NCBI RefSeq assembly: GCF_024518835.1
Contig: NZ_JANIGO010000002.1
Location: forward strand, 315,522 to 379,521
Source: Limnobacter humi
GTDB taxonomy: Bacteria; Pseudomonadota; Gammaproteobacteria; Burkholderiales; Burkholderiaceae_B
Direction of reading: 5' to 3'
Length of the DNA stretch: 64,000 nt
The notes beneath the pieces were generated by a model that was given only the letters and a program-made list of their open reading frames with translations, ran no database searches and had not been told where the DNA came from. The translations under genes were made by a program, and so were the position numbers. Position 1 is the stretch's first letter. Each line of letters starts with the position of its first letter. Shown here one piece after another: positions 1 through 64,000 of the stretch.

Positions 1-71
1 ATCACGAAGCAGTGTATTCAGCCCCGAATGGCCTAACCAGTAGGAATAACCATAACGGATGACGAGCGATT

Positions 72-929
72 GTGAATGCCGTACACTTCTCACCTTGTGA
101 AAAGACTTTGCGCCACATGAACGAAGAACCGATTGGACGAACCAGCATTCAGGTCATTGAACGCATGATGCAATTGCTGGATGCCTTGGCTGGTCATCCT
201 GACCCGGTCGCACTCAAAGACCTTGCCCGGGAGACCAAGCTTCACCCGTCCACAGCACACCGCATTCTGAATGATTTGGTCGCCTGCCGGTTGGTTGACC
301 GCACCGATCCTGGCCTGTATCGCCTTGGCATGCGCTTGCTGGAATTGGGCAACCTGGTGAAAGCACGCCTGAACGTCCGAGAGGCCGCCATGGACCTGAT
401 GCGCAAACTGCACCGGATGACGGGGCAAACTGTGAACCTGTCCGTCCGCCAAGGCGATGAAATTGTTTATGTCGATCGCGCGTACAGCGAACGGTCTGGC
501 ATGCAAGTGGTTCGAGCCATCGGCGGGCGTGCTCCATTACACCTCACCTCCACCGGGAAACTTTTCCTGGCCACGGATACACCAGAAAGCCTGAAGGCGT
601 ATGCGGAGCGCACCGCTTTGAGAGGAACAACCATCAACAGCATTACCAGCGCAGAAGCCCTGGAAAAAGAATTGAACCTGGTCCGTGCCGAGGGTTTTGC
701 CCGCGACAATGAGGAGCTGGAAATGGGTGTGCGCTGCATGGCCGCTGGTATATACGACGACTCATCAAAGCTGATTGCCGGGCTGTCGATTTCAGCGCCC
801 GCAGACCGTATTCAAGAAGAGTGGCTCAGGGAGTTGCAGTACACTGCGCAGCGCATTAGCGCATCACTGGGCTGGCAAGGAAGGATCAGCGCATTGGTGT
901 CGGTTGGAACGACCAACCGATCGCGCTGA
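72..929 (+). CDS. IclR-family transcriptional regulator
   Basis: A 285-residue DNA-binding regulator. The N-terminal winged helix (about residues 25-85) contains the helix-turn-helix stretch LKDLARETKLHPSTAHRIL. The C-terminal half has the IclR effector domain pattern, with the segment ENEELEMG-like 'DNEELEMGVRCMAAGI' near residues 215-230. IclR proteins usually control aromatic-acid or acyl catabolic genes, but no such operon adjoins it here, so the target is unknown. The start given is a GTG; an ATG at 117 would give a 270-residue protein beginning MNEEPIGRTS and is equally plausible, because the HTH lies downstream of both. It converges with the endopeptidase gene that follows. Confidence 0.9.
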   Translation: MNAVHFSPCEKTLRHMNEEPIGRTSIQVIERMMQLLDALAGHPDPVALKDLARETKLHPSTAHRILNDLVACRLVDRTDPGLYRLGMRLLELGNLVKARLNVREAAMDLMRKLHRMTGQTVNLSVRQGDEIVYVDRAYSERSGMQVVRAIGGRAPLHLTSTGKLFLATDTPESLKAYAERTALRGTTINSITSAEALEKELNLVRAEGFARDNEELEMGVRCMAAGIYDDSSKLIAGLSISAPADRIQEEWLRELQYTAQRISASLGWQGRISALVSVGTTNRSR

Positions 930-945
930 TTTGCCAGGAAGCTGC

Positions 946-1812
946 CTAGTTAAAACGCGTTGTCACGAATTTTCGAATCCGCTCCGCATCGGCGAAACGG
1001 CCGGCTGAACCGATGGCATCAAGCAGCACAATGACCAGGTTGCGTTCGCCCACTTTGGCCTGCATCACCATGCAGCGTCCCGCTTCATTAATGAAGCCAG
1101 TTTTTTGCAACACGATGTCCCAGTCCCCTTTTCGCACCAAACGGTTGGTGTTGTGAAAATTCAAACGTTTGCCCTGAACCGATTCGACCGCTGCACCCGG
1201 ATCTGTTGAAAACTCCCGGATCAGTTCAAACCGGCGAGCAGCCATGACCAGGCGAGCCAGGTCGCTGGCGCTGGAGCGATTATTCACCGACAAGCCCGTG
1301 GTTTCCTCATAGCTGGTGCTCAACATACCGAGCTGTTTGGCACGCTTGTTCATTTGGGCAACGCACGCTGCCACACCACCGGGGTAACTACGCCCCAATG
1401 CGGATGCAGCGCGATTTTCAGAGGCCATCAACGCCATGTGCATCAATTCGCGGCGCGTGAATTCACTGCCCGGTTTTAGTCTGGAATGGGTGTTCTTGTA
1501 GGTGTCAATGTCATCATTGGTGATCTCAATGACTTCATCTAGATCCAGATTGGCTTCGAGGTTAACCATCACGGTCATCAACTTGGTGATGGACGCGATG
1601 GGCAACACGGCATGCGGATTTTTGGCATACAGCACTTCATGAGAATCTGCATCGGCCACCAAAGCAACGTTGCTGTGGAGTGCCAGTGGGTCGTAGGCCC
1701 TGTCCAATCCAGCCTTGGAACCGTGGGTAGAACCAGCGAGGGCTGGTGAAACAACGCCCAGAATCAGGGATGTGGCCAACAAGGTGGCCCGAACAACAAA
1801 CAACGTCTTCAT
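946..1812 (-). CDS. pbpG: D-alanyl-D-alanine endopeptidase (PBP7/DacA-like, peptidase S11)
   Basis: A penicillin-binding serine peptidase that cuts peptidoglycan cross-links in the periplasm. All three active-site motifs are present: SITK (nucleophile Ser and Lys), SEN (ASENRAA) and KTG (LQKTGF). A signal peptide follows the start (MKTLFVVRATLLATSLILG... ending at SPALA). The frame is open 33 codons further upstream, but the ATG at 1812 places the signal peptide at the N terminus and gives 288 residues, normal for PBP7. It lacks the C-terminal extension and membrane anchor of the DacA/DacC carboxypeptidases. It lies about 95 bp downstream of the amidohydrolase gene on the same strand. Confidence 0.92.
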   Translation of the reverse strand: MKTLFVVRATLLATSLILGVVSPALAGSTHGSKAGLDRAYDPLALHSNVALVADADSHEVLYAKNPHAVLPIASITKLMTVMVNLEANLDLDEVIEITNDDIDTYKNTHSRLKPGSEFTRRELMHMALMASENRAASALGRSYPGGVAACVAQMNKRAKQLGMLSTSYEETTGLSVNNRSSASDLARLVMAARRFELIREFSTDPGAAVESVQGKRLNFHNTNRLVRKGDWDIVLQKTGFINEAGRCMVMQAKVGERNLVIVLLDAIGSAGRFADAERIRKFVTTRFN

Positions 1813-1907
1813 GTAGGAGGCAAGTCCTTTTATTGGAGTTATGGTTCTTAGTGTACGCACTATTTCGTGGTTCGCCAACATCTTTTCAGGATAATTGGCC
1901 TTAATTC

Positions 1908-2858
1908 TCAATAGCTTGTGCCGATAACATCACGATTTGCATGAAATTTTGCTGTTTCGGCCAATCGCAATACGGTGTCGCATTGCAAGTCCGTCAGGTG
2001 CTCCAGGTCTGGAAAATACCCACCGGCCATCACAGCCATCACCGGGATACCCAGCTTTTGGGCATGGGCCAACACCAGCAAATCGCGTTCGCGAATTCCG
2101 TCATCTGTAAGAGACAAACGCCCCAAACGGTCAGCCACATGGGCATCCAAACCGGCCACATACACCAATGCATCGGCTTGAAATGCTCGCCCAGATTGAG
2201 AAAGCCCGTAGTTTAACTGTGAAAGATAGGCATCATCTGTGGCGCCATCCGGCAACGCGATGTCAATGTCGCTTTCCTCTTTTATAAATGGAAAGTTGCC
2301 CAGGCCATGCATTGAAAAGGTGAAGATGGACGGGTCATTTCGGCACAATGCAGCCGTGCCGTCGCCTTGATGGACATCCAAATCAACCACCAGCACATTC
2401 AGCCGACGGTTCGACATGCGTTGGATGGCATCGGTCTGAACAACCCGTGCGGCCACCACAATGTCGTTGAATACACAAAAACCGGCCCCCTCCCCGTGTT
2501 TTGCATGGTGGGTGCCACCCGCCAAATTGACGGCAGCACCATGCTGCAACGCACTTCGAAATGCTTCAATGCTGGCCCCCACCGAACGCAATGACCGTTC
2601 AACCATGGCAGGCGACCATGGAAAACCAATCGCCTTTTGTTCAGCAGGAGTCAATAAACCATTCAATACCCGATCGATGTATTGCGGAGAATGAGCCAAT
2701 GCCAACTGACCCGGCGTTGCTGGGCCTGGCTTTTTCAAGGCAATTAAATCCTTATATTCCGATACCTTATCCCGGAGCATTCGATATTTCTGCATGGGAA
2801 AGCGATGCCCCTGTGGCAGCGGCAATACAAACTCATCGGTGTAAAACGCTTCAATCAT
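1908..2858 (-). CDS. Histone deacetylase superfamily amidohydrolase
   Basis: A 316-residue zinc amidohydrolase of the arginase/deacetylase fold. The hallmark motifs are visible: GGTHHAKHGEGAGFC with the catalytic His pair, DLDVHQGDGTA with the metal-binding Asp and His, and a glycine-rich AGGYFPD near the C terminus. Bacterial members deacetylate acetylpolyamines, acetoin-type compounds or other small amides; the substrate cannot be read from the sequence. The gene is oriented with pbpG. It diverges from the phasin gene across a roughly 180 bp spacer that carries the phasin promoter. Confidence 0.9.
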   Translation of the reverse strand: MIEAFYTDEFVLPLPQGHRFPMQKYRMLRDKVSEYKDLIALKKPGPATPGQLALAHSPQYIDRVLNGLLTPAEQKAIGFPWSPAMVERSLRSVGASIEAFRSALQHGAAVNLAGGTHHAKHGEGAGFCVFNDIVVAARVVQTDAIQRMSNRRLNVLVVDLDVHQGDGTAALCRNDPSIFTFSMHGLGNFPFIKEESDIDIALPDGATDDAYLSQLNYGLSQSGRAFQADALVYVAGLDAHVADRLGRLSLTDDGIRERDLLVLAHAQKLGIPVMAVMAGGYFPDLEHLTDLQCDTVLRLAETAKFHANRDVIGTSY

Positions 2859-2909
2859 TGAAAAATCGCGCAGAAGGAAGTCGAATTATTGCAACGCACC
2901 ATTTTTTTG

Positions 2910-2937
2910 TTGACATCTATTTTTATTTTGGTAGACT
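2910..2937 (+). promoter_or_regulatory. Sigma-70-type promoter of the phasin gene
   Basis: A perfect -35 TTGACA at 2910-2915 is followed by 16 bp and a -10 TAGACT at 2932-2937 in an AT-rich stretch. This would start transcription near 2944 and give a leader of about 95 nt before the phasin ATG. Prediction from consensus only. Confidence 0.55.
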
Positions 2938-3038
2938 TTGTTTTGTGCACCGCATCATACGGTGTCGAAATCAAAGGTGATCAGAACAGTCACCGATCAA
3001 TCATAACGTTAGCGGTACCCAACTCGATGGAGCAAAGA

Positions 3039-3602
3039 ATGATGTTGACACCCGAACAGATCGTTGAAGTTCAGAAAGCCAATCTGGACAAGCTGCTGGG
3101 CTTGAGCTTGAAGTCGTTCGCCCATGTAGAAAAAGCTGTTGAGCTGAACCTCAACACCGTGAAAATCGCCCTTGAAGATGGTGTAGAGGCCATCAAGGCA
3201 TTGAGCGCCGCCAAGGACGTTCAGGATTTTGTCGCGGTATCCTCCGCGGTTGCACAACCCTTGTCCGAAAAGGCTGTTGCATACGGCAAGAACGTATACA
3301 CCCTGGCATCTGGCATCGCTTCCGAAGCTGCACAGCTGGTTGAAGAACAGGTCAATGAGGGCAACAAAAAATTTGTTGAGCTGTTCGAAGCGGCCTCCAA
3401 AAATGCACCGGCTGGTTCCGAAGGCGCCATTGCTTTGGTGAAATCAGCCATCACTGCAGCCAACAGCGCTTACGACAGCGTTAGCAAGGCGACCAAGCAG
3501 GCCGTTGAAATGGCTGAAGCCAATGTGGAAGCTGCTTCCAAGGCTACACTGAAAGCTGCCACTGCAGCCGCCAGCACAGCCAAAGGCCGCAAAGCCGCTT
3601 AA
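3039..3602 (+). CDS. phaP: Phasin family protein (PHA granule-associated)
   Basis: A 187-residue helical, Ala/Lys-rich protein of the phasin_2 family, which coats polyhydroxyalkanoate granules and controls their size. The N terminus MLTPEQIVEVQKANLDKLLG is typical. The long amphipathic helices and the Ala/Lys-rich tail ending STAKGRKAA also fit. The frame is open back to 2889, but GGAG at 3029-3032 favours ATG 3039 or 3042, and the extra N-terminal residues do not match the family. It is monocistronic: it has its own promoter upstream and a strong terminator about 110 bp downstream. PHA synthase genes are not in this window; a beta-ketothiolase lies at 49 kb. Confidence 0.92.
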   Translation: MMLTPEQIVEVQKANLDKLLGLSLKSFAHVEKAVELNLNTVKIALEDGVEAIKALSAAKDVQDFVAVSSAVAQPLSEKAVAYGKNVYTLASGIASEAAQLVEEQVNEGNKKFVELFEAASKNAPAGSEGAIALVKSAITAANSAYDSVSKATKQAVEMAEANVEAASKATLKAATAAASTAKGRKAA

Positions 3603-3617
3603 GTTTGATGTGGTATG

Positions 3618-3697
3618 GGCAGGCCCGTTCAGAGTCTCGGGTTTGCCTGATGTGTTTGTCTCCTCGTTCCCTCCTGGAACGATTCGGTCGTGAATCG
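3618..3697 (+). other. Structured 3' UTR of the phasin mRNA
   Basis: Two hairpins lie between the phasin stop and its terminator. The first pairs 3618-3627 with 3638-3647 (10 bp, two of them G-U wobbles). The second pairs CGATTC at 3680-3685 with GAATCG at 3692-3697. With the terminator this makes a compact three-stem transcript end of about 140 nt. Whether it is only an mRNA-stabilising tail or is processed to a small RNA cannot be told from sequence. Confidence 0.4.
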
Positions 3698-3713
3698 AAA
3701 AGCTTCATGGCTA

Positions 3714-3743
3714 AGCCCATCCCATCGGATGGGCTTTTTTTTT
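3714..3743 (+). terminator. Rho-independent terminator after phasin
   Basis: AGCCCATCC (3714-3722) pairs perfectly with GGATGGGCT (3727-3735) around a 4-nt loop, followed by nine T residues. This is a textbook intrinsic terminator. The molybdopterin-domain gene converges from the right, 24 bp further on. Confidence 0.9.
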
Positions 3744-3766
3744 CATCTGTTGTTTGCAGGTGGTAT

Positions 3767-4585
3767 TTACAACCGTTCAATGGGCGCGCCCAAGCCCTCA
3801 AGGACCTCCAGCAACGCGTCAAAACAAGCCGCCACTTGGGTGGCTTCAACCTCACCGCCTCGGGCTTTGACACCCAGTTCGATGTGGCGTGCCAATTTGT
3901 CATCGCCAACACTGGGCAAGCTGTACAAACGGGTTAGCGGAAAACGCGCTTCCAGTGATTCCATGAGTGGTGTGATGCGTGCTTCGGGCGTATTGAACAG
4001 ACGCAGGGCCATTTTGTGCTCCACCGATTGGTGGTGCAAGTGTGGATAAAGGGTATCCAGAACCCATTCAATCATGGGCCAGGCCATCACCGGAAACCCT
4101 GGCACGAAATGGTGACGATCAACCGTAAAACCGGCAATTCGATTGTATGGATTGGGAATCAACATGGCGTCGGCTGGAAAGTCGGCCATTCGAAGGCGAA
4201 ACTCATCCAAGGGTTGTCCACTTTCCTCGCAGCGCTGGCGAATCAATTCGACAGCGTCCAGGTGGCGAACGATGGGCCGGCCCAGTGCCATGGCCGCAGC
4301 CTGACGGGTGTGGTCATCGGGTGTTCCGCCAATACCCCCACAACTCAACACAATGTGATCCGTGGCAAAAGAACGGCGCAGTGTGTCCGCCAGATATTGA
4401 CGGTCGTCACCCACCATCGCCACCCAAGACAGGCTCAATCCGCGCGCCTTGAGTCGTTCGATGACCGCAGGGACATGCTTGTCCTGACGAAGTCCAGACA
4501 GAATTTCATCGCCCACCACAATGAGACCAATGGGTGGGATACTGGATTCAGACAGGTTCGAGGGTATGTTCAATGGTTCGGTCAT
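3767..4585 (-). CDS. Molybdopterin-binding domain protein (CinA N-terminal-like)
   Basis: A 272-residue protein with a MoCF_biosynth domain at its N terminus. It contains GLIVVGDEILSG near residue 20 and the signature LSCGGIGGTPDDHT near residue 80, as in the N-terminal domain of CinA. It lacks the C-terminal nicotinamide-nucleotide deamidase domain of full CinA. Such short proteins are often annotated as competence/damage-inducible protein A-like, with poorly known function. Its start lies inside the end of the upstream EI24-type gene (38 bp overlap), and no strong Shine-Dalgarno is visible, so translation is probably coupled to that gene. Confidence 0.85.
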   Translation of the reverse strand: MTEPLNIPSNLSESSIPPIGLIVVGDEILSGLRQDKHVPAVIERLKARGLSLSWVAMVGDDRQYLADTLRRSFATDHIVLSCGGIGGTPDDHTRQAAAMALGRPIVRHLDAVELIRQRCEESGQPLDEFRLRMADFPADAMLIPNPYNRIAGFTVDRHHFVPGFPVMAWPMIEWVLDTLYPHLHHQSVEHKMALRLFNTPEARITPLMESLEARFPLTRLYSLPSVGDDKLARHIELGVKARGGEVEATQVAACFDALLEVLEGLGAPIERL

Positions 4586-5312
4586 GCTGGCTTCGAATGT
4601 GATTCAAGAGGGACAAATAATGACGGGTGAAGGCCAAAGCTGACATCACCGGCATAATGAGCAACACAGGTGGAATGAAACTGAGAAAGGCACAGACAAT
4701 GCCAATGAGCCATGCGCCACTGGAATCGCCTTTTTTGATCAGTTTCATTTCATCAACGGTGGCGTGGTCGGCCAGGGCATCGTGACGCATGACAGACAAC
4801 AACAACTGTGCCGTCAGCACAATGGGCAAGACGAATGCCATGCCCGGGATGATCCACAAGGGAAAGGTGATGACCCACAACACCAAAAACACCACCGTGG
4901 CCCGTATGGCGACCCATAGGCCCCGAACAATGCTGTTCTTTCCGCGCTTTTCCAAGCCGGAAAAATCGCGCTGTGCCAGGTAATTCAGCACGGGTGGCGT
5001 GACGTACAAACCCGCCAGCAGGACGGCCGACGTGGCCACAATGGGCCACATAAACCCAAACACCACAATGGGCACAATGATGAACTTCAACCAAGACAGC
5101 ATGCTGGGCTCGGTGCCCGCATACACGGTCATGTCCATGCCCAACCAGTTGAGCAAAGCCAGCGCAGCGTTGTACAACGGCTCAACGGAAAACCAGATCA
5201 GCAACAGCCAAAACAAGGCCGCAATGCTGACGGAGATCAAGGTTAAAGCCAACATCTTTGGCCGGAAGGAATCGATGAATGCCTGAAACAGGGTTGATAC
5301 GGCTGAATTCAA
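4548..5312 (-). CDS. EI24-domain integral membrane protein
   Basis: A 254-residue inner-membrane protein with several hydrophobic segments, including the stretches around ALTLISVSIAALFWLLL, IIVPIVVFGFMWPIV and WAVI-like helices in the middle. It fits the EI24/CysZ-like family of bacterial membrane proteins; the substrate is unknown. I place the start at a TTG (5312) because GGAGG lies 8 nt upstream. The frame extends to an ATG at 5381, but that N terminus is hydrophilic and lacks a ribosome site. It overlaps and probably drives translation of the molybdopterin-domain gene. Confidence 0.75.
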   Translation of the reverse strand: MNSAVSTLFQAFIDSFRPKMLALTLISVSIAALFWLLLIWFSVEPLYNAALALLNWLGMDMTVYAGTEPSMLSWLKFIIVPIVVFGFMWPIVATSAVLLAGLYVTPPVLNYLAQRDFSGLEKRGKNSIVRGLWVAIRATVVFLVLWVITFPLWIIPGMAFVLPIVLTAQLLLSVMRHDALADHATVDEMKLIKKGDSSGAWLIGIVCAFLSFIPPVLLIMPVMSALAFTRHYLSLLNHIRSQHDRTIEHTLEPV

Positions 5313-5391
5313 CTGGATACCTCCGCTGAGTTTTTCTGGGGATTGAATACCCAAATGGTGACGATAACATCCATTGCGCACTGGCCTGTCA

Positions 5392-8300
5392 TCACTGGCG
5401 ACGGGACAGCGTTTCCCAGGCTTTTTGTAATCGCTTCACTGAGACTGGCATGGGCGTGCGGAGTTCCTGCGCAAACAGCGAGACCCGAAGCTCCTGCAAC
5501 TGCCAGGCAAACTGGTTCAAGCTTTCATCTTCAAAACCTTTGAGCTGCGAACTGGCCCGCACCCACTGCATTTGAAGGTCCAACACCTCCTTCATGGCTT
5601 GCTTGTCCCGGTCCGCACCGTTGCGCAAACGCTCCAAGCGAATGTAAGCAGCTTTCAAGTACCGCGGGTAGTGGTTGAGTTGTTCCCAGGGGCGTTTCAA
5701 CAGAAAGTCTTTCGGCAATAACCATTGCAACTGGTTTTGAATATCCTTGCAAGCATCGGGGAAACTTTTCAGGTCGGCCTGAACCTTTTTACTCAATTTG
5801 GCATGCTCGGTGAGAATGGCCATGCACAAGCGGCCAATTTCCTGGGCGATCAGGTTCAAGCGGCCTTTGCCTTCTTGAACCCGGCTGTTGAACTCTGCCT
5901 GATTGGCTGGTAGCCCGGTGGCCAACACGCTCCGAACCAAGGCCAGTTTGATCCATTGGCTTTGAAGCTCATCGCTTGAGCCCAATGGCATGTAAAGCAT
6001 GGCCACCTTCTGGAAATCCAGCAGGTTTTTGCTGAGGTACTTCAAAGGCTCTTTGAGGGCAATCGAAAACAGGCGCAGAACGCCGTCCCGATGCACGGCA
6101 CGGGCTGTTTCCTCCTCGTCAAACACCTCGAGCACGCAATGCTCGCCTTGGTCCTTCAGGGCTGGATAACCAAAAAAGGTTTGTCCTCCCCGCTTGATTT
6201 CCAGCATGTCGGGCAGGTCACCAAATGACCAATCGGTGATTTTTTCTGTAGAAAGGTCTGTGGATGCCGGTTTGGACAACGCAGTATTTTTCAGGCTCAC
6301 CGACTGATCTTCAAGCTTGCTGGCCTCTGCGCGAACCTGGTCTTTAACAGCCTCCACAACCGCTGAGGATTTGAACGTTTCCTGGGCTTTTCTACCCCAC
6401 TCCGCTTTCAGTGCGGACAAACTTCGCTGCATGTCGAGCTGACGACCATGCTCGTCCACCAACTTGAAGTTCATGAAATGGTGGGGGGCCAAAGTTTCCA
6501 ACCGAAAATCAGACAACAACGGGCGGGCTGGGGTATTGGCAGTCACATGGTCGCGCAGGCTCTCCAACAGTGGCTTGTCCCATTGTTTGGGGTCCAGGTG
6601 TTGCTCAGCAAAGCCTTCAGCGAATTGCGGCAATGGCACACAATGACGCCGCAATTTTTGCGGCAAGCTTTTCAACAGCAGGTGGGCCTTTTCCTTCAGC
6701 ATGCCGGGCACCAACCACTCCACGCGAATGGGGCTGATCTGGTTGAGCAACATCAAAGGCACGGTGGCCGTCACACCATCGCGTGGGCTACCCGGTTCAA
6801 AATGGTAGGACAAATCGATCGACAAGCCACCCATTTCGAGCCGTTTGGGATAAAACTCGGTGGTAATGCCCCCAGCCCGTTTGTTCAGAAGGTCATCCCG
6901 CGTCAGGTGCAGGGCTTTCAATGCATCGGGCGGGGCCTGTTTGGCCCAATTCTCCAGCGTTTGCTGGTTCACCGCTTCTGCCGGCAATTGCTCGTCATAA
7001 AACTGGGCTATCAGCGAATCATCCACCAAAATGTCCTGACGTCTGGCCTTGTGCTCCAGCTTTTCGATGTCGTCCACCAATTTGCGGTTGTGGACATAGA
7101 ACGGCAACCGTGTGGTCATTTGACCGGGTACCAGGCCTTCCTGAATCATCAGCTTGCGGGCCGACACCGGATCAAACCGCGCAAGGCTGACTCGGCGTTG
7201 CGAGTAAATCGGTAGGCCGTAAATGGTCCCGGTTTCCATGGCCACCGCTTGTCCACTGCCTTTTTCCCAATGAGGGTTGTTGTGGTTGCGGCGCACCAGG
7301 TGAGCCCCAACCTTTTCAAGCCATTCGGGTTGAATTTTGGCAACCAGGCGCGCGTACAGACGGGTGGTTTCCACGAGTTCTCCCGCCATGAGCCACTTGC
7401 CACCTTTCTTAAACAGATTGGAGCCAGGGTGAATGGCGAATCGAATGCCGCGCGCGCCCAAATAAACAGCCTCTGTCTCGTGTTTCAAGCCAATATTGCC
7501 CAACAAACCCGACAACAGGCTGAGGTGAACCTGGTCGTAGTCGGCTTCGATGGCATTGGACTTCCAGTGCTGTTCTTTAACCATCGCGGACAGTTGCTGA
7601 TGCACCTCTGCCCATTCCCGCATGCGGTTGGCATTCAGGAATTTTCGGGCCAGTGCATTGCGCATTTCCTTGTTCGTGGATTCACCCTGCCTCAACCCTT
7701 GATAAAAGGCCCAGAGCTTGAGAAAAAACATAAAATCAGAATCCGGATGCTGGAAGGTTGAATGGGCATTGTCTGCGGCCTCTTGCGCATCGTGCGGTCG
7801 TTCGCGTGGGTCTTGAATGGCCATGGCTGCGGCAATCACCAGCACTTCGGTCAAACAACCGCGGTGAGCCGCTTCAAACAACATGCGGGCAATCCGCGGG
7901 TCGAGCGGCAAACGGGCCAAGGCTTTGCCGGTTTTGGTGAGCTGCCCCTGTTCGTCCAGCGCATGCAATTCCGACAAGAGTTGGTAACCATCGGCAATGG
8001 CACGGCCCATGGGCCTTTGCAAAAACGGGAAGCTTTCCACCTCGGTCAGGTGCAGGCTTTTCATGCGAAGAATCACCGAGGCCAGCGAAGAACGCAGAAT
8101 TTCCGGATCGGTAAAGTCGGGGCGCGACTGAAAATCGACTTCGCTGTACAAGCGAATACACACCCCATTGGCCACACGGCCGCAGCGCCCTGCCCGCTGG
8201 TTGGCCGATGCCTTGGAAATGCGCTCCACCTGCAGCATTTCGACTTTGTTGCGGTAACTGTAGCGCTTAACGCGGGCCAGGCCAGCATCAATCACATAGC

Positions 8301-9369
8301 GAATGCCAGGCACCGTGAGCGAGGTTTCCGCCACGTTGGTGGACAACACAATGCGGCGGCGACCACTGGGGCGGAAAATCCTTTCTTGCTCTTGCGCAGT
8401 GAGCCGTGCAAATAGCGGCAGAATTTCCAGGTCACGTTGTGCATGGCGACTCAGGAATTGAGCCATGTCACGAATTTCACGCTCACCGGGTAAAAACATC
8501 AGGATGTCACCCTGCCCTTCCCGACACAATTCGTCCACCGCATCCAGCGTGGCTGCATTGAAGGCGTCTTCATCGATATCCTCGGGTTCACTGGTGTTGC
8601 GTGCAGGAAGCTTTGATTTTTTGCGGGAAAAGTCGTAATCCGCAGGGTCTTTGTAGCGCACCTCCACGGGGTACAAGCGCCCGGAGACTTCAATCACCGG
8701 TGCCGGCTGGCCCTGCGCGTTTTCGAAATGCTTGGCAAAACGCTCGGCATCGATGGTTGCGGAGGTAACAATGACCTTCAAATCGGGCCGCTTTAGAAGC
8801 ACCTCTTTCAGGTAGCCCAGCAAGAAATCAATGTTCAAGCTGCGCTCGTGAGCCTCATCAATGATGATGGTGTCGTAGCGCTTGAACAATGGATCCGTCT
8901 GGCTTTCAGCCAACAAAATACCGTCCGTGACCAGTTTGATGGCGGTTTGCTCGGTCGACTGGTCCTGAAAACGGATTTTGTAACCGACCCACTGGCCGAT
9001 CTCACTGCTGAGCTCCTGCGCAATCCGTTTGGCAGTGGCGGTGGCTGCCAGGCGTCGTGGCTGTGTATGAACGATGGCACGGCCATGGAGCCCTCGGCCC
9101 AGTTCCAGGCACATTTTGGGCAGCTGGGTGGTTTTACCCGAGCCGGTTTCACCACACACAATCACGACTTGATGGGCGGCGATGAGGCGTTTGATTTCCT
9201 CTCGCCGCATCGACACCGGCAGTTCTTCAGGATAGCGAATGTCCGGTGCAGGCAGGGAGCGCACTGGGGCGGTTTGAACCGACGATGGAACGGGCTTTTG
9301 ATCTTTTGACAACACTGCAGGGCCGATGGGGTTGATTGTCCGAGGAATTCGGGGGAAAAACAGCCACAA
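5392..9369 (-). CDS. hrpA: ATP-dependent RNA helicase HrpA (DEAH box)
   Basis: A 1325-residue DEAH-box helicase, the usual size for HrpA, which acts on mRNA and collided ribosomes. Walker A GETGSGKT is at residues 73-80 and DEAH at 171-174. The helicase motifs SATID and QRAGRCGR are also present. Behind them lie the helicase-associated and OB-fold regions and the long C-terminal DUF3418 region typical of HrpA. The exact start is uncertain: the annotated ATG is the first in frame, and a GTG/TTG pair at 9315/9312 (before SKDQKPV) is an alternative. It is transcribed divergently from argA. Confidence 0.95.
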   Translation of the reverse strand: MWLFFPRIPRTINPIGPAVLSKDQKPVPSSVQTAPVRSLPAPDIRYPEELPVSMRREEIKRLIAAHQVVIVCGETGSGKTTQLPKMCLELGRGLHGRAIVHTQPRRLAATATAKRIAQELSSEIGQWVGYKIRFQDQSTEQTAIKLVTDGILLAESQTDPLFKRYDTIIIDEAHERSLNIDFLLGYLKEVLLKRPDLKVIVTSATIDAERFAKHFENAQGQPAPVIEVSGRLYPVEVRYKDPADYDFSRKKSKLPARNTSEPEDIDEDAFNAATLDAVDELCREGQGDILMFLPGEREIRDMAQFLSRHAQRDLEILPLFARLTAQEQERIFRPSGRRRIVLSTNVAETSLTVPGIRYVIDAGLARVKRYSYRNKVEMLQVERISKASANQRAGRCGRVANGVCIRLYSEVDFQSRPDFTDPEILRSSLASVILRMKSLHLTEVESFPFLQRPMGRAIADGYQLLSELHALDEQGQLTKTGKALARLPLDPRIARMLFEAAHRGCLTEVLVIAAAMAIQDPRERPHDAQEAADNAHSTFQHPDSDFMFFLKLWAFYQGLRQGESTNKEMRNALARKFLNANRMREWAEVHQQLSAMVKEQHWKSNAIEADYDQVHLSLLSGLLGNIGLKHETEAVYLGARGIRFAIHPGSNLFKKGGKWLMAGELVETTRLYARLVAKIQPEWLEKVGAHLVRRNHNNPHWEKGSGQAVAMETGTIYGLPIYSQRRVSLARFDPVSARKLMIQEGLVPGQMTTRLPFYVHNRKLVDDIEKLEHKARRQDILVDDSLIAQFYDEQLPAEAVNQQTLENWAKQAPPDALKALHLTRDDLLNKRAGGITTEFYPKRLEMGGLSIDLSYHFEPGSPRDGVTATVPLMLLNQISPIRVEWLVPGMLKEKAHLLLKSLPQKLRRHCVPLPQFAEGFAEQHLDPKQWDKPLLESLRDHVTANTPARPLLSDFRLETLAPHHFMNFKLVDEHGRQLDMQRSLSALKAEWGRKAQETFKSSAVVEAVKDQVRAEASKLEDQSVSLKNTALSKPASTDLSTEKITDWSFGDLPDMLEIKRGGQTFFGYPALKDQGEHCVLEVFDEEETARAVHRDGVLRLFSIALKEPLKYLSKNLLDFQKVAMLYMPLGSSDELQSQWIKLALVRSVLATGLPANQAEFNSRVQEGKGRLNLIAQEIGRLCMAILTEHAKLSKKVQADLKSFPDACKDIQNQLQWLLPKDFLLKRPWEQLNHYPRYLKAAYIRLERLRNGADRDKQAMKEVLDLQMQWVRASSQLKGFEDESLNQFAWQLQELRVSLFAQELRTPMPVSVKRLQKAWETLSRRQ

Positions 9370-9525
9370 CGCTGGACGGCGGCCACATGGAAATTATAAT
9401 CAATCCATGGCCTTGAGCCCGCAATCGCCCACCGTTTGAGGATGACCCCACACCCCATGAACACCCTTTCACAGCACGCCGCCCCCGAAGACCCCGACCC
9501 GGTCAGCCCCAGCGCCGAGGTCACC

Positions 9526-10860
9526 ATGAAATCGGGCAACGATGAAGTCATCATGAGCAGCCAAACCTTTGTGGCCTGGCTGCGCACAGTTGCCCCTTAC
9601 ATTCATGCCTTTCGAGGCAAAACATTCGTGGTGGCCGTGGATGGGGAGCTGGCATTTCAGGGGTACTTGAACTCGCTGGCGCAGGACTTGTCGTTGCTGC
9701 ATGCCATGGGGATGCGGATTGTGCTGGTGTGTGGGTCTCGCCCGCAAGTGGAAGAACAACTGGCGCTGCGCAACATTCAACCCGTGTTTCACAAAGGCTG
9801 GCGGGTCACCGACAAAGCGGCCCTGGAGTGTGCCAAAGAAGCCGCCGGCGAATTACGACTGGACATTGAAGCGGCCTTTTCGCAGGGCCTGCCCAACACA
9901 CCCATGGCACACTCGTCCATGCGGGTGGTGTCGGGCAATTTCATCACCGCACGGCCCATGGGTATTTTGGACGGCGTGGACCTCCAACACACCGGGCTGG
10001 TGCGCAAAATTGACGTCAATGCGGTCAACTTCAGCCTGAACAGCAATGCGATTGTAGTGCTCTCTACACTGGGCTTCTCCCCAACTGGCGAGGCCTTTAA
10101 CCTAACCATGGAAGATGTGGCCACCACCGCAGCCCGCGCGCTGAAGGCGGACAAGCTGATTTTTGTCAGCAAAATTGAAGGGGTTTTTGACGGAGATGGC
10201 CAGTTGCTGGAAGAACTGGAACTGGACCGTGCGCGGGATTTGTTGATGAACGGCAAGCTGGACGAGCAAACCAAGGACTACCTGGAATGCTGCATCTTGG
10301 CCATCCAGGGCGGCGTCGACCGGGCCCACATCGTGCCGCTGTTTCTGGATGGTGGCGTTTTGCTGGAGCTGTTTTCGCACGACGGCGTGGGCACCATGGT
10401 GTCGGAAGAAAACTTGGAAAGCCTGCGCCACGCCACATTGGACGATGCAGGCGGTATTAAAACCCTGATTGAACCGCTGGAGATGGATGGCACCCTGGTG
10501 CGCCGCGGCCGTGACCGAATAGAACGGGATATCGACCATTTTGTGGTGTTGGAGCATGACGGGATTTTGTGGGGGTGCGCAGCGATGTACCCCTACCCCA
10601 ACGAGGGCATGGCCGAACTGGCTTGCCTGGTGGTGCACCCGTCCTGGCAAGGCACAGGTGATGGCGAACGCCTGCTGAAGAAAATTGAGCATGATGCCCG
10701 CAAACAAGGCTTCAAGAAGCTGTTTGTGTTGACCACACAAACATCGCACTTTTTCATCAAACGCGGTTTTGCACCGGTGGACATCGACAAATTGCCTGTC
10801 GAGCGGCGACGCATGTATGACCGCAGCCGCAATTCCCAAGTGTTGATCAAGACATTGTGA
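9526..10860 (+). CDS. argA: Amino-acid N-acetyltransferase (N-acetylglutamate synthase)
   Basis: Catalyses acetyl-CoA plus glutamate to N-acetylglutamate, the first step of arginine synthesis. The N-terminal part is an amino-acid-kinase fold (GKTFVVAVDGELAF, then VLVCGSRPQVEEQL). The C-terminal part is a GNAT acetyltransferase (LVVHPSWQGTGDGERLL). The start at 9526 has GAGG 5 nt upstream and gives 444 residues, matching the roughly 443 of the E. coli enzyme; earlier ATGs at 9442 and 9457 would add a poorly conserved acidic, proline-rich leader. The next gene begins 10 bp after the stop, so the two are probably cotranscribed. Confidence 0.93.
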   Translation: MKSGNDEVIMSSQTFVAWLRTVAPYIHAFRGKTFVVAVDGELAFQGYLNSLAQDLSLLHAMGMRIVLVCGSRPQVEEQLALRNIQPVFHKGWRVTDKAALECAKEAAGELRLDIEAAFSQGLPNTPMAHSSMRVVSGNFITARPMGILDGVDLQHTGLVRKIDVNAVNFSLNSNAIVVLSTLGFSPTGEAFNLTMEDVATTAARALKADKLIFVSKIEGVFDGDGQLLEELELDRARDLLMNGKLDEQTKDYLECCILAIQGGVDRAHIVPLFLDGGVLLELFSHDGVGTMVSEENLESLRHATLDDAGGIKTLIEPLEMDGTLVRRGRDRIERDIDHFVVLEHDGILWGCAAMYPYPNEGMAELACLVVHPSWQGTGDGERLLKKIEHDARKQGFKKLFVLTTQTSHFFIKRGFAPVDIDKLPVERRRMYDRSRNSQVLIKTL

Positions 10861-10870
10861 GCGCTGCACT

Positions 10871-12082
10871 GTGAGCACATTCAAACCCAAAAACAATGGG
10901 CTGGATTTGCCCACCCACCTGCTTCACACGGACAATGCGGACACCACCGGTTACCAGGCTTTGGCCACACCGGTGTACCGGGGGTCGAGCATTTTTTTCA
11001 ACAGCACGGCTGAACAGCGCCGCGAACATGACCCACTGGCGCTGAGTTACACCTACGGCATTCGCGACAACCCCACACAATTCACGTTGGCCAAAAAGCT
11101 GGCGGAGATTGAAGGAGCGAAGCATGCACTGGTGTGTCCCTCAGGGCTTTCCGCCATCACACTGGTGGCACAGGCTTGCCTGAAAACCGGCGACCACTGG
11201 TGCATTCCAGACAATGCATACGGCCCGGTGCATGCTTTGGCTCAATCACTGCGGCAAGACTATGGTGTTGAGTTTTCGGTGTATGAAAGCACGCAGATCG
11301 AGTCGTTGGTGGCTGCGGTGAAAGACCACACTCGCCTGATATGGACAGAGTCGCCCGGTTCTCTGACTTTTGAGGTGCCGGACTTGCGCGCCATCGTGGC
11401 GTTGGCTCACTCAAAGGGCATACCCACCGGCATCGACAACACTTGGTCGGCAGGCATTGCGCTCAAACCATTCGAGCTGGGCCTGGATTTCAGCATACAG
11501 GCGCTGACCAAATACCAATGTGGCCATGCCGATGTGCTATTGGGTGCTGTGCTGAGCAACAACAGCCCATTGTTTGCAGCGGTTGAGCGCAAAAACAGGC
11601 TGTATGGCTTGGGTGTATCACCGGAAGATTGCAGCCTGGTGCTGCGCGGCTTGTACACACTGCCGCTTCGATTTGAAGCACAGGCCCACACAGCGTTGGA
11701 ACTGGCGCACTGGTTGAGCCAGCACCCGGCCATCAAAACAGTGCTGCACCCTGCGCTGCCCTCCTGCCCAGGACATGCCTGGTTCAAACGTGACTTTACC
11801 GGTGCTGCCAGTGTGTTTGCGGTGGCCTTGCATCAGCAATTCAGCGATGCCGATGCCTGCGCGGTAATTGACCGGTTGAAGCTATTCCGGATTGCCTATT
11901 CATGGGGTGGCCCAGAAAGCCTGGGCTTGGTGGTGAATATTACCGATTCCCGCCGGGCTCATTTGGTGAGCCTGCTGGGGGAATGCGGCCCCATGCTGCG
12001 TTTTGCAGTCGGGCTTGAAACATTCAAGGATTTGCGTGCAGACCTTGAACAGGCGCTGAGCGTGTTAAACCCAGGCGCCTGA
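10871..12082 (+). CDS. metC: Cystathionine beta-lyase-type Cys/Met metabolism PLP enzyme
   Basis: A 403-residue fold-type I PLP enzyme of the Cys/Met metabolism family; MetC cleaves cystathionine to homocysteine, pyruvate and ammonia. Visible features are the active-site lysine in QALTKYQCGHADVLLG, the substrate-loop tyrosines in LSYTYGIRDNPT, and the IDNTWSAG cofactor-aspartate segment. The C-terminal segment RIAYSWGGPESL is typical of cystathionine beta-lyase rather than of gamma-synthase. The start is a GTG directly after argA, without a clear independent promoter. It is not linked to metE/metR, which lie 35 kb away. Confidence 0.85.
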   Translation: MSTFKPKNNGLDLPTHLLHTDNADTTGYQALATPVYRGSSIFFNSTAEQRREHDPLALSYTYGIRDNPTQFTLAKKLAEIEGAKHALVCPSGLSAITLVAQACLKTGDHWCIPDNAYGPVHALAQSLRQDYGVEFSVYESTQIESLVAAVKDHTRLIWTESPGSLTFEVPDLRAIVALAHSKGIPTGIDNTWSAGIALKPFELGLDFSIQALTKYQCGHADVLLGAVLSNNSPLFAAVERKNRLYGLGVSPEDCSLVLRGLYTLPLRFEAQAHTALELAHWLSQHPAIKTVLHPALPSCPGHAWFKRDFTGAASVFAVALHQQFSDADACAVIDRLKLFRIAYSWGGPESLGLVVNITDSRRAHLVSLLGECGPMLRFAVGLETFKDLRADLEQALSVLNPGA

Positions 12083-12102
12083 CACTGTTGTGCCCAAATG
12101 GC

Positions 12103-14358
12103 TTATACCTTTACACAGTCTACAAAGTATTCCACATCGCCATTGTCGTTTTCCACTTCAACCAGGCCGTGAATATCGGTTTCAAAGCCTGGAAACTGGG
12201 CATTGAACTCACGCGCAAACCGCAGGTAGTCCACAATCGTGGCATTGAAAATTTCGCCTGGAATCAACAACGGGATGCCCGGTGGGTAAGGCGTGAGCAA
12301 GGCAGAGGTGATGCGCCCTTCCAATTCATCAATGGCCACACGCTCAATTTCACGGTGGGCCACCTTGGCATAGGCTTCGGCAGGCACCATGGCAGGCTGC
12401 ATATCGGACAAATACATTTCGGTGGTTAGACGAGCCACGTCCTTCTTGCGATACATGTCGTGAATTTTGTGACACAAGTCGCGCAAGCCCATGCGCTCAT
12501 AACGCGGGTGCGCTTGACAAAACTCCGGAATGACGCGCCACAGCGGCTGGTTTTTGTCGTAGTCGTCCTTGAACTGCTGCAAAGCAGTCACCAGGGTGTT
12601 CCAACGCCCTTTGGTAATGCCAATGGTAAACATGATGAAGAACGAATACAGACCGGTTTTTTCAACAATCACACCATGCTCTGCCAGGTATTTGGTCACG
12701 ATGGATGCCGGAATACCAGTGTCGGCGAACTGACCATTCACATCCAAACCTGGGTTCACAATGGTGGCCTTGATGGGGTCCAGCATGTTGAAACCATTGG
12801 CAAGTTTGCCAAAGCCATGCCAGGGATCCTCGGCATGAATCATCCAGTCGTCTTGCTCACTGGCGCCGTCTGCGCTGAGAACCTCGGGGCCCCACACAGT
12901 AAACCACCAGTCGTTGCCGAACTCCTCAGCCACTTTGCGCATCGCGCGGCGAAAATCCAGTGCTTCGACGATGCTTTCCTCGACCAACGCTGTACCGCCC
13001 GGGGGTTCCATCATGGCAGCAGCCACATCGCAACTGGCGATGATGGCGTATTGCGGACTGGTGGAGGTGTGCATGAGGTAAGCCTCGTTGAACACATGGC
13101 GATCGAGTTTTCGGTTCTCGGACTCTTGCACCAGAATTTGCGAGGCCTGCGACAAACCGGCCAGCAATTTGTGCGTGGACTGTGTGGAGAACACCAGCGC
13201 ATCTTTGGTGCGCGGGCGATCACGGCCAATGGCGTGCATGTTCCTATACAGAGAGTGAAAGCTGGCGTGGGGCAACCAGGCCTCATCAAAATGCAGCGTG
13301 TCGATTTCGGAACCCAGGGTGTCCTTGATCATGTCGACGTTGTAGAGCACACCGTCATAGGTGCTCTGCGTGATGGTCAGGATGCGTGGTTTCTTGTTTT
13401 TGGCTTTGCTGGCAAAGGGATGGTTCTCAATTTTCTTGCGAATGCTCTCTGGATTGAACTCATCCAGCGGGATGGGGCCAATCAAGCCCAAGTGGTTCCG
13501 CGTGGGCGTGAGAAACACCGGGATGGCACCCGTCATCGTGATGGAGTGCAGAATGGACTTGTGACAATTTCGGTCGACCACAACAATGTCGCCTGGGGCC
13601 ACGTTGGCATGCCATACCATTTTGTTGGATGTGGATGTTCCATTGGTCACGAAAAAACAATGGTCCGCGTTGAAAATGCGGGCTGCATTGCGTTCCGAGG
13701 CTGCCACAGGACCCGTGTGGTCCAACAGCTGACCCAACTCGTCAACCGCGTTGCAGACATCAGCCCGGAGCATGTTCTCACCGAAAAACTGGTGAAACAT
13801 TTGCCCCACAGGGCTTTTCAGAAAAGCCACACCACCGGAGTGTCCTGGGCAGTGCCACGAATAAGAACCATCTTGCGCGTAGTGTACCAAAGCCCGGAAA
13901 AATGGAGGGGCCAATGAATCCAGATAACTTTTGGCTTCACGGATGATGTGGCGGGCTACGAACTCGGGTGTGTCCTCAAACATGTGAATGAAGCCATGCA
14001 ATTCTTTCAGAATGGCATTGGGAATGTGCCGCGAAGTGCGGGTTTCACCATACAGATAAATCGGAATATCCGCGTTCTTGAAACGGATTTCCTCCACGAA
14101 ACTCTTCAGGCTGGTCAGCGCCGTGTCCACTTCCTGTTTGCTGCCCAACCCGAACTCTTCATCATCAATGGACAGGATGAATGCGCTGGCCCGGCTTTGT
14201 TGCTGTGCGAACTGGCTTAAGTCGCCATAGCTGGTCACCCCAAGAACCTCGACACCCTCGGCCTCAATGGCATCGGCCAGTGCGCGAATACCCAATCCAG
14301 AGGCGTTTTCGGAGCGGAAATCTTCATCAATGATGACGATGGGAAAGCGGAATTTCAT
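12103..14358 (-). CDS. Orn/Lys/Arg decarboxylase, class I (PLP-dependent)
   Basis: A 751-residue biodegradative-type basic amino acid decarboxylase, producing a diamine or agmatine plus CO2. The N-terminal Rossmann-like 'wing' domain starts at MKFRFPIVIIDEDF. The PLP-binding lysine is in the segment FSTQSTHKLLAGLSQAS, and the C-terminal domain is full length. Sequence alone does not decide between ornithine, lysine and arginine as substrate. I chose ATG 14358 because the wing domain begins there; AGGA lies about 9 nt upstream. It converges on the argA-metC operon with a 20 bp gap. Confidence 0.92.
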   Translation of the reverse strand: MKFRFPIVIIDEDFRSENASGLGIRALADAIEAEGVEVLGVTSYGDLSQFAQQQSRASAFILSIDDEEFGLGSKQEVDTALTSLKSFVEEIRFKNADIPIYLYGETRTSRHIPNAILKELHGFIHMFEDTPEFVARHIIREAKSYLDSLAPPFFRALVHYAQDGSYSWHCPGHSGGVAFLKSPVGQMFHQFFGENMLRADVCNAVDELGQLLDHTGPVAASERNAARIFNADHCFFVTNGTSTSNKMVWHANVAPGDIVVVDRNCHKSILHSITMTGAIPVFLTPTRNHLGLIGPIPLDEFNPESIRKKIENHPFASKAKNKKPRILTITQSTYDGVLYNVDMIKDTLGSEIDTLHFDEAWLPHASFHSLYRNMHAIGRDRPRTKDALVFSTQSTHKLLAGLSQASQILVQESENRKLDRHVFNEAYLMHTSTSPQYAIIASCDVAAAMMEPPGGTALVEESIVEALDFRRAMRKVAEEFGNDWWFTVWGPEVLSADGASEQDDWMIHAEDPWHGFGKLANGFNMLDPIKATIVNPGLDVNGQFADTGIPASIVTKYLAEHGVIVEKTGLYSFFIMFTIGITKGRWNTLVTALQQFKDDYDKNQPLWRVIPEFCQAHPRYERMGLRDLCHKIHDMYRKKDVARLTTEMYLSDMQPAMVPAEAYAKVAHREIERVAIDELEGRITSALLTPYPPGIPLLIPGEIFNATIVDYLRFAREFNAQFPGFETDIHGLVEVENDNGDVEYFVDCVKV

Positions 14359-14581
14359 TCGGGTGGTCCTGTCTTCAACAAACGGTGGCCAAGGGCTTGG
14401 CACTCAGAAGCCTGCATTATCCATCACAGGGGGGGCTGATCCAAGAAAAACCCGCAATTCGATCCATTTGCAGCGCAAAAAACAGCCTTCGGGGCGCCGA
14501 ACCATCCTCACAACGAGTGATGTCACGGGATTGTCAAAAAACCTTGGCTCAATCCGGGCAACGCCACGCAATCCAACCGGC

Positions 14582-15715
14582 ATGTCCATCCAGTCCATTG
14601 GTTATCAACGGTTCCCGGCCAACCAGGATACCAGTCTTCACAGCTCAGCCCTGTCTTGGCGAGACGCTGTTCGACGTGTGGAAGTTGGCCTGAACGATCA
14701 TGAGTCCTGTTATAAACGAATACACCGACTCCGAACCCAATCCCCCCAGGTTCGACATCGCCTGGACACACTCCTGATCTGCCCCACAGTCAAACCGTGC
14801 GGGTTTGTCCGGTTTCTGTGTTACGGCGCCAAATGGACTGAGGAAATGGGGGAGGTCTGTGCAGACATTTCAACCATTGTTGAGCGGCTGGTGAGGAAAA
14901 CACTGTCCAACGGGCGCAACTCCGATTTGGCGGCCGTGATCGGATCTGGTATGGGACGGCTGGTCACCAGCCACATGAATGTGATGGGTTTATCGGTCAA
15001 CAAATCTGCTGGGGCTGTGTTGTATGGCCTGTCCGCCTTGATGTCGATGTTGGCGCTGGCCTTGAGTTCCCGCTCGGGCAGCAACGACCCGACAGCCCTG
15101 ACTCCCGATGCCTCAGCCCGCCAGCCACAGCCTGATCAGGGACTGGGCTGGTCAGCCCAACACCGGGTGTCGCGATACCTGGAAAACCAGAAGGAACACC
15201 TGCTGGACCGAGCAAGGAACTCCCGCCATCTAGTCCTGAAACGCTTGGCGAGTCGGGTGGAGTGGCAGATTAGCCGGCACAAACGGATTGAAGGCGATGC
15301 ATTGCCCGCGGTTTGCCGTCAAAGCCATTGTGACTACATGTGGAACAACCTTCACCAGTACGGTGTATGTACCCGAGTTCTGATGGTTACTGGACACACC
15401 CTGTTCCAGATAACCAACCGGTTGTTCATATCTTGGGATAAATATGCTGCTCGCCTGTTGAACCAGACTGTGCTCAAACGTTTCACGGGTGAATTGCTGG
15501 GTCACCGACTCAGTTCGTGTTTGATGTACGCCGCATCGGCTGGGCTGTCCATCCCCGCCAGTCAACTGATCGTCGGCCTATCTACACTGGGTGCGGCGGT
15601 TTGTGCCGCCACTTTGGTGTGCTTTTTGATGGCCAAGTTGGCAGTTGCCCTGGGCGATTGGAAGGGCAACTTACAACCCACACCCAAACGGAGACCAGTT
15701 TTTCATGGGTCTTAG
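14582..15715 (+). CDS. Unrecognised protein with hydrophobic segments
   Basis: An open frame of about 377 codons that I cannot assign to a family. Its codon choice (CTG, GCC, GGC rich) looks like the neighbours. The N-terminal third is basic and rich in Arg and Cys. One hydrophobic stretch lies around [20 protein letters not shown] and a second long one near the C terminus ([20 protein letters not shown]), separated by an Arg-rich region. No start has a good Shine-Dalgarno: ATG 14582 and ATG 14846 are both possible, and the frame is open further upstream across the decarboxylase promoter. The 3' end overlaps the convergent dcd stop by 4 bp. It may be an orphan gene. The 223 bp before it hold no other gene that I can see. 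Confidence 0.45.
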
Positions 15716-16278
15716 GCCTTGGGCAGCGTCACGCCATGCTGTCCCTGGTATTTCCCGCCACGGTCTTTGTAAGACACCTCACAGACCTCATCACTTTCAA
15801 AAAACAACACTTGTGCGCAACCTTCACCGGCGTAAATTTTGGCCGGCAGGGGTGTTGTGTTTGAAAATTCCAGCGTCACATACCCTTCCCACTCGGGCTC
15901 AAACGGGGTGACGTTGACGATAATGCCGCAGCGTGCATAGGTGCTTTTGCCCAAGCAAATGGTGAGCACATTCCGTGGAATTCGAAAGTATTCAACCGTG
16001 CGCGCCAATGCAAACGAGTTGGGCGGGATAATGCAAACATCACCTTTGAAATCAACAAAGCTTTTTTCGTCAAAATTTTTCGGGTCTACGATGGTGCTGT
16101 TGATGTTGGTGAAGATCTTGAATTCATCCGCACATCGAATGTCATAGCCGTAGCTTGAAGTGCCGTAGGAAACAATTTTTCGATCATCCAGATACCGAAC
16201 CTGATGGGGCTCAAACGGCTCAATCATGCCGTGTTCCTGCGCCATTTGACGAATCCATTTGTCTGACTTGATGCTCAT
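15712..16278 (-). CDS. dcd: dCTP deaminase
   Basis: Deaminates dCTP to dUTP to feed thymidylate synthesis. At 188 residues it has the family's exact usual length. Signature segments are [17 protein letters not shown] at the N terminus, [10 protein letters not shown], and the nucleotide-binding [18 protein letters not shown] with the catalytic Glu; the C terminus [13 protein letters not shown] closes over the triphosphate. ATG 16278 has AGGAG 6 nt upstream. It lies 46 bp behind the 186-residue gene, so the two may be cotranscribed. Confidence 0.96.
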
Positions 16279-16324
16279 GCCTGCTCCTGCGCTGCTGTCG
16301 ATTGGCCGCATGGTACCTGAGGAT

Positions 16325-16885
16325 TTAGCTGGCTTGTTGCAGATTTTCCAGAATGTGCTCAACCTCGGCCTGAATGGTGGTGGTCAAGGAATCTACGAAG
16401 TGTTTCACCAATTCACCAAACTCGACAGGCGACACCTGGTCCAACGGCAATTGAATCAAAAACTCCAACATTTCCGTGTGCATGTTAATGCCCACCTGAA
16501 AATGGAAGTCCAGCACATGCACCATGTCGAATGACTCTGCCAGAAAATGCAAGCAGAGTTCTGCGGCATTGGGCATGTTCATGTTGTACAGGGGCACCCC
16601 CAGCACCACCCAACGCTGTTGGGCGGACTGTCCTGGGCGAAAGTAAACCTCCTGGCCCTTGCAACGCCCCAGAACCATGCCCTCCCCGTCAAACCACTCG
16701 AGCCCGGCGGCCCGCAGCGCTTGGTGAAGCAAATCAGCATCGTCCGGTAAAAAACCGTTGGGGAGCGGTGTTGGGCTGGCTGTCGAACCGCTGCTTGAGC
16801 TGGCCATTTGGGATTGTTTGAGTGCCGTCGACCTTGCGCTTGAATGAGATGGTTGCTGAAATGGAGTTCGCGGCGCTTGTTTCAT
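16325..16885 (-). CDS. Conserved-looking protein with a possible CesT/type III chaperone-like fold
   Basis: A 186-residue protein that I do not firmly recognise. A disordered Ser/Pro-rich N terminus of about 45 residues is followed by a compact domain. Its predicted order is helix ([14 protein letters not shown]), two strands ([24 protein letters not shown]), helix ([13 protein letters not shown]), strands ([20 protein letters not shown]) and a long C-terminal helix. That order and the pattern 'lpl..vs..ef..l...fv' resemble CesT-type type III secretion chaperones, but no secretion genes are in the window. The fold assignment is inference only. ATG 16885 or 16807 could be the start. It precedes dcd by 46 bp. 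Confidence 0.6.
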
Positions 16886-16980
16886 GTCTAACCCTAAGCT
16901 CGGTAACATGAACTCTGTGGAACTTTTCAGACAAGGGGTTCCGATCCGGGTCCGTTGTGGCCTTGTAGCCGGTGCTGACC

Positions 16981-17973
16981 TCAGACATCCAACAGTTGAA
17001 ACACCGCCTGCGACACGGCTTGAACCATGGTACTGGAGTCTGGCAAATGCCCCAGGTCCGCATGCAGGTGCAAGGTGGAATTGGGCAACATCTCCGACAG
17101 AAAAATGGCTCCACCAGGTGGACATATCCTGTCTTTCTGGCCTTGTATGATGGCCACAGGCCAGGCTGCTGTCGCGCAGATCTCCACATCACGAACCCAT
17201 TGCTCTGTGGATATGAAGCAACCATGCATCAAAAAGTGGGCCTGTAGCCGATATTTGCGCAACAACGCGTCTTGCTGATCTGGTGTCAAATCGGGCAGGT
17301 GGATGGCGGTTGATGGTCGAGCCCATTGAAGCAGACCCATTTCAAGGGCATTCCAAACCCGCACCGCCAGCACTTGCTCGGCAGTGGAACCCGACAACAC
17401 CGACTCAAACACAGAGCGCCCCCGGGCACCTGGCCGGAAAGCACGCTTGAACAAGGCTGGATCCTGTTGTTCCAATTCACCGATAAATGCATCAACCCTG
17501 GGCACCCAGGGAATGAACGGCGCACGAAGAACCAGCCCAGCCACCCGCTGCGGAGCATGGGCCGCCAAAGCCAACGCCAGGGTAGCTCCCCAGGAACCCC
17601 CCAGGATGTGGAAGCGGTCAATGCACAGGTGATCGGCCAACTGCAGCGCATCATCAATAAACCGCTGTGTGTCGATGGCAGAAAAATCGATGTCTTCGCT
17701 CAGCCCACTGTTGCGCTGATCAAACCCAAACCAGGGGAGACCCAATTGGCGCAGCGGAGCCACGTGGGCAGCAGACAGGCGGCCACCAGGCCCTCCGTGC
17801 AAAACCATCCAGGGTGTGGCCGATCGATGTGGGGAGGCAGGATCCGATGGCTCGCACCACACGGCAAGATTGCCACCCAAATCCAGGATGAACGACGGCT
17901 CTTTCCACAACCCGATTCGACCTGGCCCGGAGTAGGCTTGGTTGAATCGGGACAATGGAATACCGTCTGGCAT
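16981..17973 (-). CDS. pip: Proline iminopeptidase (prolyl aminopeptidase, S33)
   Basis: A 330-residue alpha/beta hydrolase that releases N-terminal proline from peptides. Family motifs are clear: oxyanion HGGPGG, DQRNSG (family DQRGxG, with Asn replacing Gly), nucleophile elbow GGSWGATLAL, and C-terminal Asp (GQKDRICPPGG) and His (DLGHLPDS). The ATG at 17973 lies 6 bp after the mrp stop. A TTG two codons earlier would overlap that stop less naturally. It sits at the end of the mrp transcript; this pairing has no obvious functional meaning. Confidence 0.88.
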   Translation of the reverse strand: MPDGIPLSRFNQAYSGPGRIGLWKEPSFILDLGGNLAVWCEPSDPASPHRSATPWMVLHGGPGGRLSAAHVAPLRQLGLPWFGFDQRNSGLSEDIDFSAIDTQRFIDDALQLADHLCIDRFHILGGSWGATLALALAAHAPQRVAGLVLRAPFIPWVPRVDAFIGELEQQDPALFKRAFRPGARGRSVFESVLSGSTAEQVLAVRVWNALEMGLLQWARPSTAIHLPDLTPDQQDALLRKYRLQAHFLMHGCFISTEQWVRDVEICATAAWPVAIIQGQKDRICPPGGAIFLSEMLPNSTLHLHADLGHLPDSSTMVQAVSQAVFQLLDV

Positions 17974-17979
17974 GGTCAA

Positions 17980-19068
17980 TCAGGTGTTTTGCACGACGAT
18001 CGATGGAAATTTCAAGGACATGTCCTTGGATTGCTCGGCAATACGAACAGCCACCTTTCGCGCAATCTCCTTATAAGACTTGGCGAGATCGCCATCCGGG
18101 TCTGCAATCACAGTGGGTTTGCCCGAATCGGCTTGTTCGCGAATTCGAATATCCAGTGGCAGTCCGCCCAGGTAATGCAGCTTGTAGTCGGCAGCCATTT
18201 TCTGCCCGCCCCCTTGACCGAAGATGTGCTCTTGGTGACCGCAGTTTGAACACACATGAATGGCCATGTTTTCAACGATACCCAAAATGGGGACACCCAC
18301 TTTTTCAAACATTTTTAGACCCTTGCGCGCATCCAGCAAGGCGATGTCTTGAGGGGTGGTCACAATAACCGCACCGGTGACAGGCACCTTTTGTGACAAG
18401 GTCAGTTGAATATCGCCTGTGCCTGGGGGCATGTCCACGATCAAGTAATCCAGGTCACGCCAGTTGGTTTGCTTGAGCAGTTGCTCCAGCGCGCTGGTGA
18501 CCATCGGGCCCCGCCAAACCATGGGTGTGTCCTCATCGATCAAGAAGCCAATCGACATGGCCTGAATATTGTGGCCTTCCATGGGGTCGATGATCTGGCC
18601 GTCTTCCGATTGCGGTCTGCCGGTGATACCCAGCATCGTGGGCTGGGATGGACCATATATGTCAGCATCCAGCATACCAACCCGCGCGCCCTCTGCAGAC
18701 AGTGCCAAAGCCAGATTAACTGCGGTGGTGCTTTTTCCAACACCGCCCTTGCCCGAAGCCACGGCGATGATGTTTTTCACATTGGGCATGGGTTTTAAAC
18801 CGCGCTGCACAGCATGGGTTTGAATCTTGATGGATCCACTGACACTGACGTTCTCAACGCCAGCCACGGTGCGCACAGCAGCAATGGCTTGCTTGCGAAG
18901 GCCATCCAACTGACTTTTACCGGGATAACTCAATTCCAGGTCGAAGGTTACATCGCCACCGTCGACTTGGATGTTCTTGATTTGTTTCGCAGACACCAAA
19001 TCCTTGCCCAGATTGGGATCCATGACACTGCGCAGCGCTTCACGCACCGTGTCTACACTGACTGACAT
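17980..19068 (-). CDS. apbC: Mrp/ApbC iron-sulfur cluster carrier P-loop ATPase
   Basis: A 362-residue cytosolic carrier that loads Fe-S clusters on apoproteins. An N-terminal MIP18/DUF59 domain (residues 1-80) precedes the deviant Walker A SGKGGVGKSTT (about 105-115). The cluster-binding CxxC follows in the segment HVCSNCGHQEHIFG. AGGAG 7 nt upstream decides the ATG at 19068 over the ATG two codons earlier. The proline iminopeptidase gene follows directly. Confidence 0.94.
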   Translation of the reverse strand: MSVSVDTVREALRSVMDPNLGKDLVSAKQIKNIQVDGGDVTFDLELSYPGKSQLDGLRKQAIAAVRTVAGVENVSVSGSIKIQTHAVQRGLKPMPNVKNIIAVASGKGGVGKSTTAVNLALALSAEGARVGMLDADIYGPSQPTMLGITGRPQSEDGQIIDPMEGHNIQAMSIGFLIDEDTPMVWRGPMVTSALEQLLKQTNWRDLDYLIVDMPPGTGDIQLTLSQKVPVTGAVIVTTPQDIALLDARKGLKMFEKVGVPILGIVENMAIHVCSNCGHQEHIFGQGGGQKMAADYKLHYLGGLPLDIRIREQADSGKPTVIADPDGDLAKSYKEIARKVAVRIAEQSKDMSLKFPSIVVQNT

Positions 19069-19290
19069 ACACATTCTCCTCGAGCGACGTCGATAGTTAA
19101 CTGTTATAAGCCAAGAGTCTATCGGTTTTTCCGGTTGTCCGGATGGCAGGGCCTCGAAACAAAGGCGGTGTGGGAGATGAGATAAACCCTAACTGTCGCG
19201 AATGAACGGCCAAGTGAGAGCATCCTCCACTTTTTGCGCACGGGTATTGATAGCATGTCGATCGATGTCAATACACACCGGAGACAACAC

Positions 19291-19455
19291 ATGAAAACCT
19301 ACGTTTGTATCGTTTGTGGCCTGACCTATTCGGAAGCGGCTGGCATGCCTTCCGAAGGCATCGCGCCCGGAACAGTTTGGGAAGACGTGCCCGCAGATTG
19401 GCTGTGTCCGGACTGCGGTGTGGCCAAATCGGATTTCGAAATGGTTGAGGTGTAA
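19291..19455 (+). CDS. Rubredoxin
   Basis: A 54-residue single-iron electron carrier. Two Cys-knuckles bind the iron: CIVCG near residue 6 and CPDCG near residue 39, with the aromatic core residues of the family between them. It usually passes electrons to alkane hydroxylase, rubrerythrin or NADH-dependent partners; none is adjacent. ATG 19291 has GGAG 8 nt upstream. The frame is open upstream, but the family start is here. Confidence 0.95.
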
Positions 19456-19465
19456 GCCGCTCGGT

Positions 19466-19648
19466 TTAATCACCGGTGACCGCATCAACACCAGCCTCGA
19501 CGACAGCCCCAGTGACGCGGATACCGGTAGACACGACGGCCCCGGTGACGGAAATTGCCGCACCAGCGGTGGCCGAGGCCACAGCGCAACCCTGCAGACC
19601 CTGTAATACCAGCAGCAAACCGGCGCAATACAGAATACCTTTGTTCAT
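19466..19648 (-). CDS. Small lipoprotein (NF038104-like)
   Basis: A 60-residue predicted lipoprotein: a hydrophobic signal ending in the lipobox LQGC (Cys 21), then a short Ala/Val/Thr-rich stretch with repeated TGAVV motifs ending VDAVTGD. This matches the look of the NF038104 family of tiny proteobacterial lipoproteins of unknown function. The ATG is preceded by GGAG. It converges on rubredoxin with a 10 bp gap. Confidence 0.75.
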   Translation of the reverse strand: MNKGILYCAGLLLVLQGLQGCAVASATAGAAISVTGAVVSTGIRVTGAVVEAGVDAVTGD

Positions 19649-19687
19649 TTTTTCTCCAGTTGGCTACGTGTGGGTAAATGGTGTGGA

Positions 19688-20698
19688 TCACCATTTTGCA
19701 TAGTGATCTTCACACCAGCCCGTGAATGACTGGGCATGAAATGTTTGGCCCAAGCCAGGAACTGAGAGCGTACCGGAAAATTCGCCATGGCATTGATTGA
19801 AACGGCTGGCCAATAGGCCCAAATTCCGGTGATCGTCGATTTGACCTGTTGGTTTGAAATACAAATCAACCTGCCCACACTGAGAATAAACGCGCCAAGG
19901 CGCCATCACGTTGTCACGGTCATAGTCAAACAGGGTCAACGGCAAATCATGCCGGCGCCCATTGACCCAGACCACATTTTCATGGGCACTGGTCTCATTG
20001 ACACCACGTGCCAAATTCACCGATAGCCGGGTTCGTGTGCGGTGATCCATTCCAGTTGCGCAAGCCCAGTTCCAAAAGGTTTCACGCCGAAGGAAACCCG
20101 CTGTCCAGTCGTGATAACACCCAGTGTGTTCCGGCAACTCGAGGGTCGTTCCGCCACACTGGATATACCCCTGAACAGGGCATCCGCTGGTTTTTTGAGC
20201 GTATGCAAAACCGGTGTTGCCAATCGGGGTATTCATCGACAGCGCCTCGTCATCATTGCAGCGCAATTCAACCTCACCGTTCAAGTAAGACCCCAGGCGG
20301 AATTCCAGTCGACGGAGGTTTGCTTGGCGATGTGACGTGATGTGATGATTTGACCGCCAAGGATGGCGCCAGCGGGTCGTGCCCAAAGGCCTGTAATCCA
20401 CCGTCAAACCTGCATCCATGGGCAAATCAAACTGGACACGCTCGCGCAGCACGCCATCTTGAGCCCAATAGGCAAATGCGGAATTGACCAGTCCCAGGCG
20501 AACCAAGCCAACACCCAATGTGAAATTTGGAGCGGTGAGGCCGTAGAAATCAAAATGCTTCATCAACCAAGGCTTAACCCACACGCTGCGCGGATGCCCC
20601 AAAGCAGTCCTGGCGTCGTAATCACGCCAATTGATGTCGCTGGGCAAGGCGTCAAAGCGCCCCCACTGGGGCTGCCCGTTGGGCTGAATCAGATTCAT
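19688..20698 (-). CDS. DUF2804 family protein
   Basis: A 336-residue protein of the DUF2804 family, judged from its W/H-rich blocks such as CYHDWTAGFLRRETFWNWA and the ending SFTGWCEDHYAKW. The family has a beta-rich fold related to the lipocalin-like hydroxyneurosporene synthase type; its function is not established. No signal peptide is seen. The ATG at 20698 has no clear ribosome site and lies just beyond the terminator of the upstream gene. It must therefore have its own promoter or be expressed by readthrough. Confidence 0.8.
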   Translation of the reverse strand: MNLIQPNGQPQWGRFDALPSDINWRDYDARTALGHPRSVWVKPWLMKHFDFYGLTAPNFTLGVGLVRLGLVNSAFAYWAQDGVLRERVQFDLPMDAGLTVDYRPLGTTRWRHPWRSNHHITSHRQANLRRLEFRLGSYLNGEVELRCNDDEALSMNTPIGNTGFAYAQKTSGCPVQGYIQCGGTTLELPEHTGCYHDWTAGFLRRETFWNWACATGMDHRTRTRLSVNLARGVNETSAHENVVWVNGRRHDLPLTLFDYDRDNVMAPWRVYSQCGQVDLYFKPTGQIDDHRNLGLLASRFNQCHGEFSGTLSVPGLGQTFHAQSFTGWCEDHYAKW

Positions 20699-20703
20699 CA
20701 ATG

Positions 20704-20730
20704 AAAAAGGGGCAGACCCTGGTCTGCCCC
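20704..20730 (-). terminator. Rho-independent terminator of the FecR-like repeat gene
   Basis: On the minus strand GGGGCAGACC (20730-20721) pairs with GGTCTGCCCC (20718-20709), followed by a run of five T (20708-20704). It follows the stop of the gene at 20750 by 20 bp and abuts the DUF2804 start. Confidence 0.85.
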
Positions 20731-20749
20731 TGACGTCAGAAATTTGAGT

Positions 20750-21760
20750 TTACACCGGCAGGCTGCTGGTCACCGGGTCCAAAGCCGATGGATCCAGCAT
20801 GCTGGCCACCGACGACAATGGCGTGCCAGCCGCCGCACCCATCAACGGGTCCAACACCATGTCCAGCGGCGTGCCCGTGGTTCCACCAGCGCTACCGCCA
20901 GCATCACCACCAGCGCCACCACCGGCGGCATCGGCCAAGGGGCCCAGCACCATGTCCAGCGGTGTGCCTGTGGGGCCATCCGTGGTGCCACCACCACCTG
21001 CTCCACCACCGGCGGCATCGGCCAAGGGGCCTAGCACCATGTCCAGTGGTGTGCCTGTGGGGCCATCCGTGGTGCCACCACCACCACCGCCACCGCTTGC
21101 GCCAGCAGAAATTGCATCGCTCAAGGGACCAGTCACAGCAGCCAAGGGTGTTCCTTCTGCTGCGCCAAAAATTGGATCCAAGGCGGCATCCAGGGGCGTA
21201 CCAGTGGTTCCAGCGGGTGGATCGCCACCGTTCTCGCTGGGGTTACCCGTACCGCCCGATGAAGCCGATGTCGGCCCGGTGCCTTCATCGCTGCCCGATG
21301 ACAACAGGCCGATGCCCACAGCACCAGCGCCCACCGCAGCGGCCGTTCCATCCAGGGACATACCCGCCAGCAAACCGCCATCGAACAACCCAAGCAAACC
21401 GCCACCAGAACCTTCACCGGTTGCTTCGACCCCTTGCATGACCACCTGGTCCGCAAACTCGGGGTCCAGATTGGCGATGGTTACACCATCTTGAGACAGG
21501 GCCTCGAACACATAGGCCACTTTGTCCCCTTTCATCGTGGTGTCCACAATCACACTACCTGAGGGCGCAACCATCAGTTTGCCCATGGGTTGACCGTATT
21601 GGTCTGCCAGTGTGATGGCCGTGCGACCGTCTTGTCCTGCCGTGATTAGATCACCCGCTGAAATGGACTCGCCGGACTTCAACGCCACGGTTTCACCATT
21701 CCGCATCACCGTCACGGTGCCTTCAACCTCACCGACGGTGCCAATAATCTGTGCTGCCAT
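20750..21760 (-). CDS. FecR-like/retention-module protein with GTPLD repeats
   Basis: A 336-residue protein in two parts. Residues 1-110 form a small beta-rich FecR-like or 'retention module' domain (IGTVGEVEGTVTVMRNGE, then SGESISAGDLITAGQDGRT), as at the N terminus of large type I-secreted adhesins. A Gly/Ala hydrophobic linker follows, then a low-complexity C-terminal half with repeated GTPLDMVLGPLADAAGGG units. No signal peptide, RTX repeats or type I secretion genes are visible, so it may be a shortened relative of an adhesin or a stand-alone surface protein. GGAGG lies 5 nt before the ATG. It is monocistronic, with its own terminator. Confidence 0.7.
   Translation of the reverse strand: MAAQIIGTVGEVEGTVTVMRNGETVALKSGESISAGDLITAGQDGRTAITLADQYGQPMGKLMVAPSGSVIVDTTMKGDKVAYVFEALSQDGVTIANLDPEFADQVVMQGVEATGEGSGGGLLGLFDGGLLAGMSLDGTAAAVGAGAVGIGLLSSGSDEGTGPTSASSGGTGNPSENGGDPPAGTTGTPLDAALDPIFGAAEGTPLAAVTGPLSDAISAGASGGGGGGGTTDGPTGTPLDMVLGPLADAAGGGAGGGGTTDGPTGTPLDMVLGPLADAAGGGAGGDAGGSAGGTTGTPLDMVLDPLMGAAAGTPLSSVASMLDPSALDPVTSSLPV
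20924..21097 (-). repeat. 87-bp tandem repeat coding for a 29-residue unit
   Basis: Two nearly identical copies of an 87 bp unit start at 20924 and 21011; they differ by a few bases in the body and diverge in the last 10-15 bp. They encode TDGPTGTPLDMVLGPLADAA plus a Gly-rich tail. Partial, more diverged copies of the GTPLD unit lie on both sides (about 20835-20900 and 21130-21215). Confidence 0.85.
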
Positions 21761-21841
21761 GCTGCCTCCAATTGTTATGATTGTGATCGATGACCACGTT
21801 GTTATTGATACTGGCGAGAAACATCAATGGATTCAGCCAGA

Positions 21842-23104
21842 TCAGGTCAGAATGAAGATCAAAATCCCCAGAATACTGCCCCACACCGCCCCAATTAGCG
21901 GCATCATCCACTCGTAGCGAGAAAATACTGGCCTTAAGGCGCGCTCAAATTCCAGCGGTGGCAAAGCGGCCAACCGCTCAACAATCACCTCTTCAATCCG
22001 CAGGGCATCGTTCAGATAGACCCGGGCCGCCATCAGGTGGGATTCCAGCTTGCTGGCAAACACTTGGGAAGCATCCCGTTTAATGGCCACCCATTGCTCC
22101 GCACCCAGCAGGGTAACCAGCAAGGGCTTAATTCCGGCGGACTCCAAGTCCATCGCCTTTTGCACGTGGTGCTCAATCAGGGTGGAGAGATTGACCGAAT
22201 TTGGCCCCCGGCACAAAGCCAACACAATGTTCTCGGTGGTGAGCACCTCGCGAGCGGCTGTTTGGGCGAACATTTCTGCGATGTGCCGCTGATCCTTGAA
22301 GAAAAACCCGGTGAAACGCCCCAGACGCACGCGGCCGTGTTCCGGGTGGAAAAAGAGACTCTCCAGTGCGAGCGCATTGGCAATGCCACCGAGCAGCAAT
22401 CCCGCCACCGCGGACACATACCATTGGATGTTGAGCTGATTCAACGCCACCAAGCCCAGACCGACCACCAGGCCAGCGAACAATGCAAACCGGAGAATGT
22501 ATGCCATGGGGTCCCGACCAGCACTCTTGAACAAATCCACCACCAAAAAGGGCTTGGTGTTGATCACATCCAAAACCAGGGTTTTCAGGCTAAGGTAATA
22601 CGCGGGCTTTTTCTGAAGATCCAGAATGATTTGTTTGGCGGAGGTGGGCACAATGCCTCGGATACGCAGAATGATGGAATTCTGGATGAAGCTGGGCAGG
22701 CTTTCCCACAGCGTGGGTTTGTGCCGAAGCATCACTTCCCGACAGGCCAGGTCAGCGGTTTCTTGCATGGGGGGGGTCAGTCGATCCGACAAACCCTGCG
22801 CCGGAATGCGGCGGATCATTTCGTCCAGCGGTAGAAGCTTGTGAGTCATCAGACGCACTGCGATTTCAGCCATGATGTTTTTCTGGTGAGGAACCAGGCC
22901 TTGCCAGCCCAACCCCTCCAGCCCCAGTTGATGCAAGCCCAACTTTCGAAACAAGGGAATCCGTATGCCCTTGAACTCCTGCGGATTGAACATTAACCAA
23001 AAGGCGGCCGCCTGAAACCCCCAGGCCAGCAACAACCCACCCACACCGGCCGACAAAAACACTGCCCACACTGGCAAGCCCAGATGCGAAAAGGAAAATT
23101 CCAA
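21842..23104 (-). CDS. DUF445 family membrane protein (paralog 1)
   Basis: A 420-residue membrane protein of the DUF445/YheB type. It has an N-terminal transmembrane helix, then the cytoplasmic block GWQGLVPHQKNIMAEIAVRL, a central pair of hydrophobic helices (FALFAGLVVGLGLVAL, VSAVAGLLLGGIANALAL), and a C-terminal transmembrane helix (LIGAVWGSILGILIF). Function is unknown; the family is membrane-bound in bacteria. It is divergently arranged with a clear paralog at 23292, sharing motifs such as WQG(L/I)VP and LWESLP. Confidence 0.82.
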   Translation of the reverse strand: MEFSFSHLGLPVWAVFLSAGVGGLLLAWGFQAAAFWLMFNPQEFKGIRIPLFRKLGLHQLGLEGLGWQGLVPHQKNIMAEIAVRLMTHKLLPLDEMIRRIPAQGLSDRLTPPMQETADLACREVMLRHKPTLWESLPSFIQNSIILRIRGIVPTSAKQIILDLQKKPAYYLSLKTLVLDVINTKPFLVVDLFKSAGRDPMAYILRFALFAGLVVGLGLVALNQLNIQWYVSAVAGLLLGGIANALALESLFFHPEHGRVRLGRFTGFFFKDQRHIAEMFAQTAAREVLTTENIVLALCRGPNSVNLSTLIEHHVQKAMDLESAGIKPLLVTLLGAEQWVAIKRDASQVFASKLESHLMAARVYLNDALRIEEVIVERLAALPPLEFERALRPVFSRYEWMMPLIGAVWGSILGILIFILT

Positions 23105-23291
23105 AACGAAGCCCCGATTTGATGATAAAAATTATTGATCTAGATTCGCTGACACTTGGCCGGAAAATTGACCGTTATACTTCCGCCATGGTGCAACGGT
23201 TTTTCAAGATTTATTACATGACCGAGCAGCGCGCACCAATATATTTAATACTCTATCAATAAAAATTAAAAACTCTTAGGGGACGCCTTCA

Positions 23292-24533
23292 ATGAACTGG
23301 GCTAACATTTGGGCTGATATTCAGGCCAATTACCTGATCTACGGTTCCATTCCCATTGTCGCTGCCATATTGGGATACATCACCAAGATTGCCGCGGTCA
23401 AAATGATGTTCTATCCGATGAAGTTTGTCGGCATTCCACCCTTTTTCGGGTGGCAAGGCATTGTGCCCCGCAACGCCTTGCGCATGGCTTCGATCGCTGT
23501 GGACACCATCACCACCAAACTGGTGTCAGTTCGTGAAGTGGTTTCCAAACTGGATTCAGAACGCCTGGGCAAAGAGCTGGAAGGGCCAGCCATGGAGGTG
23601 ATTGAGAGCATCATTCGTGAGGTCATGTCCCGCCACCAACCCCGCCTGTGGGAAAGCCTGCCCAACTTTGCCCAACGAAAACTGATTGACCGCGTTAAAA
23701 AAGACGTGCCTGGGGTTATTACCAGCGTCATGGAAGACATCAAGAAAAACATTGATGAAATCATGGATCTGAAGGCCCTGGTGATTCGAATCCTGATGAA
23801 AGACAAACACCTGCTGAACCGGATTTTTCAGGAGGTTGGACGCGACGAATTCAAATTCTTTGGCGTATCCGGGCTTTATTTCGGTTTCATGATCGGCTTG
23901 GTACAGATGTCACTGTGGATTTTTTTGAAGGAGCCCTGGATTCTGCCCACCTTTGGCTTCCTCGTGGGCTTCATTTCCGACTGGGTCGCGCTGAATATTC
24001 TGTTCGAGCCGAAAAAACCCATTCCATTTGGTTCATACACCATTCAGGGTTTGTTCCTAAAGCGACAACAAAAAGTGGCCGCAGACTACGCCAAAATCAT
24101 CGCCAACGACATCCTTACCCCACAGACCATCATCGGTGAAATGGTGGCTGGCCCCTTGTCGGAACGGGTACAAAAAATGGTGGATGAACGGGTTCGTGAA
24201 ATGGTCGACAGCAAAGCCAGCATTGTGAAGCCTTTTGTGGTGATGGCAGTTGGGGCTGAAACTTTCCAGAGAATGAAGCAAGACACCGCCGAGCTGTTAA
24301 TGGAACGTCTGGAGGATGTGATCATGCATGCCGAAAGCTATGTTCAAACATCGCTTGATATTGAAAATGTGGTGGGCAAGAAAATGCAGGCCATGACCCC
24401 GCTGGAATTCGAGGGGTTGCTGCGCCCGGTTTTCAAGCAAGAGGAATGGATTTTGATTATCGTGGGTGCAGTGCTGGGTTTCCTGGTCGGGGAAGGCCAA
24501 CTGATGGCCATGATGCATTTCGGGGTGCTCTAA
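23292..24533 (+). CDS. DUF445 family membrane protein (paralog 2)
   Basis: A 413-residue paralog of the divergent gene at 21842, with the same layout: N-terminal helix (LIYGSIPIVAAILGYI), GWQGIVPRNALRMASIAVD, LWESLPNFAQRKLID, central hydrophobic pair, and a C-terminal helix. AGGGGA lies 9 nt before the ATG. The 187 bp between the two genes is AT-rich and probably holds both promoters, but I could not place a good -35/-10 pair. A strong bidirectional terminator follows. Confidence 0.85.
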   Translation: MNWANIWADIQANYLIYGSIPIVAAILGYITKIAAVKMMFYPMKFVGIPPFFGWQGIVPRNALRMASIAVDTITTKLVSVREVVSKLDSERLGKELEGPAMEVIESIIREVMSRHQPRLWESLPNFAQRKLIDRVKKDVPGVITSVMEDIKKNIDEIMDLKALVIRILMKDKHLLNRIFQEVGRDEFKFFGVSGLYFGFMIGLVQMSLWIFLKEPWILPTFGFLVGFISDWVALNILFEPKKPIPFGSYTIQGLFLKRQQKVAADYAKIIANDILTPQTIIGEMVAGPLSERVQKMVDERVREMVDSKASIVKPFVVMAVGAETFQRMKQDTAELLMERLEDVIMHAESYVQTSLDIENVVGKKMQAMTPLEFEGLLRPVFKQEEWILIIVGAVLGFLVGEGQLMAMMHFGVL

Positions 24534-24560
24534 GGTCCAGTATTACCCCCAGAAACCAAC

Positions 24561-24592
24561 AAAAACGCCAACCGTTTCCGGTTGGCGTTTTT
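24561..24592. terminator. Bidirectional intrinsic terminator
   Basis: AAAAACGCCAACCG (24561-24574) pairs with CGGTTGGCGTTTTT (24579-24592) around TTTC. A-run on one side and T-run on the other allow termination of both the DUF445 gene (plus) and fpr (minus). Confidence 0.9.
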
Positions 24593-24617
24593 GCATGTCA
24601 GGCCAATCGCAGAGCGC

Positions 24618-25394
24618 TTATTTCTCAACAAAAGCCCGTTCGAACACATAGTCACCCGGCTCACCGATTCCTGGTGAAACCACAAACCCTTTTGCATCCA
24701 GAATCGCGCGAATATCAGCCAACATGCTTGGGCTGCCACAGATCATCGCACGGTCGGTTTCAGGATTCAGCGGTGGCAATCCGATGTCTTTGCAAAGCTC
24801 GCCATTTTCCATCAGCGTGGTAATGCGTCCAATGTTCTTAAACTCCTCCCGAGTTACCGTGGGGTAGTAAATCAGCTTCTTGCGAACGTCTTCGCCCAAA
24901 AATTCGTTGTTGGGCAATTCTTCGGTGATGTACTCACCATAGGCCAATTCGCTCACATATCGGACGCCATGCACAAGCACCACCTTTTCAAAGCGCTCGT
25001 AAACATCGGGATCTTTAATCAGGGCCATGAACGGTGCCAGGCCTGTGCCTGTACCAAACATGAACAGATTCTTGCCAGGCTTCAGGTCATCAATCACCAG
25101 CGTACCCGTGGGCTTTTTGCTGACCAACACCGGGTCACCCACTTTCAGGTGCTGCAGGCGTGAGGTGAGCTTTCCATCGGGCACCTTAATGCTGAAAAAC
25201 TCCAGGTGTTCCTCGTAATTTGCACTGGCAATGCTATAAGCCCGAAGCAGTGGCTTGCCCTCCACTTCCAGACCAATCATGACGAAGTGTCCGTTGTGGA
25301 ACCGCAGACCCGGGCTGCGCGTGGTTTTGAAACTGAAAAGCGTGTCATTCCAGTGATGGACTTCCGTCACGTGTTCTTGAATCAGATTGGACAT
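24618..25394 (-). CDS. fpr: Ferredoxin/flavodoxin-NADP reductase
   Basis: A 258-residue FAD enzyme that moves electrons between NADPH and ferredoxin or flavodoxin. Visible motifs are the FAD-binding RAYSIAS, the NADP-binding FGTGTGLAPFM, CGSP in AMICGSPSML, and the C-terminal aromatic-poor tail ending FVEK, typical of the bacterial subclass. The ATG at 25394 (MSNLIQEHV) gives the family's usual length. The frame is open 23 codons upstream, but that part is not conserved-looking. Confidence 0.93.
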   Translation of the reverse strand: MSNLIQEHVTEVHHWNDTLFSFKTTRSPGLRFHNGHFVMIGLEVEGKPLLRAYSIASANYEEHLEFFSIKVPDGKLTSRLQHLKVGDPVLVSKKPTGTLVIDDLKPGKNLFMFGTGTGLAPFMALIKDPDVYERFEKVVLVHGVRYVSELAYGEYITEELPNNEFLGEDVRKKLIYYPTVTREEFKNIGRITTLMENGELCKDIGLPPLNPETDRAMICGSPSMLADIRAILDAKGFVVSPGIGEPGDYVFERAFVEK

Positions 25395-25594
25395 GGCAGG
25401 TGTGTGAATGCGCGTTGGCGCAGCAAAGTTTGCATTGGCGCCCATGATAGCGCAGCGCTGCAAAAAACGGTCTAAGTCATTCTATTTTTTAGTTATTTGC
25501 TTATTTGGAGTTCGCCCTCTAGAAGCTTGTCCCATCCAATGCACCCAAGCGGGTTATAAAGTCAAATCAATCACCTACACACAATAAAAAAACC

Positions 25595-26542
25595 ATGGCA
25601 GAGACAAGTACGATTCAACATCCGGTTAACACGCGGCAGGTGGTTCACTCCGGTGACGTTGATTTGGCGGTTACCGCCCACGGCGACCCTCAAAACCCAA
25701 CCATTATTCTGGTGCATGGCTATCCGGACAATAGCAGTGTGTGGAACCCCGTTATCAACTACCTGCACCACCATTTTCATGTGGTGACCTATGACGTGCG
25801 GGGCTGCGGTGAATCGAGCGCACCTGGCTGGATGTGGGACTACACCCTCACCAAGTTGTCTGAAGACCTTCAAGCCGTGATGCGGGCCGTGTGCCCAACA
25901 CAGCCTGTTCACCTTGTTGCGCATGACTGGGGATCCATACAAACCTGGGAAAGCGTCACCGACCATCGACTCAAAGCACGTATCGCCAGCTACACCAGCA
26001 TCTCTGGTCCGTGCCTGGACCACATTGGACAATGGTTTCGGCAAGGCTTGAGCCTGAGCAACCGCAAAGCATTGGGAGAAGTGCTTGGACAAGCGGTTCA
26101 CTCTTGGTATGTGGCCGCTTTCCAGCTGCCATTGCTGGCACCGTCGGCCTGGAAACTGGGGCTGGACAAAGCCTGGCCTGGCATCTTGAAACGGATGGAA
26201 GGCCAAGACGTTGAGACCAATGGCTCTCAGCGCAAGGATGGTATCAATGGCATCAACCTGTATCGGGCCAATATGGTGCCCCGGTTGAGCAATCCGCGCA
26301 TTCGTCAAACCGCAGTCCCAGTCCAACTCCTGGTGCCGACCAAAGACAAATTTGTTACCCCTCCCATGGTTGAATCCTGCTACCCCTACGTCAGCAATTT
26401 GTGGCGGCGGGATGTTGAAGCCCACCACTGGGTGATCCAGACGCATGCGGAATGGGTGGCCAATTGTGTGGCTGAGTTTGTGGAATTTGCCGATACAGGG
26501 CGGGAAACACCCAGTCTGGCCAAAACTCGGGTTGAACTCTAA
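25595..26542 (+). CDS. Alpha/beta hydrolase, epoxide-hydrolase-like
   Basis: A 315-residue hydrolase with the oxyanion HGYPDN motif and the nucleophile elbow VAHDWGSIQ, where Asp rather than Ser is the likely nucleophile, as in epoxide hydrolases and haloalkane dehalogenases. The acid residue may be in PTKDKFVTP and the catalytic His in EAHHWVIQ. Similar domains occur fused to SDR domains in other bacteria; here it stands alone. The substrate is unknown. It has a free-standing transcription unit, with about 200 bp of AT-rich spacer upstream. Confidence 0.85.
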   Translation: MAETSTIQHPVNTRQVVHSGDVDLAVTAHGDPQNPTIILVHGYPDNSSVWNPVINYLHHHFHVVTYDVRGCGESSAPGWMWDYTLTKLSEDLQAVMRAVCPTQPVHLVAHDWGSIQTWESVTDHRLKARIASYTSISGPCLDHIGQWFRQGLSLSNRKALGEVLGQAVHSWYVAAFQLPLLAPSAWKLGLDKAWPGILKRMEGQDVETNGSQRKDGINGINLYRANMVPRLSNPRIRQTAVPVQLLVPTKDKFVTPPMVESCYPYVSNLWRRDVEAHHWVIQTHAEWVANCVAEFVEFADTGRETPSLAKTRVEL

Positions 26543-26567
26543 AGCCCAATAAAAGAAGGGGCAGAAC

Positions 26568-26596
26568 GAAGTCATTCAAATCATTTGAATGACTTC
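26568..26596 (+). terminator. Inverted repeat, possible terminator
   Basis: A 13 bp perfect stem, GAAGTCATTCAAA (26568-26580) with TTTGAATGACTTC (26584-26596), loop TCA, 25 bp after the hydrolase stop. It has no clean T-run behind it (TTCAAGCTTTT), so termination is only probable. Confidence 0.45.
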
Positions 26597-26674
26597 TTCA
26601 AGCTTTTGATTCGGTCGGAACACCGCTTGCTTTTACACTGGGGGCCTGTTTAAACCTGAATCTCCGGAGCAGCC

Positions 26675-27265
26675 ATGAAAAAATCGATGTTTCCCGCCCA
26701 GTTTTTCCCACTATCCTTGGCTTTCCTGTCTCTGGCTGGTGCAGCCCATGCGGCCGATTACACGATTGACCCCAGCCACACGTACCCGGCATTTGAGGCT
26801 GACCACATGGGCGGCGTATCAAAATGGCGCGGCAAAATCAACAAGTCTGAAGGAACAGTCAGTTACGATGCGGCCGCAAAAACAGGCAAGGTGGACGTCA
26901 CCATGCAGATGGCCACCATCGATTTCGGTTTCCCGAAAATGAATGAGCATGCCATTGGCCCCGATATTTTTGACACGGCCAAATACCCAACCGCACGATT
27001 TGTCAGTGATCGGTTTGTATTCGACGGCAACAAACTGGTGTCCATACCCGGCCAGCTCACCCTCAAAGGTGTGACAAAGCCGGTAACCCTGAAGGTCAAT
27101 GAATTTTTGTGCAAGCCACATCCGTTTGCCAAGCGCGAGGTGTGTGGCGCTGATGCAGAGACAGTGATTAACCGTGGGGATTTTGGTGTGGACTATGGCC
27201 TGGCCATGGGTTTCAAGCCCGAGGTTAAGTTGTTGATTTCCGTTGAAGCGATCAAAAACCCCTGA
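26675..27265 (+). CDS. YceI family periplasmic protein
   Basis: A 196-residue secreted protein: a signal peptide (MKKSMFPAQ... cleaved after AAHAA) followed by the YceI beta-barrel, which binds polyisoprenoids or similar amphiphiles. Family motifs are YTIDPSHTYPAFEADHMG at the mature N terminus, TVSYD, and LTLKGVTKPVTL. Two Cys (CKPHPFAKREVC) may form a disulfide in the loop. CCGGAG precedes the ATG. Confidence 0.92.
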   Translation: MKKSMFPAQFFPLSLAFLSLAGAAHAADYTIDPSHTYPAFEADHMGGVSKWRGKINKSEGTVSYDAAAKTGKVDVTMQMATIDFGFPKMNEHAIGPDIFDTAKYPTARFVSDRFVFDGNKLVSIPGQLTLKGVTKPVTLKVNEFLCKPHPFAKREVCGADAETVINRGDFGVDYGLAMGFKPEVKLLISVEAIKNP

Positions 27266-27284
27266 TCAACACCCGAGGTAACAC

Positions 27285-29186
27285 CTACAGCCCCAGTGCA
27301 AGGCTTACGTGGTATGTGATGAATGACGCCACGTAAGCCAAGATGAACAGGTAACCGGCTGCAGCCATCGGCATGGCCCAGCCACCTGTTTCACGTCGAA
27401 TGGTCGCCAAGGTGCTCAGGCACATGGGTGCAAACACATACCAGGCCAACAAAGAAAAAGCGGTGGCAAGGCTCCAGCCTTGAGAGATGAGCGGCATTAA
27501 AGCCTGGGCCGTGTCTTCGGCAGTGGAAGACAGCGCGTACACCGTGCCCAGCGAACTCACAGCCACCTCACGGGCGGCCAAACCCGGAACCAGCGCAATG
27601 CTAATCTGCCAGTTAAACCCGATGGGATGAAACACCACTGCCAGCGCCTTGCCAAGCATGCCAGCCATGCTGTATTCAATGGGCGCGCCGGTTGCGCCGA
27701 CCGGTGGAGCCGGAAAGCTGGCCAAAAACCACAACAGAATGGTCAGCCCCAAAATAATGCCCCCCACCCGTCGCAGAAAGATAAGAACCCGCTGCCAAAG
27801 CCCAAGACCCACGTTCCACAAGCGCGGCCAGTGGTAGCTGGGCAACTCCATCATGAGCGAGCGAACCTGGCCCCGGGTGGTGAACTGCTTCAAGACCCAA
27901 GCCACCAGCATGGCACTTAGAATACCCGCGAGATAAAGCACGAACAACACCACCCCCTGCAGCTCCACCCCACCCCACAAGGTTCGGGCAGGCACGAATG
28001 CGCCGATCAGGAGTGCATAAACCGGTAGCCGTGCAGAACAGGTCATGAGCGGAGCGATCAGGATGGTCACCAACCGGTCACGCGGGTTGTTGATGGTGCG
28101 CGCAGCCATAATGCCGGGAATGGCACAGGCAAAGCTGGACAGCAAGGGGATAAAGGAACGACCTGACAAGCCCACCCCGCCCATGATGCGGTCCAGCAAA
28201 AATGCGGCCCTGGGCAGGTAGCCTGATTCTTCCAGAATCAGAATGAAGAAAAACAAAATCAGGATTTGGGGCAAAAACACAAACACCCCACCCACACCGG
28301 CAATCACACCGTCGACCAGAAGACTTTTGAACCAGCCATCGGGCATCCATCCACCCACCCACATGCCCAGTTGGGTTGCGGTGGCATCGATGAAGTCCAT
28401 GGGTGCTTTGGCCCAACTGAATACAGCCTGGAAAATCAGGAACAAAATGATCGCCAGCAAAGCTGGACCAAGAACAGGATGCAACACCACACGGTCAATC
28501 CGGTCGCTGGTGTGTTGGGGCATCAAGCCATCCAGGTTCAGGCGTTCCAGAATACCCTTAACGGCCTCATGATCGCCCCGGGCATCCAGCTCTGGATTGT
28601 GCACCAGACTGGTCGGTTCACCCACCAGGGATTCGACGCCGCTTTTCCAGAGGTTCTGCTGGTCGAGCAGCGTGCGCAACGCCTGCGCACCATCACCAGC
28701 AATGGCCACGGTTTTCACCACGGGCAACCCAAGTTCGCGGGACAGTCCATCCAAATCGATTTTCAGCCCCTGCTTCTCGGCCAGGTCAACCATATTCAGT
28801 GCAACCACACACGGGATACCGAGCCGTTTGACCGCCAGTACCAAACGAAGGTTGCGGCGCAGATGGGTTGCATCGACCACGCACACCACCAGGTCGGGCC
28901 GCTTTTCACCCTGCGCACGCCCGTACAGCACGTTGACGGTTACAGCCTCGTCAGGCGAGCGAGGGTGCAGGCTGTAGGCACCGGGCAGGTCGAGCACACG
29001 CAATGGCTTGCCCTGGCTGGTCAGCATCTTGCCTTCTTTGCGTTCCACCGTCACGCCGGCATAGTTCGCCACCTTTTGATGACTGCCAGTCAGCCGGTTA
29101 AACAGTGCTGTTTTGCCGCAATTGGGGTTGCCCACCAGGGCCACCAAGGGACCACCCTTGAAAAAATGCACCACCTGCTGGTTCAT
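27285..29186 (-). CDS. feoB: Ferrous iron transporter FeoB
   Basis: A 633-residue Fe(II) uptake permease. The N-terminal G domain has G1 GNPNCGKTALFNRLTG, G3 DLPGAYSL and G4 NMVD; the membrane part has the Gate motifs with CAIPGIMAAR and CSARLPVY. It is shorter than the roughly 770-residue E. coli protein, but the core appears complete and ends in a hydrophobic helix. Its start overlaps the feoA stop by 4 bp (ATGA), so the two are translationally coupled. A Fur-like box sits in front of feoA. Confidence 0.95.
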   Translation of the reverse strand: MNQQVVHFFKGGPLVALVGNPNCGKTALFNRLTGSHQKVANYAGVTVERKEGKMLTSQGKPLRVLDLPGAYSLHPRSPDEAVTVNVLYGRAQGEKRPDLVVCVVDATHLRRNLRLVLAVKRLGIPCVVALNMVDLAEKQGLKIDLDGLSRELGLPVVKTVAIAGDGAQALRTLLDQQNLWKSGVESLVGEPTSLVHNPELDARGDHEAVKGILERLNLDGLMPQHTSDRIDRVVLHPVLGPALLAIILFLIFQAVFSWAKAPMDFIDATATQLGMWVGGWMPDGWFKSLLVDGVIAGVGGVFVFLPQILILFFFILILEESGYLPRAAFLLDRIMGGVGLSGRSFIPLLSSFACAIPGIMAARTINNPRDRLVTILIAPLMTCSARLPVYALLIGAFVPARTLWGGVELQGVVLFVLYLAGILSAMLVAWVLKQFTTRGQVRSLMMELPSYHWPRLWNVGLGLWQRVLIFLRRVGGIILGLTILLWFLASFPAPPVGATGAPIEYSMAGMLGKALAVVFHPIGFNWQISIALVPGLAAREVAVSSLGTVYALSSTAEDTAQALMPLISQGWSLATAFSLLAWYVFAPMCLSTLATIRRETGGWAMPMAAAGYLFILAYVASFITYHVSLALGL

Positions 29187-29491
29187 GCTGCGGCCTTGAA
29201 GGCTCCATCGGTGGCGTCGGCCACGGCAATGCAGGCAGCTTCGGCGCGGCGAAGTGCAAAGGTGGAGTCGCCCACACGAACCACCAATGGGTCGGCGCCA
29301 GGCATGCCACGTGTTAACACCATGACTGTCTCACCGGGAATAAAACCGATTTCATACAACCAGGCTGCCCATTCTGGGCTGTGTTGGGGCGGATGAACGC
29401 CCACCACCACCTTGGGCGTGTTCAGGTCAATGTCCTGAAGGCTTTGAAGGCCAGAAGCCTGTTGAATGGTGGGATGAACCGCTTGAAGCAT
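29183..29491 (-). CDS. feoA: FeoA-type SH3-domain protein
   Basis: A 102-residue cytosolic partner of FeoB. The SH3-like core shows LYEIGFIPGETVMVL and the closing VRVGDSTFALRRAEAACI, as in FeoA. It has an extra N-terminal stretch of about 30 residues. It is the first gene of the feoAB operon, overlaps feoB by 4 bp, and lies 26 bp from the Fur-like palindrome. Confidence 0.9.
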   Translation of the reverse strand: MLQAVHPTIQQASGLQSLQDIDLNTPKVVVGVHPPQHSPEWAAWLYEIGFIPGETVMVLTRGMPGADPLVVRVGDSTFALRRAEAACIAVADATDGAFKAAA

Positions 29492-29517
29492 GACGATGTG
29501 GGTGCCGGTTGAAACTC

Positions 29518-29541
29518 AAACAATTCAAATGAGAATTGTTT
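29518..29541 (-). promoter_or_regulatory. Fur-box-like operator of feoAB
   Basis: The palindrome AAACAATTC-6nt-GAATTGTTT, including GAGAATTG, lies in AT-rich DNA just upstream of feoA and resembles the Fur half-site ATGAGAAT. Ferrous uptake genes are classic Fur targets. Binding is inferred, not shown. Confidence 0.65.
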
Positions 29542-29596
29542 TTATTATAAACACAGCACCAACGATTCGCCAACGGGAATTTGGCAACACCCAGCC

Positions 29597-30004
29597 TTAT
29601 TTTGGAGGCTCAGCGTTTTCAGCCGCCAGTTCCTCCAGCACAGCCTTGGCCTGCCGCATGCTGTCCATGGCGGCGGGAAAACCGCAGTACACGCTGGCGT
29701 GAATAATCAGTTCACGCAATTGCTCGGGCGTGACGCCGTTGTTGAGCGCGCCGCGCATGTGAAGTTTCAGCTCATTGGGCCGGTTCAGTGCCATCAGCAT
29801 GGAGACTGTGGCAATACTCCGCAGCTTGGGTTCCAGGCCATCACGTGTCCAGACTGTGCCCCAAGCATGGGCAGTGACCAAATCCTGTAAGGGTGCTGCA
29901 AAATCGTTGGGGTTTGACACTGCGTTGGACACGTAGGCTTGACCCAACGTGCGGGTCCGCATGGCTTTCCCCGCCTCGTAATTCACTGGCTTGTCAGCGG
30001 CCAT
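29597..30004 (-). CDS. Carboxymuconolactone decarboxylase family protein
   Basis: A 135-residue protein of the AhpD/CMD helical fold, closest in look to 4-carboxymuconolactone decarboxylase (PcaC-like): segments LRSIATVSMLMALNR and LRELIIHASVYCGFPAAM. The second Cys of the AhpD CxxC pair is missing, which argues against peroxidase function. The true substrate is unclear, since no other beta-ketoadipate genes are near. ATG 30004 overlaps the stop of the upstream SRPBCC gene by 11 bp. Confidence 0.82.
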   Translation of the reverse strand: MAADKPVNYEAGKAMRTRTLGQAYVSNAVSNPNDFAAPLQDLVTAHAWGTVWTRDGLEPKLRSIATVSMLMALNRPNELKLHMRGALNNGVTPEQLRELIIHASVYCGFPAAMDSMRQAKAVLEELAAENAEPPK

Positions 30005-30455
30005 ATTTTTCACCGATTTTTTCAATAAACCGATCCACAATACCTTCAAACATGGTTTTGATGAAGCCAGGCGTGGCCGCTTTCAACAGCATGGGTACTT
30101 TGATGTCGCGAAGCTGACCGTTGATCTGGATTTCCACCGCCACTTCGCCGCCTTTGTCATGAAACTCAAAGCAACCTGACAACGTGGCATTGCCCACGCC
30201 TTCCTTGCCCTTGAAATTCAATTTGCCGTTGGCCTTGTCAACTTCATAGGTGGCTGCATAGTGCACCGCGTGGGAAACCCCCATGGCGCCAATCGGTTTG
30301 AGTTTCCACTCATAGGCGTTGGGAGCCAATTTGGTCAGGCTCTCCAACTTCGGGAAAATGGAAATCAGCGGTTCAATCGCCTCCAAGTCAGCCATGAGTT
30401 GCTTGTAGTCGACCTTGATCGTGGCGGTTTTGTCCAAAACGAGCTTGCTGTCCAT
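29994..30455 (-). CDS. SRPBCC (START/Bet v1-like) family protein
   Basis: A 153-residue protein with the expected helix-grip layout: N-terminal strand (LVLDKTATIKVDYKQ), helices, then beta strands (YEWKLKPIGA, YAATYEVD, GCFEFHDKGGEVAVEIQ) and a long C-terminal helix ending IEKIGEKYGR. Members bind hydrophobic ligands; the ligand is unknown. The ATG at 30455 fits the fold. It is translationally coupled to the CMD-family gene. Confidence 0.7.
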   Translation of the reverse strand: MDSKLVLDKTATIKVDYKQLMADLEAIEPLISIFPKLESLTKLAPNAYEWKLKPIGAMGVSHAVHYAATYEVDKANGKLNFKGKEGVGNATLSGCFEFHDKGGEVAVEIQINGQLRDIKVPMLLKAATPGFIKTMFEGIVDRFIEKIGEKYGR

Positions 30456-30542
30456 GTGCGTGAATCTCCTCGAGGTTGTTGGGGGTGCGCATGCCGTACA
30501 GTACACTGGCGTGCGGAAACGTCAATTCAATTAATTATACTC

Positions 30543-30845
30543 ATGAGTAACATCCCTGTAGACCCCTTGGCCCGAATTCAATTCCTGAACAAGCAATTGG
30601 AAAACGAGGCCTTCGATACCACCTCAGCACTGATTACCGCATTCCGCAGTGAAAAAGCGTTGCTGGCGGAATTGCCAGCCGTGTTCGAAGGTGCGCTAGA
30701 AAGCATTCTGGAACGCCTGGAGAGCGTGGCCCTGTTTTCGGGTGAAAGCTGCTCTTTCAGCCAAAGCGACCTGTTGGCGGCGCTCAGTATTTGGCTGGAA
30801 AAAGCGCGTTCCTACCTTGAAAAGCAACTGGGGATTCAGCACTGA
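30543..30845 (+). CDS. Hypothetical helical protein
   Basis: A 100-residue acidic, all-helical protein (PLARIQFLNKQLENEAF, AVFEGALESILERLESVAL, AALSIWLEKARSYLEKQLG) with no family that I recognise and no signal peptide. It diverges from the SRPBCC gene across 87 bp. No Shine-Dalgarno is visible, though the upstream DNA is AT-rich. Codon use resembles the neighbours, so I take it as real. It converges with the hybrid kinase gene. Confidence 0.6.
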   Translation: MSNIPVDPLARIQFLNKQLENEAFDTTSALITAFRSEKALLAELPAVFEGALESILERLESVALFSGESCSFSQSDLLAALSIWLEKARSYLEKQLGIQH

Positions 30846-30873
30846 ACACGCATCAGGCGTGTTGGGGGCCTGC

Positions 30874-32892
30874 CTAGGCGTCCTGCGTCCCATGCTGCTC
30901 AGCACGCAGGTTGATCAAACGGGAGAGCAATGCATCCAGTTTGTCAAACTGCACTGGCTTGACCAGGTGCTCCTGCATCCCGCAAGCCATGGAGGCCTGA
31001 ACGGTGGTCTGGTCAGACAAACCGGACAACGCACACACAAAGCTGTGTGCACTGGCGCTACTGGCATCGGCACGCAACTGTTTTGTGGCTTCATGGCCAT
31101 CCATCTCGGGCATGTCAATGTCCATGAGCACCAGGTCAAACCGCATGTCGTGGGCCAGTTTCAAAGCCTCAGCACCACTTTCGGCCTGCACCACACGGTG
31201 CCCGCGCTTGCTCAGGTAGCGGTTCAGCAATTTCAGGTTCATGGGGTGGTCGTCGACAATCAATATGTCCATCACACCCCTGGCCTCTTCGTCGGGCGCT
31301 GAAACGGCGGCAGGCTGCTCACGCTGGGCCACTGGAAGGTTCAAACTCACCGTGAAGACCGATCCAACACCAGGTTCGGAAGTGACTTCGATTCGCCCCC
31401 CCATCAGGTCCACCAAGCCTTTGGAAATCGCCAAACCCAGGCCGGTACCACCAAACTGGCGATTGATGCCTCGATTGGCCTGCGTAAACCGGTTAAACAA
31501 TTTGCGCAAGCTGGCCTGCGAAATGCCAATGCCACTGTCAGAGATTTCGATGAAGGCGTCCACACGGCCGTGAACTGGGGCGGAGGTCAACAATCGGATG
31601 CGAACAAAACCCTGTTCAGTGAATTTCAGTGCATTGGACACCAGGTTTTGTATGACCTGACGAAGCCGGTTGGCATCGCCCCTCACCCACAATGAACCAT
31701 GTGGTTCATGGCTGTAAGCAAAATCAAGGCAGCGTTGCAAAGCCAGTGGCCGGTTCAGGTCGGCCACCTGCCGCACCAACGCATCCAGGTCGAATGCAAA
31801 CGCCTCAAGGCGAATGCCGTTGGCCTGGATACGGGAGTAATCGAGAATGTCCGTCAGGATCAGGTTCAAGCTGTTGGCGGCAGAGGAAATATTGTGTGCA
31901 TCGGCCTTCTGGTGCGGGTCACTGGCATTGTCTTCCAGAAGCCGCGCGAACCCAACGATGGCATTGAGTGGCGTGCGCAACTCATGGCTCATGGTGGCCA
32001 GAAATTCTGATTTGGCTTGGTCAGCGGCTTCAGCCTCTTCACGGGCTTGAACCAGCGCAGTGACATCCATCCAGACCAACATCAGGTGAATACCCCCATG
32101 AACCACGCGGCGCAGTGCGGTCACCTGGAGATACATGGGGGGCTCGCCCGCCCGACGGTTCAAGGCCAGAACGAGCGACTCCCGCTGCGGAAATGCCACT
32201 TTGCTGACAATCAACTGGCTTAGCGGGTCACGATATTTGGCCTGTACAGGCTTGAGCAGCTCAGACCAGTCTGCCCGCACATCGTCGCGCTGGACTGGTA
32301 AAAACCGCTGGATGGACTCATCAACAAATTCCACCTGGGGTTGACCCACCGCTGGAACGGACAGCACCATCACAAAACCATTGATGCCCTGTTGAATGCC
32401 TTGAATGCGCTCTGTACTTTGCCGAAACGCCGATGTCAACAAAGCATTCTCCCGATCGGCCGACTCAACCCGGTCAATCAGAATGTCGATGATTTGCCCG
32501 GCATGCGGACATGTGTCGGGTTGAAACAAATGGACTGCTGCAGGGTTACCCCACAGCTTGGACACCAGCCACACACGCGCCAGCCAGCCGCCTGTAATAC
32601 CCGCAAGGGCTGCAGTAACCGACAGCAGCAACACTTGCCCCAGCCACGCCAGTTGGCTGATTTGACTCCAGAACACCAAGGCACTGAGCAGCGAAAACAC
32701 GAACAGCGATAGCGAGACTGGGCGTGCCAGCCACAACGACCGCGTCTGCCGGAACAGCGCCCCAAAAAAGCTGGAACTGTCGGGAATATTGTTGTCAGTT
32801 GAAGAATGCAACGGTGTAACGGTCCACAAATCAATGTTCAAGTGGAATCGGCAAATTGCCGGGCCTGAAGTTGATACCCCTGGGTTTGGCAA
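30874..32892 (-). CDS. Hybrid sensor histidine kinase/response regulator
   Basis: A 672-residue membrane sensor kinase. It has two transmembrane helices near residues 58-105, a PAS-like region at about 150-280, and an H box [20 protein letters not shown]. The catalytic N, G1 and G2 boxes follow ([28 protein letters not shown]), then a C-terminal receiver with [11 protein letters not shown], phosphoacceptor in [14 protein letters not shown] and Lys in HLVKPVQ. There is no Hpt domain. The start is uncertain: the listed TTG (32892) is the furthest codon, and TTG 32829 is another option. Upstream lie a LexA-like box and a divergent small gene. Confidence 0.88.
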
Positions 32893-32920
32893 TTGGATGA
32901 ATACAACAACCCATAAAAAG

Positions 32921-32940
32921 TACTGTACACAGTTACAGTG
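32921..32940. promoter_or_regulatory. LexA (SOS) box candidate
   Basis: TACTGTACACAGTTACAGTG matches the E. coli LexA consensus at 15 of 20 positions and fits CTGT-N8-ACAG exactly, the pattern also used by betaproteobacterial LexA. On the minus strand a promoter-like TTGGTA (32973-32968), 18 bp, TACAAT (32949-32944) would start within the box. On the plus strand a weaker TGTACA (32924-32929), 18 bp, TACAGT (32948-32953) overlaps it. It lies 54 bp from the ATG of the 90-residue gene. Confidence 0.6.
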
Positions 32941-32994
32941 TTTATTGTACAGTTGTTTTCAGAGTGATACCAATTGAGCGAATAGGGGAACGAC

Positions 32995-33267
32995 ATGAGT
33001 GTAAAGCGCTTTGTGGGGTTTTGGTTTGTTTGGGTGTTGGCCTGCGCCTGGGTGATTGAACCCACCTTGATCAACCCATTGTTTTCGGTCCAGGAACCCA
33101 GCATTGCGCTGGCGTGGAACTCGGTAAACAGCGACCTGGGGCATGCCGGTTTTTTGACAGAATCCCTTCATCCAGTAGAATCGATGGACTATTTCAGAAC
33201 CATCTGCATGCTCTACCTTGGGCTGCCATTGATGGCATATCTGGCAACACAATGGAAGGCGCTGTAA
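32995..33267 (+). CDS. Small membrane protein of unknown family behind a LexA box
   Basis: A 90-residue protein. An N-terminal hydrophobic helix (about residues 6-22, rich in Phe and Trp) is followed by an extracytoplasmic-looking stretch of about 45 residues, and a second helix lies around ICMLYLGLPLMAYLATQW. I do not recognise a family. AGGGGA lies 7 nt before the ATG, a good ribosome site. The LexA-like box upstream suggests DNA-damage induction; small SOS-induced membrane proteins that delay division are known in other phyla (SidA, YneA), but similarity in sequence is not claimed. The next gene starts 24 bp downstream. Confidence 0.65.
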   Translation: MSVKRFVGFWFVWVLACAWVIEPTLINPLFSVQEPSIALAWNSVNSDLGHAGFLTESLHPVESMDYFRTICMLYLGLPLMAYLATQWKAL

Positions 33268-33291
33268 AACGAAGCAGCGAAATGGGGGGAT

Positions 33292-34365
33292 ATGAAGTTG
33301 GGTCTTAAAACCGTGGCTGTGCTGTATTCAGCCACACTGCTGTCCGCTTGCGCTTCATCCAACCCCTACTACGACGCCAGCAAGCCACACCATCGGCCCG
33401 ACGGTTTCGTCAACAGCGACGGAACGCGCATTGCCAAATCCATGGATGACGTGCTTCGCTGGTATCGAGAACGGTTTGGCAAAACACTGCCGCCCCCGCC
33501 TGGACAATACCGATCGTCATACGCAGACTTCAAAGTCCATCCATTCTCAAAAACGGACTGGGAATCGGCGGGCCGCCTGTCGGCGACTTGGCTGGGCCAT
33601 GCGACAGTGCTGCTAAAAATCAACGACTTCACCGTGCTCACCGATCCGCATTTTTCGCCCAGGGCGTTTCCCATTCAATGGGCAGGTCCGGCCAAACGCA
33701 AAATAGAGAGCCCGATTACAGTAGAACAATTGCCCCCGATTCGAGTGGTGGTGATCAGCCACAACCATTACGACCATTTGGACAAGAACACCATCGTGCA
33801 ATTGGCCAGACTGCAGCCTGACACGGTGTTCATGGTTCCTTTGGGTGTTGAACGGACACTGGCCGATTGGGGCATTGAAAACACAGTGGCGCTGGATTGG
33901 TGGGACAGCGCCGAAGTTGACGGTGTGCCGATTACCCTGGTGCCTGCACACCATTGGTCAACCCGCACCTGGAGCGACCGGAATGAGACGCTGTGGGGTG
34001 GCTGGGTGGTCCAGCACCCTGCCCTGCGCTTTTATTTTTCTGGTGACACTGGTTACAGCAAAGACTTTGCTGAAATCGGCAAGCGCCTGGGGCCATTTGA
34101 CTTTAGCGCCATTGCCGTCGGCGCCTATGAACCCCGCTGGTTCATGAAAGAACAGCACATCAACCCTGAAGAGGCCGTGAAGGTACACCGAGAGGTGAAA
34201 TCTTCCCGCTCCTTGGGTGTTCATTGGGGAACGTTTGAACTCACCGACGAAGCATTAGACCAACCGTTGGGTGATGTAGACCAAGCGGCCCGGCGCGCGG
34301 GCTTGAAAGAAGGTGAATTTGTCATGCTGGAGCATGGACAGACCCTGCGCCTGGACAAACCCTAA
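33292..34365 (+). CDS. Metallo-beta-lactamase-fold lipoprotein (NAPE-PLD/UlaG-like)
   Basis: A 357-residue predicted lipoprotein (lipobox LSAC, Cys 20) with the zinc motif SHNHYDHLD, further ligands in PAHHWSTRT and FSGDTGYSKDF, and His in GVHWGTFEL. Its layout matches bacterial relatives of N-acyl-phosphatidylethanolamine phospholipase D, which cut phosphodiester bonds in lipids. The substrate is unknown; an outer-membrane or periplasmic location is expected. It may be cotranscribed with the 90-residue gene (24 bp gap), which would place it under the same LexA box. Confidence 0.85.
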   Translation: MKLGLKTVAVLYSATLLSACASSNPYYDASKPHHRPDGFVNSDGTRIAKSMDDVLRWYRERFGKTLPPPPGQYRSSYADFKVHPFSKTDWESAGRLSATWLGHATVLLKINDFTVLTDPHFSPRAFPIQWAGPAKRKIESPITVEQLPPIRVVVISHNHYDHLDKNTIVQLARLQPDTVFMVPLGVERTLADWGIENTVALDWWDSAEVDGVPITLVPAHHWSTRTWSDRNETLWGGWVVQHPALRFYFSGDTGYSKDFAEIGKRLGPFDFSAIAVGAYEPRWFMKEQHINPEEAVKVHREVKSSRSLGVHWGTFELTDEALDQPLGDVDQAARRAGLKEGEFVMLEHGQTLRLDKP

Positions 34366-34394
34366 TTTTGTCTACGTCAACTGATTTGTTAATG

Positions 34395-34808
34395 TTAAAT
34401 CAGACGGTGCACACTGGGTGTGCAGTGGCGCACCAAGCAGAGGGCCAGCAAATCATGCAACTGCTCGTCGGTGGAATCGTCTGACAGAAAGTGCATGCCA
34501 GCAATGGACACCCAATGGCGGCGATCCAGCCGCGCCGGAGTATCTTGAATGATCACCAGCTGTGTGCCCGCTGCATATAAGTCCGCCAGTGTGTTCTGAA
34601 TCAAATCGGAGGAGCGCTGGTAACTGGCACGGACCACCACAACCCCGATCCGGAGAAACTTTGCTGCATTGGCCAGTTCTTTTGCCGTGCCACGGGGCAA
34701 TACCTCATGCTGCCCCCAGGTGCCAGCAGCAACAGCGCACAATTTCTTCAGCAGTTGTGTATTCGGCTCAAGAACAACGACGCCGATTGAATCGAGTGCT
34801 GCCGCCAT
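34395..34808 (-). CDS. Receiver-like protein lacking the phosphoacceptor
   Basis: A 137-residue protein whose alternating hydrophobic strands and helices (IGVVVLEPNTQLLKKL, IGVVVVRASYQ, QLVIIQDTPARL, GMHFLSDDSTDEQLHDLL) follow the CheY-like receiver plan. Where the phosphorylated Asp is expected, after the third strand, the sequence has Arg, and the acidic pair after strand 1 is EP. It may be a pseudo-receiver. AAGG about 6 nt before ATG 34808 decides the start. The 214 bp upstream, before the UbiB-like gene, show no gene. Confidence 0.5.
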   Translation of the reverse strand: MAAALDSIGVVVLEPNTQLLKKLCAVAAGTWGQHEVLPRGTAKELANAAKFLRIGVVVVRASYQRSSDLIQNTLADLYAAGTQLVIIQDTPARLDRRHWVSIAGMHFLSDDSTDEQLHDLLALCLVRHCTPSVHRLI

Positions 34809-35022
34809 GGTTAGCCTTTTGTCTAGGACAAGATAATGAATTGAACCACAGGACCTGTGAATGGGCAAGTCAAAAATGCTGTTCAAAGCATCCCGCATGG
34901 GACCGAATGTCCATGCTTTGTGTCAGACCCATCATAGCGGCCGTTGTTCCAGGGCCATCCCGTTAAAAATTGATTAATTCGGTCAATTCCAGGTTCTAGG
35001 GCCGTCTCGGGGTCCAGCCCCG

Positions 35023-36426
35023 TCAGTCTGGCAACTTCAGGTAAGGTTTAAGCAGCTCATGCAAACGCAATTCGGCACGCAGCGTTCGCAACGTCACCAG
35101 CACCCCCCCAATTCGCCGATGCAGGAAAATAATCTCCTGTGGCGGAATTTTGAAATGCTTGGACATCATTTTCAGTGCGGCGGTTTGTCCAACACGCGCC
35201 GGCAGGTCCGAAGGACCAAAGCAATAGGCGCCACCCGGGGTGTACAAATGCTCGGGAACACCCGGCGAAAATGGTTTGCGGAAAGGCTCCACGATCAACT
35301 CGGTCAAATCACCAAAACCCTCCAGCACAGACTGGGGCGTATTGGCATCCATCAAACCAATCTCCAGCACGCCCTCGGCAATCTCGGCCCGGTCGCGCAG
35401 CAGCGAGCCACGCACAATTTTTGCGTAGCTGTCCACAAACTGCGGTTCAAACGGACGTGTCGCCCCAAAGTCCAGGGTCACGATTTGATCATGTTCACCA
35501 GCAGGATCAATCCGAATGCGGTAGTTACCAAAGTGCGGATCGGTCTGAACCAGCTTCCAGTCAAAAAACTCGGTAACAAACAAATCAACAAACGCTTGAG
35601 CCAATTTGTTGCGTCTGGCCTGCGACAAAGCCTGCACTTGGGGCGACGAAACAGAATAACCGGGCTCATAACGGGTGGTTAACACCCGCTGTGCGCAAAA
35701 CTCCGGGTAGACCTTGGGCACAATAAAGCGCGCATCAGTGGCCAACTGTTGGCTGAAAGTATCGGTGAACGCCTTTTCCTGCACATAGTCGCACTCACGC
35801 ACCAGCATGTCGCGAAGCTCGTGAAACACCGGGGTTAGGTCCAACGCTTTCGGCGCCATGCGGGTGGCTGCAATCAAACGGGACAGCGTGCGGATGTCGG
35901 TGTCGATGGCGTCGGCCACACCTGGATACTGGATTTTGACCACCACGGTCTCGCCAGTTGCCTTGACGGTGGCCTTGTGGGCTTGCCCCAGCGATGCAGC
36001 AGCAATCGGCTTGCGCTCAATGTGGAGTTTCTGGATCACACCATGGCCCAAGGCTTGAATCAATTGGGGTTCAACAAAAGACCATGAAACGGCTGGTGTA
36101 TTGTCCTGTAGCGATGCCAGTACCTCCACTGCCTCTTCCGGCAGAAAATACTGGCCGTACAGAGACAACATTTGCCCCGCCTTCATCACACTGCCCTTCA
36201 AACGCCCCAGTTCGTCAGCCAATTCACGGGCCTGCTGGCGATAAAAATCCCGATTGGCCTGGTCTTTGGACTCCCCACGGCGAAACAGGTTGCGCACAGT
36301 GTGCGACGCAATTTTGGCACCCGCGCCCACACCCATTTTGGTCAACGCGACATTGCGCTCAAACGCGCCAGTCTTGATGCGGTCGAGTTCGGAATCCTGA
36401 TCAGTGGGTTTGGTTGGCTTGGCCAT
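35023..36426 (-). CDS. ABC1/UbiB-family atypical kinase
   Basis: A 467-residue protein-kinase-like ATPase of the ABC1/AarF family. It has the family KxGQ motif (SVMKAGQMLS), the Ala-rich nucleotide loop (PIAAASLGQAHKAT), the Lys in VVVKIQYPG, the catalytic-loop QTDPHFGN, and DFGA. It lacks the C-terminal membrane anchor of UbiB and resembles the shorter soluble AarF-like proteins. Members support ubiquinone or lipid metabolism. The start MAKPTKPTD at 36426 is preferred; an ATG at 36450 is also in frame. Confidence 0.88.
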   Translation of the reverse strand: MAKPTKPTDQDSELDRIKTGAFERNVALTKMGVGAGAKIASHTVRNLFRRGESKDQANRDFYRQQARELADELGRLKGSVMKAGQMLSLYGQYFLPEEAVEVLASLQDNTPAVSWSFVEPQLIQALGHGVIQKLHIERKPIAAASLGQAHKATVKATGETVVVKIQYPGVADAIDTDIRTLSRLIAATRMAPKALDLTPVFHELRDMLVRECDYVQEKAFTDTFSQQLATDARFIVPKVYPEFCAQRVLTTRYEPGYSVSSPQVQALSQARRNKLAQAFVDLFVTEFFDWKLVQTDPHFGNYRIRIDPAGEHDQIVTLDFGATRPFEPQFVDSYAKIVRGSLLRDRAEIAEGVLEIGLMDANTPQSVLEGFGDLTELIVEPFRKPFSPGVPEHLYTPGGAYCFGPSDLPARVGQTAALKMMSKHFKIPPQEIIFLHRRIGGVLVTLRTLRAELRLHELLKPYLKLPD

Positions 36427-36527
36427 GTGCAGTGTTGAGAGCGGTTTCAAACAAATCGGGGGTATTGTAGTGCCCTGCCCTCGGTTGGGTCGGGAAAATC
36501 TCTTCTAAATTGCCGGGCCGCTGTGGA

Positions 36528-37865
36528 TCAGCGCATCAATTTTCGCAAGGCGGTGGGCGTGAAATCCCCCGGTTTCACCGGTACATTGAACTCGGTTGGT
36601 GATTCTTCATTCTGAAAACCCGAGAACGCGGTTTTTCTCGCGTTGAAGTCATGCTGGATTTCTCCCGCACTGTACATGCCCGGTGCGTCATACGCTTGCA
36701 TCAAGTACAACATTTTCACGCGCCACAACTCTCCTTTGTTGTCGTACTGGTCCATCAGGGCGACATACCAGCTGTCTTCATCGATGTACAAAGTTCGCTT
36801 GGAATACACATGCTCAGCGCCAGGTTTCAGTGTGCCCTCCACCACCCAGACGCGGTGAAGCTCAAACCGGGTCAGCTCGGGCTTCAAGAATGCGTCATTC
36901 AACATGGCCTCGTATTTCAGGGTTTTGTCCGTCAGGCGGTAATTGTTGTACGGAATCAGCATTTCCCGCTTACCGAGCAGCTTCCAGTCAAAACGTTCGG
37001 GAGATCCATTGAACCCGTAAATATCGTCCACCGTGCGTAACCCATCGGAATTGCCGGCCGGGGCAGCATGAGACAGCTCGGGTGCGCGAATGATGCGACG
37101 TTGCCCCGAGTTCACAACCCAGGCGGCGCGCTGTTCATCTTTGAAATTGAGCGTGTCGAGCACCAGAACGGCCTCGCCGGCCTGAGCGGAGGGCCGTGTG
37201 GTCTCGCCGATGAGACCAAAGAGAGTATTGCTTCCAGCCTTGCCAATGGCTGGCGCAAAAGCAATGGTGGCGCTGCTGGACACCGGGTTGGGCTTAACCC
37301 CTGCACCACTGACAAAACTCGCCGTGTGTACACGCACGGTTTGTGACGGCCTGCGCAGCAAGGTGTTCCAGATGGCTTCCAGGCCATTTTTGGGTTGAGG
37401 AAACGGCACGCTGCTGGATTGAATCCCCTGCAAAGCTAGGCCATCGGCTGAAAGGCGGACTTGTTTGGACTCTGCAGACACCGCATTCATCATCTCGGGA
37501 CTGAATGCAGCTGTGCGTTGGCTTTTGTACACTGGAATGGCATAGCCTGGGTAGCGTTTGAGCAAGGCCTGCTGGCCAGGGGTGAGCAGGCTCATGTACT
37601 GAGCCTGGTTGGCTGATGTGATGGTGTACAGGGGCTTTTCCGATGCAAATGGATCCAGGTAACCTTTTTTGGGATCAAATCCGGCAGGCGCTTTGACCAG
37701 CCCCCCCGTCCAATCCGGAATGGTGCCTGCTGCATTGCCTTTCTGTTCCGCTCCCATCGGAGTCAATGGGCCTGATGGCAAACCCGGCGTTTGTGCATGC
37801 ACGGCAAGACACATCACCATGAAGCCCAAGCACACCAGGGTTCGAAAGCTGTCGCCTGTTCGCAT
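36528..37865 (-). CDS. DUF1329 outer-membrane-type protein
   Basis: A 445-residue secreted protein: a signal peptide ending at VHAQ, then the DUF1329 fold, a large beta-rich relative of LolA/LolB-type lipid carriers. Segments such as IPYNNYRLTDKTLKYE, HRVWVVEGTLKPG and SWYVALMDQYDNKGELWR are typical. Its role is probably in lipid or hydrophobic-compound handling at the outer membrane. GGGGGA precedes ATG 37865. It is the last gene of a four-gene operon with the thioesterase, DUF2237 and methyltransferase genes. Confidence 0.85.
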   Translation of the reverse strand: MRTGDSFRTLVCLGFMVMCLAVHAQTPGLPSGPLTPMGAEQKGNAAGTIPDWTGGLVKAPAGFDPKKGYLDPFASEKPLYTITSANQAQYMSLLTPGQQALLKRYPGYAIPVYKSQRTAAFSPEMMNAVSAESKQVRLSADGLALQGIQSSSVPFPQPKNGLEAIWNTLLRRPSQTVRVHTASFVSGAGVKPNPVSSSATIAFAPAIGKAGSNTLFGLIGETTRPSAQAGEAVLVLDTLNFKDEQRAAWVVNSGQRRIIRAPELSHAAPAGNSDGLRTVDDIYGFNGSPERFDWKLLGKREMLIPYNNYRLTDKTLKYEAMLNDAFLKPELTRFELHRVWVVEGTLKPGAEHVYSKRTLYIDEDSWYVALMDQYDNKGELWRVKMLYLMQAYDAPGMYSAGEIQHDFNARKTAFSGFQNEESPTEFNVPVKPGDFTPTALRKLMR

Positions 37866-37891
37866 GTTTCCCCCAGCCAATTTGGTCGTGA

Positions 37892-38770
37892 TCAATAGGT
37901 CATGGCCGAGGCAGATAGCACTCGGGTCAGGTGTGCACCCGCTGTGGTGCAGGATGCCAGTTCAGCCGCAAAATCCGATGGATTCAACACCTCACAAGCC
38001 AGTCCACGCTGCTGCATCAACTGCTGTACTTCACCGATGCTCGAAAAATGCAAATGGATTTTTCCACGCACAAAGGCACCCAGTGCAGCGGCAAAAGCCC
38101 GGCTGAGGAGGTCATCATTGTGCGAGGAAAAGTGCAGGTCGCTGAAATAAAAACCACGCTGAAATCCGGACAATGTCTGTCCAACCCGTGTCCACAAATC
38201 CAGCACGCTGGCGCGATCAAAATAATTGAGCAAACCCTCTGTGATAATGACCAAACCGCGCTCCGGATCCAGTTGCGCCGCCAAACCGGCCAGGCTGTGG
38301 ACACCGTCGGTGGCAAACGCATCAATCACCTCAATGCGGTGGTAAGGGCACACGGCCAGGCGCTGCTCCAACAACTTTCGCTTTTGGGCCACCATGCCCG
38401 GTAGATCAGCCTCGATGTAGGTGATGTCGTCACCATACTCTTGCACAAACCGACTGCCGCGTGGTGACAAGCCGGCTGCAATTTCGAGCACTTGGGTGGC
38501 TTTGCCGCTGGTGATGGCTTGGTGCAATTGGCGGTCAATCAGGTCGTGGCGGGCCAGCAGGAAGTCCTGCAAGGTGGGGCCACCGAAGCTTCTGGACATC
38601 GCCATGGCCGGGCTCAATGCGGTGTACAAGGCCTTGGCGGGTAACGAGGCCAGCTCGGGCACTGAGCGGCCGCTTTCTTGCCAAACCTGCGCGGTGTACA
38701 ACGCGGTGGGGCTGATGCGTGCAGCCGACATGAATTGTCGGGCAAAGCGGGGAAACAAGCTGGGAAACAT
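37892..38770 (-). CDS. SAM-dependent methyltransferase (LCMT/TcmP-like)
   Basis: A 292-residue methyltransferase of the leucine-carboxyl-methyltransferase-like family. Motif I appears as LEIAAGLSPRGSRFV, the acidic strand-2 end as YIEADLPGM, and the post-core segment as VIITEGLLNYFD. Members methylate small-molecule carboxyls or hydroxyls; the substrate is unknown. Its ATG shares one base with the DUF2237 stop (TGATG), so the genes are translationally coupled. Confidence 0.83.
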   Translation of the reverse strand: MFPSLFPRFARQFMSAARISPTALYTAQVWQESGRSVPELASLPAKALYTALSPAMAMSRSFGGPTLQDFLLARHDLIDRQLHQAITSGKATQVLEIAAGLSPRGSRFVQEYGDDITYIEADLPGMVAQKRKLLEQRLAVCPYHRIEVIDAFATDGVHSLAGLAAQLDPERGLVIITEGLLNYFDRASVLDLWTRVGQTLSGFQRGFYFSDLHFSSHNDDLLSRAFAAALGAFVRGKIHLHFSSIGEVQQLMQQRGLACEVLNPSDFAAELASCTTAGAHLTRVLSASAMTY

Positions 38771-39147
38771 CAGAGTGCAAGTTCCTTCAGATATTCCAGA
38801 GGAACCAGACGCAAAGCCGCCTCATGCGTGGCCTCCAACAATACGGGGGGTGCAAAACCTGCCTCGTAGGCTTCGAGCCAGCGCAGGGCACAGACACACC
38901 AACGGTCGCCGGGCTTCAAACCGGGGAAACGGTACTCAGGTCGAGGGGTCGACAGGTCGTTGCCCACGCTGAGCGAAAACGCCAAAAACTCTTCAGTGAC
39001 CTTGGCGCACACCACATGGCGGCCCGTGTCCAAGGTGCCTGTTGAACAGCAACCATCCCGAAAAAACCCGGTGAGCGGTGCATAGGAGCAGGCCATCAAG
39101 TTGCCGCCCAACACGTTTCGGTCTTCGGCTTCAGGCAGATCGCTCAT
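38770..39147 (-). CDS. DUF2237 family protein
   Basis: A 125-residue protein of the DUF2237 family. The conserved start NVLGGNLMACSYAPLTGFFRDGCC and the central block GNDLSTPRPEYRFPGLKPGD are diagnostic. Function is unknown; conserved cysteines and acids suggest a metal or redox site. It starts 3 bp after the thioesterase stop and overlaps the methyltransferase start by one base. Confidence 0.9.
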   Translation of the reverse strand: MSDLPEAEDRNVLGGNLMACSYAPLTGFFRDGCCSTGTLDTGRHVVCAKVTEEFLAFSLSVGNDLSTPRPEYRFPGLKPGDRWCVCALRWLEAYEAGFAPPVLLEATHEAALRLVPLEYLKELAL

Positions 39148-39150
39148 GTA

Positions 39151-39618
39151 TCAACCCCGGGATGTTTTGGGAATAGGCACCACGGCCATCGTCAGGCGTG
39201 AAATGCAGCTGAGCTTGCCTGCATCGTCGCGCAGCTCAATGCTCCACACCTGCGAGGTGCGGCCGGCATGCAATAGCGTCGCTGTGCCAGTGACCGTGCC
39301 GGACCGAACACCGCGCAGGTGGTTGGCATTGACCTCCTGCCCAACACAGTAATACTGGCTGTTGTCCACCACCAGGTTGGCCCCCACGCTGCCCAATGTT
39401 TCGGCCAGCACCACATTGCACCCCCCGTGAACCAATCCAAATGGCTGGAAAGTGCGGGGCTCGGCGGGCATGGTGCCGCGAATGTAGTCAGGTCCGATCT
39501 CGGTGATTTGAATACCCAACGCTTCCAGTGCGGTATTTTTTCCACCCGCATTCATGGCGGCCAGGTCGGGGTTTGCAAACCAAATGGACGATTTTTCAGA
39601 GGCAGATTGAGTGGTCAT
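39151..39618 (-). CDS. Hotdog-fold acyl-CoA thioesterase (PaaI-like)
   Basis: A 155-residue hotdog thioesterase with the motif FGLVHGGCNVVLAETLGS (catalytic-loop HGG, acid in the helix) and the C-terminal strand pattern of PaaI/YbgC relatives. It hydrolyses a thioester of CoA; the acyl group is unknown. ATG 39618 (MTTQSASEK) fits the family; 14 extra codons lie upstream in frame. First gene of the operon leading to DUF1329. Confidence 0.87.
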   Translation of the reverse strand: MTTQSASEKSSIWFANPDLAAMNAGGKNTALEALGIQITEIGPDYIRGTMPAEPRTFQPFGLVHGGCNVVLAETLGSVGANLVVDNSQYYCVGQEVNANHLRGVRSGTVTGTATLLHAGRTSQVWSIELRDDAGKLSCISRLTMAVVPIPKTSRG

Positions 39619-39684
39619 GAACAGGCTCTTGTGGGTTGGTGTTGCTGGCCAGACAGCCAAACTTCACTTTACTGTAACGGAATT

Positions 39685-40449
39685 TCACAGTCTGAGAAGC
39701 GATTTGAGCTTGGAAGCTGTCGGTTTCAGGTTCAATGCCGTGGCCTGTTTAATCGCATCCACCCGCTGGACCAGTGCTGCGGCCGTGGTGTCGAAACCAG
39801 CACCTGCGTGCGCCAAAGCCACCACATTCCCGCTGGCACAGGGCGGCAGTACAAGGGCTTGACCGTCAAAAGCCTGCGTAAAACGGGATTGCCCAGCCTG
39901 GGTGTCCTTCTGCTTGCTCAAGACATTAACCACGCAATAGCCATTGGGGCTGAGGTGGTCTCGACATTGGGCATAAAACGCACTCGAGTTCAGTGGACCC
40001 ACCTTGGCTTTGTGATCAAACCCATCCACCAAAATGAGGTCAAACTGTTCTGTTGATTGCGTCAGAAAATCGGCACCGCAGGCTACTTCAATGCGGAATG
40101 TGGGCGACTGTGGGGGCAACTTGAAATGCAGTTGAGCAGCCCCCACCACGGCTGGTTCAACCTCGACCGTTGTCACAACACACGATGGACGGTGTCGATG
40201 CAAAAACTTGGACAATGCGCCCACACCCAGACCAATCACCAACGCATTGCGGGGCCAATCTGCATCGGCCTGAAACAGCCATGGCGCCATCATTTCCCGG
40301 GTGTACTCCAGTTCCAACGCATACGGTCTGGCAATGCGCATGGCCCCCTGTACCCACTCCGAACCGAAATGCAGGTTGCGCACACCTTGGTCTTCGCTAA
40401 TCACAATATCCACCGACACAACCACCTGACTTAAACCAGCGCACAGCAT
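39685..40449 (-). CDS. Spermidine synthase-like methyltransferase-fold protein
   Basis: A 254-residue protein with a Rossmann core like spermidine synthases: ALVIGLGVGALSKFLH for the nucleotide site, VTTVEVEPAVVGAA for the acidic strand 2, and DLILVDGFDHKAKVGPLNS for the catalytic Asp region. It lacks the N-terminal beta domain typical of SpeE, so true aminopropyl transfer is uncertain. Its gene starts 24 bp after the psd stop and may be cotranscribed with psd. Confidence 0.7.
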   Translation of the reverse strand: MLCAGLSQVVVSVDIVISEDQGVRNLHFGSEWVQGAMRIARPYALELEYTREMMAPWLFQADADWPRNALVIGLGVGALSKFLHRHRPSCVVTTVEVEPAVVGAAQLHFKLPPQSPTFRIEVACGADFLTQSTEQFDLILVDGFDHKAKVGPLNSSAFYAQCRDHLSPNGYCVVNVLSKQKDTQAGQSRFTQAFDGQALVLPPCASGNVVALAHAGAGFDTTAAALVQRVDAIKQATALNLKPTASKLKSLLRL

Positions 40450-40473
40450 ACCCCAGGCTGAGGAACAATCGGA

Positions 40474-41328
40474 TCAATCGGCGCAGACCCACAAACACTG
40501 GCCCATTCGAACACCACTGCCCGGCGTAATGGATGGATGAAGTTGCCAGGTGGCGGGTACCAACAGGATGACGGTAGACCCGTGTTCAAACCATCCCAGC
40601 TCTTCACCCCGTTGCACAGCCTGGTTCAGCGACAAACTGGCTTGCCCTGCGTAGCTTTGGTTAAACAACAGGCCTGTGGCATGCAAGCGGATACCGGCCA
40701 CCAGAATGGCGGCGACGGCGACCATGGCCACAGGCTCACCCTGTGAGCCCTTCAGGTGTAGCACTGCCCGTTCATTGCGGCAATACAATTTTTCCAGCCG
40801 TTTCACGGTGGGTGGATTGACATTGAAAGTATCGCCCTGGATGTAATCCACACGGGTCAGTTGTGCGGTGGTTGGCGCATGCAAGCGGTGGTATTGGCTC
40901 GCGCGAATCCGCAGCGTGATGAATTGGTGGTTGGCATAGCGTGCCGCAGTGTCTGGATGAATCAGCAACTCCTGCACGCTGTAGTCCAAGCCCTTGACCT
41001 GAAACAACTGGCCTTCTTGGATCAACCCGTGCGACACCACCTCGCCGTCGCAAGGAGACACGCCGTTGCCTGCCGGATCAACGGGACGTTGGCCAGGTTT
41101 CAAGGCCCGGGTAAAACAATCGTGAATGGATCGAAATTGCGTTTGGTTAGCCTCGTGCAGTTGCAGCGGGGTGATGCGATTCCAAGCCCACAAGGCGAGC
41201 CTCACGAAAAACGGTTGACGAATCTGGCTGATGCGACCCATGCAGCGGCTTGCTGCCAAACGGGGAATTCGGTTGGTCACCCAAAAATTGAGTGCGTCCA
41301 ACCAGGAGTCAGGTTGGTTGTGTTGCAT
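40474..41328 (-). CDS. psd: Phosphatidylserine decarboxylase
   Basis: A 284-residue membrane-associated proenzyme that forms phosphatidylethanolamine. Motifs are SPCDGEV, KGLDYSVQELL, YHRLHAP and, at the C-terminal end, the self-cleavage site GST inside GWFEHGSTVILL. In most bacterial enzymes the residue before GST is Leu, Val or Met; here it is His. The Ser that becomes the pyruvoyl group is intact. It is divergent from the aminotransferase gene and is followed by the spermidine-synthase-like gene. Confidence 0.92.
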   Translation of the reverse strand: MQHNQPDSWLDALNFWVTNRIPRLAASRCMGRISQIRQPFFVRLALWAWNRITPLQLHEANQTQFRSIHDCFTRALKPGQRPVDPAGNGVSPCDGEVVSHGLIQEGQLFQVKGLDYSVQELLIHPDTAARYANHQFITLRIRASQYHRLHAPTTAQLTRVDYIQGDTFNVNPPTVKRLEKLYCRNERAVLHLKGSQGEPVAMVAVAAILVAGIRLHATGLLFNQSYAGQASLSLNQAVQRGEELGWFEHGSTVILLVPATWQLHPSITPGSGVRMGQCLWVCAD

Positions 41329-41407
41329 GCAGATCCGTGGGCCGCTTTCATCGGCCTGTCATTCGTTAAGGGTACAAACATACCGGTGCATTTTGACAAG
41401 ACCGTGT

Positions 41408-43096
41408 ATGGACTTCGACCTTTTGATGTGGCTGGCTGGCGCTGGCTCAGCGGGCTATTTGATCAACCTGGGGCATGAGCGACTGCAACTATCGCGGGCC
41501 AAGCACCCGGGCTTGGCTGGGCATGTGCGCATGGCCAAGCGCTTAAGCCGCTTAATGCCCTACTACGAACTCAAAGACCAGGCTTTTTTTGATTGTGACA
41601 GTGCAGATGCTGCCCTGGTGAATCAACGCAAAACCGGGTTTTTCAAATTGTCTGAACGGCTTGCGCAACGCGCCCCAGTGGGTGCGGTGCTCATGCGCGA
41701 GGCCATTCAAACCCTGTCGGATGCGCAATTCACCTACAAATACCGTGTGCCCTTCCAGTTTCGACACATGGTCAATGAACACCTGCAGCCTGTGCTGTTT
41801 TTGTCGAAGAGCGAGGGGGTGCGCGTGTGGGACGTGGACAACAATGCCTACATCGACTTGACCGGTGCCTATGGCACCAACCTGCTGGGCTATGACCACT
41901 ACAAGCGGTTTATCGAAGAAGCCGCGAGCGAGATGCACACCTTGGGCCCCGTGCTGGGACCCTACCACCCAGTGGTGCTGGACAATGCACGCCGCATTTT
42001 AAGCATTGCCGGGCAGGATGAAATTTCATTCCACATGTCGGGCACCGAGGCGGTGATGCAAGCTGTTCGGCTGGCGCAGTACCACACCGGCAAGGAGAGA
42101 TTGGTGCGGTTTGCAGGGGCCTACCATGGCTGGTGGGGCGATGTTCAACCCGGCGTGGGAAACCCGGTGACTGCCGACCGCACAATCACCTTGCAGGACC
42201 TGAGTGAACGCAGCCTGAAAGTGCTGGCCACCCGGCGCGACATTGCCTGTGTGCTGGTCAACCCATTGCAGGCGCTGCACCCCAACAGCAATGCGCCTGG
42301 TGACAGCGCGCTGTTAAACAGTGCGCGCAAGGCTGGCTACGACAAAGCAGCGTACACCGCCTGGCTACAGGCACTGCGACGGGTGTGCACCGACCGGGGC
42401 ATTGTGTTGATTTTCGATGAGGTGTTTTTGGGTTTCAGGCTGGCCAAAGGCGGGGCGCAGGACTACTTCGGTGTGCGCGCCGACCTGGTGACCTATGGCA
42501 AAACGCTGGGGGGCGGTTTGCCAGTGGGCGTGCTGTGCGGCAAAACAGAATTGATGCGTCGTTACTCCAACCGAAAACCCGCCGACATCTGCTTTGCCCG
42601 GGGCACATTCAATTCGCACCCGTATGTGATGCACACCATGAACGCATTTTTGCGGTATTTGGATGCGCCAGAGGCGGCGGGCTTGTACAACAACCTGGAT
42701 GCATTGTGGAATGGCCGGTGTGCACAGCTCAATCAACGCCTGAAAGCTGCCCAGTTGCCCGTGGAAGTCCGCAACATGGCCTCGGTGTGGACCATCGTGT
42801 ATGCGCGTGCGTCCCGTTTCAACTGGATGTTCCAGTTTTACCTGCTAGATGCCGGCCTGCTGCTGAGTTGGGTTGGGTCCGGCCGCATGATTTTCAGCCA
42901 CGCATTCAATGACATGGCGTTCGATGAGGTGTGTCAGCGATTTGTTCAAGCAGCCCTCGCCATGCAGGCCGATGGTTGGTGGGAGGCTGGCGAGGCCTGC
43001 AACACCAACCAGAAAATTCAACGGCGTGTGCTGCTGGAAAGCTGGCGCGCTTTCACGTCGTCCATGGGGTCGATGAGCTGGCCTTTCAACAGGTAA
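41408..43096 (+). CDS. Class III aminotransferase with a long N-terminal extension
   Basis: A 562-residue PLP enzyme like glutamate-1-semialdehyde aminomutase: MSGTEAVMQAVRLAQ, AYHGWWGDVQPG, IFDEVFLGFRL and the Schiff-base lysine in TYGKTLGGGLPVG. HemL-type enzymes have about 430 residues; here about 110 residues precede the catalytic domain, starting with a hydrophobic segment (DLLMWLAGAGSAGYLIN) and a helical region. It is probably not the heme enzyme but a biosynthetic aminotransferase of unknown substrate. Its 3' end overlaps the convergent Mpo1-like gene by 79 bp. ATG 41408 is chosen because upstream codons overlap psd. Confidence 0.85.
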   Translation: MDFDLLMWLAGAGSAGYLINLGHERLQLSRAKHPGLAGHVRMAKRLSRLMPYYELKDQAFFDCDSADAALVNQRKTGFFKLSERLAQRAPVGAVLMREAIQTLSDAQFTYKYRVPFQFRHMVNEHLQPVLFLSKSEGVRVWDVDNNAYIDLTGAYGTNLLGYDHYKRFIEEAASEMHTLGPVLGPYHPVVLDNARRILSIAGQDEISFHMSGTEAVMQAVRLAQYHTGKERLVRFAGAYHGWWGDVQPGVGNPVTADRTITLQDLSERSLKVLATRRDIACVLVNPLQALHPNSNAPGDSALLNSARKAGYDKAAYTAWLQALRRVCTDRGIVLIFDEVFLGFRLAKGGAQDYFGVRADLVTYGKTLGGGLPVGVLCGKTELMRRYSNRKPADICFARGTFNSHPYVMHTMNAFLRYLDAPEAAGLYNNLDALWNGRCAQLNQRLKAAQLPVEVRNMASVWTIVYARASRFNWMFQFYLLDAGLLLSWVGSGRMIFSHAFNDMAFDEVCQRFVQAALAMQADGWWEAGEACNTNQKIQRRVLLESWRAFTSSMGSMSWPFNR

Positions 43097-43650
43097 AACG
43101 GCGACTTGTAGTAGAGCTTCACATCGTGGAACGGGTCGGTCATGATTTTCAGTGCCCACACCAGGCCGGTTTCCACATCGCGAATAAAGAAAAGATGCAG
43201 TGTGCGGAACACCAAACCCGCAAAACCCAAATACAGCCAGCATTCGCCAACCGTGTGCACAAAACTTTGAATGTCGGGCTGTGTGGGTGGCAGACCAAAG
43301 GTGGATGGCGTAAACCAAATGAACGCAGGCAAAGCGACCCAAATGCTCAACAAAATAATTTTGCGGCGCAGGTTGTAGCCCACCTTGATGTCTTCTTTGT
43401 AGTCGTGGGTGGCCTGGTTCACCTCATCATAGCTTTTGGGCTCAAAGAAAAAATGGCCAATCTGGCGGCTGGTCATGGCCACCAGCCAGGCCACAAACGC
43501 TGCGGCAATCGGGTCCACAAACAACAGCACATAGCCGAATAAAAACGACAAGGCGCTGAGCAAATGGAGGCTTTGGTTGATGCGGCTGTGGTGGTAGTAA
43601 CGGTGGTCGTCCCACCGCTGTTCTTGCAAGGTATTCAGAATGGATTTCAT
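43018..43650 (-). CDS. Mpo1/DUF962-like multi-pass membrane protein
   Basis: A 210-residue membrane protein. The N-terminal half shows HRYYHHSRINQSLHLLS, two hydrophobic helices, and RQIGHFFFEPKS, matching the DUF962/Mpo1 pattern (H...N..H.....GHf.fE) whose yeast member oxidises 2-hydroxy fatty acids with Fe(II). The C-terminal half has a further hydrophobic region (WVALPAFIWF) and a helical segment, more than a minimal DUF962 protein. Its 3' end overlaps the convergent aminotransferase gene by 79 bp, so one of the two 3' ends is unusual. Assignment by motif only. Confidence 0.6.
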   Translation of the reverse strand: MKSILNTLQEQRWDDHRYYHHSRINQSLHLLSALSFLFGYVLLFVDPIAAAFVAWLVAMTSRQIGHFFFEPKSYDEVNQATHDYKEDIKVGYNLRRKIILLSIWVALPAFIWFTPSTFGLPPTQPDIQSFVHTVGECWLYLGFAGLVFRTLHLFFIRDVETGLVWALKIMTDPFHDVKLYYKSPFYLLKGQLIDPMDDVKARQLSSSTRR

Positions 43651-43733
43651 TCAGGCTGGCCCCATGGGGTTGGGTTGATCGGAGAGTTGAACTCAACTCC
43701 CCTTTATGCCAGCCGTATGTTGCGGGAATGTGA

Positions 43734-44894
43734 TCAACGGCCCAGTTCAGAGCGGGCAATCATTTCCTTCATGATTTCGGATGTACCCGCGTAAATGGTT
43801 TGTACCCGTGCATCTGCAAAAAAGCGGGAAATCGGGTATTCCGCGGTATAGCCATAGCCACCAAACAGCTGCAGGCACTCGTGTGTCACTTTTACCTGCA
43901 ATTCAGTTGAAGTCAGTTTGAGGATAGAGGCTTCTTCTGTGCTCATGACACCCGCCTTGAAGCGATGCAGGCACTGCTTCCAATAGGCTTTGGTCAACTC
44001 CAGTTGCGCCCGCAGCTCAGCCATTTTGAAGCGCGTATTTTGAAACTGCGACACCGATTGCCCAAATGCCTTGCGCTGTGTCACGTAGTCGACCGTGGCA
44101 GCCATGGCCCCTTCGCAAGCACCAATGGCCTGGGAACCGATGCCCAGTCGTTCACGCGGTAACTCCTGCATGAGGTGAATAAAGCCCTGGTTCAAACCGC
44201 CCAACACCGCACTGGCTGGCACGCGCAGGTTGTCGAAAAACAGTTCGGCCGTGTCGTTGCTGTGCTGCCCCATTTTTTGAATACCCTTGCCTTTCTTGAA
44301 CCCTGGCAGCGAACTGTCCACCAAAAACAGGGTAATGCCTTTGGCACCTTTGCTGGGGTCTGTTTTGGCGGCCAGCACCAGCAAACCGCAATGCAGGCCG
44401 TTGGTGATGAATGTTTTGGAACCGTTGATGACGAATTCATCACCCTCGCGAACCGCGGTGGTGCGCATACCGGCCAGGTCACTGCCTGCACCAGGCTCGG
44501 TCATGCCGATGGAGCCCACCACCTCGCCTGTGATCATTTTGGGCAACCAATGGGCTTTTTGTTCCGGCGTACCCAGGTTGTTCACATAGGGAGCCACAAT
44601 GTTGGCGTGCACGTTCAAGGCAGTGCTCAATGCGTGCAGATTCAGGCGGCAAGTTTCCTCCAGAATCATCTGGTTGACTTCAAACGGTGCCCCAGCGGCC
44701 CCATATTCTTCCGGCATGTCCGGTGCCAGCATGCCAGCAGCACCCAGCATCAGCCAGGCCTCCTTGGGCATCCAGCCATCTTTCTCCCATTGGTCGTAGT
44801 GGGGAATCACCTCTTTTTCAAGACAGCGCAGCAGCATGTCCCGAAACAGCGTGATGTCCTCTCCGGCCGTGTTGAACTGGTCCATGCCGCCCAT
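43734..44894 (-). CDS. Acyl-CoA dehydrogenase
   Basis: A 386-residue FAD enzyme of fatty or branched acyl-CoA oxidation. Motifs are IGMTEPGAGSDLAGM, the FAD-binding FITNG, and the C-terminal QLFGGYGYTAEYPISR and IYAGTSEIMKEMI. The catalytic Glu position depends on the subfamily; the chain length is not readable. AGGAG precedes ATG 44894. It is the second gene of a two-gene operon with the SDR enzyme (11 bp gap), typical of acyl-CoA beta-oxidation. Confidence 0.93.
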   Translation of the reverse strand: MGGMDQFNTAGEDITLFRDMLLRCLEKEVIPHYDQWEKDGWMPKEAWLMLGAAGMLAPDMPEEYGAAGAPFEVNQMILEETCRLNLHALSTALNVHANIVAPYVNNLGTPEQKAHWLPKMITGEVVGSIGMTEPGAGSDLAGMRTTAVREGDEFVINGSKTFITNGLHCGLLVLAAKTDPSKGAKGITLFLVDSSLPGFKKGKGIQKMGQHSNDTAELFFDNLRVPASAVLGGLNQGFIHLMQELPRERLGIGSQAIGACEGAMAATVDYVTQRKAFGQSVSQFQNTRFKMAELRAQLELTKAYWKQCLHRFKAGVMSTEEASILKLTSTELQVKVTHECLQLFGGYGYTAEYPISRFFADARVQTIYAGTSEIMKEMIARSELGR

Positions 44895-44905
44895 GTTGTG
44901 TCTCC

Positions 44906-45676
44906 TTACTTGGCTGCCATGCGAATACCGCCATCCAGGCGAATGGTTTCGGCATTCAGATAGTTATTTTCCACCATGGTGACACACAGTTGACCATACT
45001 CTGCCGGGTCTCCAAAACGCTTGGGGTTCTGGACCATGGCGATCAGCGGTTGGCGGTACTCTTCTGACACCCCTTTCATCATCGGGGTATCGAAAATACC
45101 GGGAGCAATGGTGTTGACACGGATGCCGTAGCGCGACAGGTCACGGGCCATGGGCAAAGTCATACCCACCACACCCCCCTTGCTGGCGGAATAGGCACAC
45201 TGGCCGGTCTGCCCGTCGAATGCAGCCACCGAAGCGGTATTAATCAGCACACCACGCTGGCCATCTGCATCGGGTGCATTTTTGGCCATTTCTTCAGCAG
45301 CCAGTCGGCAAATGTTGAAAGTGCCCACCAGGTTCACCTGAATGGTTTTGTTAAAGGCTTCCAGCGGCAAGGCCTTGCTGTCCCGGTCCAGAATTTTGGA
45401 TGCAGTGCCCACACCGGCGCAATTCACCGCCACATGAATGGCACCAAAAGCAGCCATCGTGGCTGCAATGCCTGCGGTTGCTGAATCGGCATCGGCCACG
45501 TTTACTTTCTGGAAAATCACCCGGCCTGGGTGCGCGTCCGCGACAGCCTGGCCTGCGGCCTCGTTCATGTCGAATACAGCCACGTTGGCACCCTTGGCCA
45601 AGAAGGCTTCTACTGTGGCCAAACCCAGGCCAGACGCACCACCCGTGACCACGGCAACCGCATTGTCGAGTTTCAT
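44906..45676 (-). CDS. SDR 3-hydroxyacyl-CoA dehydrogenase (HSD17B10-like)
   Basis: A 256-residue short-chain dehydrogenase. Features are the TGGASGLGLATVEAF cofactor motif, the NCAG segment, the catalytic Ser in NTASVAAFDGQ, Tyr and Lys in YSASKGG, and the terminal LDGGIRM. It resembles mitochondrial 17-beta-HSD10-type 3-hydroxyacyl-CoA dehydrogenases. AGGAG 7 nt before ATG 45676. A perfect palindromic operator lies 74 bp upstream, and the acyl-CoA dehydrogenase follows. Confidence 0.9.
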   Translation of the reverse strand: MKLDNAVAVVTGGASGLGLATVEAFLAKGANVAVFDMNEAAGQAVADAHPGRVIFQKVNVADADSATAGIAATMAAFGAIHVAVNCAGVGTASKILDRDSKALPLEAFNKTIQVNLVGTFNICRLAAEEMAKNAPDADGQRGVLINTASVAAFDGQTGQCAYSASKGGVVGMTLPMARDLSRYGIRVNTIAPGIFDTPMMKGVSEEYRQPLIAMVQNPKRFGDPAEYGQLCVTMVENNYLNAETIRLDGGIRMAAK

Positions 45677-45749
45677 GACATGTCTCCTGCACACTGTTTT
45701 GAATGCCGAAAGCGTACCGCAGATTTGGGTGTTGCAGCACCAGAAAAAC

Positions 45750-45765
45750 AAACGAACGTTCGTTT
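45750..45765. promoter_or_regulatory. Palindromic operator (TetR-type look) before the SDR-ACAD operon
   Basis: AAACGAACGTTCGTTT is a perfect 16 bp palindrome 74 bp upstream of the SDR start. The form ACGAAC/GTTCGT is like operators of TetR-family regulators of fatty acid genes. No tetR gene is in this window, so the regulator would act in trans. Confidence 0.5.
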
Positions 45766-45784
45766 TTTTGAAATGTTGTGATGC

Positions 45785-46699
45785 TTATGACGCCCGCTCG
45801 ACACCCGGCAATTCGCGCAGACACAAATCCTGGACCAAGTGAACAAAGTCAAGCACATACGCTTTGCCGGCCAACGCTTTGGGCACAGCGGCGTACAACG
45901 TGGACATCAACCCATGTTTGCCCAACCGGACCTGGGCCACATAACCCCGTTCCACATAGCTTTGCACCGCCCAGGCGGGCAATGCGGACACGCCCCGGCG
46001 GCTGGCCACCAGTTGCAACAGGGCCACGGTCAGTTCACTGGTTCGCCGGGCGGGCTCTACACCGGCAGGCTTCAAAAAGAGACGAACGACATCCAACATG
46101 TCATCGGGCACCGGATAAGTGATCAGGGTCTGGTTTTTAAAGTCCGATGGGCGAAGATAAGCGCGCTCAGCCAACTTGGAATCGGCTGGCACCACGGCCA
46201 CCATTTCAAATTTGAACAATGGGAACAGCGTGACACCCTCTTCCGCGCCATCCTCAGAGACGATGGCCAATTCAGCCGCCGATTGGTGGATCAAACCCAC
46301 CGGGTCTGCATGAAAGCCCGACACAATGTCCAGCTCCACCTCGGGCCAGCGGCTTCGATAGTGGTCCATGGCCGGCATCAACCAGTCAAAGCAGGTGTGG
46401 CATTCAACAGCAACGCGCAAGGGTCCACCCGCGCCCTCTTTCAGTTGGCGAATGCCCAGTTCGCAACTGTCCACTTCGGCCAACACCGTGTGGGCTAGGT
46501 TCAGCAAAGTTTGACCCAACACGGTGAAGCGGGTTTGGCCACCTTGCTTGTACAGCAGCTCCTCCCCGACCCAATCCTCCAATGCCTTCACTTGGTGCGA
46601 CACCGCTGACTGCGTAATGCACAACACATCGGCCGCACGGGACAAGCTGCCCGTTTCTTCAATGGCTTTCAAGGTTCGGAGGTGGCGTAGTTCAAGCAT
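45785..46699 (-). CDS. metR: LysR-type regulator MetR
   Basis: A 304-residue LysR-type regulator of methionine synthesis that responds to homocysteine. The N-terminal winged helix is LRHLRTLKAIEETGSLSRAA with the recognition helix TQSAVSHQVKALE. It is divergent to metE, the classical MetR target, and a MetR box stands between them. The best start is ATG 46699 (MLELRHLRTL), which leaves the MetR box outside the coding region; ATGs at 46711 and 46720 are also in frame. Confidence 0.92.
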   Translation of the reverse strand: MLELRHLRTLKAIEETGSLSRAADVLCITQSAVSHQVKALEDWVGEELLYKQGGQTRFTVLGQTLLNLAHTVLAEVDSCELGIRQLKEGAGGPLRVAVECHTCFDWLMPAMDHYRSRWPEVELDIVSGFHADPVGLIHQSAAELAIVSEDGAEEGVTLFPLFKFEMVAVVPADSKLAERAYLRPSDFKNQTLITYPVPDDMLDVVRLFLKPAGVEPARRTSELTVALLQLVASRRGVSALPAWAVQSYVERGYVAQVRLGKHGLMSTLYAAVPKALAGKAYVLDFVHLVQDLCLRELPGVERAS

Positions 46700-46710
46700 G
46701 GCTTCATACA

Positions 46711-46723
46711 TGAATTTCATTCA
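46711..46723. promoter_or_regulatory. MetR-binding box
   Basis: TGAATTTCATTCA fits the MetR consensus TGAA-N2-T-N2-TTCA exactly and lies between divergent metR and metE, where MetR activates metE and represses itself in Enterobacteria. Confidence 0.7.
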
Positions 46724-46808
46724 TGTTTTTTGTGAATATTTATCGTTTGAATAATATACCGATTCGCATGACCATGCAGCTTCTGATTCAAATTCCCTTG
46801 AGCACACC

Positions 46809-49109
46809 ATGATCAAATCCCATGTTTTAGGTTTTCCCCGTGTTGGAGAACACCGTGAGTTGAAATTTGCGCTGGAATCATTCTGGAAAGGCGACAGCGA
46901 TGAGCAAGCCCTGCTGGCGGTCGCCCGCGGCCTGCGCAAGCGGCATTGGCAGGCACAAATCGCAGCAGGCCTGGACTTCATGACTGTGGGTGATTTCACC
47001 CTGTACGACCATGTGGCCGACCACATTCAGTTGCTAGGTTGTGAACCCACGCGGTTTGGGTTTACCGAAAACCAAACCGCGCTGGAACGCTATTTCGGCA
47101 TGGTACGAGGCAAGTCAGGCCATGTGGACACCCATGCGCTCGAAATGACCAAGTGGTTTGACACCAACTACCATTACATGGTGCCGGAGTTTTCGCCATC
47201 CACCCAGTTCACCTTGCATGCCAGCCGTTTGCTGGAGCAAATTGAAGAGGCCCGTTCTCTGGCGCATCCGATCAAGGTCAGCCTGGTGGGGCCATTGACC
47301 TTTCTCTGGCTGGGAAAATCGAAGGCGCTGGGGTTTGACCGACTTGCGTTGCTCGACCAACTGGTGCCCGTGTATGCACAACTGCTCAGCCAATTGGCCA
47401 AAGCCGGGGTGAGCTGGGTACAACTGGACGAACCTGTGCTGGGCTTGGACCTCCCGTCTGAGTGGATTGCACGTTGCGAGTCAGCCTACCAACCGCTGAA
47501 ATCGACCGGCGTCAAAGTGCTCTTGGCAACCTACTTCTCAAGCACACAGGGCCACACCAGCCTGCTGTGCAAACTACCCGTAGACGGGCTCCATGTCGAC
47601 TGCTGTCGCGCTTTGGAGGACCTTCCCCAAGTGCTGGATTGGTTACCCAATTACAAGGTGCTGTCATTGGGTGTGGTGGATGGTCGAAATATTTGGGCCA
47701 CGGACCTGGACCGAGCTCACAGCATGATCCAGCAGGCCTTTGACAGCGGCAAAGGCGAAGTGTGGATTGCGCCCAGTTGTTCTTTGCTGCATGTGCCTTA
47801 TCGCTTGAGCAACGACGCAAGCATTCGGGACGAAGTGCGGCCCTGGCTGGCAGGCGTGCATGAAAAGCTGGATGAATTGAAATTGCTCAAAATGCGGGTT
47901 GAAGCCCACCTGGGCAAAACCAACTGGGACACCGCACAAGCCCAGCTTTGGCAAGCACACCAGACCCGGGTTCACCAACGTCAACAAAGCCCGCTGGTAC
48001 ACAACCCGGCTGTGCGAACGCGCCTGGCTGAATTGCCAGCCGGTGTTGACCAGCGCTCAAGCCACTTCAACACCCGGCAAGCCAAACAACAGGACAAGTT
48101 CAATTTGCCCATGTTGCCAACCACCACGATTGGTTCTTTTCCGCAAACAGCCAATATTCGTCATTTGCGGGCGCGTTTTCGGAAAGGTGAACTGGACCGC
48201 CATCAATACTGGCAAGGTATTCAACAGGAAATTCGTCAGGCCGTGGAATTTCAAGAGCGCATTGGGCTCGACGTGTTGGTGCACGGCGAAGCCGAGCGCA
48301 ATGACATGGTGGAATACTTCGGTGAGCAGCTGGAGGGTTTCACATTCAGTGCCAATGGCTGGGTTCAGTCCTATGGATCGCGGTGTGTCAAACCACCCAT
48401 TCTGTTTGGTGACGTTAGCCGACCGAATCCCATGACAGTGGATGTGACCCGCTTTGCGCAAAGCCTCACAGACAAGCCCATGAAAGGCATGCTCACCGGT
48501 CCAGTGACCATTTTGCAATGGAGCTTTGTGCGGGATGACCAGCCGCGCAGTGATACCGCCTTGCAAATTGCCCTGGCCGTGCGTGATGAAGTGTGTGATT
48601 TGGAAGCGGCTGGTATCGGCATGATTCAAATCGATGAGCCCGCCTTCCGGGAAGGTTTGCCACTGAGAACATCCCGCTGGAAAGAATACCTGCAATGGGC
48701 CGCCAGGGCTTTCCGGATCAGTGCCAGTGGCGTGGCCGACGAAACCCAAATTCACACCCACATGTGTTACTCGGAATTCAATGACATCCTGCCGGACATC
48801 GCTGCACTGGATGCTGACGTGATCACGATTGAGACCAGCCGCTCAGACATGGAATTGTTGCGCGGCTTTGGGGAGTTTGCCTACCCCAATGAAATCGGAC
48901 CCGGGGTGTACGACATTCATTCACCCAGGGTACCCAAAAAAGCGGAACTGGTTCGTCTCATCCAAAAAGCCATCGAGGTGATTCCAGCCCGCAATCTGTG
49001 GATCAACCCGGATTGCGGGCTCAAAACCCGTGCCTGGGCAGAAACCGAGCAAGCATTGAAAGTGATGGTGGAAGCCACGGCGGACACCCGGGCTTTGCTC
49101 AACACCTGA
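46809..49109 (+). CDS. metE: Cobalamin-independent methionine synthase
   Basis: A 766-residue enzyme that transfers methyl from 5-methyltetrahydropteroyl-triglutamate to homocysteine. It has two homologous halves. The zinc and substrate site appears as IHTHMCYSEF, IETSRSDMELL and, near the C terminus, NPDCGLKTR (zinc Cys). The N-terminal start MIKSHVLGFPRVGEHRELK is canonical. The MetR box 86 bp upstream agrees with regulation by MetR. B12-dependent MetH is not in this window. Confidence 0.97.
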   Translation: MIKSHVLGFPRVGEHRELKFALESFWKGDSDEQALLAVARGLRKRHWQAQIAAGLDFMTVGDFTLYDHVADHIQLLGCEPTRFGFTENQTALERYFGMVRGKSGHVDTHALEMTKWFDTNYHYMVPEFSPSTQFTLHASRLLEQIEEARSLAHPIKVSLVGPLTFLWLGKSKALGFDRLALLDQLVPVYAQLLSQLAKAGVSWVQLDEPVLGLDLPSEWIARCESAYQPLKSTGVKVLLATYFSSTQGHTSLLCKLPVDGLHVDCCRALEDLPQVLDWLPNYKVLSLGVVDGRNIWATDLDRAHSMIQQAFDSGKGEVWIAPSCSLLHVPYRLSNDASIRDEVRPWLAGVHEKLDELKLLKMRVEAHLGKTNWDTAQAQLWQAHQTRVHQRQQSPLVHNPAVRTRLAELPAGVDQRSSHFNTRQAKQQDKFNLPMLPTTTIGSFPQTANIRHLRARFRKGELDRHQYWQGIQQEIRQAVEFQERIGLDVLVHGEAERNDMVEYFGEQLEGFTFSANGWVQSYGSRCVKPPILFGDVSRPNPMTVDVTRFAQSLTDKPMKGMLTGPVTILQWSFVRDDQPRSDTALQIALAVRDEVCDLEAAGIGMIQIDEPAFREGLPLRTSRWKEYLQWAARAFRISASGVADETQIHTHMCYSEFNDILPDIAALDADVITIETSRSDMELLRGFGEFAYPNEIGPGVYDIHSPRVPKKAELVRLIQKAIEVIPARNLWINPDCGLKTRAWAETEQALKVMVEATADTRALLNT

Positions 49110-49220
49110 AAGCGTGTTGAGCGGGTCAGCAAAACCGCTGGGTTTCACGTTCATAGGGCTTTTGGTCACGATTTTGCGTGGACAATAATCCCCAAAAGCA
49201 TTGAACCGTGGAGCCCAAAC

Positions 49221-50420
49221 ATGTCTGTTGACCCAATTGTGATCGTTTCTGCCGCCCGCACACCCATGGGCGGTTTTCAGGGTAGTCTGTCTGCCCTGCC
49301 CGCTGCGGACCTGGGTGCCCACGCGATTGCCGCTGCGCTAAAGCGCACTGGGCACCCCACCCTGTCAGAGTGCGTGGATGAAGTCATCATGGGCTGTGTA
49401 TTGCCTGCAGGCCAAGGCCAGGCACCAGCCCGCCAGGCAGCCCTGGGGGCTGGTTTGCCATTGGATGCAGCATGCACCACCGTGAACAAGATGTGCGGCT
49501 CGGGCATGAAAGCCCTGATGCTGGCGCACGATGGCCTGATGGCGGGCAGCAGCACCGTGGCGGTGGCCGGTGGTATGGAAAGCATGAGCAATGCACCTTA
49601 CCTGCTGCCCAAAGCCCGGGCTGGCTTGCGCATGGGCCATGGGCAAGTGCTGGACCACATGTTTCTCGATGGACTGGAAGACGCCTACGAACGCGGCCGT
49701 TTGATGGGCACCTTTGCTGAAGAATGCGCAGACCAATATCGGTTTACACGGCAAGCCCAGGATGAGTTTGCGATGCGCTCCCTACAGCGGGCCAAAGACG
49801 CAATTGAACAAGGCCACTTTGCCTGGGAGGTTGCGCCGATTGACGTGCCTGGTCGGAAAGGCACCGACACAGTCTCCGTGGATGAACAACCGTTGAAGGC
49901 AGACCCTGCCAAGGTCAGTCAACTCAAACCCGCCTTCCGGCGTGATGGTGGTACAGTCACTGCCGCCAACAGTTCATCGATTTCTGACGGTGCCGCCGCC
50001 TTGGTTTTGATGCGTCACAGCACCGCAAAATCCATGGGTTTGCAGCCTGTGGCCGAAATACTGGGCCATGCCAGCCATGCCCAAAAGCCCAGTCTGTTCA
50101 CCACAGCACCGGTGGGTGCCATTCAAAAACTGTTTGCCAAAACGGGTTTGCAGGCTCAACAAGTGGACCTGTATGAAATCAACGAAGCCTTTGCCGTGGT
50201 GACCATGGCCGCCATGCACGACTTGAACTTGCCGGCAGACAAAGTGAATATTCACGGTGGTGCGTGCGCATTGGGCCACCCGATTGGTGCCAGTGGTGCA
50301 CGCATTGTGTGCACCTTGCTGGGCGCATTGAAACGAACGGGCGGAAAAACCGGCGTGGCCAGCCTGTGCATCGGTGGTGGTGAAGCAACCGCCATGGCCA
50401 TCCGCCTGCTGGATGCCTGA
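49221..50420 (+). CDS. Acetyl-CoA C-acetyltransferase (beta-ketothiolase)
   Basis: A 399-residue biosynthetic/degradative thiolase. The active-site Cys is in TTVNKMCGSGMKA, the His in NIHGGACALGHPIGASG, and the C-terminal base Cys in ASLCIGGGEATA. It could serve PHA synthesis (with the phasin in this window) or fatty acid oxidation. Its stop overlaps the start of the antiporter gene (TGATG), which is unusual for a thiolase. Confidence 0.93.
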   Translation: MSVDPIVIVSAARTPMGGFQGSLSALPAADLGAHAIAAALKRTGHPTLSECVDEVIMGCVLPAGQGQAPARQAALGAGLPLDAACTTVNKMCGSGMKALMLAHDGLMAGSSTVAVAGGMESMSNAPYLLPKARAGLRMGHGQVLDHMFLDGLEDAYERGRLMGTFAEECADQYRFTRQAQDEFAMRSLQRAKDAIEQGHFAWEVAPIDVPGRKGTDTVSVDEQPLKADPAKVSQLKPAFRRDGGTVTAANSSSISDGAAALVLMRHSTAKSMGLQPVAEILGHASHAQKPSLFTTAPVGAIQKLFAKTGLQAQQVDLYEINEAFAVVTMAAMHDLNLPADKVNIHGGACALGHPIGASGARIVCTLLGALKRTGGKTGVASLCIGGGEATAMAIRLLDA

Positions 50421-52180
50421 TGCAAAGCGTTGTTTACTTCCTGCTGGCTGCCGCCCTGGCTGTGCCGCTGTTCAAGCGGCTTGGCTTGGGCGCCATTCTG
50501 GGCTACCTGGTGGCTGGCGTGGTGATTGGTCCCCAGGTGCTTGGCTTAATCGGCGACCCTGAAAAAGTACTGCACCTCTCTGAGATTGGCGTCATTCTGC
50601 TGCTGTTCGTGATTGGCCTTGAACTAGAGCCAGCCAAACTGTGGGCCATGCGCAGCCAGGTCTTGCTATTGGGCACTGGCCAGTTGGCCGCCACCGCCGC
50701 CGTGGTGTACGCGGTCCTGGTGTATTTGTTCGAAATGAAATCCAATGGCGCCTTGGTGATTGCACTGGCGCTGGGCTTATCGTCCACCGCCTTTGCCGTG
50801 CAGCTCATGGCAGACAAGGGCATGCTGGGCAATGAAGACGGTCGACGCGGTTTCTCGATTTTGCTGTTTCAAGACCTTGCCGTGGTGCCCATTCTGTTTG
50901 TTGTTCAAGCAGTGGCCCCGGTTGAGTTGAACGACAAAGAACTGGCCTGGTGGATTGCACCCACCACGATTCTCGGGCTGGTGGTGTTTGCACGCTTCCT
51001 GATCAACCCCATCCTCAACCTGTTGTCTCGCTATGGTGGCCGGGAAATCATGACCGTGGTGGCCCTGCTGATTGTTCTGGGCGCAGCCACCATCATGGAA
51101 AAAGTCCAACTCTCGATGGGTCTGGGTGCGTTCATGGCTGGATTGATGCTGGCGAACTCGTCCTTTCGCCATCAATTGGAGGCCGATGTTGAACCCTTCA
51201 AAGGTTTAAGCCTGGGGCTGTTTTTTATTTCCATCGGCTTGACCTTGGACCTCAAACTGCTGGCCCATTCACCCATCACAGTGGCTTTTGGAACACTGGG
51301 GCTGATGGCGCTGAAAACCACCGTCATCATTGGTCTTGTCATGTTGGCGCGCGTGCCGTTTCCACGGGCGCTAATGTTGGGCCTGATGTTGTGCCAGGGC
51401 GGTGAATTTGGTTTTGTCATCATGGCGCAAGCTGCCGCCCAAAAACTGCTGCCAGCCTCCACAGCCGACATGGTCAACCTGATGGTGGGTCTATCCATGG
51501 CACTGACTGCACCGGCCGTGTTGTGGTTTGACCGGTTTACCGACAAGCAAATTGCCAAAGACCCTCAACAACAGGCCAAATTTGATTCACAAGAATCGGA
51601 GGTACTCATTCTCGGTTTTGGTCGCTTCGGTCAGGTCACTGGCCGCATTCTGGCGGCCAACCAAATCCGCTTTACCGCGCTGGACAAAGACGCAGACCAC
51701 ATTGAATTTGTGAAGAAATTCGGCAATCTGGTGTACTTCGGTGATGCAGCACGACGCGAAGTGATTGAAGCCGCTGGTATATCCCGGGTGCGTGTGGTGG
51801 TGGTGGCCATTGATGAGCCCCAAACCGCCAAAAACCTGGTTGAGTACATTGCAACCCAATACCCCAAGCTCACCATCATAGCGCGAGCCCACAATCGAGT
51901 GGACTATGTGGCGCTGAAGAAAGCCGGGGCTCACCACGTGATTCGCGAGCTGTTTGGCGGTGCGCTGGAAGCTGCAACGGACACCCTGAACGCCTTGGGA
52001 TACAGCGATGGCGCAGCCATTCGGGCCGCCGAAGTATTTCGCAAACACGACGAGGACATGCTGAATCGTTTGAACACGGTGCAGGACGACCCTGCCAAAC
52101 TGATTGAGCTGGGCTTGAAGGGACGACAGGAGCTGGAGGATATTTTCCGGCAAGACCAGACCATCGGTGGCAGGCACTGA
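50420..52180 (+). CDS. CPA2-family cation/proton antiporter with TrkA-N domain (KefB/YbaL-like)
   Basis: A 586-residue membrane antiporter. About 12 hydrophobic segments span residues 1-390, including the conserved LSSTAFAVQLMADKG and FSILLFQDLAVVPILF. A C-terminal RCK/TrkA-N domain starts at EVLILGFGRFGQVTGRIL. Such proteins move potassium or sodium against protons, gated by nucleotides or glutathione conjugates in the Kef subset. It starts inside the thiolase stop codon and is followed 8 bp later by a mechanosensitive channel gene, a sensible pairing for ion and turgor control. Confidence 0.9.
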   Translation: MQSVVYFLLAAALAVPLFKRLGLGAILGYLVAGVVIGPQVLGLIGDPEKVLHLSEIGVILLLFVIGLELEPAKLWAMRSQVLLLGTGQLAATAAVVYAVLVYLFEMKSNGALVIALALGLSSTAFAVQLMADKGMLGNEDGRRGFSILLFQDLAVVPILFVVQAVAPVELNDKELAWWIAPTTILGLVVFARFLINPILNLLSRYGGREIMTVVALLIVLGAATIMEKVQLSMGLGAFMAGLMLANSSFRHQLEADVEPFKGLSLGLFFISIGLTLDLKLLAHSPITVAFGTLGLMALKTTVIIGLVMLARVPFPRALMLGLMLCQGGEFGFVIMAQAAAQKLLPASTADMVNLMVGLSMALTAPAVLWFDRFTDKQIAKDPQQQAKFDSQESEVLILGFGRFGQVTGRILAANQIRFTALDKDADHIEFVKKFGNLVYFGDAARREVIEAAGISRVRVVVVAIDEPQTAKNLVEYIATQYPKLTIIARAHNRVDYVALKKAGAHHVIRELFGGALEAATDTLNALGYSDGAAIRAAEVFRKHDEDMLNRLNTVQDDPAKLIELGLKGRQELEDIFRQDQTIGGRH

Positions 52181-52187
52181 ACACACC

Positions 52188-53078
52188 ATGAATGAACTCT
52201 TGCACTTGTATCGAGAAACCCTGCCCGTGATCGAGGCGGTGTTTGATTTTCTGGAGAGCAGGCTGGGCCGGGTCATTCTGACCGTGCTCATTCTGTTCAT
52301 GGCCACCTTCATCAACCGCTTCATGCATTGGCGGCTGGCGGTGAAGAAAACAGCGGACCCCTCTGGCGATTTGCGCGCCACCTGGGTACGCCGACGCAAC
52401 ATGGTTTGGGTCACTGCTGTGTTGCTGATCCTGGCCTTGTGGTCCAACCAAATCACCGGGTTTCTGATTTCTCTGGCGGCCATTGGTGGTGCGCTGCTGG
52501 TAGTCAGCAAGGAATTCATTCTCTGTGTGTGGGGCGCACTCATCATTTCGCTCAACAAAAGCCTGAAAATCGGCAGCACCATTGAAATTGGTCAATACAC
52601 TGGCCAATTGGTGAATACAGGGTTTGTCAGTTTCGAGCTGGCTGAAATCGGCCCATCCAAAAAACAGACGGGTCGGCTGCTGCAGTTGCCCAACAGCCTG
52701 ATATTCCAATGGCCGTTAAAAAACCTGTCGGCTTATGGAGCCTACGGCATTCACTTGATCGACTTTCATTTCGACCGACGCGTCAACATTCAACGCGCGG
52801 AGAACCTGGTGCTGAAACTGGCCAATGAAGCCGGGAAACACTGGATTCTGGAGGCAGAACGGCATTTCACCCACCTAGAGAACAGCCACTTTGTGGACTT
52901 GCCCAAAGCCCAGCCTGAAGTGTTTTGGAACAGTGTGGATGAAAAGTGCTTGCGCATGACGCTGCGCTTGGGTTGCCCACTAAACAAACGGGGGCAACTC
53001 GAAAAAGCGGTGGTCAAACGGTTCTGGGTTGAGTATCTGGAACATGCAGTGGACCCCAATACCCAGGCACAGGATTAA
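52188..53078 (+). CDS. MscS-family mechanosensitive ion channel
   Basis: A 296-residue small-conductance channel. It has N-terminal hydrophobic helices (LGRVILTVLILFMATFI, VTAVLLILALWS) and a pore-like helix with Gly/Ala pattern (GFLISLAAIGGALLVVSKEF), followed by the beta domain (IEIGQYTGQLVNTGF) and a C-terminal alpha/beta region. It is slightly divergent from E. coli MscS. ATG 52188 is used; a GTG at 52167 overlaps the antiporter end. Probably the third gene of the thiolase-antiporter operon. Confidence 0.82.
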   Translation: MNELLHLYRETLPVIEAVFDFLESRLGRVILTVLILFMATFINRFMHWRLAVKKTADPSGDLRATWVRRRNMVWVTAVLLILALWSNQITGFLISLAAIGGALLVVSKEFILCVWGALIISLNKSLKIGSTIEIGQYTGQLVNTGFVSFELAEIGPSKKQTGRLLQLPNSLIFQWPLKNLSAYGAYGIHLIDFHFDRRVNIQRAENLVLKLANEAGKHWILEAERHFTHLENSHFVDLPKAQPEVFWNSVDEKCLRMTLRLGCPLNKRGQLEKAVVKRFWVEYLEHAVDPNTQAQD

Positions 53079-53086
53079 TCCCGCCA

Positions 53087-54061
53087 TCAAGACTGCATCC
53101 ACTCCACCGGCAAAGGGCGTTCTGAAAAAACCAGGTCGTGCATCGTCTGGCGGTGAAGGAACCGAGCCGGGTCCACTGGCTCGGACACCAGATAACCTTG
53201 GATACAGTCCACTGGCAAGGCATTCAAGGCACGCAAGGTCTCCAGATTTTCCACCCATTCGGCCACACACAGATAACCCAGATTGGCTGACAACTGACTG
53301 ATGGCGGAGACCACCGCTCGGCTGGCGCGGTTGTGGCACATGGTGCGCACAATGGCCCCGTCAATCTTGATCATGTCCAATTGCAAATCAATCACATAGC
53401 GCAGGTTACTGTAACCAGAACCGAAATCATCCAGCGCAATCCGAACCCCCAACTGGCGGCAACGAGAGACAAATCGCTGAACGGCATTCAGGTTGGACAC
53501 CGCGCCCAATTCGGTGATTTCAAGACACAGTTTGCTGGCGGCCCTGGGATGCGCACGGATGAGCGCCAGAGAGTCGTCCAAAAAAGCCGCCTGATTCAAC
53601 GATTGCGGGGAGATATTCACGCACAGCGTTTTTAGACCCAACAGGGCTTCGGCATGCTGTTCCAAATGCTCAACACAGCGGGTCATCACCCAATTGTCCA
53701 GAAAAGCCATTTTGCCAAGCTGCTGACAAATTTGTAACACGGCATCAGCCTGAGAAAACTGACCGATGGAACCCTGCCCAGGTTCCCAAAACCGCAACAA
53801 GGCCTCGGCATGCAAACCACCGCTTGCCGCATGCCGACACAGCAACGGTTGCCAGGCCAAGGTCAGCCCAGCAGGCATTTGGTTTTGTAACAGGCTGCGC
53901 AGCAACTGCCAACGCAAATACCCGCCACGTTGGGTGGGCTCGTGCGCGTGTTGAGATGTGAACGGATGTGCCAATTGCTGCTCTCCTGCCGGGCCTACCA
54001 CTATTTCACACCCGCAATCAGATCGCTCGAAGTCGGTAGGGTGATGGAAGGCGAGTATCAT
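53087..54061 (-). CDS. EAL-domain cyclic-di-GMP phosphodiesterase
   Basis: A 324-residue protein with a stand-alone EAL domain, which hydrolyses c-di-GMP. All catalytic markers appear: EALLRF, Asn in CVNISPQSL, Glu in CLEITELG, DDFGSGYS, Lys in MIKIDG, the late Glu in AEWVEN and QGYLVSEP. Thus it should be active; EGVE is replaced by EWVE. No GGDEF, PAS or membrane segment is visible; the first 50 residues are a non-conserved leader. It converges with the mscS gene and diverges from the reductase gene. Confidence 0.88.
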   Translation of the reverse strand: MILAFHHPTDFERSDCGCEIVVGPAGEQQLAHPFTSQHAHEPTQRGGYLRWQLLRSLLQNQMPAGLTLAWQPLLCRHAASGGLHAEALLRFWEPGQGSIGQFSQADAVLQICQQLGKMAFLDNWVMTRCVEHLEQHAEALLGLKTLCVNISPQSLNQAAFLDDSLALIRAHPRAASKLCLEITELGAVSNLNAVQRFVSRCRQLGVRIALDDFGSGYSNLRYVIDLQLDMIKIDGAIVRTMCHNRASRAVVSAISQLSANLGYLCVAEWVENLETLRALNALPVDCIQGYLVSEPVDPARFLHRQTMHDLVFSERPLPVEWMQS

Positions 54062-54131
54062 CCCAACGGAGTAACCTCACTGCAAAACAAGAGTAAAAAA
54101 ACCCAATCGAATCGAACCAGGAGACCGCGGC

Positions 54132-55358
54132 ATGACCAAGAAAACCTTTGATGTGGTGGTGTTTGGCGCCACCAGCTTTGTGGGGCAGATATTGACCCGC
54201 TACCTCTGGAAGCGCCATGGGGCGCAAGGTGAAATCACTTGGGCCATTGCCGGACGGGATGCCAACAAACTGGCCAGCCTGAAAGCGTCGCTGGGGGATG
54301 GTGCTGATGCCCTGCCGGTGATCCTGGCCAATGCATCCAACCCAACCGACCTGGACACCATGGTCTCCCAAACACGGGTGCTGGTCTCCACGGTTGGGCC
54401 CTACGCCCTGTACGGCTCGGAACTGGTGAGGGCCTGTGCAGAGGCGGGTGTGGACTACTGTGACCTGACCGGTGAGGTGCAATGGATTGCCCGCATGATT
54501 GCAGCCCATGAAAGCACCGCGAAGAGAAATGGTGCCCGCATTGTGCATTGCTGCGGCTTTGATTCCATTCCATCGGACATGGGGGTTTACTTTCTCCAGC
54601 GGGCCGCAAAAAGCCAGTTTGGCGACGCCTGCCAGCGGGTGGCGATGCGCGTTGGCCGCTTCCGCGGCGAATTTTCAGGCGGCACCGTGGCCAGCATGAT
54701 TAACATCACCAAAGAAGTCACCAAGGACCCTTCCCTGGCGAAAAAACTGGCCAATCCATTTTTGTTGGCCCCTGAAAAGTTGGCTGCTCGCCAACCCAAC
54801 GTCAAATTCGCCGAATTCGACAACACCGCCCAAAGCTGGGTGGCACCGTTTGTGATGGGGGCCATCAACGTGCGCGTTATTCATCGCAGCAATGCACTGA
54901 TGAATTACGCCTACGGCAAAGATTTTCAATACGACGAAGCCATGATGACCGGCAAGGGTTTGAAAGGACGACTCACGGCCGCCTCTGTGGCCAGCGCACT
55001 GACTGGTTTTTTTGTCGGGGCAGCCATACCGCCCAGCCGCTGGGTGCTTGAACGCTTTGTGGTGCCCAAACCTGGCGAGGGCCCCAGCGAGGAGGCACAA
55101 CGCAAAGGTTTTTATGAGCTGCATTTCTTTGGTACAACCAGCAGGGGGCAAACCCTGCGCGCACGTGTCAAGGGCGACATGGACCCTGGCTACGGTTCAA
55201 CCGCAAAAATTCTGGGTGAGGCGGTCACTTGCCTGGCCATGGATTTGCCCAAGAAAGGAGACGGTGGTTTTTGGACACCGTCTTCACTCATGGGCGATGC
55301 CCTACTGGCCAGGCTGCAACAACATGCAGGCTTGAGCTTCGACCTGATGGATCAATGA
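54132..55358 (+). CDS. Saccharopine-dehydrogenase-like (trans-acting enoyl reductase family) oxidoreductase
   Basis: A 408-residue protein with an N-terminal NAD(P) fold (VVVFGATSFVGQILTRYL, then WAIAGRDANKLASL) and the family block TGEVQWIARMI and HCCGFDSIPSDMG. It is related to the mycobacterial trans-acting enoyl reductase of polyketide lipid synthesis and to animal SCCPDH. The substrate is likely a lipid, but no polyketide synthase is near. AGGAG precedes ATG 54132. Confidence 0.86.
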   Translation: MTKKTFDVVVFGATSFVGQILTRYLWKRHGAQGEITWAIAGRDANKLASLKASLGDGADALPVILANASNPTDLDTMVSQTRVLVSTVGPYALYGSELVRACAEAGVDYCDLTGEVQWIARMIAAHESTAKRNGARIVHCCGFDSIPSDMGVYFLQRAAKSQFGDACQRVAMRVGRFRGEFSGGTVASMINITKEVTKDPSLAKKLANPFLLAPEKLAARQPNVKFAEFDNTAQSWVAPFVMGAINVRVIHRSNALMNYAYGKDFQYDEAMMTGKGLKGRLTAASVASALTGFFVGAAIPPSRWVLERFVVPKPGEGPSEEAQRKGFYELHFFGTTSRGQTLRARVKGDMDPGYGSTAKILGEAVTCLAMDLPKKGDGGFWTPSSLMGDALLARLQQHAGLSFDLMDQ

Positions 55359-55372
55359 ACGCTGATCCATCA
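55345..55372. terminator. Convergent-gene hairpin
   Basis: TGATGGATCA (55345-55354) and TGATCCATCA (55363-55372) form a perfect 10 bp stem with an 8-nt loop across the converging stops of the reductase and NlpE-META genes. There is no T-run, so termination is unproven. Confidence 0.4.
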
Positions 55373-56425
55373 AGCCGATTCGAAACGGGCCAGCATTTGG
55401 CCCTTCTCGTCATACAACTCCAACCAGTTGCCCAAGATGTTCCAGCTTCTGACTTCGGACAGGCTTTGAACAAAAGGCCCCTCGACATCGTTGGGTGAAG
55501 TGCAGGCCATGCGGGTGGAAGCCACGGTTGAAAGGCCAAGGCGCTGGCCATCGAGCTGATAACTACCCAAAATGGCATTGCATCCACCGGAGCCACTCAA
55601 GCGTTTGCCATCGGCTTGCAACAGCAACTGAGGTGCGCGTGGCAGCTTCCCCGCATCAATGTCCTGGTCGCCCAGCTTCACCAGGTTCCACACCTGGTTT
55701 TGCAGTTGCGATGGTGTTTTGGGCATGGCGCATTTGGAACCCGCTTTCACATGGTCCAGGCGCAACACAGTCAACGCACTGACATCGCCCTTACCCTGCA
55801 CCAGTTCACCGTACACCGTGGCCACCAGTGTTGACGCACCCTGAGCGCGGGCGTTGGACCAGGCGGCGGACAGTTTGTCGCTTTCGCCTGCAGACGCTAC
55901 ACGGAAGGTTTTGCCAGTGGCGCATTCCGTGAATTGTGCGCCGTCATCGGCCACGGTGAACTCACCATGCAGTGGATGCAAGCGCACGCGCACGGATTCG
56001 GGCTGCGGCAGTCGTTTCAGGCTGTAGTTTAATGGGGACAGAATGTTACGCCCCTCCGTGTCTTGAAGGCGCAAATTGCCATCCGTCTGCACGGCGAAAA
56101 ACAGAGGTCTCTCTTCCTGCCCGCGCAGCGCAATCACAGGGCCAAAAGCCGCTTGTGACCAACGTCCCAGATCGCTTCGCGTGTCTGGGCCCTCGACGCC
56201 TTTGTAGCGGTAAGTCAGTACATAGGTGTGGTCCGGATTGAACGTGACCAAATATTGGATGGCCTGGCAACTGGCGCAGGGCAAATCGCCTTGAAAAGTG
56301 GCTGGCAAAGCACCCAGGGCCCATGGACGGGCGGTCTGCTCAACCGACACAGCAGGCTGCGCAAACGCGGTGTTGGCCAGCGCAATCACAGTACAAGCCA
56401 CAGCAGCATTCATCGTCTTCTTCAT
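55370..56425 (-). CDS. NlpE N-domain plus META-domain envelope protein
   Basis: A 351-residue secreted protein with a signal peptide (MKKTMNAAVACTVIALANTA-). An NlpE N-terminal-like copper-binding-type domain with CASC follows (LPCASCQAIQYLVTFNPDH). A middle region with a lone Cys comes next, and a C-terminal META/HslJ domain (VWNLVKLGDQDIDAG, GSGGCNAILGSY, TRMACTSP). It is an envelope stress or heat-resistance-type protein; the exact function is unknown. ATG 56425 is chosen by the signal peptide; the frame runs 16 codons further. Confidence 0.8.
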   Translation of the reverse strand: MKKTMNAAVACTVIALANTAFAQPAVSVEQTARPWALGALPATFQGDLPCASCQAIQYLVTFNPDHTYVLTYRYKGVEGPDTRSDLGRWSQAAFGPVIALRGQEERPLFFAVQTDGNLRLQDTEGRNILSPLNYSLKRLPQPESVRVRLHPLHGEFTVADDGAQFTECATGKTFRVASAGESDKLSAAWSNARAQGASTLVATVYGELVQGKGDVSALTVLRLDHVKAGSKCAMPKTPSQLQNQVWNLVKLGDQDIDAGKLPRAPQLLLQADGKRLSGSGGCNAILGSYQLDGQRLGLSTVASTRMACTSPNDVEGPFVQSLSEVRSWNILGNWLELYDEKGQMLARFESA

Positions 56426-56522
56426 TGTTGTGGACTCCATTGAAGGGGTTGATCGATTATTGCCTACATCCAAGTCAACGCCTCAGTCAGTAACATGGTG
56501 TACAACAACCGTGGACCCCATC

Positions 56523-57539
56523 ATGTTCATCACGCTGAAACGCGCATCCACAGCCATTCTTGCGGCAGGGTGTTTTGCACAAACCGCCTGCACATCCGAC
56601 TCGGCTTCGACCGCGACCACAACTGGACGCACCAGCGCTGCCGAGGTGAGTTCACTGTGCTTTGAAAACGGATGCGCCGATGCTGTGCCCTTGCTAACGG
56701 TGCCCGATGCCGAAAACATGATCTTCTCCGACAGCGGCCGCCTGTTTGTATCTGGTGGCACTGGGGTGTTTGAGGTGACCCAAGCAGCCACTGGCAAGGC
56801 GAGCGGATTCAGCCTGACAGCATTGAATGAAACCGCTTGCAACTTCACTGGCTTGGCCATTCAACGACAGGTGTTGTATGCCAATTGCGGCGATGGAACG
56901 CTGTGGGCCGCCCGGCTGGATGGCCAACCCATGCGCCTGAACAAAATATTCACCTACAGCGGCGTTGCCTTGACCAACGGCTTGGTAGATGGGCCGGACG
57001 GACGCAGTCTGTATGCGGCGGATGGCCCCTTGTCCAGCAGCGCCCTGCCCTCGCCCAAATTGATTCGGCTTGAACTGGATGTCAGCAACCCCATGGTGGT
57101 GCAACAGCAGTCCACCTGGTTGGATTTGACGGGGCGGTTTCCAAACGGGATACAGCGGCACGGCAATATTCTGTATTTCACCGACTCTGCACCGCCGAAT
57201 CTGGGGCAATTGAATGCGGTGGCTGTGCGAAGCGACGCAAGCGCAGGCACGCCATTTGTGATTGCCACCCTGCCCCAGTTGCCCGATGACTTTTCGATTT
57301 TGCCAGACGGCAGTTATGCAATGACCTATTACCTGACCGGTCAGATTGCGCACATCAGCCCCACCGGTGCTGTGTTGGCGTCAACCACACCGCTGACATT
57401 CTCCACTGGCCCATCGCAAGTGCGGCAGGGCCGTGCACCACTGTTTTCCAGTCAAGATTTGTTGGTCACCGAAAAAGGCATCATTGGTGACAACAATTCG
57501 CCGGTGGGCAACACGCTGACCCTATTTAGAAAAAGATAA
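56523..57539 (+). CDS. Predicted exported beta-propeller protein (SMP-30-like)
   Basis: A 338-residue protein with a signal or lipoprotein leader (TLKRASTAILAAGCF.., a lipobox-like LAAGC or QTAC). The body resembles six-bladed propellers of the SMP-30/gluconolactonase type: IFSDSGRLFVSGG, ALTNGLVDGPDGRSLYAADG, PNGIQRHGNILYFTDS. Function is unknown; a calcium-dependent lactonase is one possibility. It diverges from the NlpE-META gene over 97 bp. Confidence 0.7.
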   Translation: MFITLKRASTAILAAGCFAQTACTSDSASTATTTGRTSAAEVSSLCFENGCADAVPLLTVPDAENMIFSDSGRLFVSGGTGVFEVTQAATGKASGFSLTALNETACNFTGLAIQRQVLYANCGDGTLWAARLDGQPMRLNKIFTYSGVALTNGLVDGPDGRSLYAADGPLSSSALPSPKLIRLELDVSNPMVVQQQSTWLDLTGRFPNGIQRHGNILYFTDSAPPNLGQLNAVAVRSDASAGTPFVIATLPQLPDDFSILPDGSYAMTYYLTGQIAHISPTGAVLASTTPLTFSTGPSQVRQGRAPLFSSQDLLVTEKGIIGDNNSPVGNTLTLFRKR

Positions 57540-57564
57540 CCGCTGCGGTCTGGGTCAGCGCCTG

Positions 57565-57593
57565 TTGTAATGAGAATTATTCTCATTTAATAT
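57565..57593 (+). promoter_or_regulatory. Fur-controlled promoter
   Basis: -35 TTGTAA (57565-57570), 17 bp, -10 TAATAT (57588-57593). The palindrome AATGAGAATTATTCTCATT at 57569-57587 fills the spacer and matches the Fur consensus (ATGAGAAT/ATTCTCAT). Fur-Fe would block RNA polymerase directly. The start codon of the next gene lies about 20-25 nt from the expected transcript start. Confidence 0.85.
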
Positions 57594-57622
57594 GATCTCT
57601 ATCAACCCCGATGGAGATTCAG

Positions 57623-57901
57623 ATGCGCGCCATGGATTGCCCTCTGCTACAAATCGAGCAGATCATGTTTGAAAACCAAGTGCTGACCCGACACTTGGCA
57701 AAGATTCAGGAACGTTGCGCAACACTGCTGTCACAACGTGTTCGGGAAATCAATCAACTCAATCAAGTCATTGAGTTTTTGAGCGATGAATTGCGTCAGC
57801 GGGATCAGCGAATCTGTTTTCTGGAAACCAAACTTCAATCGCTTCGGTTGGCAATCAGTCCTGCGCTGGAACCTGTCATGGATGATCAACGGCGAGAGTG
57901 A
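57623..57901 (+). CDS. Small coiled-coil protein of unknown function, Fur-regulated
   Basis: A 92-residue all-helical protein without signal or membrane segment. Residues 10-75 form heptad-like repeats (FENQVLTRHLAKIQERCATL, INQLNQVIEFLSDELRQRDQ), rich in Leu, Gln and Arg, with three or four Cys. I recognise no family. ATG 57623 has GGAG 7 nt upstream; ATG 57611 is the alternative. A near-perfect Fur promoter drives it, so it is made under iron limitation. The 3' end overlaps the convergent lipoprotein gene by 16 bp. Confidence 0.72.
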   Translation: MRAMDCPLLQIEQIMFENQVLTRHLAKIQERCATLLSQRVREINQLNQVIEFLSDELRQRDQRICFLETKLQSLRLAISPALEPVMDDQRRE

Positions 57902-58566
57902 TAACCAAACTCAAAGTGATGGGCCTCACCGTCCACTGTCACATCCAGACTGAGGTATTGCACCGACCCAGCGGGCAATCGCCGAGCCAGCGTAATTTCA
58001 CCGGCAGAAGTTTCACCCGGTTTCACCACTTTGGGCTTCAAACCCAAACGCTTCAGACGCTCCAGATCATTGTAGGCCCGCTGCACGTCCAACCGATCAT
58101 TGAAACCATCATCAAACCCGGCATTGCCAAACCCAAATCCAAAGCGACCACCATACCCAACGCCAGACTGGTAGAAGGGCGCAATATAACCGGGACCTGG
58201 AAACAGCGACAGGCGATAGCCGTAATAGCTCAACCGGTTTTCAATGTCCTGCAATTGGGCCTCATAACTGAGAACAGGCACGACTTGGCCATTGAGGGTG
58301 ACCGCGACGTTGGCCGGGGAAAACTCCACTGGGTTTTTGCCATGGTTGGTGAAACTCACCATGAACCTTAAATCGTCGAATTGGACCATCTGTGGCGCGC
58401 TGGAGCCCACCTCCACTTCGTGAACTTTTTTGGAACGCAATGACTCAACGCCGTTGTTGAACACCGACACCTGCGTATTGACTGGCTGAGGCCGTACGTC
58501 ATACACCGATGCACAGGCATTCAGCGTCAAGGCCAGAATCGGCATCGCCCACTTGACCAATCTCAT
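57886..58566 (-). CDS. Hypothetical lipoprotein
   Basis: A 226-residue predicted lipoprotein (signal then lipobox LNAC, Cys 18). The mature part is mostly beta-strand (VHEVEVGSSAPQMVQFDDL, FMVSFTNHGKNPVEF) with a Gly/Phe/Tyr-rich middle and a C-terminal strand pair (VQYLSLDVTVDGEAHHFEF). No family recognised; it resembles outer-membrane proteins with an immunoglobulin-like fold. It overlaps the Fur-controlled gene end by 16 bp. Confidence 0.7.
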   Translation of the reverse strand: MRLVKWAMPILALTLNACASVYDVRPQPVNTQVSVFNNGVESLRSKKVHEVEVGSSAPQMVQFDDLRFMVSFTNHGKNPVEFSPANVAVTLNGQVVPVLSYEAQLQDIENRLSYYGYRLSLFPGPGYIAPFYQSGVGYGGRFGFGFGNAGFDDGFNDRLDVQRAYNDLERLKRLGLKPKVVKPGETSAGEITLARRLPAGSVQYLSLDVTVDGEAHHFEFGYHSRR

Positions 58567-58602
58567 TTCAAATACTCCAGACTTCGAATGCAGCTCCCCA
58601 GT

Positions 58603-59344
58603 TTATCGGGGTTTCAACACCGCCGCCATGGGGGCCAAGGCAGCACGCCTCGGGCTTTGAGTGGGCATCACGCCCAAGCCATGCACACCCACGGTGTCGA
58701 TCTGATTCTTAAAACGCGGCACCGGGAATTGGGTGGACGCGTTGGCTGAAAAACTGACCAATTGCGCGCCCAGAACATCGGGGGAATTGTCTTCGAGCTT
58801 GTTTTGCCACCAACATTCAAACACCGCTTTGTCGGCATCCAGTTGCACAATGCCGTAGCCATGCTCCACCCATTCCATGAACTGCACGTAACTGGTAGTA
58901 GTAAGTGGTGGCGGGTTCAAGGCCCGATACGTCCACTTTCAAGGTCCAGTCCCGATCAGCAATCACCTGTTGCTTGCCTTGCTTCACCGTGTCAGACATA
59001 TCAGGCCGGGTGCTGACTCTCCAGCGAACCAGGACTCCGTGGACAGGTGGATTGATGAAGGTCAACCGTGTCCAAAGCATCACACGGTCCGCAAGTGGGT
59101 CGCCGCTGGCCACGCCATGGGCAAACGGCAATGCCAGCAATAGCGGAAAATCAAAGGAAGCGGGCTCTTGCCCAGGCTCAGGCAATGCGCCCGTGAATTC
59201 CAGATTAACGGGGTTTTCAGTGGGTGTGGTGGGTGAGCTTCCATCGCCGGCACCACCGCCAACGGTACCGATCAGTTCATTGTTGCCGCCACAAGCGGTC
59301 AGTGTGCCTGCGGCCAGCACTTTCAATACATCCCTGCGCTTCAT
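58603..59344 (-). pseudogene. PhoD-like phosphatase/phosphodiesterase, internally deleted and frameshifted
   Basis: The first 150 or so codons (from ATG 59344) look like a PhoD-type alkaline phosphatase: a Tat/lipoprotein-like leader (MKRRDVLKVLAAGTLTACGG), then the N-terminal domain AHGVASGDPLADRVMLWTR and SGLEPATTYYYQL. Reading then leaves frame and stops at 58817. A second reading frame, 58603-58920, gives the family's C-terminal end (FMEWVEHGYGIVQLDADKA, PVPRFKNQIDTVGVHGLG). The metallophosphatase core of several hundred residues is missing. So the gene lost its middle with a frameshift near 58880-58910. Confidence 0.75.
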
Positions 59345-59575
59345 GCGATGTCCATGTCATGGGTTTTGATTGATACCACCCAATCGATCCGAATGGATTG
59401 AGGAGATTTTGTAAACAGGTTCCAAATGACAAGTCAAACCCATGATATAAAAATTACACATTGTTGTGTTTTTGTCTGATTTCCTTATTGACGTCCATGA
59501 CAAGCCTGTGACACCTTTATTCGGGCGATAGAGAACGCCTTGCCGATAACGACAAACACCTGACAGGATTGCCCC

Positions 59576-60589
59576 GTGTTGAAATCCACCACCCGCAAAA
59601 AACGCATCGAACCCAAACCGGTGTCCGAAGGCGCCCGACTGGTTGACCAATACTTTGACACGGTGGGTGATTCTTTCCTTCGCCATAGCAAGGCACCAGA
59701 ACCTGAGTTGCTAGAGAACTGGCGACCCAAAATATTCAGCCTGACGCGCCTGAACCCCTGGTATGGCGGCTTGGTCGGGGTGCACCGTCGGCGCATCGGC
59801 GTGGGCAAAGACAAACTGGTGTGGCTGGAAGTGGGCCAGTCCAGCCAACCCACCCTGTTGCTGCTGCATGGTTTTGCTGCGGCCAAAGAGCACTGGCTGC
59901 CGATTGTGCCTTTTCTGGCCGGCTACTTCCGCATCCTCATGCCCGACCTGCCCGGCTGGGGAGAAAGTGGCTTCAACCCGCACAAGCAATATGGCCTGGA
60001 AGACCAGACCGACCGCCTTGCCCATTGGCTGGGCGAGATTGGCGTTCACAAGGTGAATGTGGTGGGCAACTCCATGGGTGGGGCATTGGCCGGTTTGCTG
60101 ACCGCACGGCATCCTCATTTGGTGACCAGCTCGGTGTTGATGGATGCCCTGGGTTTGCCCGGAGAAACCCACACCGAGTTTGTGGATGAATTGTTGCGTG
60201 GTAAAAACAAACTGGTGCCCCGCGACCCAGTGGATGTGATGAAGCTCACCGACCTGGTGTTTCACAACCGGGCCCTGGCTGCATCGGCGGCGTTTTTCTC
60301 AGCCACCGAACTGGTCCACCGGCGCGATGTCAACACCTTCCTGTTTCGAGAAATGCTGAGCCGCAGACCCGACTACACCAAGGCCACGTTTGAAGACATT
60401 GGCACACCAACCCTGGTGATGTGGGGGACAGAAGACAAAGTGCTGCACCCCAGTTGCGCCCACACCTTTGAAAAACTGATCAAGCGGTCAGAGTTGTGCC
60501 TATTTGACAATGTCGGCCACTTGCCCATGATTGAAACGCCTTACATGTGCGCACAGGCCATCAAAACCTTTGTGCGCAAGCACCTGTAA
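59576..60589 (+). CDS. Alpha/beta hydrolase (lipase/esterase-like)
   Basis: A 337-residue hydrolase: oxyanion LLLLHGFAAAKEHW, nucleophile elbow VVGNSMGGALAG (Ser), acid in MWGTEDKVLHP, and His in DNVGHLPMIETP. A basic leader of about 80 residues comes before the fold. The start is a GTG with AGGA 8 nt upstream. The 231 bp before it (59345-59575) show no gene. Substrate unknown; the context of a BVMO-esterase operon suggests ester or lipid metabolism. Confidence 0.87.
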   Translation: MLKSTTRKKRIEPKPVSEGARLVDQYFDTVGDSFLRHSKAPEPELLENWRPKIFSLTRLNPWYGGLVGVHRRRIGVGKDKLVWLEVGQSSQPTLLLLHGFAAAKEHWLPIVPFLAGYFRILMPDLPGWGESGFNPHKQYGLEDQTDRLAHWLGEIGVHKVNVVGNSMGGALAGLLTARHPHLVTSSVLMDALGLPGETHTEFVDELLRGKNKLVPRDPVDVMKLTDLVFHNRALAASAAFFSATELVHRRDVNTFLFREMLSRRPDYTKATFEDIGTPTLVMWGTEDKVLHPSCAHTFEKLIKRSELCLFDNVGHLPMIETPYMCAQAIKTFVRKHL

Positions 60590-60594
60590 GGCAT

Positions 60595-61518
60595 TCAGTC
60601 CCGTACAAATTCAGCAACTTCATACAAGGCCTTGTCGGCAGCGCCGATCAAGGCGTTGAACATCTGAAAGTTGTGCCACATGCGCGGGTAAATCGTGCAG
60701 TGAACCATCACGCCGGCAGCCTTGGCACGGCTTTCCAGCAGCAAGGTGTCATCCAGCAGGATTTCATCTGAACCGCATTGAATCAGCATGCGCGGCAGGC
60801 CTGTCAAATCACCAAACACCGGCGACACCCGGGGATCTGCTGCATCCAACTCACCCCGGTACGCATCACCACCCCGGCGAAGTGGCGCTTCGCTCAGCAT
60901 GGGGTCGTCACGGCGCCGGGTCTGAATCGAATGGGACGACAGCGTCAAATCTACAAACGGTGAAATCAGGATCAGGCCAGCCGGCAACTCCACACCTTGA
61001 TCGCGAAGCTGCTGGGCCATGTGCAAGACCATACCCCCGCCAGCAGAATCGCCAACCAAGAAGGTGGTGGCTGGATCGATGTACTGGTCCATCAATGCCG
61101 CGTACACCGCCAAACCATCGTTGGTGGCTGCCGGGTAGGTGTGCTCGGGCGCGAGTCGGTAGTCCACCAGCACCACCTGCGCCTCACAACGCACAGCCAG
61201 TTCACTGGCCATGGCCATGTGGGTTCGAAGCGACCCTGCGAAAAAAGCACCACCATGCATCAACAACAGGGTTTTGTGGGCAGGTCCATTCTTGGGGGTC
61301 AACAGCGCCACACTGACGTTGCCCAATTGCCGATGCTCAACTGAGCAGTCCGAACGGGTCCAGAACAGGAATGCACCGGCATCCATGGTTTTTCGCAACA
61401 ATGGCAGTGGCAACGGGAACTGAGTCGAACCTTTGAAGGACACCCGGAGTGCGCCACGCACCAGTTTTTCGGACAGCCGTTCAACAGCCGTCATCACAAG
61501 ATTGAGTCGAGCATTCAT
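60595..61518 (-). CDS. Hormone-sensitive-lipase-family esterase (LipR-like)
   Basis: A 307-residue carboxylesterase of the HSL family: LLMHGGAFFAGS (oxyanion), nucleophile LVGDSAGGGMVLH, DYRLAPEHTYPAA, and the His in YPRMWHNFQMF. Its ATG overlaps the stop of the small SDR remnant (ATGA). The BVMO lies upstream. This order (BVMO, SDR, esterase) resembles the mycobacterial mymA-lipR-sadH cluster, where the esterase may cut Baeyer-Villiger esters. Confidence 0.9.
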   Translation of the reverse strand: MNARLNLVMTAVERLSEKLVRGALRVSFKGSTQFPLPLPLLRKTMDAGAFLFWTRSDCSVEHRQLGNVSVALLTPKNGPAHKTLLLMHGGAFFAGSLRTHMAMASELAVRCEAQVVLVDYRLAPEHTYPAATNDGLAVYAALMDQYIDPATTFLVGDSAGGGMVLHMAQQLRDQGVELPAGLILISPFVDLTLSSHSIQTRRRDDPMLSEAPLRRGGDAYRGELDAADPRVSPVFGDLTGLPRMLIQCGSDEILLDDTLLLESRAKAAGVMVHCTIYPRMWHNFQMFNALIGAADKALYEVAEFVRD

Positions 61519-61742
61519 CGTGCATTTTTGGAAAGAGCGTGGATTCGCGCATCGTAGGCTGCGTGCGCACCTTTGTCGAGTTTGTCGAGGATGCGGGTGT
61601 TCCCAGCCAGAAAACTACCCATGTCCACCTGGGCACCCTGTTCACGCAACAGGCGGGCTGTCGTCAGGCCGATGCCACGCGCGGCACCCGTGATGGCAAT
61701 CACCTTGCCAAACAGCGGCGAATGTCGTTTGCGTTTGAACAT
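61515..61742 (-). pseudogene. Shrunken short-chain dehydrogenase (internal in-frame deletion)
   Basis: A 75-residue open frame. Residues 10-37 are a normal SDR beginning (GKVIAITGAARGIGLTTARLL, REQGAQV). The rest (GSFLAGNTRILDKLDKGAH AAYDARIH) resembles the end of such enzymes. The catalytic Ser-Tyr-Lys part, about 150-200 residues, is absent. It keeps its stop overlap (ATGA) with the esterase gene and starts 11 bp after the BVMO, so the deletion preserved the operon frame. It cannot work as an oxidoreductase; a reused cofactor-binding stub is possible but unlikely. Confidence 0.7.
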
Positions 61743-61753
61743 CGTTTGTCTCC

Positions 61754-63268
61754 TCAAGCATGTGTAACGTATTCGTGAATATTGAACCGGCTCAAGCGGC
61801 GCTTCATGTCCAGTGTGCTCCAGGGCCACACCGTGCTATTGCGCCCGTTGCGGTCAATGAAATAGCTGTGGCAACCACCGGCATTCCACACGGTGTTTTC
61901 CAGTGCAGCTTGCACCTGTGCGTTGTAGAGGGCTGTGAGATCAGACCGAGGCTCTATGGTTTTCAGGCTTTTGGCCCGAACCTGTTTCAAGGCATCGAGT
62001 ATGTAATTCAGTTGCGCCTCGATGATGATGAATGCAGACGAACTGACGGCAATGTTGGGACCAAACATGAGAAAAGCATTCGGACATCCCTCCACCAGCG
62101 TGCCCAGGTAGCCCTCGGGGCTGCCCTGCCAAACCTCGGCCATGCTTCGGCCATCACGGCCGTGCACACGCTGCGCAATCGGTGGCTCGGCAATCTCGAA
62201 ACCAGTGCCCAGAATGATGACATCGGCCTGAACCGTGTCGCCGTTTTCGGCAATCAGGGTTTGGCCGTCCACGCCGATTAGCGCACTGGTCAACACCTTC
62301 ACATTGGGTTGAATGAGTGCCGGGTACCACTGGTTGGACTGCAGGACGCGCTTGCAACCCATCACATAATCCGGGGTGAGCTGTGCTCGCAATGTTGGGT
62401 CTTTTACCGTGCGCGCCAGATTCCATTGCGCAATTTTCTGAATATGCTGCATGGCTTTGAGGCTTTGCATGCTGCCATTGAGTGCCTCAAACAGGCCATA
62501 AGTGGCGCCCCGCAGGGCTTGCTGAGTGGTGGGCAAGGCTTTAAACAACAGTTGAACCCAACGGGGCAATGACTGATCGAGTTTGGGCAACACCCATTGC
62601 GGCGTGCGCTGAAACACGGTGAGCTCAGCCACCTTCGGCTGAATGGCTGGAACAAACTGAATGGCCGACGCGCCGGTGCCGATCACAGCCACTCGCTTGC
62701 CGGTCAAATCCACCGCATGGTTCCAGCGGGAGGAATGAAATATCTCGCCCTTGAATTCGGACAATCCGGGAATGTTGGGCAACACTGGCTCGTGCATGGG
62801 TCCGCAAGCCAGAATGATGAACCGACTGCGTAAGGTGTGTGTGGGAGTTTGTACCTCCCACAGATTTGCATCATGTTGCCAGGCCAGACTCAAGGCTTCC
62901 TGGCCAAAATGCACATGGGGCATCACCTTGAAGCGGGCTGCAGTGTCCTGAAGGTATTGTTTAATCTCCGATTGACCAGCGAACAAGCGGCTCCAACGGG
63001 GGTTTGGTGCAAACGAATAGGAATACAGCGCTGAAGGCACATCACAGGCACAGCCCGGGTAAGTATTTTCCCGCCAAACGCCACCCAATTCACTGGCTTT
63101 TTCCAACAACAGAAAATCATCAAAACCCGCCTGCAACAGTCCAATGGCTGCACCAACTCCAGCGAAACCACCCCCAATAATCAGGGTGTGATGAATATGA
63201 TCTTCTGACAGCGGCAGTTGAGGGGTGTCTGCATCAATAGCGGACTGACTTGTTTGGCGTTTTTGCAC
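61754..63268 (-). CDS. Flavin-containing Baeyer-Villiger-type monooxygenase (MymA-like)
   Basis: A 504-residue FAD/NADPH monooxygenase. Features are FAD motif IIGGGFAGVGAAIGLLQ, the BVMO fingerprint FKGEIFHSSRW (F-x-G-x3-H-x3-W), the NADP motif VIGTGASAIQF, and the late ILGTGFE. GTG 63268 has AGG 7 nt upstream and removes an unconserved leader; an ATG at 63334 is also in frame. It is the first gene of the operon with the SDR remnant and esterase and diverges from yhhQ. Confidence 0.87.
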   Translation of the reverse strand: MQKRQTSQSAIDADTPQLPLSEDHIHHTLIIGGGFAGVGAAIGLLQAGFDDFLLLEKASELGGVWRENTYPGCACDVPSALYSYSFAPNPRWSRLFAGQSEIKQYLQDTAARFKVMPHVHFGQEALSLAWQHDANLWEVQTPTHTLRSRFIILACGPMHEPVLPNIPGLSEFKGEIFHSSRWNHAVDLTGKRVAVIGTGASAIQFVPAIQPKVAELTVFQRTPQWVLPKLDQSLPRWVQLLFKALPTTQQALRGATYGLFEALNGSMQSLKAMQHIQKIAQWNLARTVKDPTLRAQLTPDYVMGCKRVLQSNQWYPALIQPNVKVLTSALIGVDGQTLIAENGDTVQADVIILGTGFEIAEPPIAQRVHGRDGRSMAEVWQGSPEGYLGTLVEGCPNAFLMFGPNIAVSSSAFIIIEAQLNYILDALKQVRAKSLKTIEPRSDLTALYNAQVQAALENTVWNAGGCHSYFIDRNGRNSTVWPWSTLDMKRRLSRFNIHEYVTHA

Positions 63269-63434
63269 AATCAACCTGTCGATAAATATCAAACGATTGG
63301 TGGAATAAGACACTGACAGATGCTGGCATTGCAACGTCCGTCTGTCAAACTCCCGAACCTAGTCCGCGGTCGACGGGTCAAATCAGTACAATAAAATCAG
63401 ACAACACACCAACAACAGCATTTCGGGCAACACC

Positions 63435-64000
63435 ATGACTGCACCCTCCACCGCCGCGACGCTTCCCCGGCAATACAAGTACTACGATTTCATTCTCGTC
63501 GCCTTTGTGGTGGTGCTGCTGTGCTCCAACCTGATTGGCCCGGCCAAAATTGCCCAAGTAGACTTGCCTTGGGTGGGCAGCGTTACCTTTGGCGCCGGTG
63601 TGCTGTTTTTCCCCATTTCTTACCTGTTCAGCGACATTCTGACCGAGGTATACGGCTACAGCCGCGATCGCCGTGCCGTGTGGAGCGGCTTTGGTGCGCT
63701 GGTGTTTGCATCCGCCATGGCGTTTGTGGTGGTCAACCTGCCGCCAGCCCCCTTCTGGGCAGACAGGCAACCCGCCATTGAAACCGTGTTTGGCAACACC
63801 TGGCGCATTGTATTGGCTTCATTGATTGCGTTCTGGAGTGGCAGTTTTGCCAACAGCTTTGTGCTGGCCAAATTGAAGCTGCTCACCCAAGGCCGCTGGT
63901 TGTGGACCCGCACCATCGGCTCAACCCTGGTGGGCGAGCTGATTGACTCGGCCTTGTTTTACACCATTGCGTTTTGGGGCATCATGACCACCGACCAACT
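63435..64000 (+). CDS. yhhQ: Queuosine precursor transporter (YhhQ/VUT family), partial
   Basis: The first 188 codons of a multi-pass membrane protein run off the window edge. N-terminal segments (YYDFILVAFVVVLLCSN, GAGVLFFPISYLFSDILTEVYGY) and later GELIDSALFYTIAFWG match the queuosine-precursor/VUT transporter family. It imports a queuine-type precursor for tRNA modification. No preQ1 riboswitch was found in the leader. Confidence 0.9.
   Translation, partial: MTAPSTAATLPRQYKYYDFILVAFVVVLLCSNLIGPAKIAQVDLPWVGSVTFGAGVLFFPISYLFSDILTEVYGYSRDRRAVWSGFGALVFASAMAFVVVNLPPAPFWADRQPAIETVFGNTWRIVLASLIAFWSGSFANSFVLAKLKLLTQGRWLWTRTIGSTLVGELIDSALFYTIAFWGIMTTDQ

Follow-up and report, generated by a model that had tools for sequence, protein, structure and literature searches.

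The locus

The window, by which we mean the whole stretch of 64,000 nucleotides of Limnobacter humi DNA that was analysed, contains a spacer of 102 bp from which the frame of a hybrid histidine kinase runs leftward and an open reading frame of 90 codons runs rightward (Table 1). In this spacer lies a LexA-like box, whose core CTGT-N8-ACAG occupies positions 32923-32938. The box agrees at 15 of 20 bases with the E. coli LexA consensus, and it ends 54 bp before the ATG of the small frame. The original prediction had described this very arrangement, and the position, the fit, the length of the spacer and the distance to the start codon are all borne out on the sequence. In the orthologues, purine-rich stretches stand (by eye) roughly where AGGGGA sits here.

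Table 1. Features of the locus, in coordinates of the window.
Feature	Position	Strand	Basis
Hybrid histidine kinase (HisKA, HATPase, receiver)	30874..32892	-	Profiles; TTG start uncertain
LexA-like box TACTGTACACAGTTACAGTG	32921..32940	+	Pattern match, genus matrix, spacer shuffles, orthologous spacers
Left arm of palindrome, ACTGTACA	32922..32929	+	Exact in 13/14 genomes; overlaps box
Right arm of palindrome, TGTACAGT	32946..32953	-	Invariant in 14/14 genomes; 16 bp from left arm
Candidate -10 hexamer TACAGT	32948..32953	+	Conserved TAxAxT; inferred
Probable ribosome binding site AGGGGA	32984..32989	+	Sequence
Small membrane protein, 90 aa; orphan family, Limnobacter-only as found	32995..33267	+	Orthologues, profile, model
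NAPE-PLD-homologous lipoprotein, metallo-beta-lactamase fold; probable second gene	33292..34365	+	Profiles, alignment

The small frame was rightly treated as a real gene. Orthologues are found in 14 of 16 genomes of the genus; the remaining two have a completeness of 85% and 65%. dN is lower than dS in 28 of the 28 pairs formed by eight of the 14 sequences (the L. humi sequence, which differs in length, was left out). Beyond the genus the protein was found in none of 24 other genera, and a profile run against 150 genomes of the order gave two matches, both in Limnobacter; the other 148 genomes, from 90 further genera, gave none. A collection of genome contigs gave 11 loci, seven from Limnobacter and four from metagenome bins. 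The earlier remark that no family was recognised for the protein holds as well, for there is no match in Pfam, NCBIfam or PADLOC; weak matches to two phage families (E 0.034; holin 0.41; PHROG) and to canavalin (E 0.2) are at chance level and were set aside. The protein has two hydrophobic stretches. Its AlphaFold model, of low overall confidence (pLDDT 61), predicts helices at residues 3-31, broken at 20, and 60-89, with low confidence for 31-59, and the invariant residues include W13, C17, E22, P23, D65, R68, C71 and P78.

The gene that follows had been suggested as a possible member of the same unit, and the gap of 24 bp together with the conserved gene order supports this. It had been called a lipoprotein hydrolase. 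The lipoprotein part stands, with a lipobox LSAC (by eye), and the identity can be corrected: the protein is a near full-length homologue of the NAPE-PLD family, with a predicted activity. Residues 31-354 align with N-acyl-phosphatidylethanolamine phospholipase D (PDB 4qn9) at E 4e-84, and both carry the HxHxDH metal-ligand motif in the form SHNHYDHLD. 4qn9 is the human enzyme; the Limnobacter protein differs in being a bacterial lipoprotein. After the unit, on the opposite strand (34395-34898), comes a conserved protein of 130-170 aa that takes the same place in L100, L109 and L158 and has no Pfam match.

On the left, the kinase does lie divergent to the box as described, but it is not the usual neighbour. 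In all 13 other orthologous loci this place is taken by a gene of the dienelactone-hydrolase type (called in 12 by a shared motif and in L018 by eye, with L009 checked against Pfam), and a hybrid kinase lies beyond it in L104 and L109 and, by eye, in the others where the loci reach. At the L. humi locus the dienelactone hydrolase is absent, its best matches elsewhere in the genome being 35 and 36% identical. The kinase adjoins the box because the hydrolase gene is missing, and its position looks like a local accident. Further left in the window (26675-29491), YceI-like and feoA/feoB-like genes (by eye) stand between genes that are adjacent in L100, L104 and L109; one of the flanking genes is on the opposite strand relative to these loci, which indicates that the block was inserted or rearranged.

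A conserved element in front of the small gene

Taken alone, the exact pattern CTGT-N8-ACAG is poor evidence for a box. It occurs twice in the window (the second time at 42533) against 0.91 expected. In the whole genome of 3.2 Mb it turns up at 41 places, and the reversed control at 26; 39 of the 41 were read as loci, the other two being the box studied here and the window site at 42533. The box in the spacer stands above chance because, under the genus matrix described below, a site of equal quality appears in only eight of 20,000 mononucleotide shuffles of the spacer, and because the pattern is kept in all 14 orthologous spacers, one for each genus genome in which the small gene was found. 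The original prediction had looked to just this conservation beside the orthologous frame.

An inverted repeat search places the box inside a longer element, TACTGTACA-N16-TGTACAGT, which the original prediction had not mentioned; its outer repeat is conserved to the same degree as the box. The one exception to the exact left arm is a variant with a single base changed, ACTGTACG, in G003 (locus L011). Across the 14 genomes 24 of the 33 columns of the element are invariant, compared with 3/20 and 1/20 in its two flanks, and nine genomes, that of L. humi among them, carry it in identical form. This identity holds even though the L. humi small protein shares just 38-53% identity with its orthologues, and among five of the nine genomes the synonymous distance of the small gene ranges from 0.51 to 2.1 (ten pairs). 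The conserved blocks are TACTGTAC, an inner ACAG, TTT and TGTACAGT. The inner ACAG (32935-32938) is invariant in 14/14, while L017 and L018 carry other bases to either side of it, and it is not required by the outer palindrome ACTGTACA-N16-TGTACAGT.

Since exact 8-bp arms also arise in 107 of 5000 shuffled spacers, the palindrome would be weak without its conservation. Its distribution is narrow. A search for ACTGTACA-N14..18-TGTA matches at the small gene in 13 of 16 genus genomes. The other two matches, in G003 and in G009, have a short spacing and occur on a single strand, hence are not the palindrome. The full palindrome, allowing a spacing of 12-20, occurs in two of 399 genomes of the order, both Limnobacter and both at the small gene, and none was found elsewhere in the L. 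humi genome. Occurrences in 16 viral contigs were taken as chance, none having ACAG at the offset seen in the element; in the six with a similar middle the match falls inside an ORF of a low-GC contig, in genes resembling phage tail genes.

The right arm contains the candidate -10 hexamer, and if TACAGT does act as such, a rightward transcript would start near 32961. The hexamer is not among the promoters given by the promoter scan, whose sole output is a leftward TTGGTA-18-TACAAT. We discarded the latter, as its -10 is lost in L017 and L018.

That the small ORF is preceded by a functional regulatory element, as the original prediction had it, is well supported by the block conservation, and we consider it very likely that the 33-bp element regulates the rightward genes. 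The L. humi genome keeps the left arm without having the hydrolase gene, which suggests that the element probably serves the rightward pair rather than the left gene. This strongly conserved, genus-specific element is probably a composite promoter-operator, and as such a real switch.

LexA as a candidate reader

To ask how well the box fits Limnobacter LexA, we used a genus matrix made from 11 boxes at five kinds of locus (recA, lexA, uvrD-, nrdB- and intI-type, of which the uvrD, nrdB and integron-integrase types were named by eye), with the window and loci of the L. humi genome, 155,710 bases, as background. The genome encodes LexA. Among the 16 genus genomes, lexA was found in 14 and is preceded by a box in every one of them, the remaining two genomes being incomplete; recA was found in all 16 and its box in 14.

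With this matrix the box scores 16.4 bits, well within the range of genuine boxes scored with their own locus left out (11.4 to 24.8), and the next best site of the window scores 9.6. The orthologous boxes range from 11.4 to 20.5 bits, the highest being that of L017. When the 41 exact occurrences in the genome are ranked by score, the box comes 7th, behind recA, an integron-integrase-like gene, a DUF3717 gene, nrdB, an IS91-type transposase and uvrD; four of these six belonged to the training set, and nrdB, uvrD, the transposase and the integrase were named by eye. The DUF3717 gene (L074), whose box of 24.2 bits lies outside the training set, offers a parallel in layout: a LexA-like box there is followed after 8 bp by TACACT, and in the candidate element the box is followed after 9 bp by TACAGT. 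Like the SOS boxes of Beta- and Gammaproteobacteria, the candidate has CTGT-N8-ACAG, a preceding TA, a place before a transcription unit and a full score in range. The invariance of the inner ACAG, next to bases that vary among lineages and unneeded by the outer palindrome, likewise favours LexA.

Some of these places deserve a word of their own. The box at L074:1001-1016 (G000 C12:304621) is among the best scored and makes the DUF3717 gene a candidate SOS gene. At L064:1001-1016 (G000 C1:455496) a box of 24.4 bits that had been used in training overlaps the start codon of the integron-integrase-like gene; this tyrosine recombinase matches Pfam Phage_int_SAM_4 and Phage_integrase, and its C-terminus looks cut or frameshifted. 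At L073:1001-1016 (G000 C12:194230) the frame of the IS91-type transposase (by eye) is preceded, at a distance of about 28 bp, by a box of 20.5 bits, and SOS control of ISCR transposases has been reported (PMC13393415, 2026).

The inner octamer tells a different story from the full score. An A/T-rich octamer is typical of LexA boxes rather than strictly defining, and the main form does not have it. In the nine-genome form, ACACAGTT scores -1.8 with the genus matrix, compared with -1.4 for the lowest genuine box scored left out. The octamers of L018 (-2.5) and L011 (-6.4) are lower still and, together with the main form, put 11 of the 14 genomes below -1.4; those of L013 and L016 (-0.5) and of L017 (3.0) lie in the genuine range, in three of 14 genomes. 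An E. coli matrix, with which 16 E. coli boxes were scored left out, gives the octamer -4.3, below all 16 boxes (lowest -0.3), and the whole box 13.0, above one of the 16 (range 7.1-26.7). Of random octamers with the base composition of the spacer, a third score as well as ACACAGTT. Genus recA boxes mostly have ATAGATTT in this place and lexA boxes mostly ATATAATC. At position 2 of the octamer the element has an invariant C, compared with T in every recA and lexA box found; the E. coli sulA operator has C there likewise. At the lower end of the range, a score equal to that of the L011 box (11.4 bits) turned up once, within a gene (L166), when 28 unrelated loci were scanned whole.

Genuine SOS boxes also differ from the candidate in that the latter is nested in a longer palindrome, which is not found elsewhere, and LexA leaves the conserved TTT and the right arm TGTACAGT unexplained. 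Of the LexA-box reading in the original prediction, then, one part stands, the full score being among those of genuine boxes, and one part does not, the octamer in 9/14 genomes being below all of them. On the sequence we regard LexA binding at the candidate box as an evenly balanced proposition, and the small gene as a plausible candidate member of the SOS regulon, without filing it as a member.

Any such link would be a local one. Matches to the lipoprotein at E 0.001 or better, some of them remote, occur in 65 of 200 genomes of the order. We read the loci of the best 30 of these 65, of which 28 lie outside the genus, and since the best LexA-like site upstream in those 28 scores 6.6 bits, an SOS link of the unit is probably confined to Limnobacter. 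In two of these loci, on cut contigs (L164 and L182), the best upstream scores are 4.6 and -0.9, and the best score of all 28 scanned whole, the 11.4 of L166, falls within that locus's match to the gene.

Alternative readers of the element

The features that LexA leaves aside could belong to a different protein. A dedicated regulator would bind ACTGTACA-N16-TGTACAGT in the form of two dimers, each centred on TGTACA, at a distance of 22 bp, and would have a third half-site in the ACAG at 32935; the LexA-like match would be a by-product of the CTGT/ACAG half-sites. In favour of such a protein, the 8-bp arms are exact in 13/14 genomes; the TG, C and G of the right arm are not needed by a -10 hexamer, the C of the left arm opposes the LexA preference seen in the genus, and the commonest form of the octamer is not LexA-like. 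Against this, we recognised no DNA-binding neighbour by eye in the region of the window or in three relatives (L100, L104 and L109), no regulon is visible given that the palindrome occurs nowhere else in the genome, and the repeat itself is weak apart from its conservation. We hold a dedicated regulator to be possible rather than probable.

The symmetry could also be that of two overlapping back-to-back promoters, with no special regulator at all. Each arm reads TACAGT outward as a -10 and TGTACA inward as a -35, with an 18-bp spacer, and a divergent left gene is present in all 13 other loci. The hexamers, however, match at just 4/6 each and are absent from the promoter scan output, and the L. 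humi genome keeps the left arm without having the left gene. Moreover, the non-consensus C and G of the right-arm TACAGT are invariant, as is the inner ACAG. This explanation appears unlikely.

A light-responsive MerR protein of the LitR/CarH type seems highly improbable as the reader. L028 of this genome is a MerR protein that carries B12-binding domains, and relatives of this type bind TGTACA-N12-TGTACA, the form of the PmlR2 sites, with T(G/A)TACA-N12-TGTA(C/T)A as the PplR1 consensus (PMC9758184). Paired TGTACA centres are indeed common to those operators and the element, but their spacing is 12, not the 16 seen here, and the element has the extended arms ACTGTACA. Furthermore, there is no TGTACA in the spacer preceding the L028 gene, and the sole exact TGTACA-N12-TGTACA pair of the genome falls within the end of an efflux-pump-like gene. 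The L028 gene itself (G000 C1:95533) lies beside an FeS-type photolyase, glutathione peroxidase and folE2 (by eye); its spacer holds the repeat TTTTGTC-CTA-GACAAAA, and the cluster is a likely light-response one.

A possible role for the unit

What the small protein does may be approached from known systems or from its neighbour. The original prediction compared it with the SOS-induced small membrane proteins that pause division, SidA and YneA. Proteins of this type, which include SidA and DidA of Caulobacter and YneA of Bacillus, have a single transmembrane helix, in YneA with a LysM domain. What is common to both sides is a small membrane protein behind an SOS box, which is here a possible one; this reading overlaps with that of LexA as the reader. 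Inhibitors of this kind are reported from many bacteria (PMC6051672). The Limnobacter protein differs in having two hydrophobic stretches rather than one, it is an orphan for which Pfam, NCBIfam and PADLOC give neither LysM nor any other match, it shares its unit with a homologue of a lipid enzyme, and its profile was not matched in the 148 genomes from other genera. The division-pausing idea has thus gained no specific support, and such a role, suggested by analogy, is improbable.

To explain the conservation of the element we propose a genus-specific composite promoter-operator for the unit of small protein and NAPE-PLD-like lipoprotein, with LexA as the leading candidate repressor; going by the sequence, we give this model about even credence. 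RNA polymerase would use TACAGT in the right arm as the -10, and a repressor on the box would cover the -35 and the spacer region. LexA would be the likeliest repressor, and DNA damage would lead to RecA-stimulated LexA cleavage and release of the two-gene unit, while the outer arms might serve a second protein or a symmetric promoter. Both products would most likely have their place in the envelope, where the lipoprotein might work on N-modified phospholipids with the small protein as a partner in the membrane. Such a partnership is our best guess from gene order and a tentative one. An elaboration in which LexA and a second palindrome-binding regulator share the 33-bp site, the envelope-lipid unit being opened by DNA damage plus another signal, we consider doubtful. 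If it were true, it would link the SOS response to the turnover of N-modified phospholipids, a link of which we know no example.

Even if the reader is not LexA, a 33-bp element that is identical in nine genomes and has no recognised regulator beside it would provide a handle for finding that regulator. The locus also offers a defined pair for study, an orphan membrane protein beside a protein homologous to a human enzyme that has been well studied. If LexA does read the site, the SOS regulon of Limnobacter would gain a NAPE-PLD-like envelope unit, and DNA damage would be tied to lipid chemistry.
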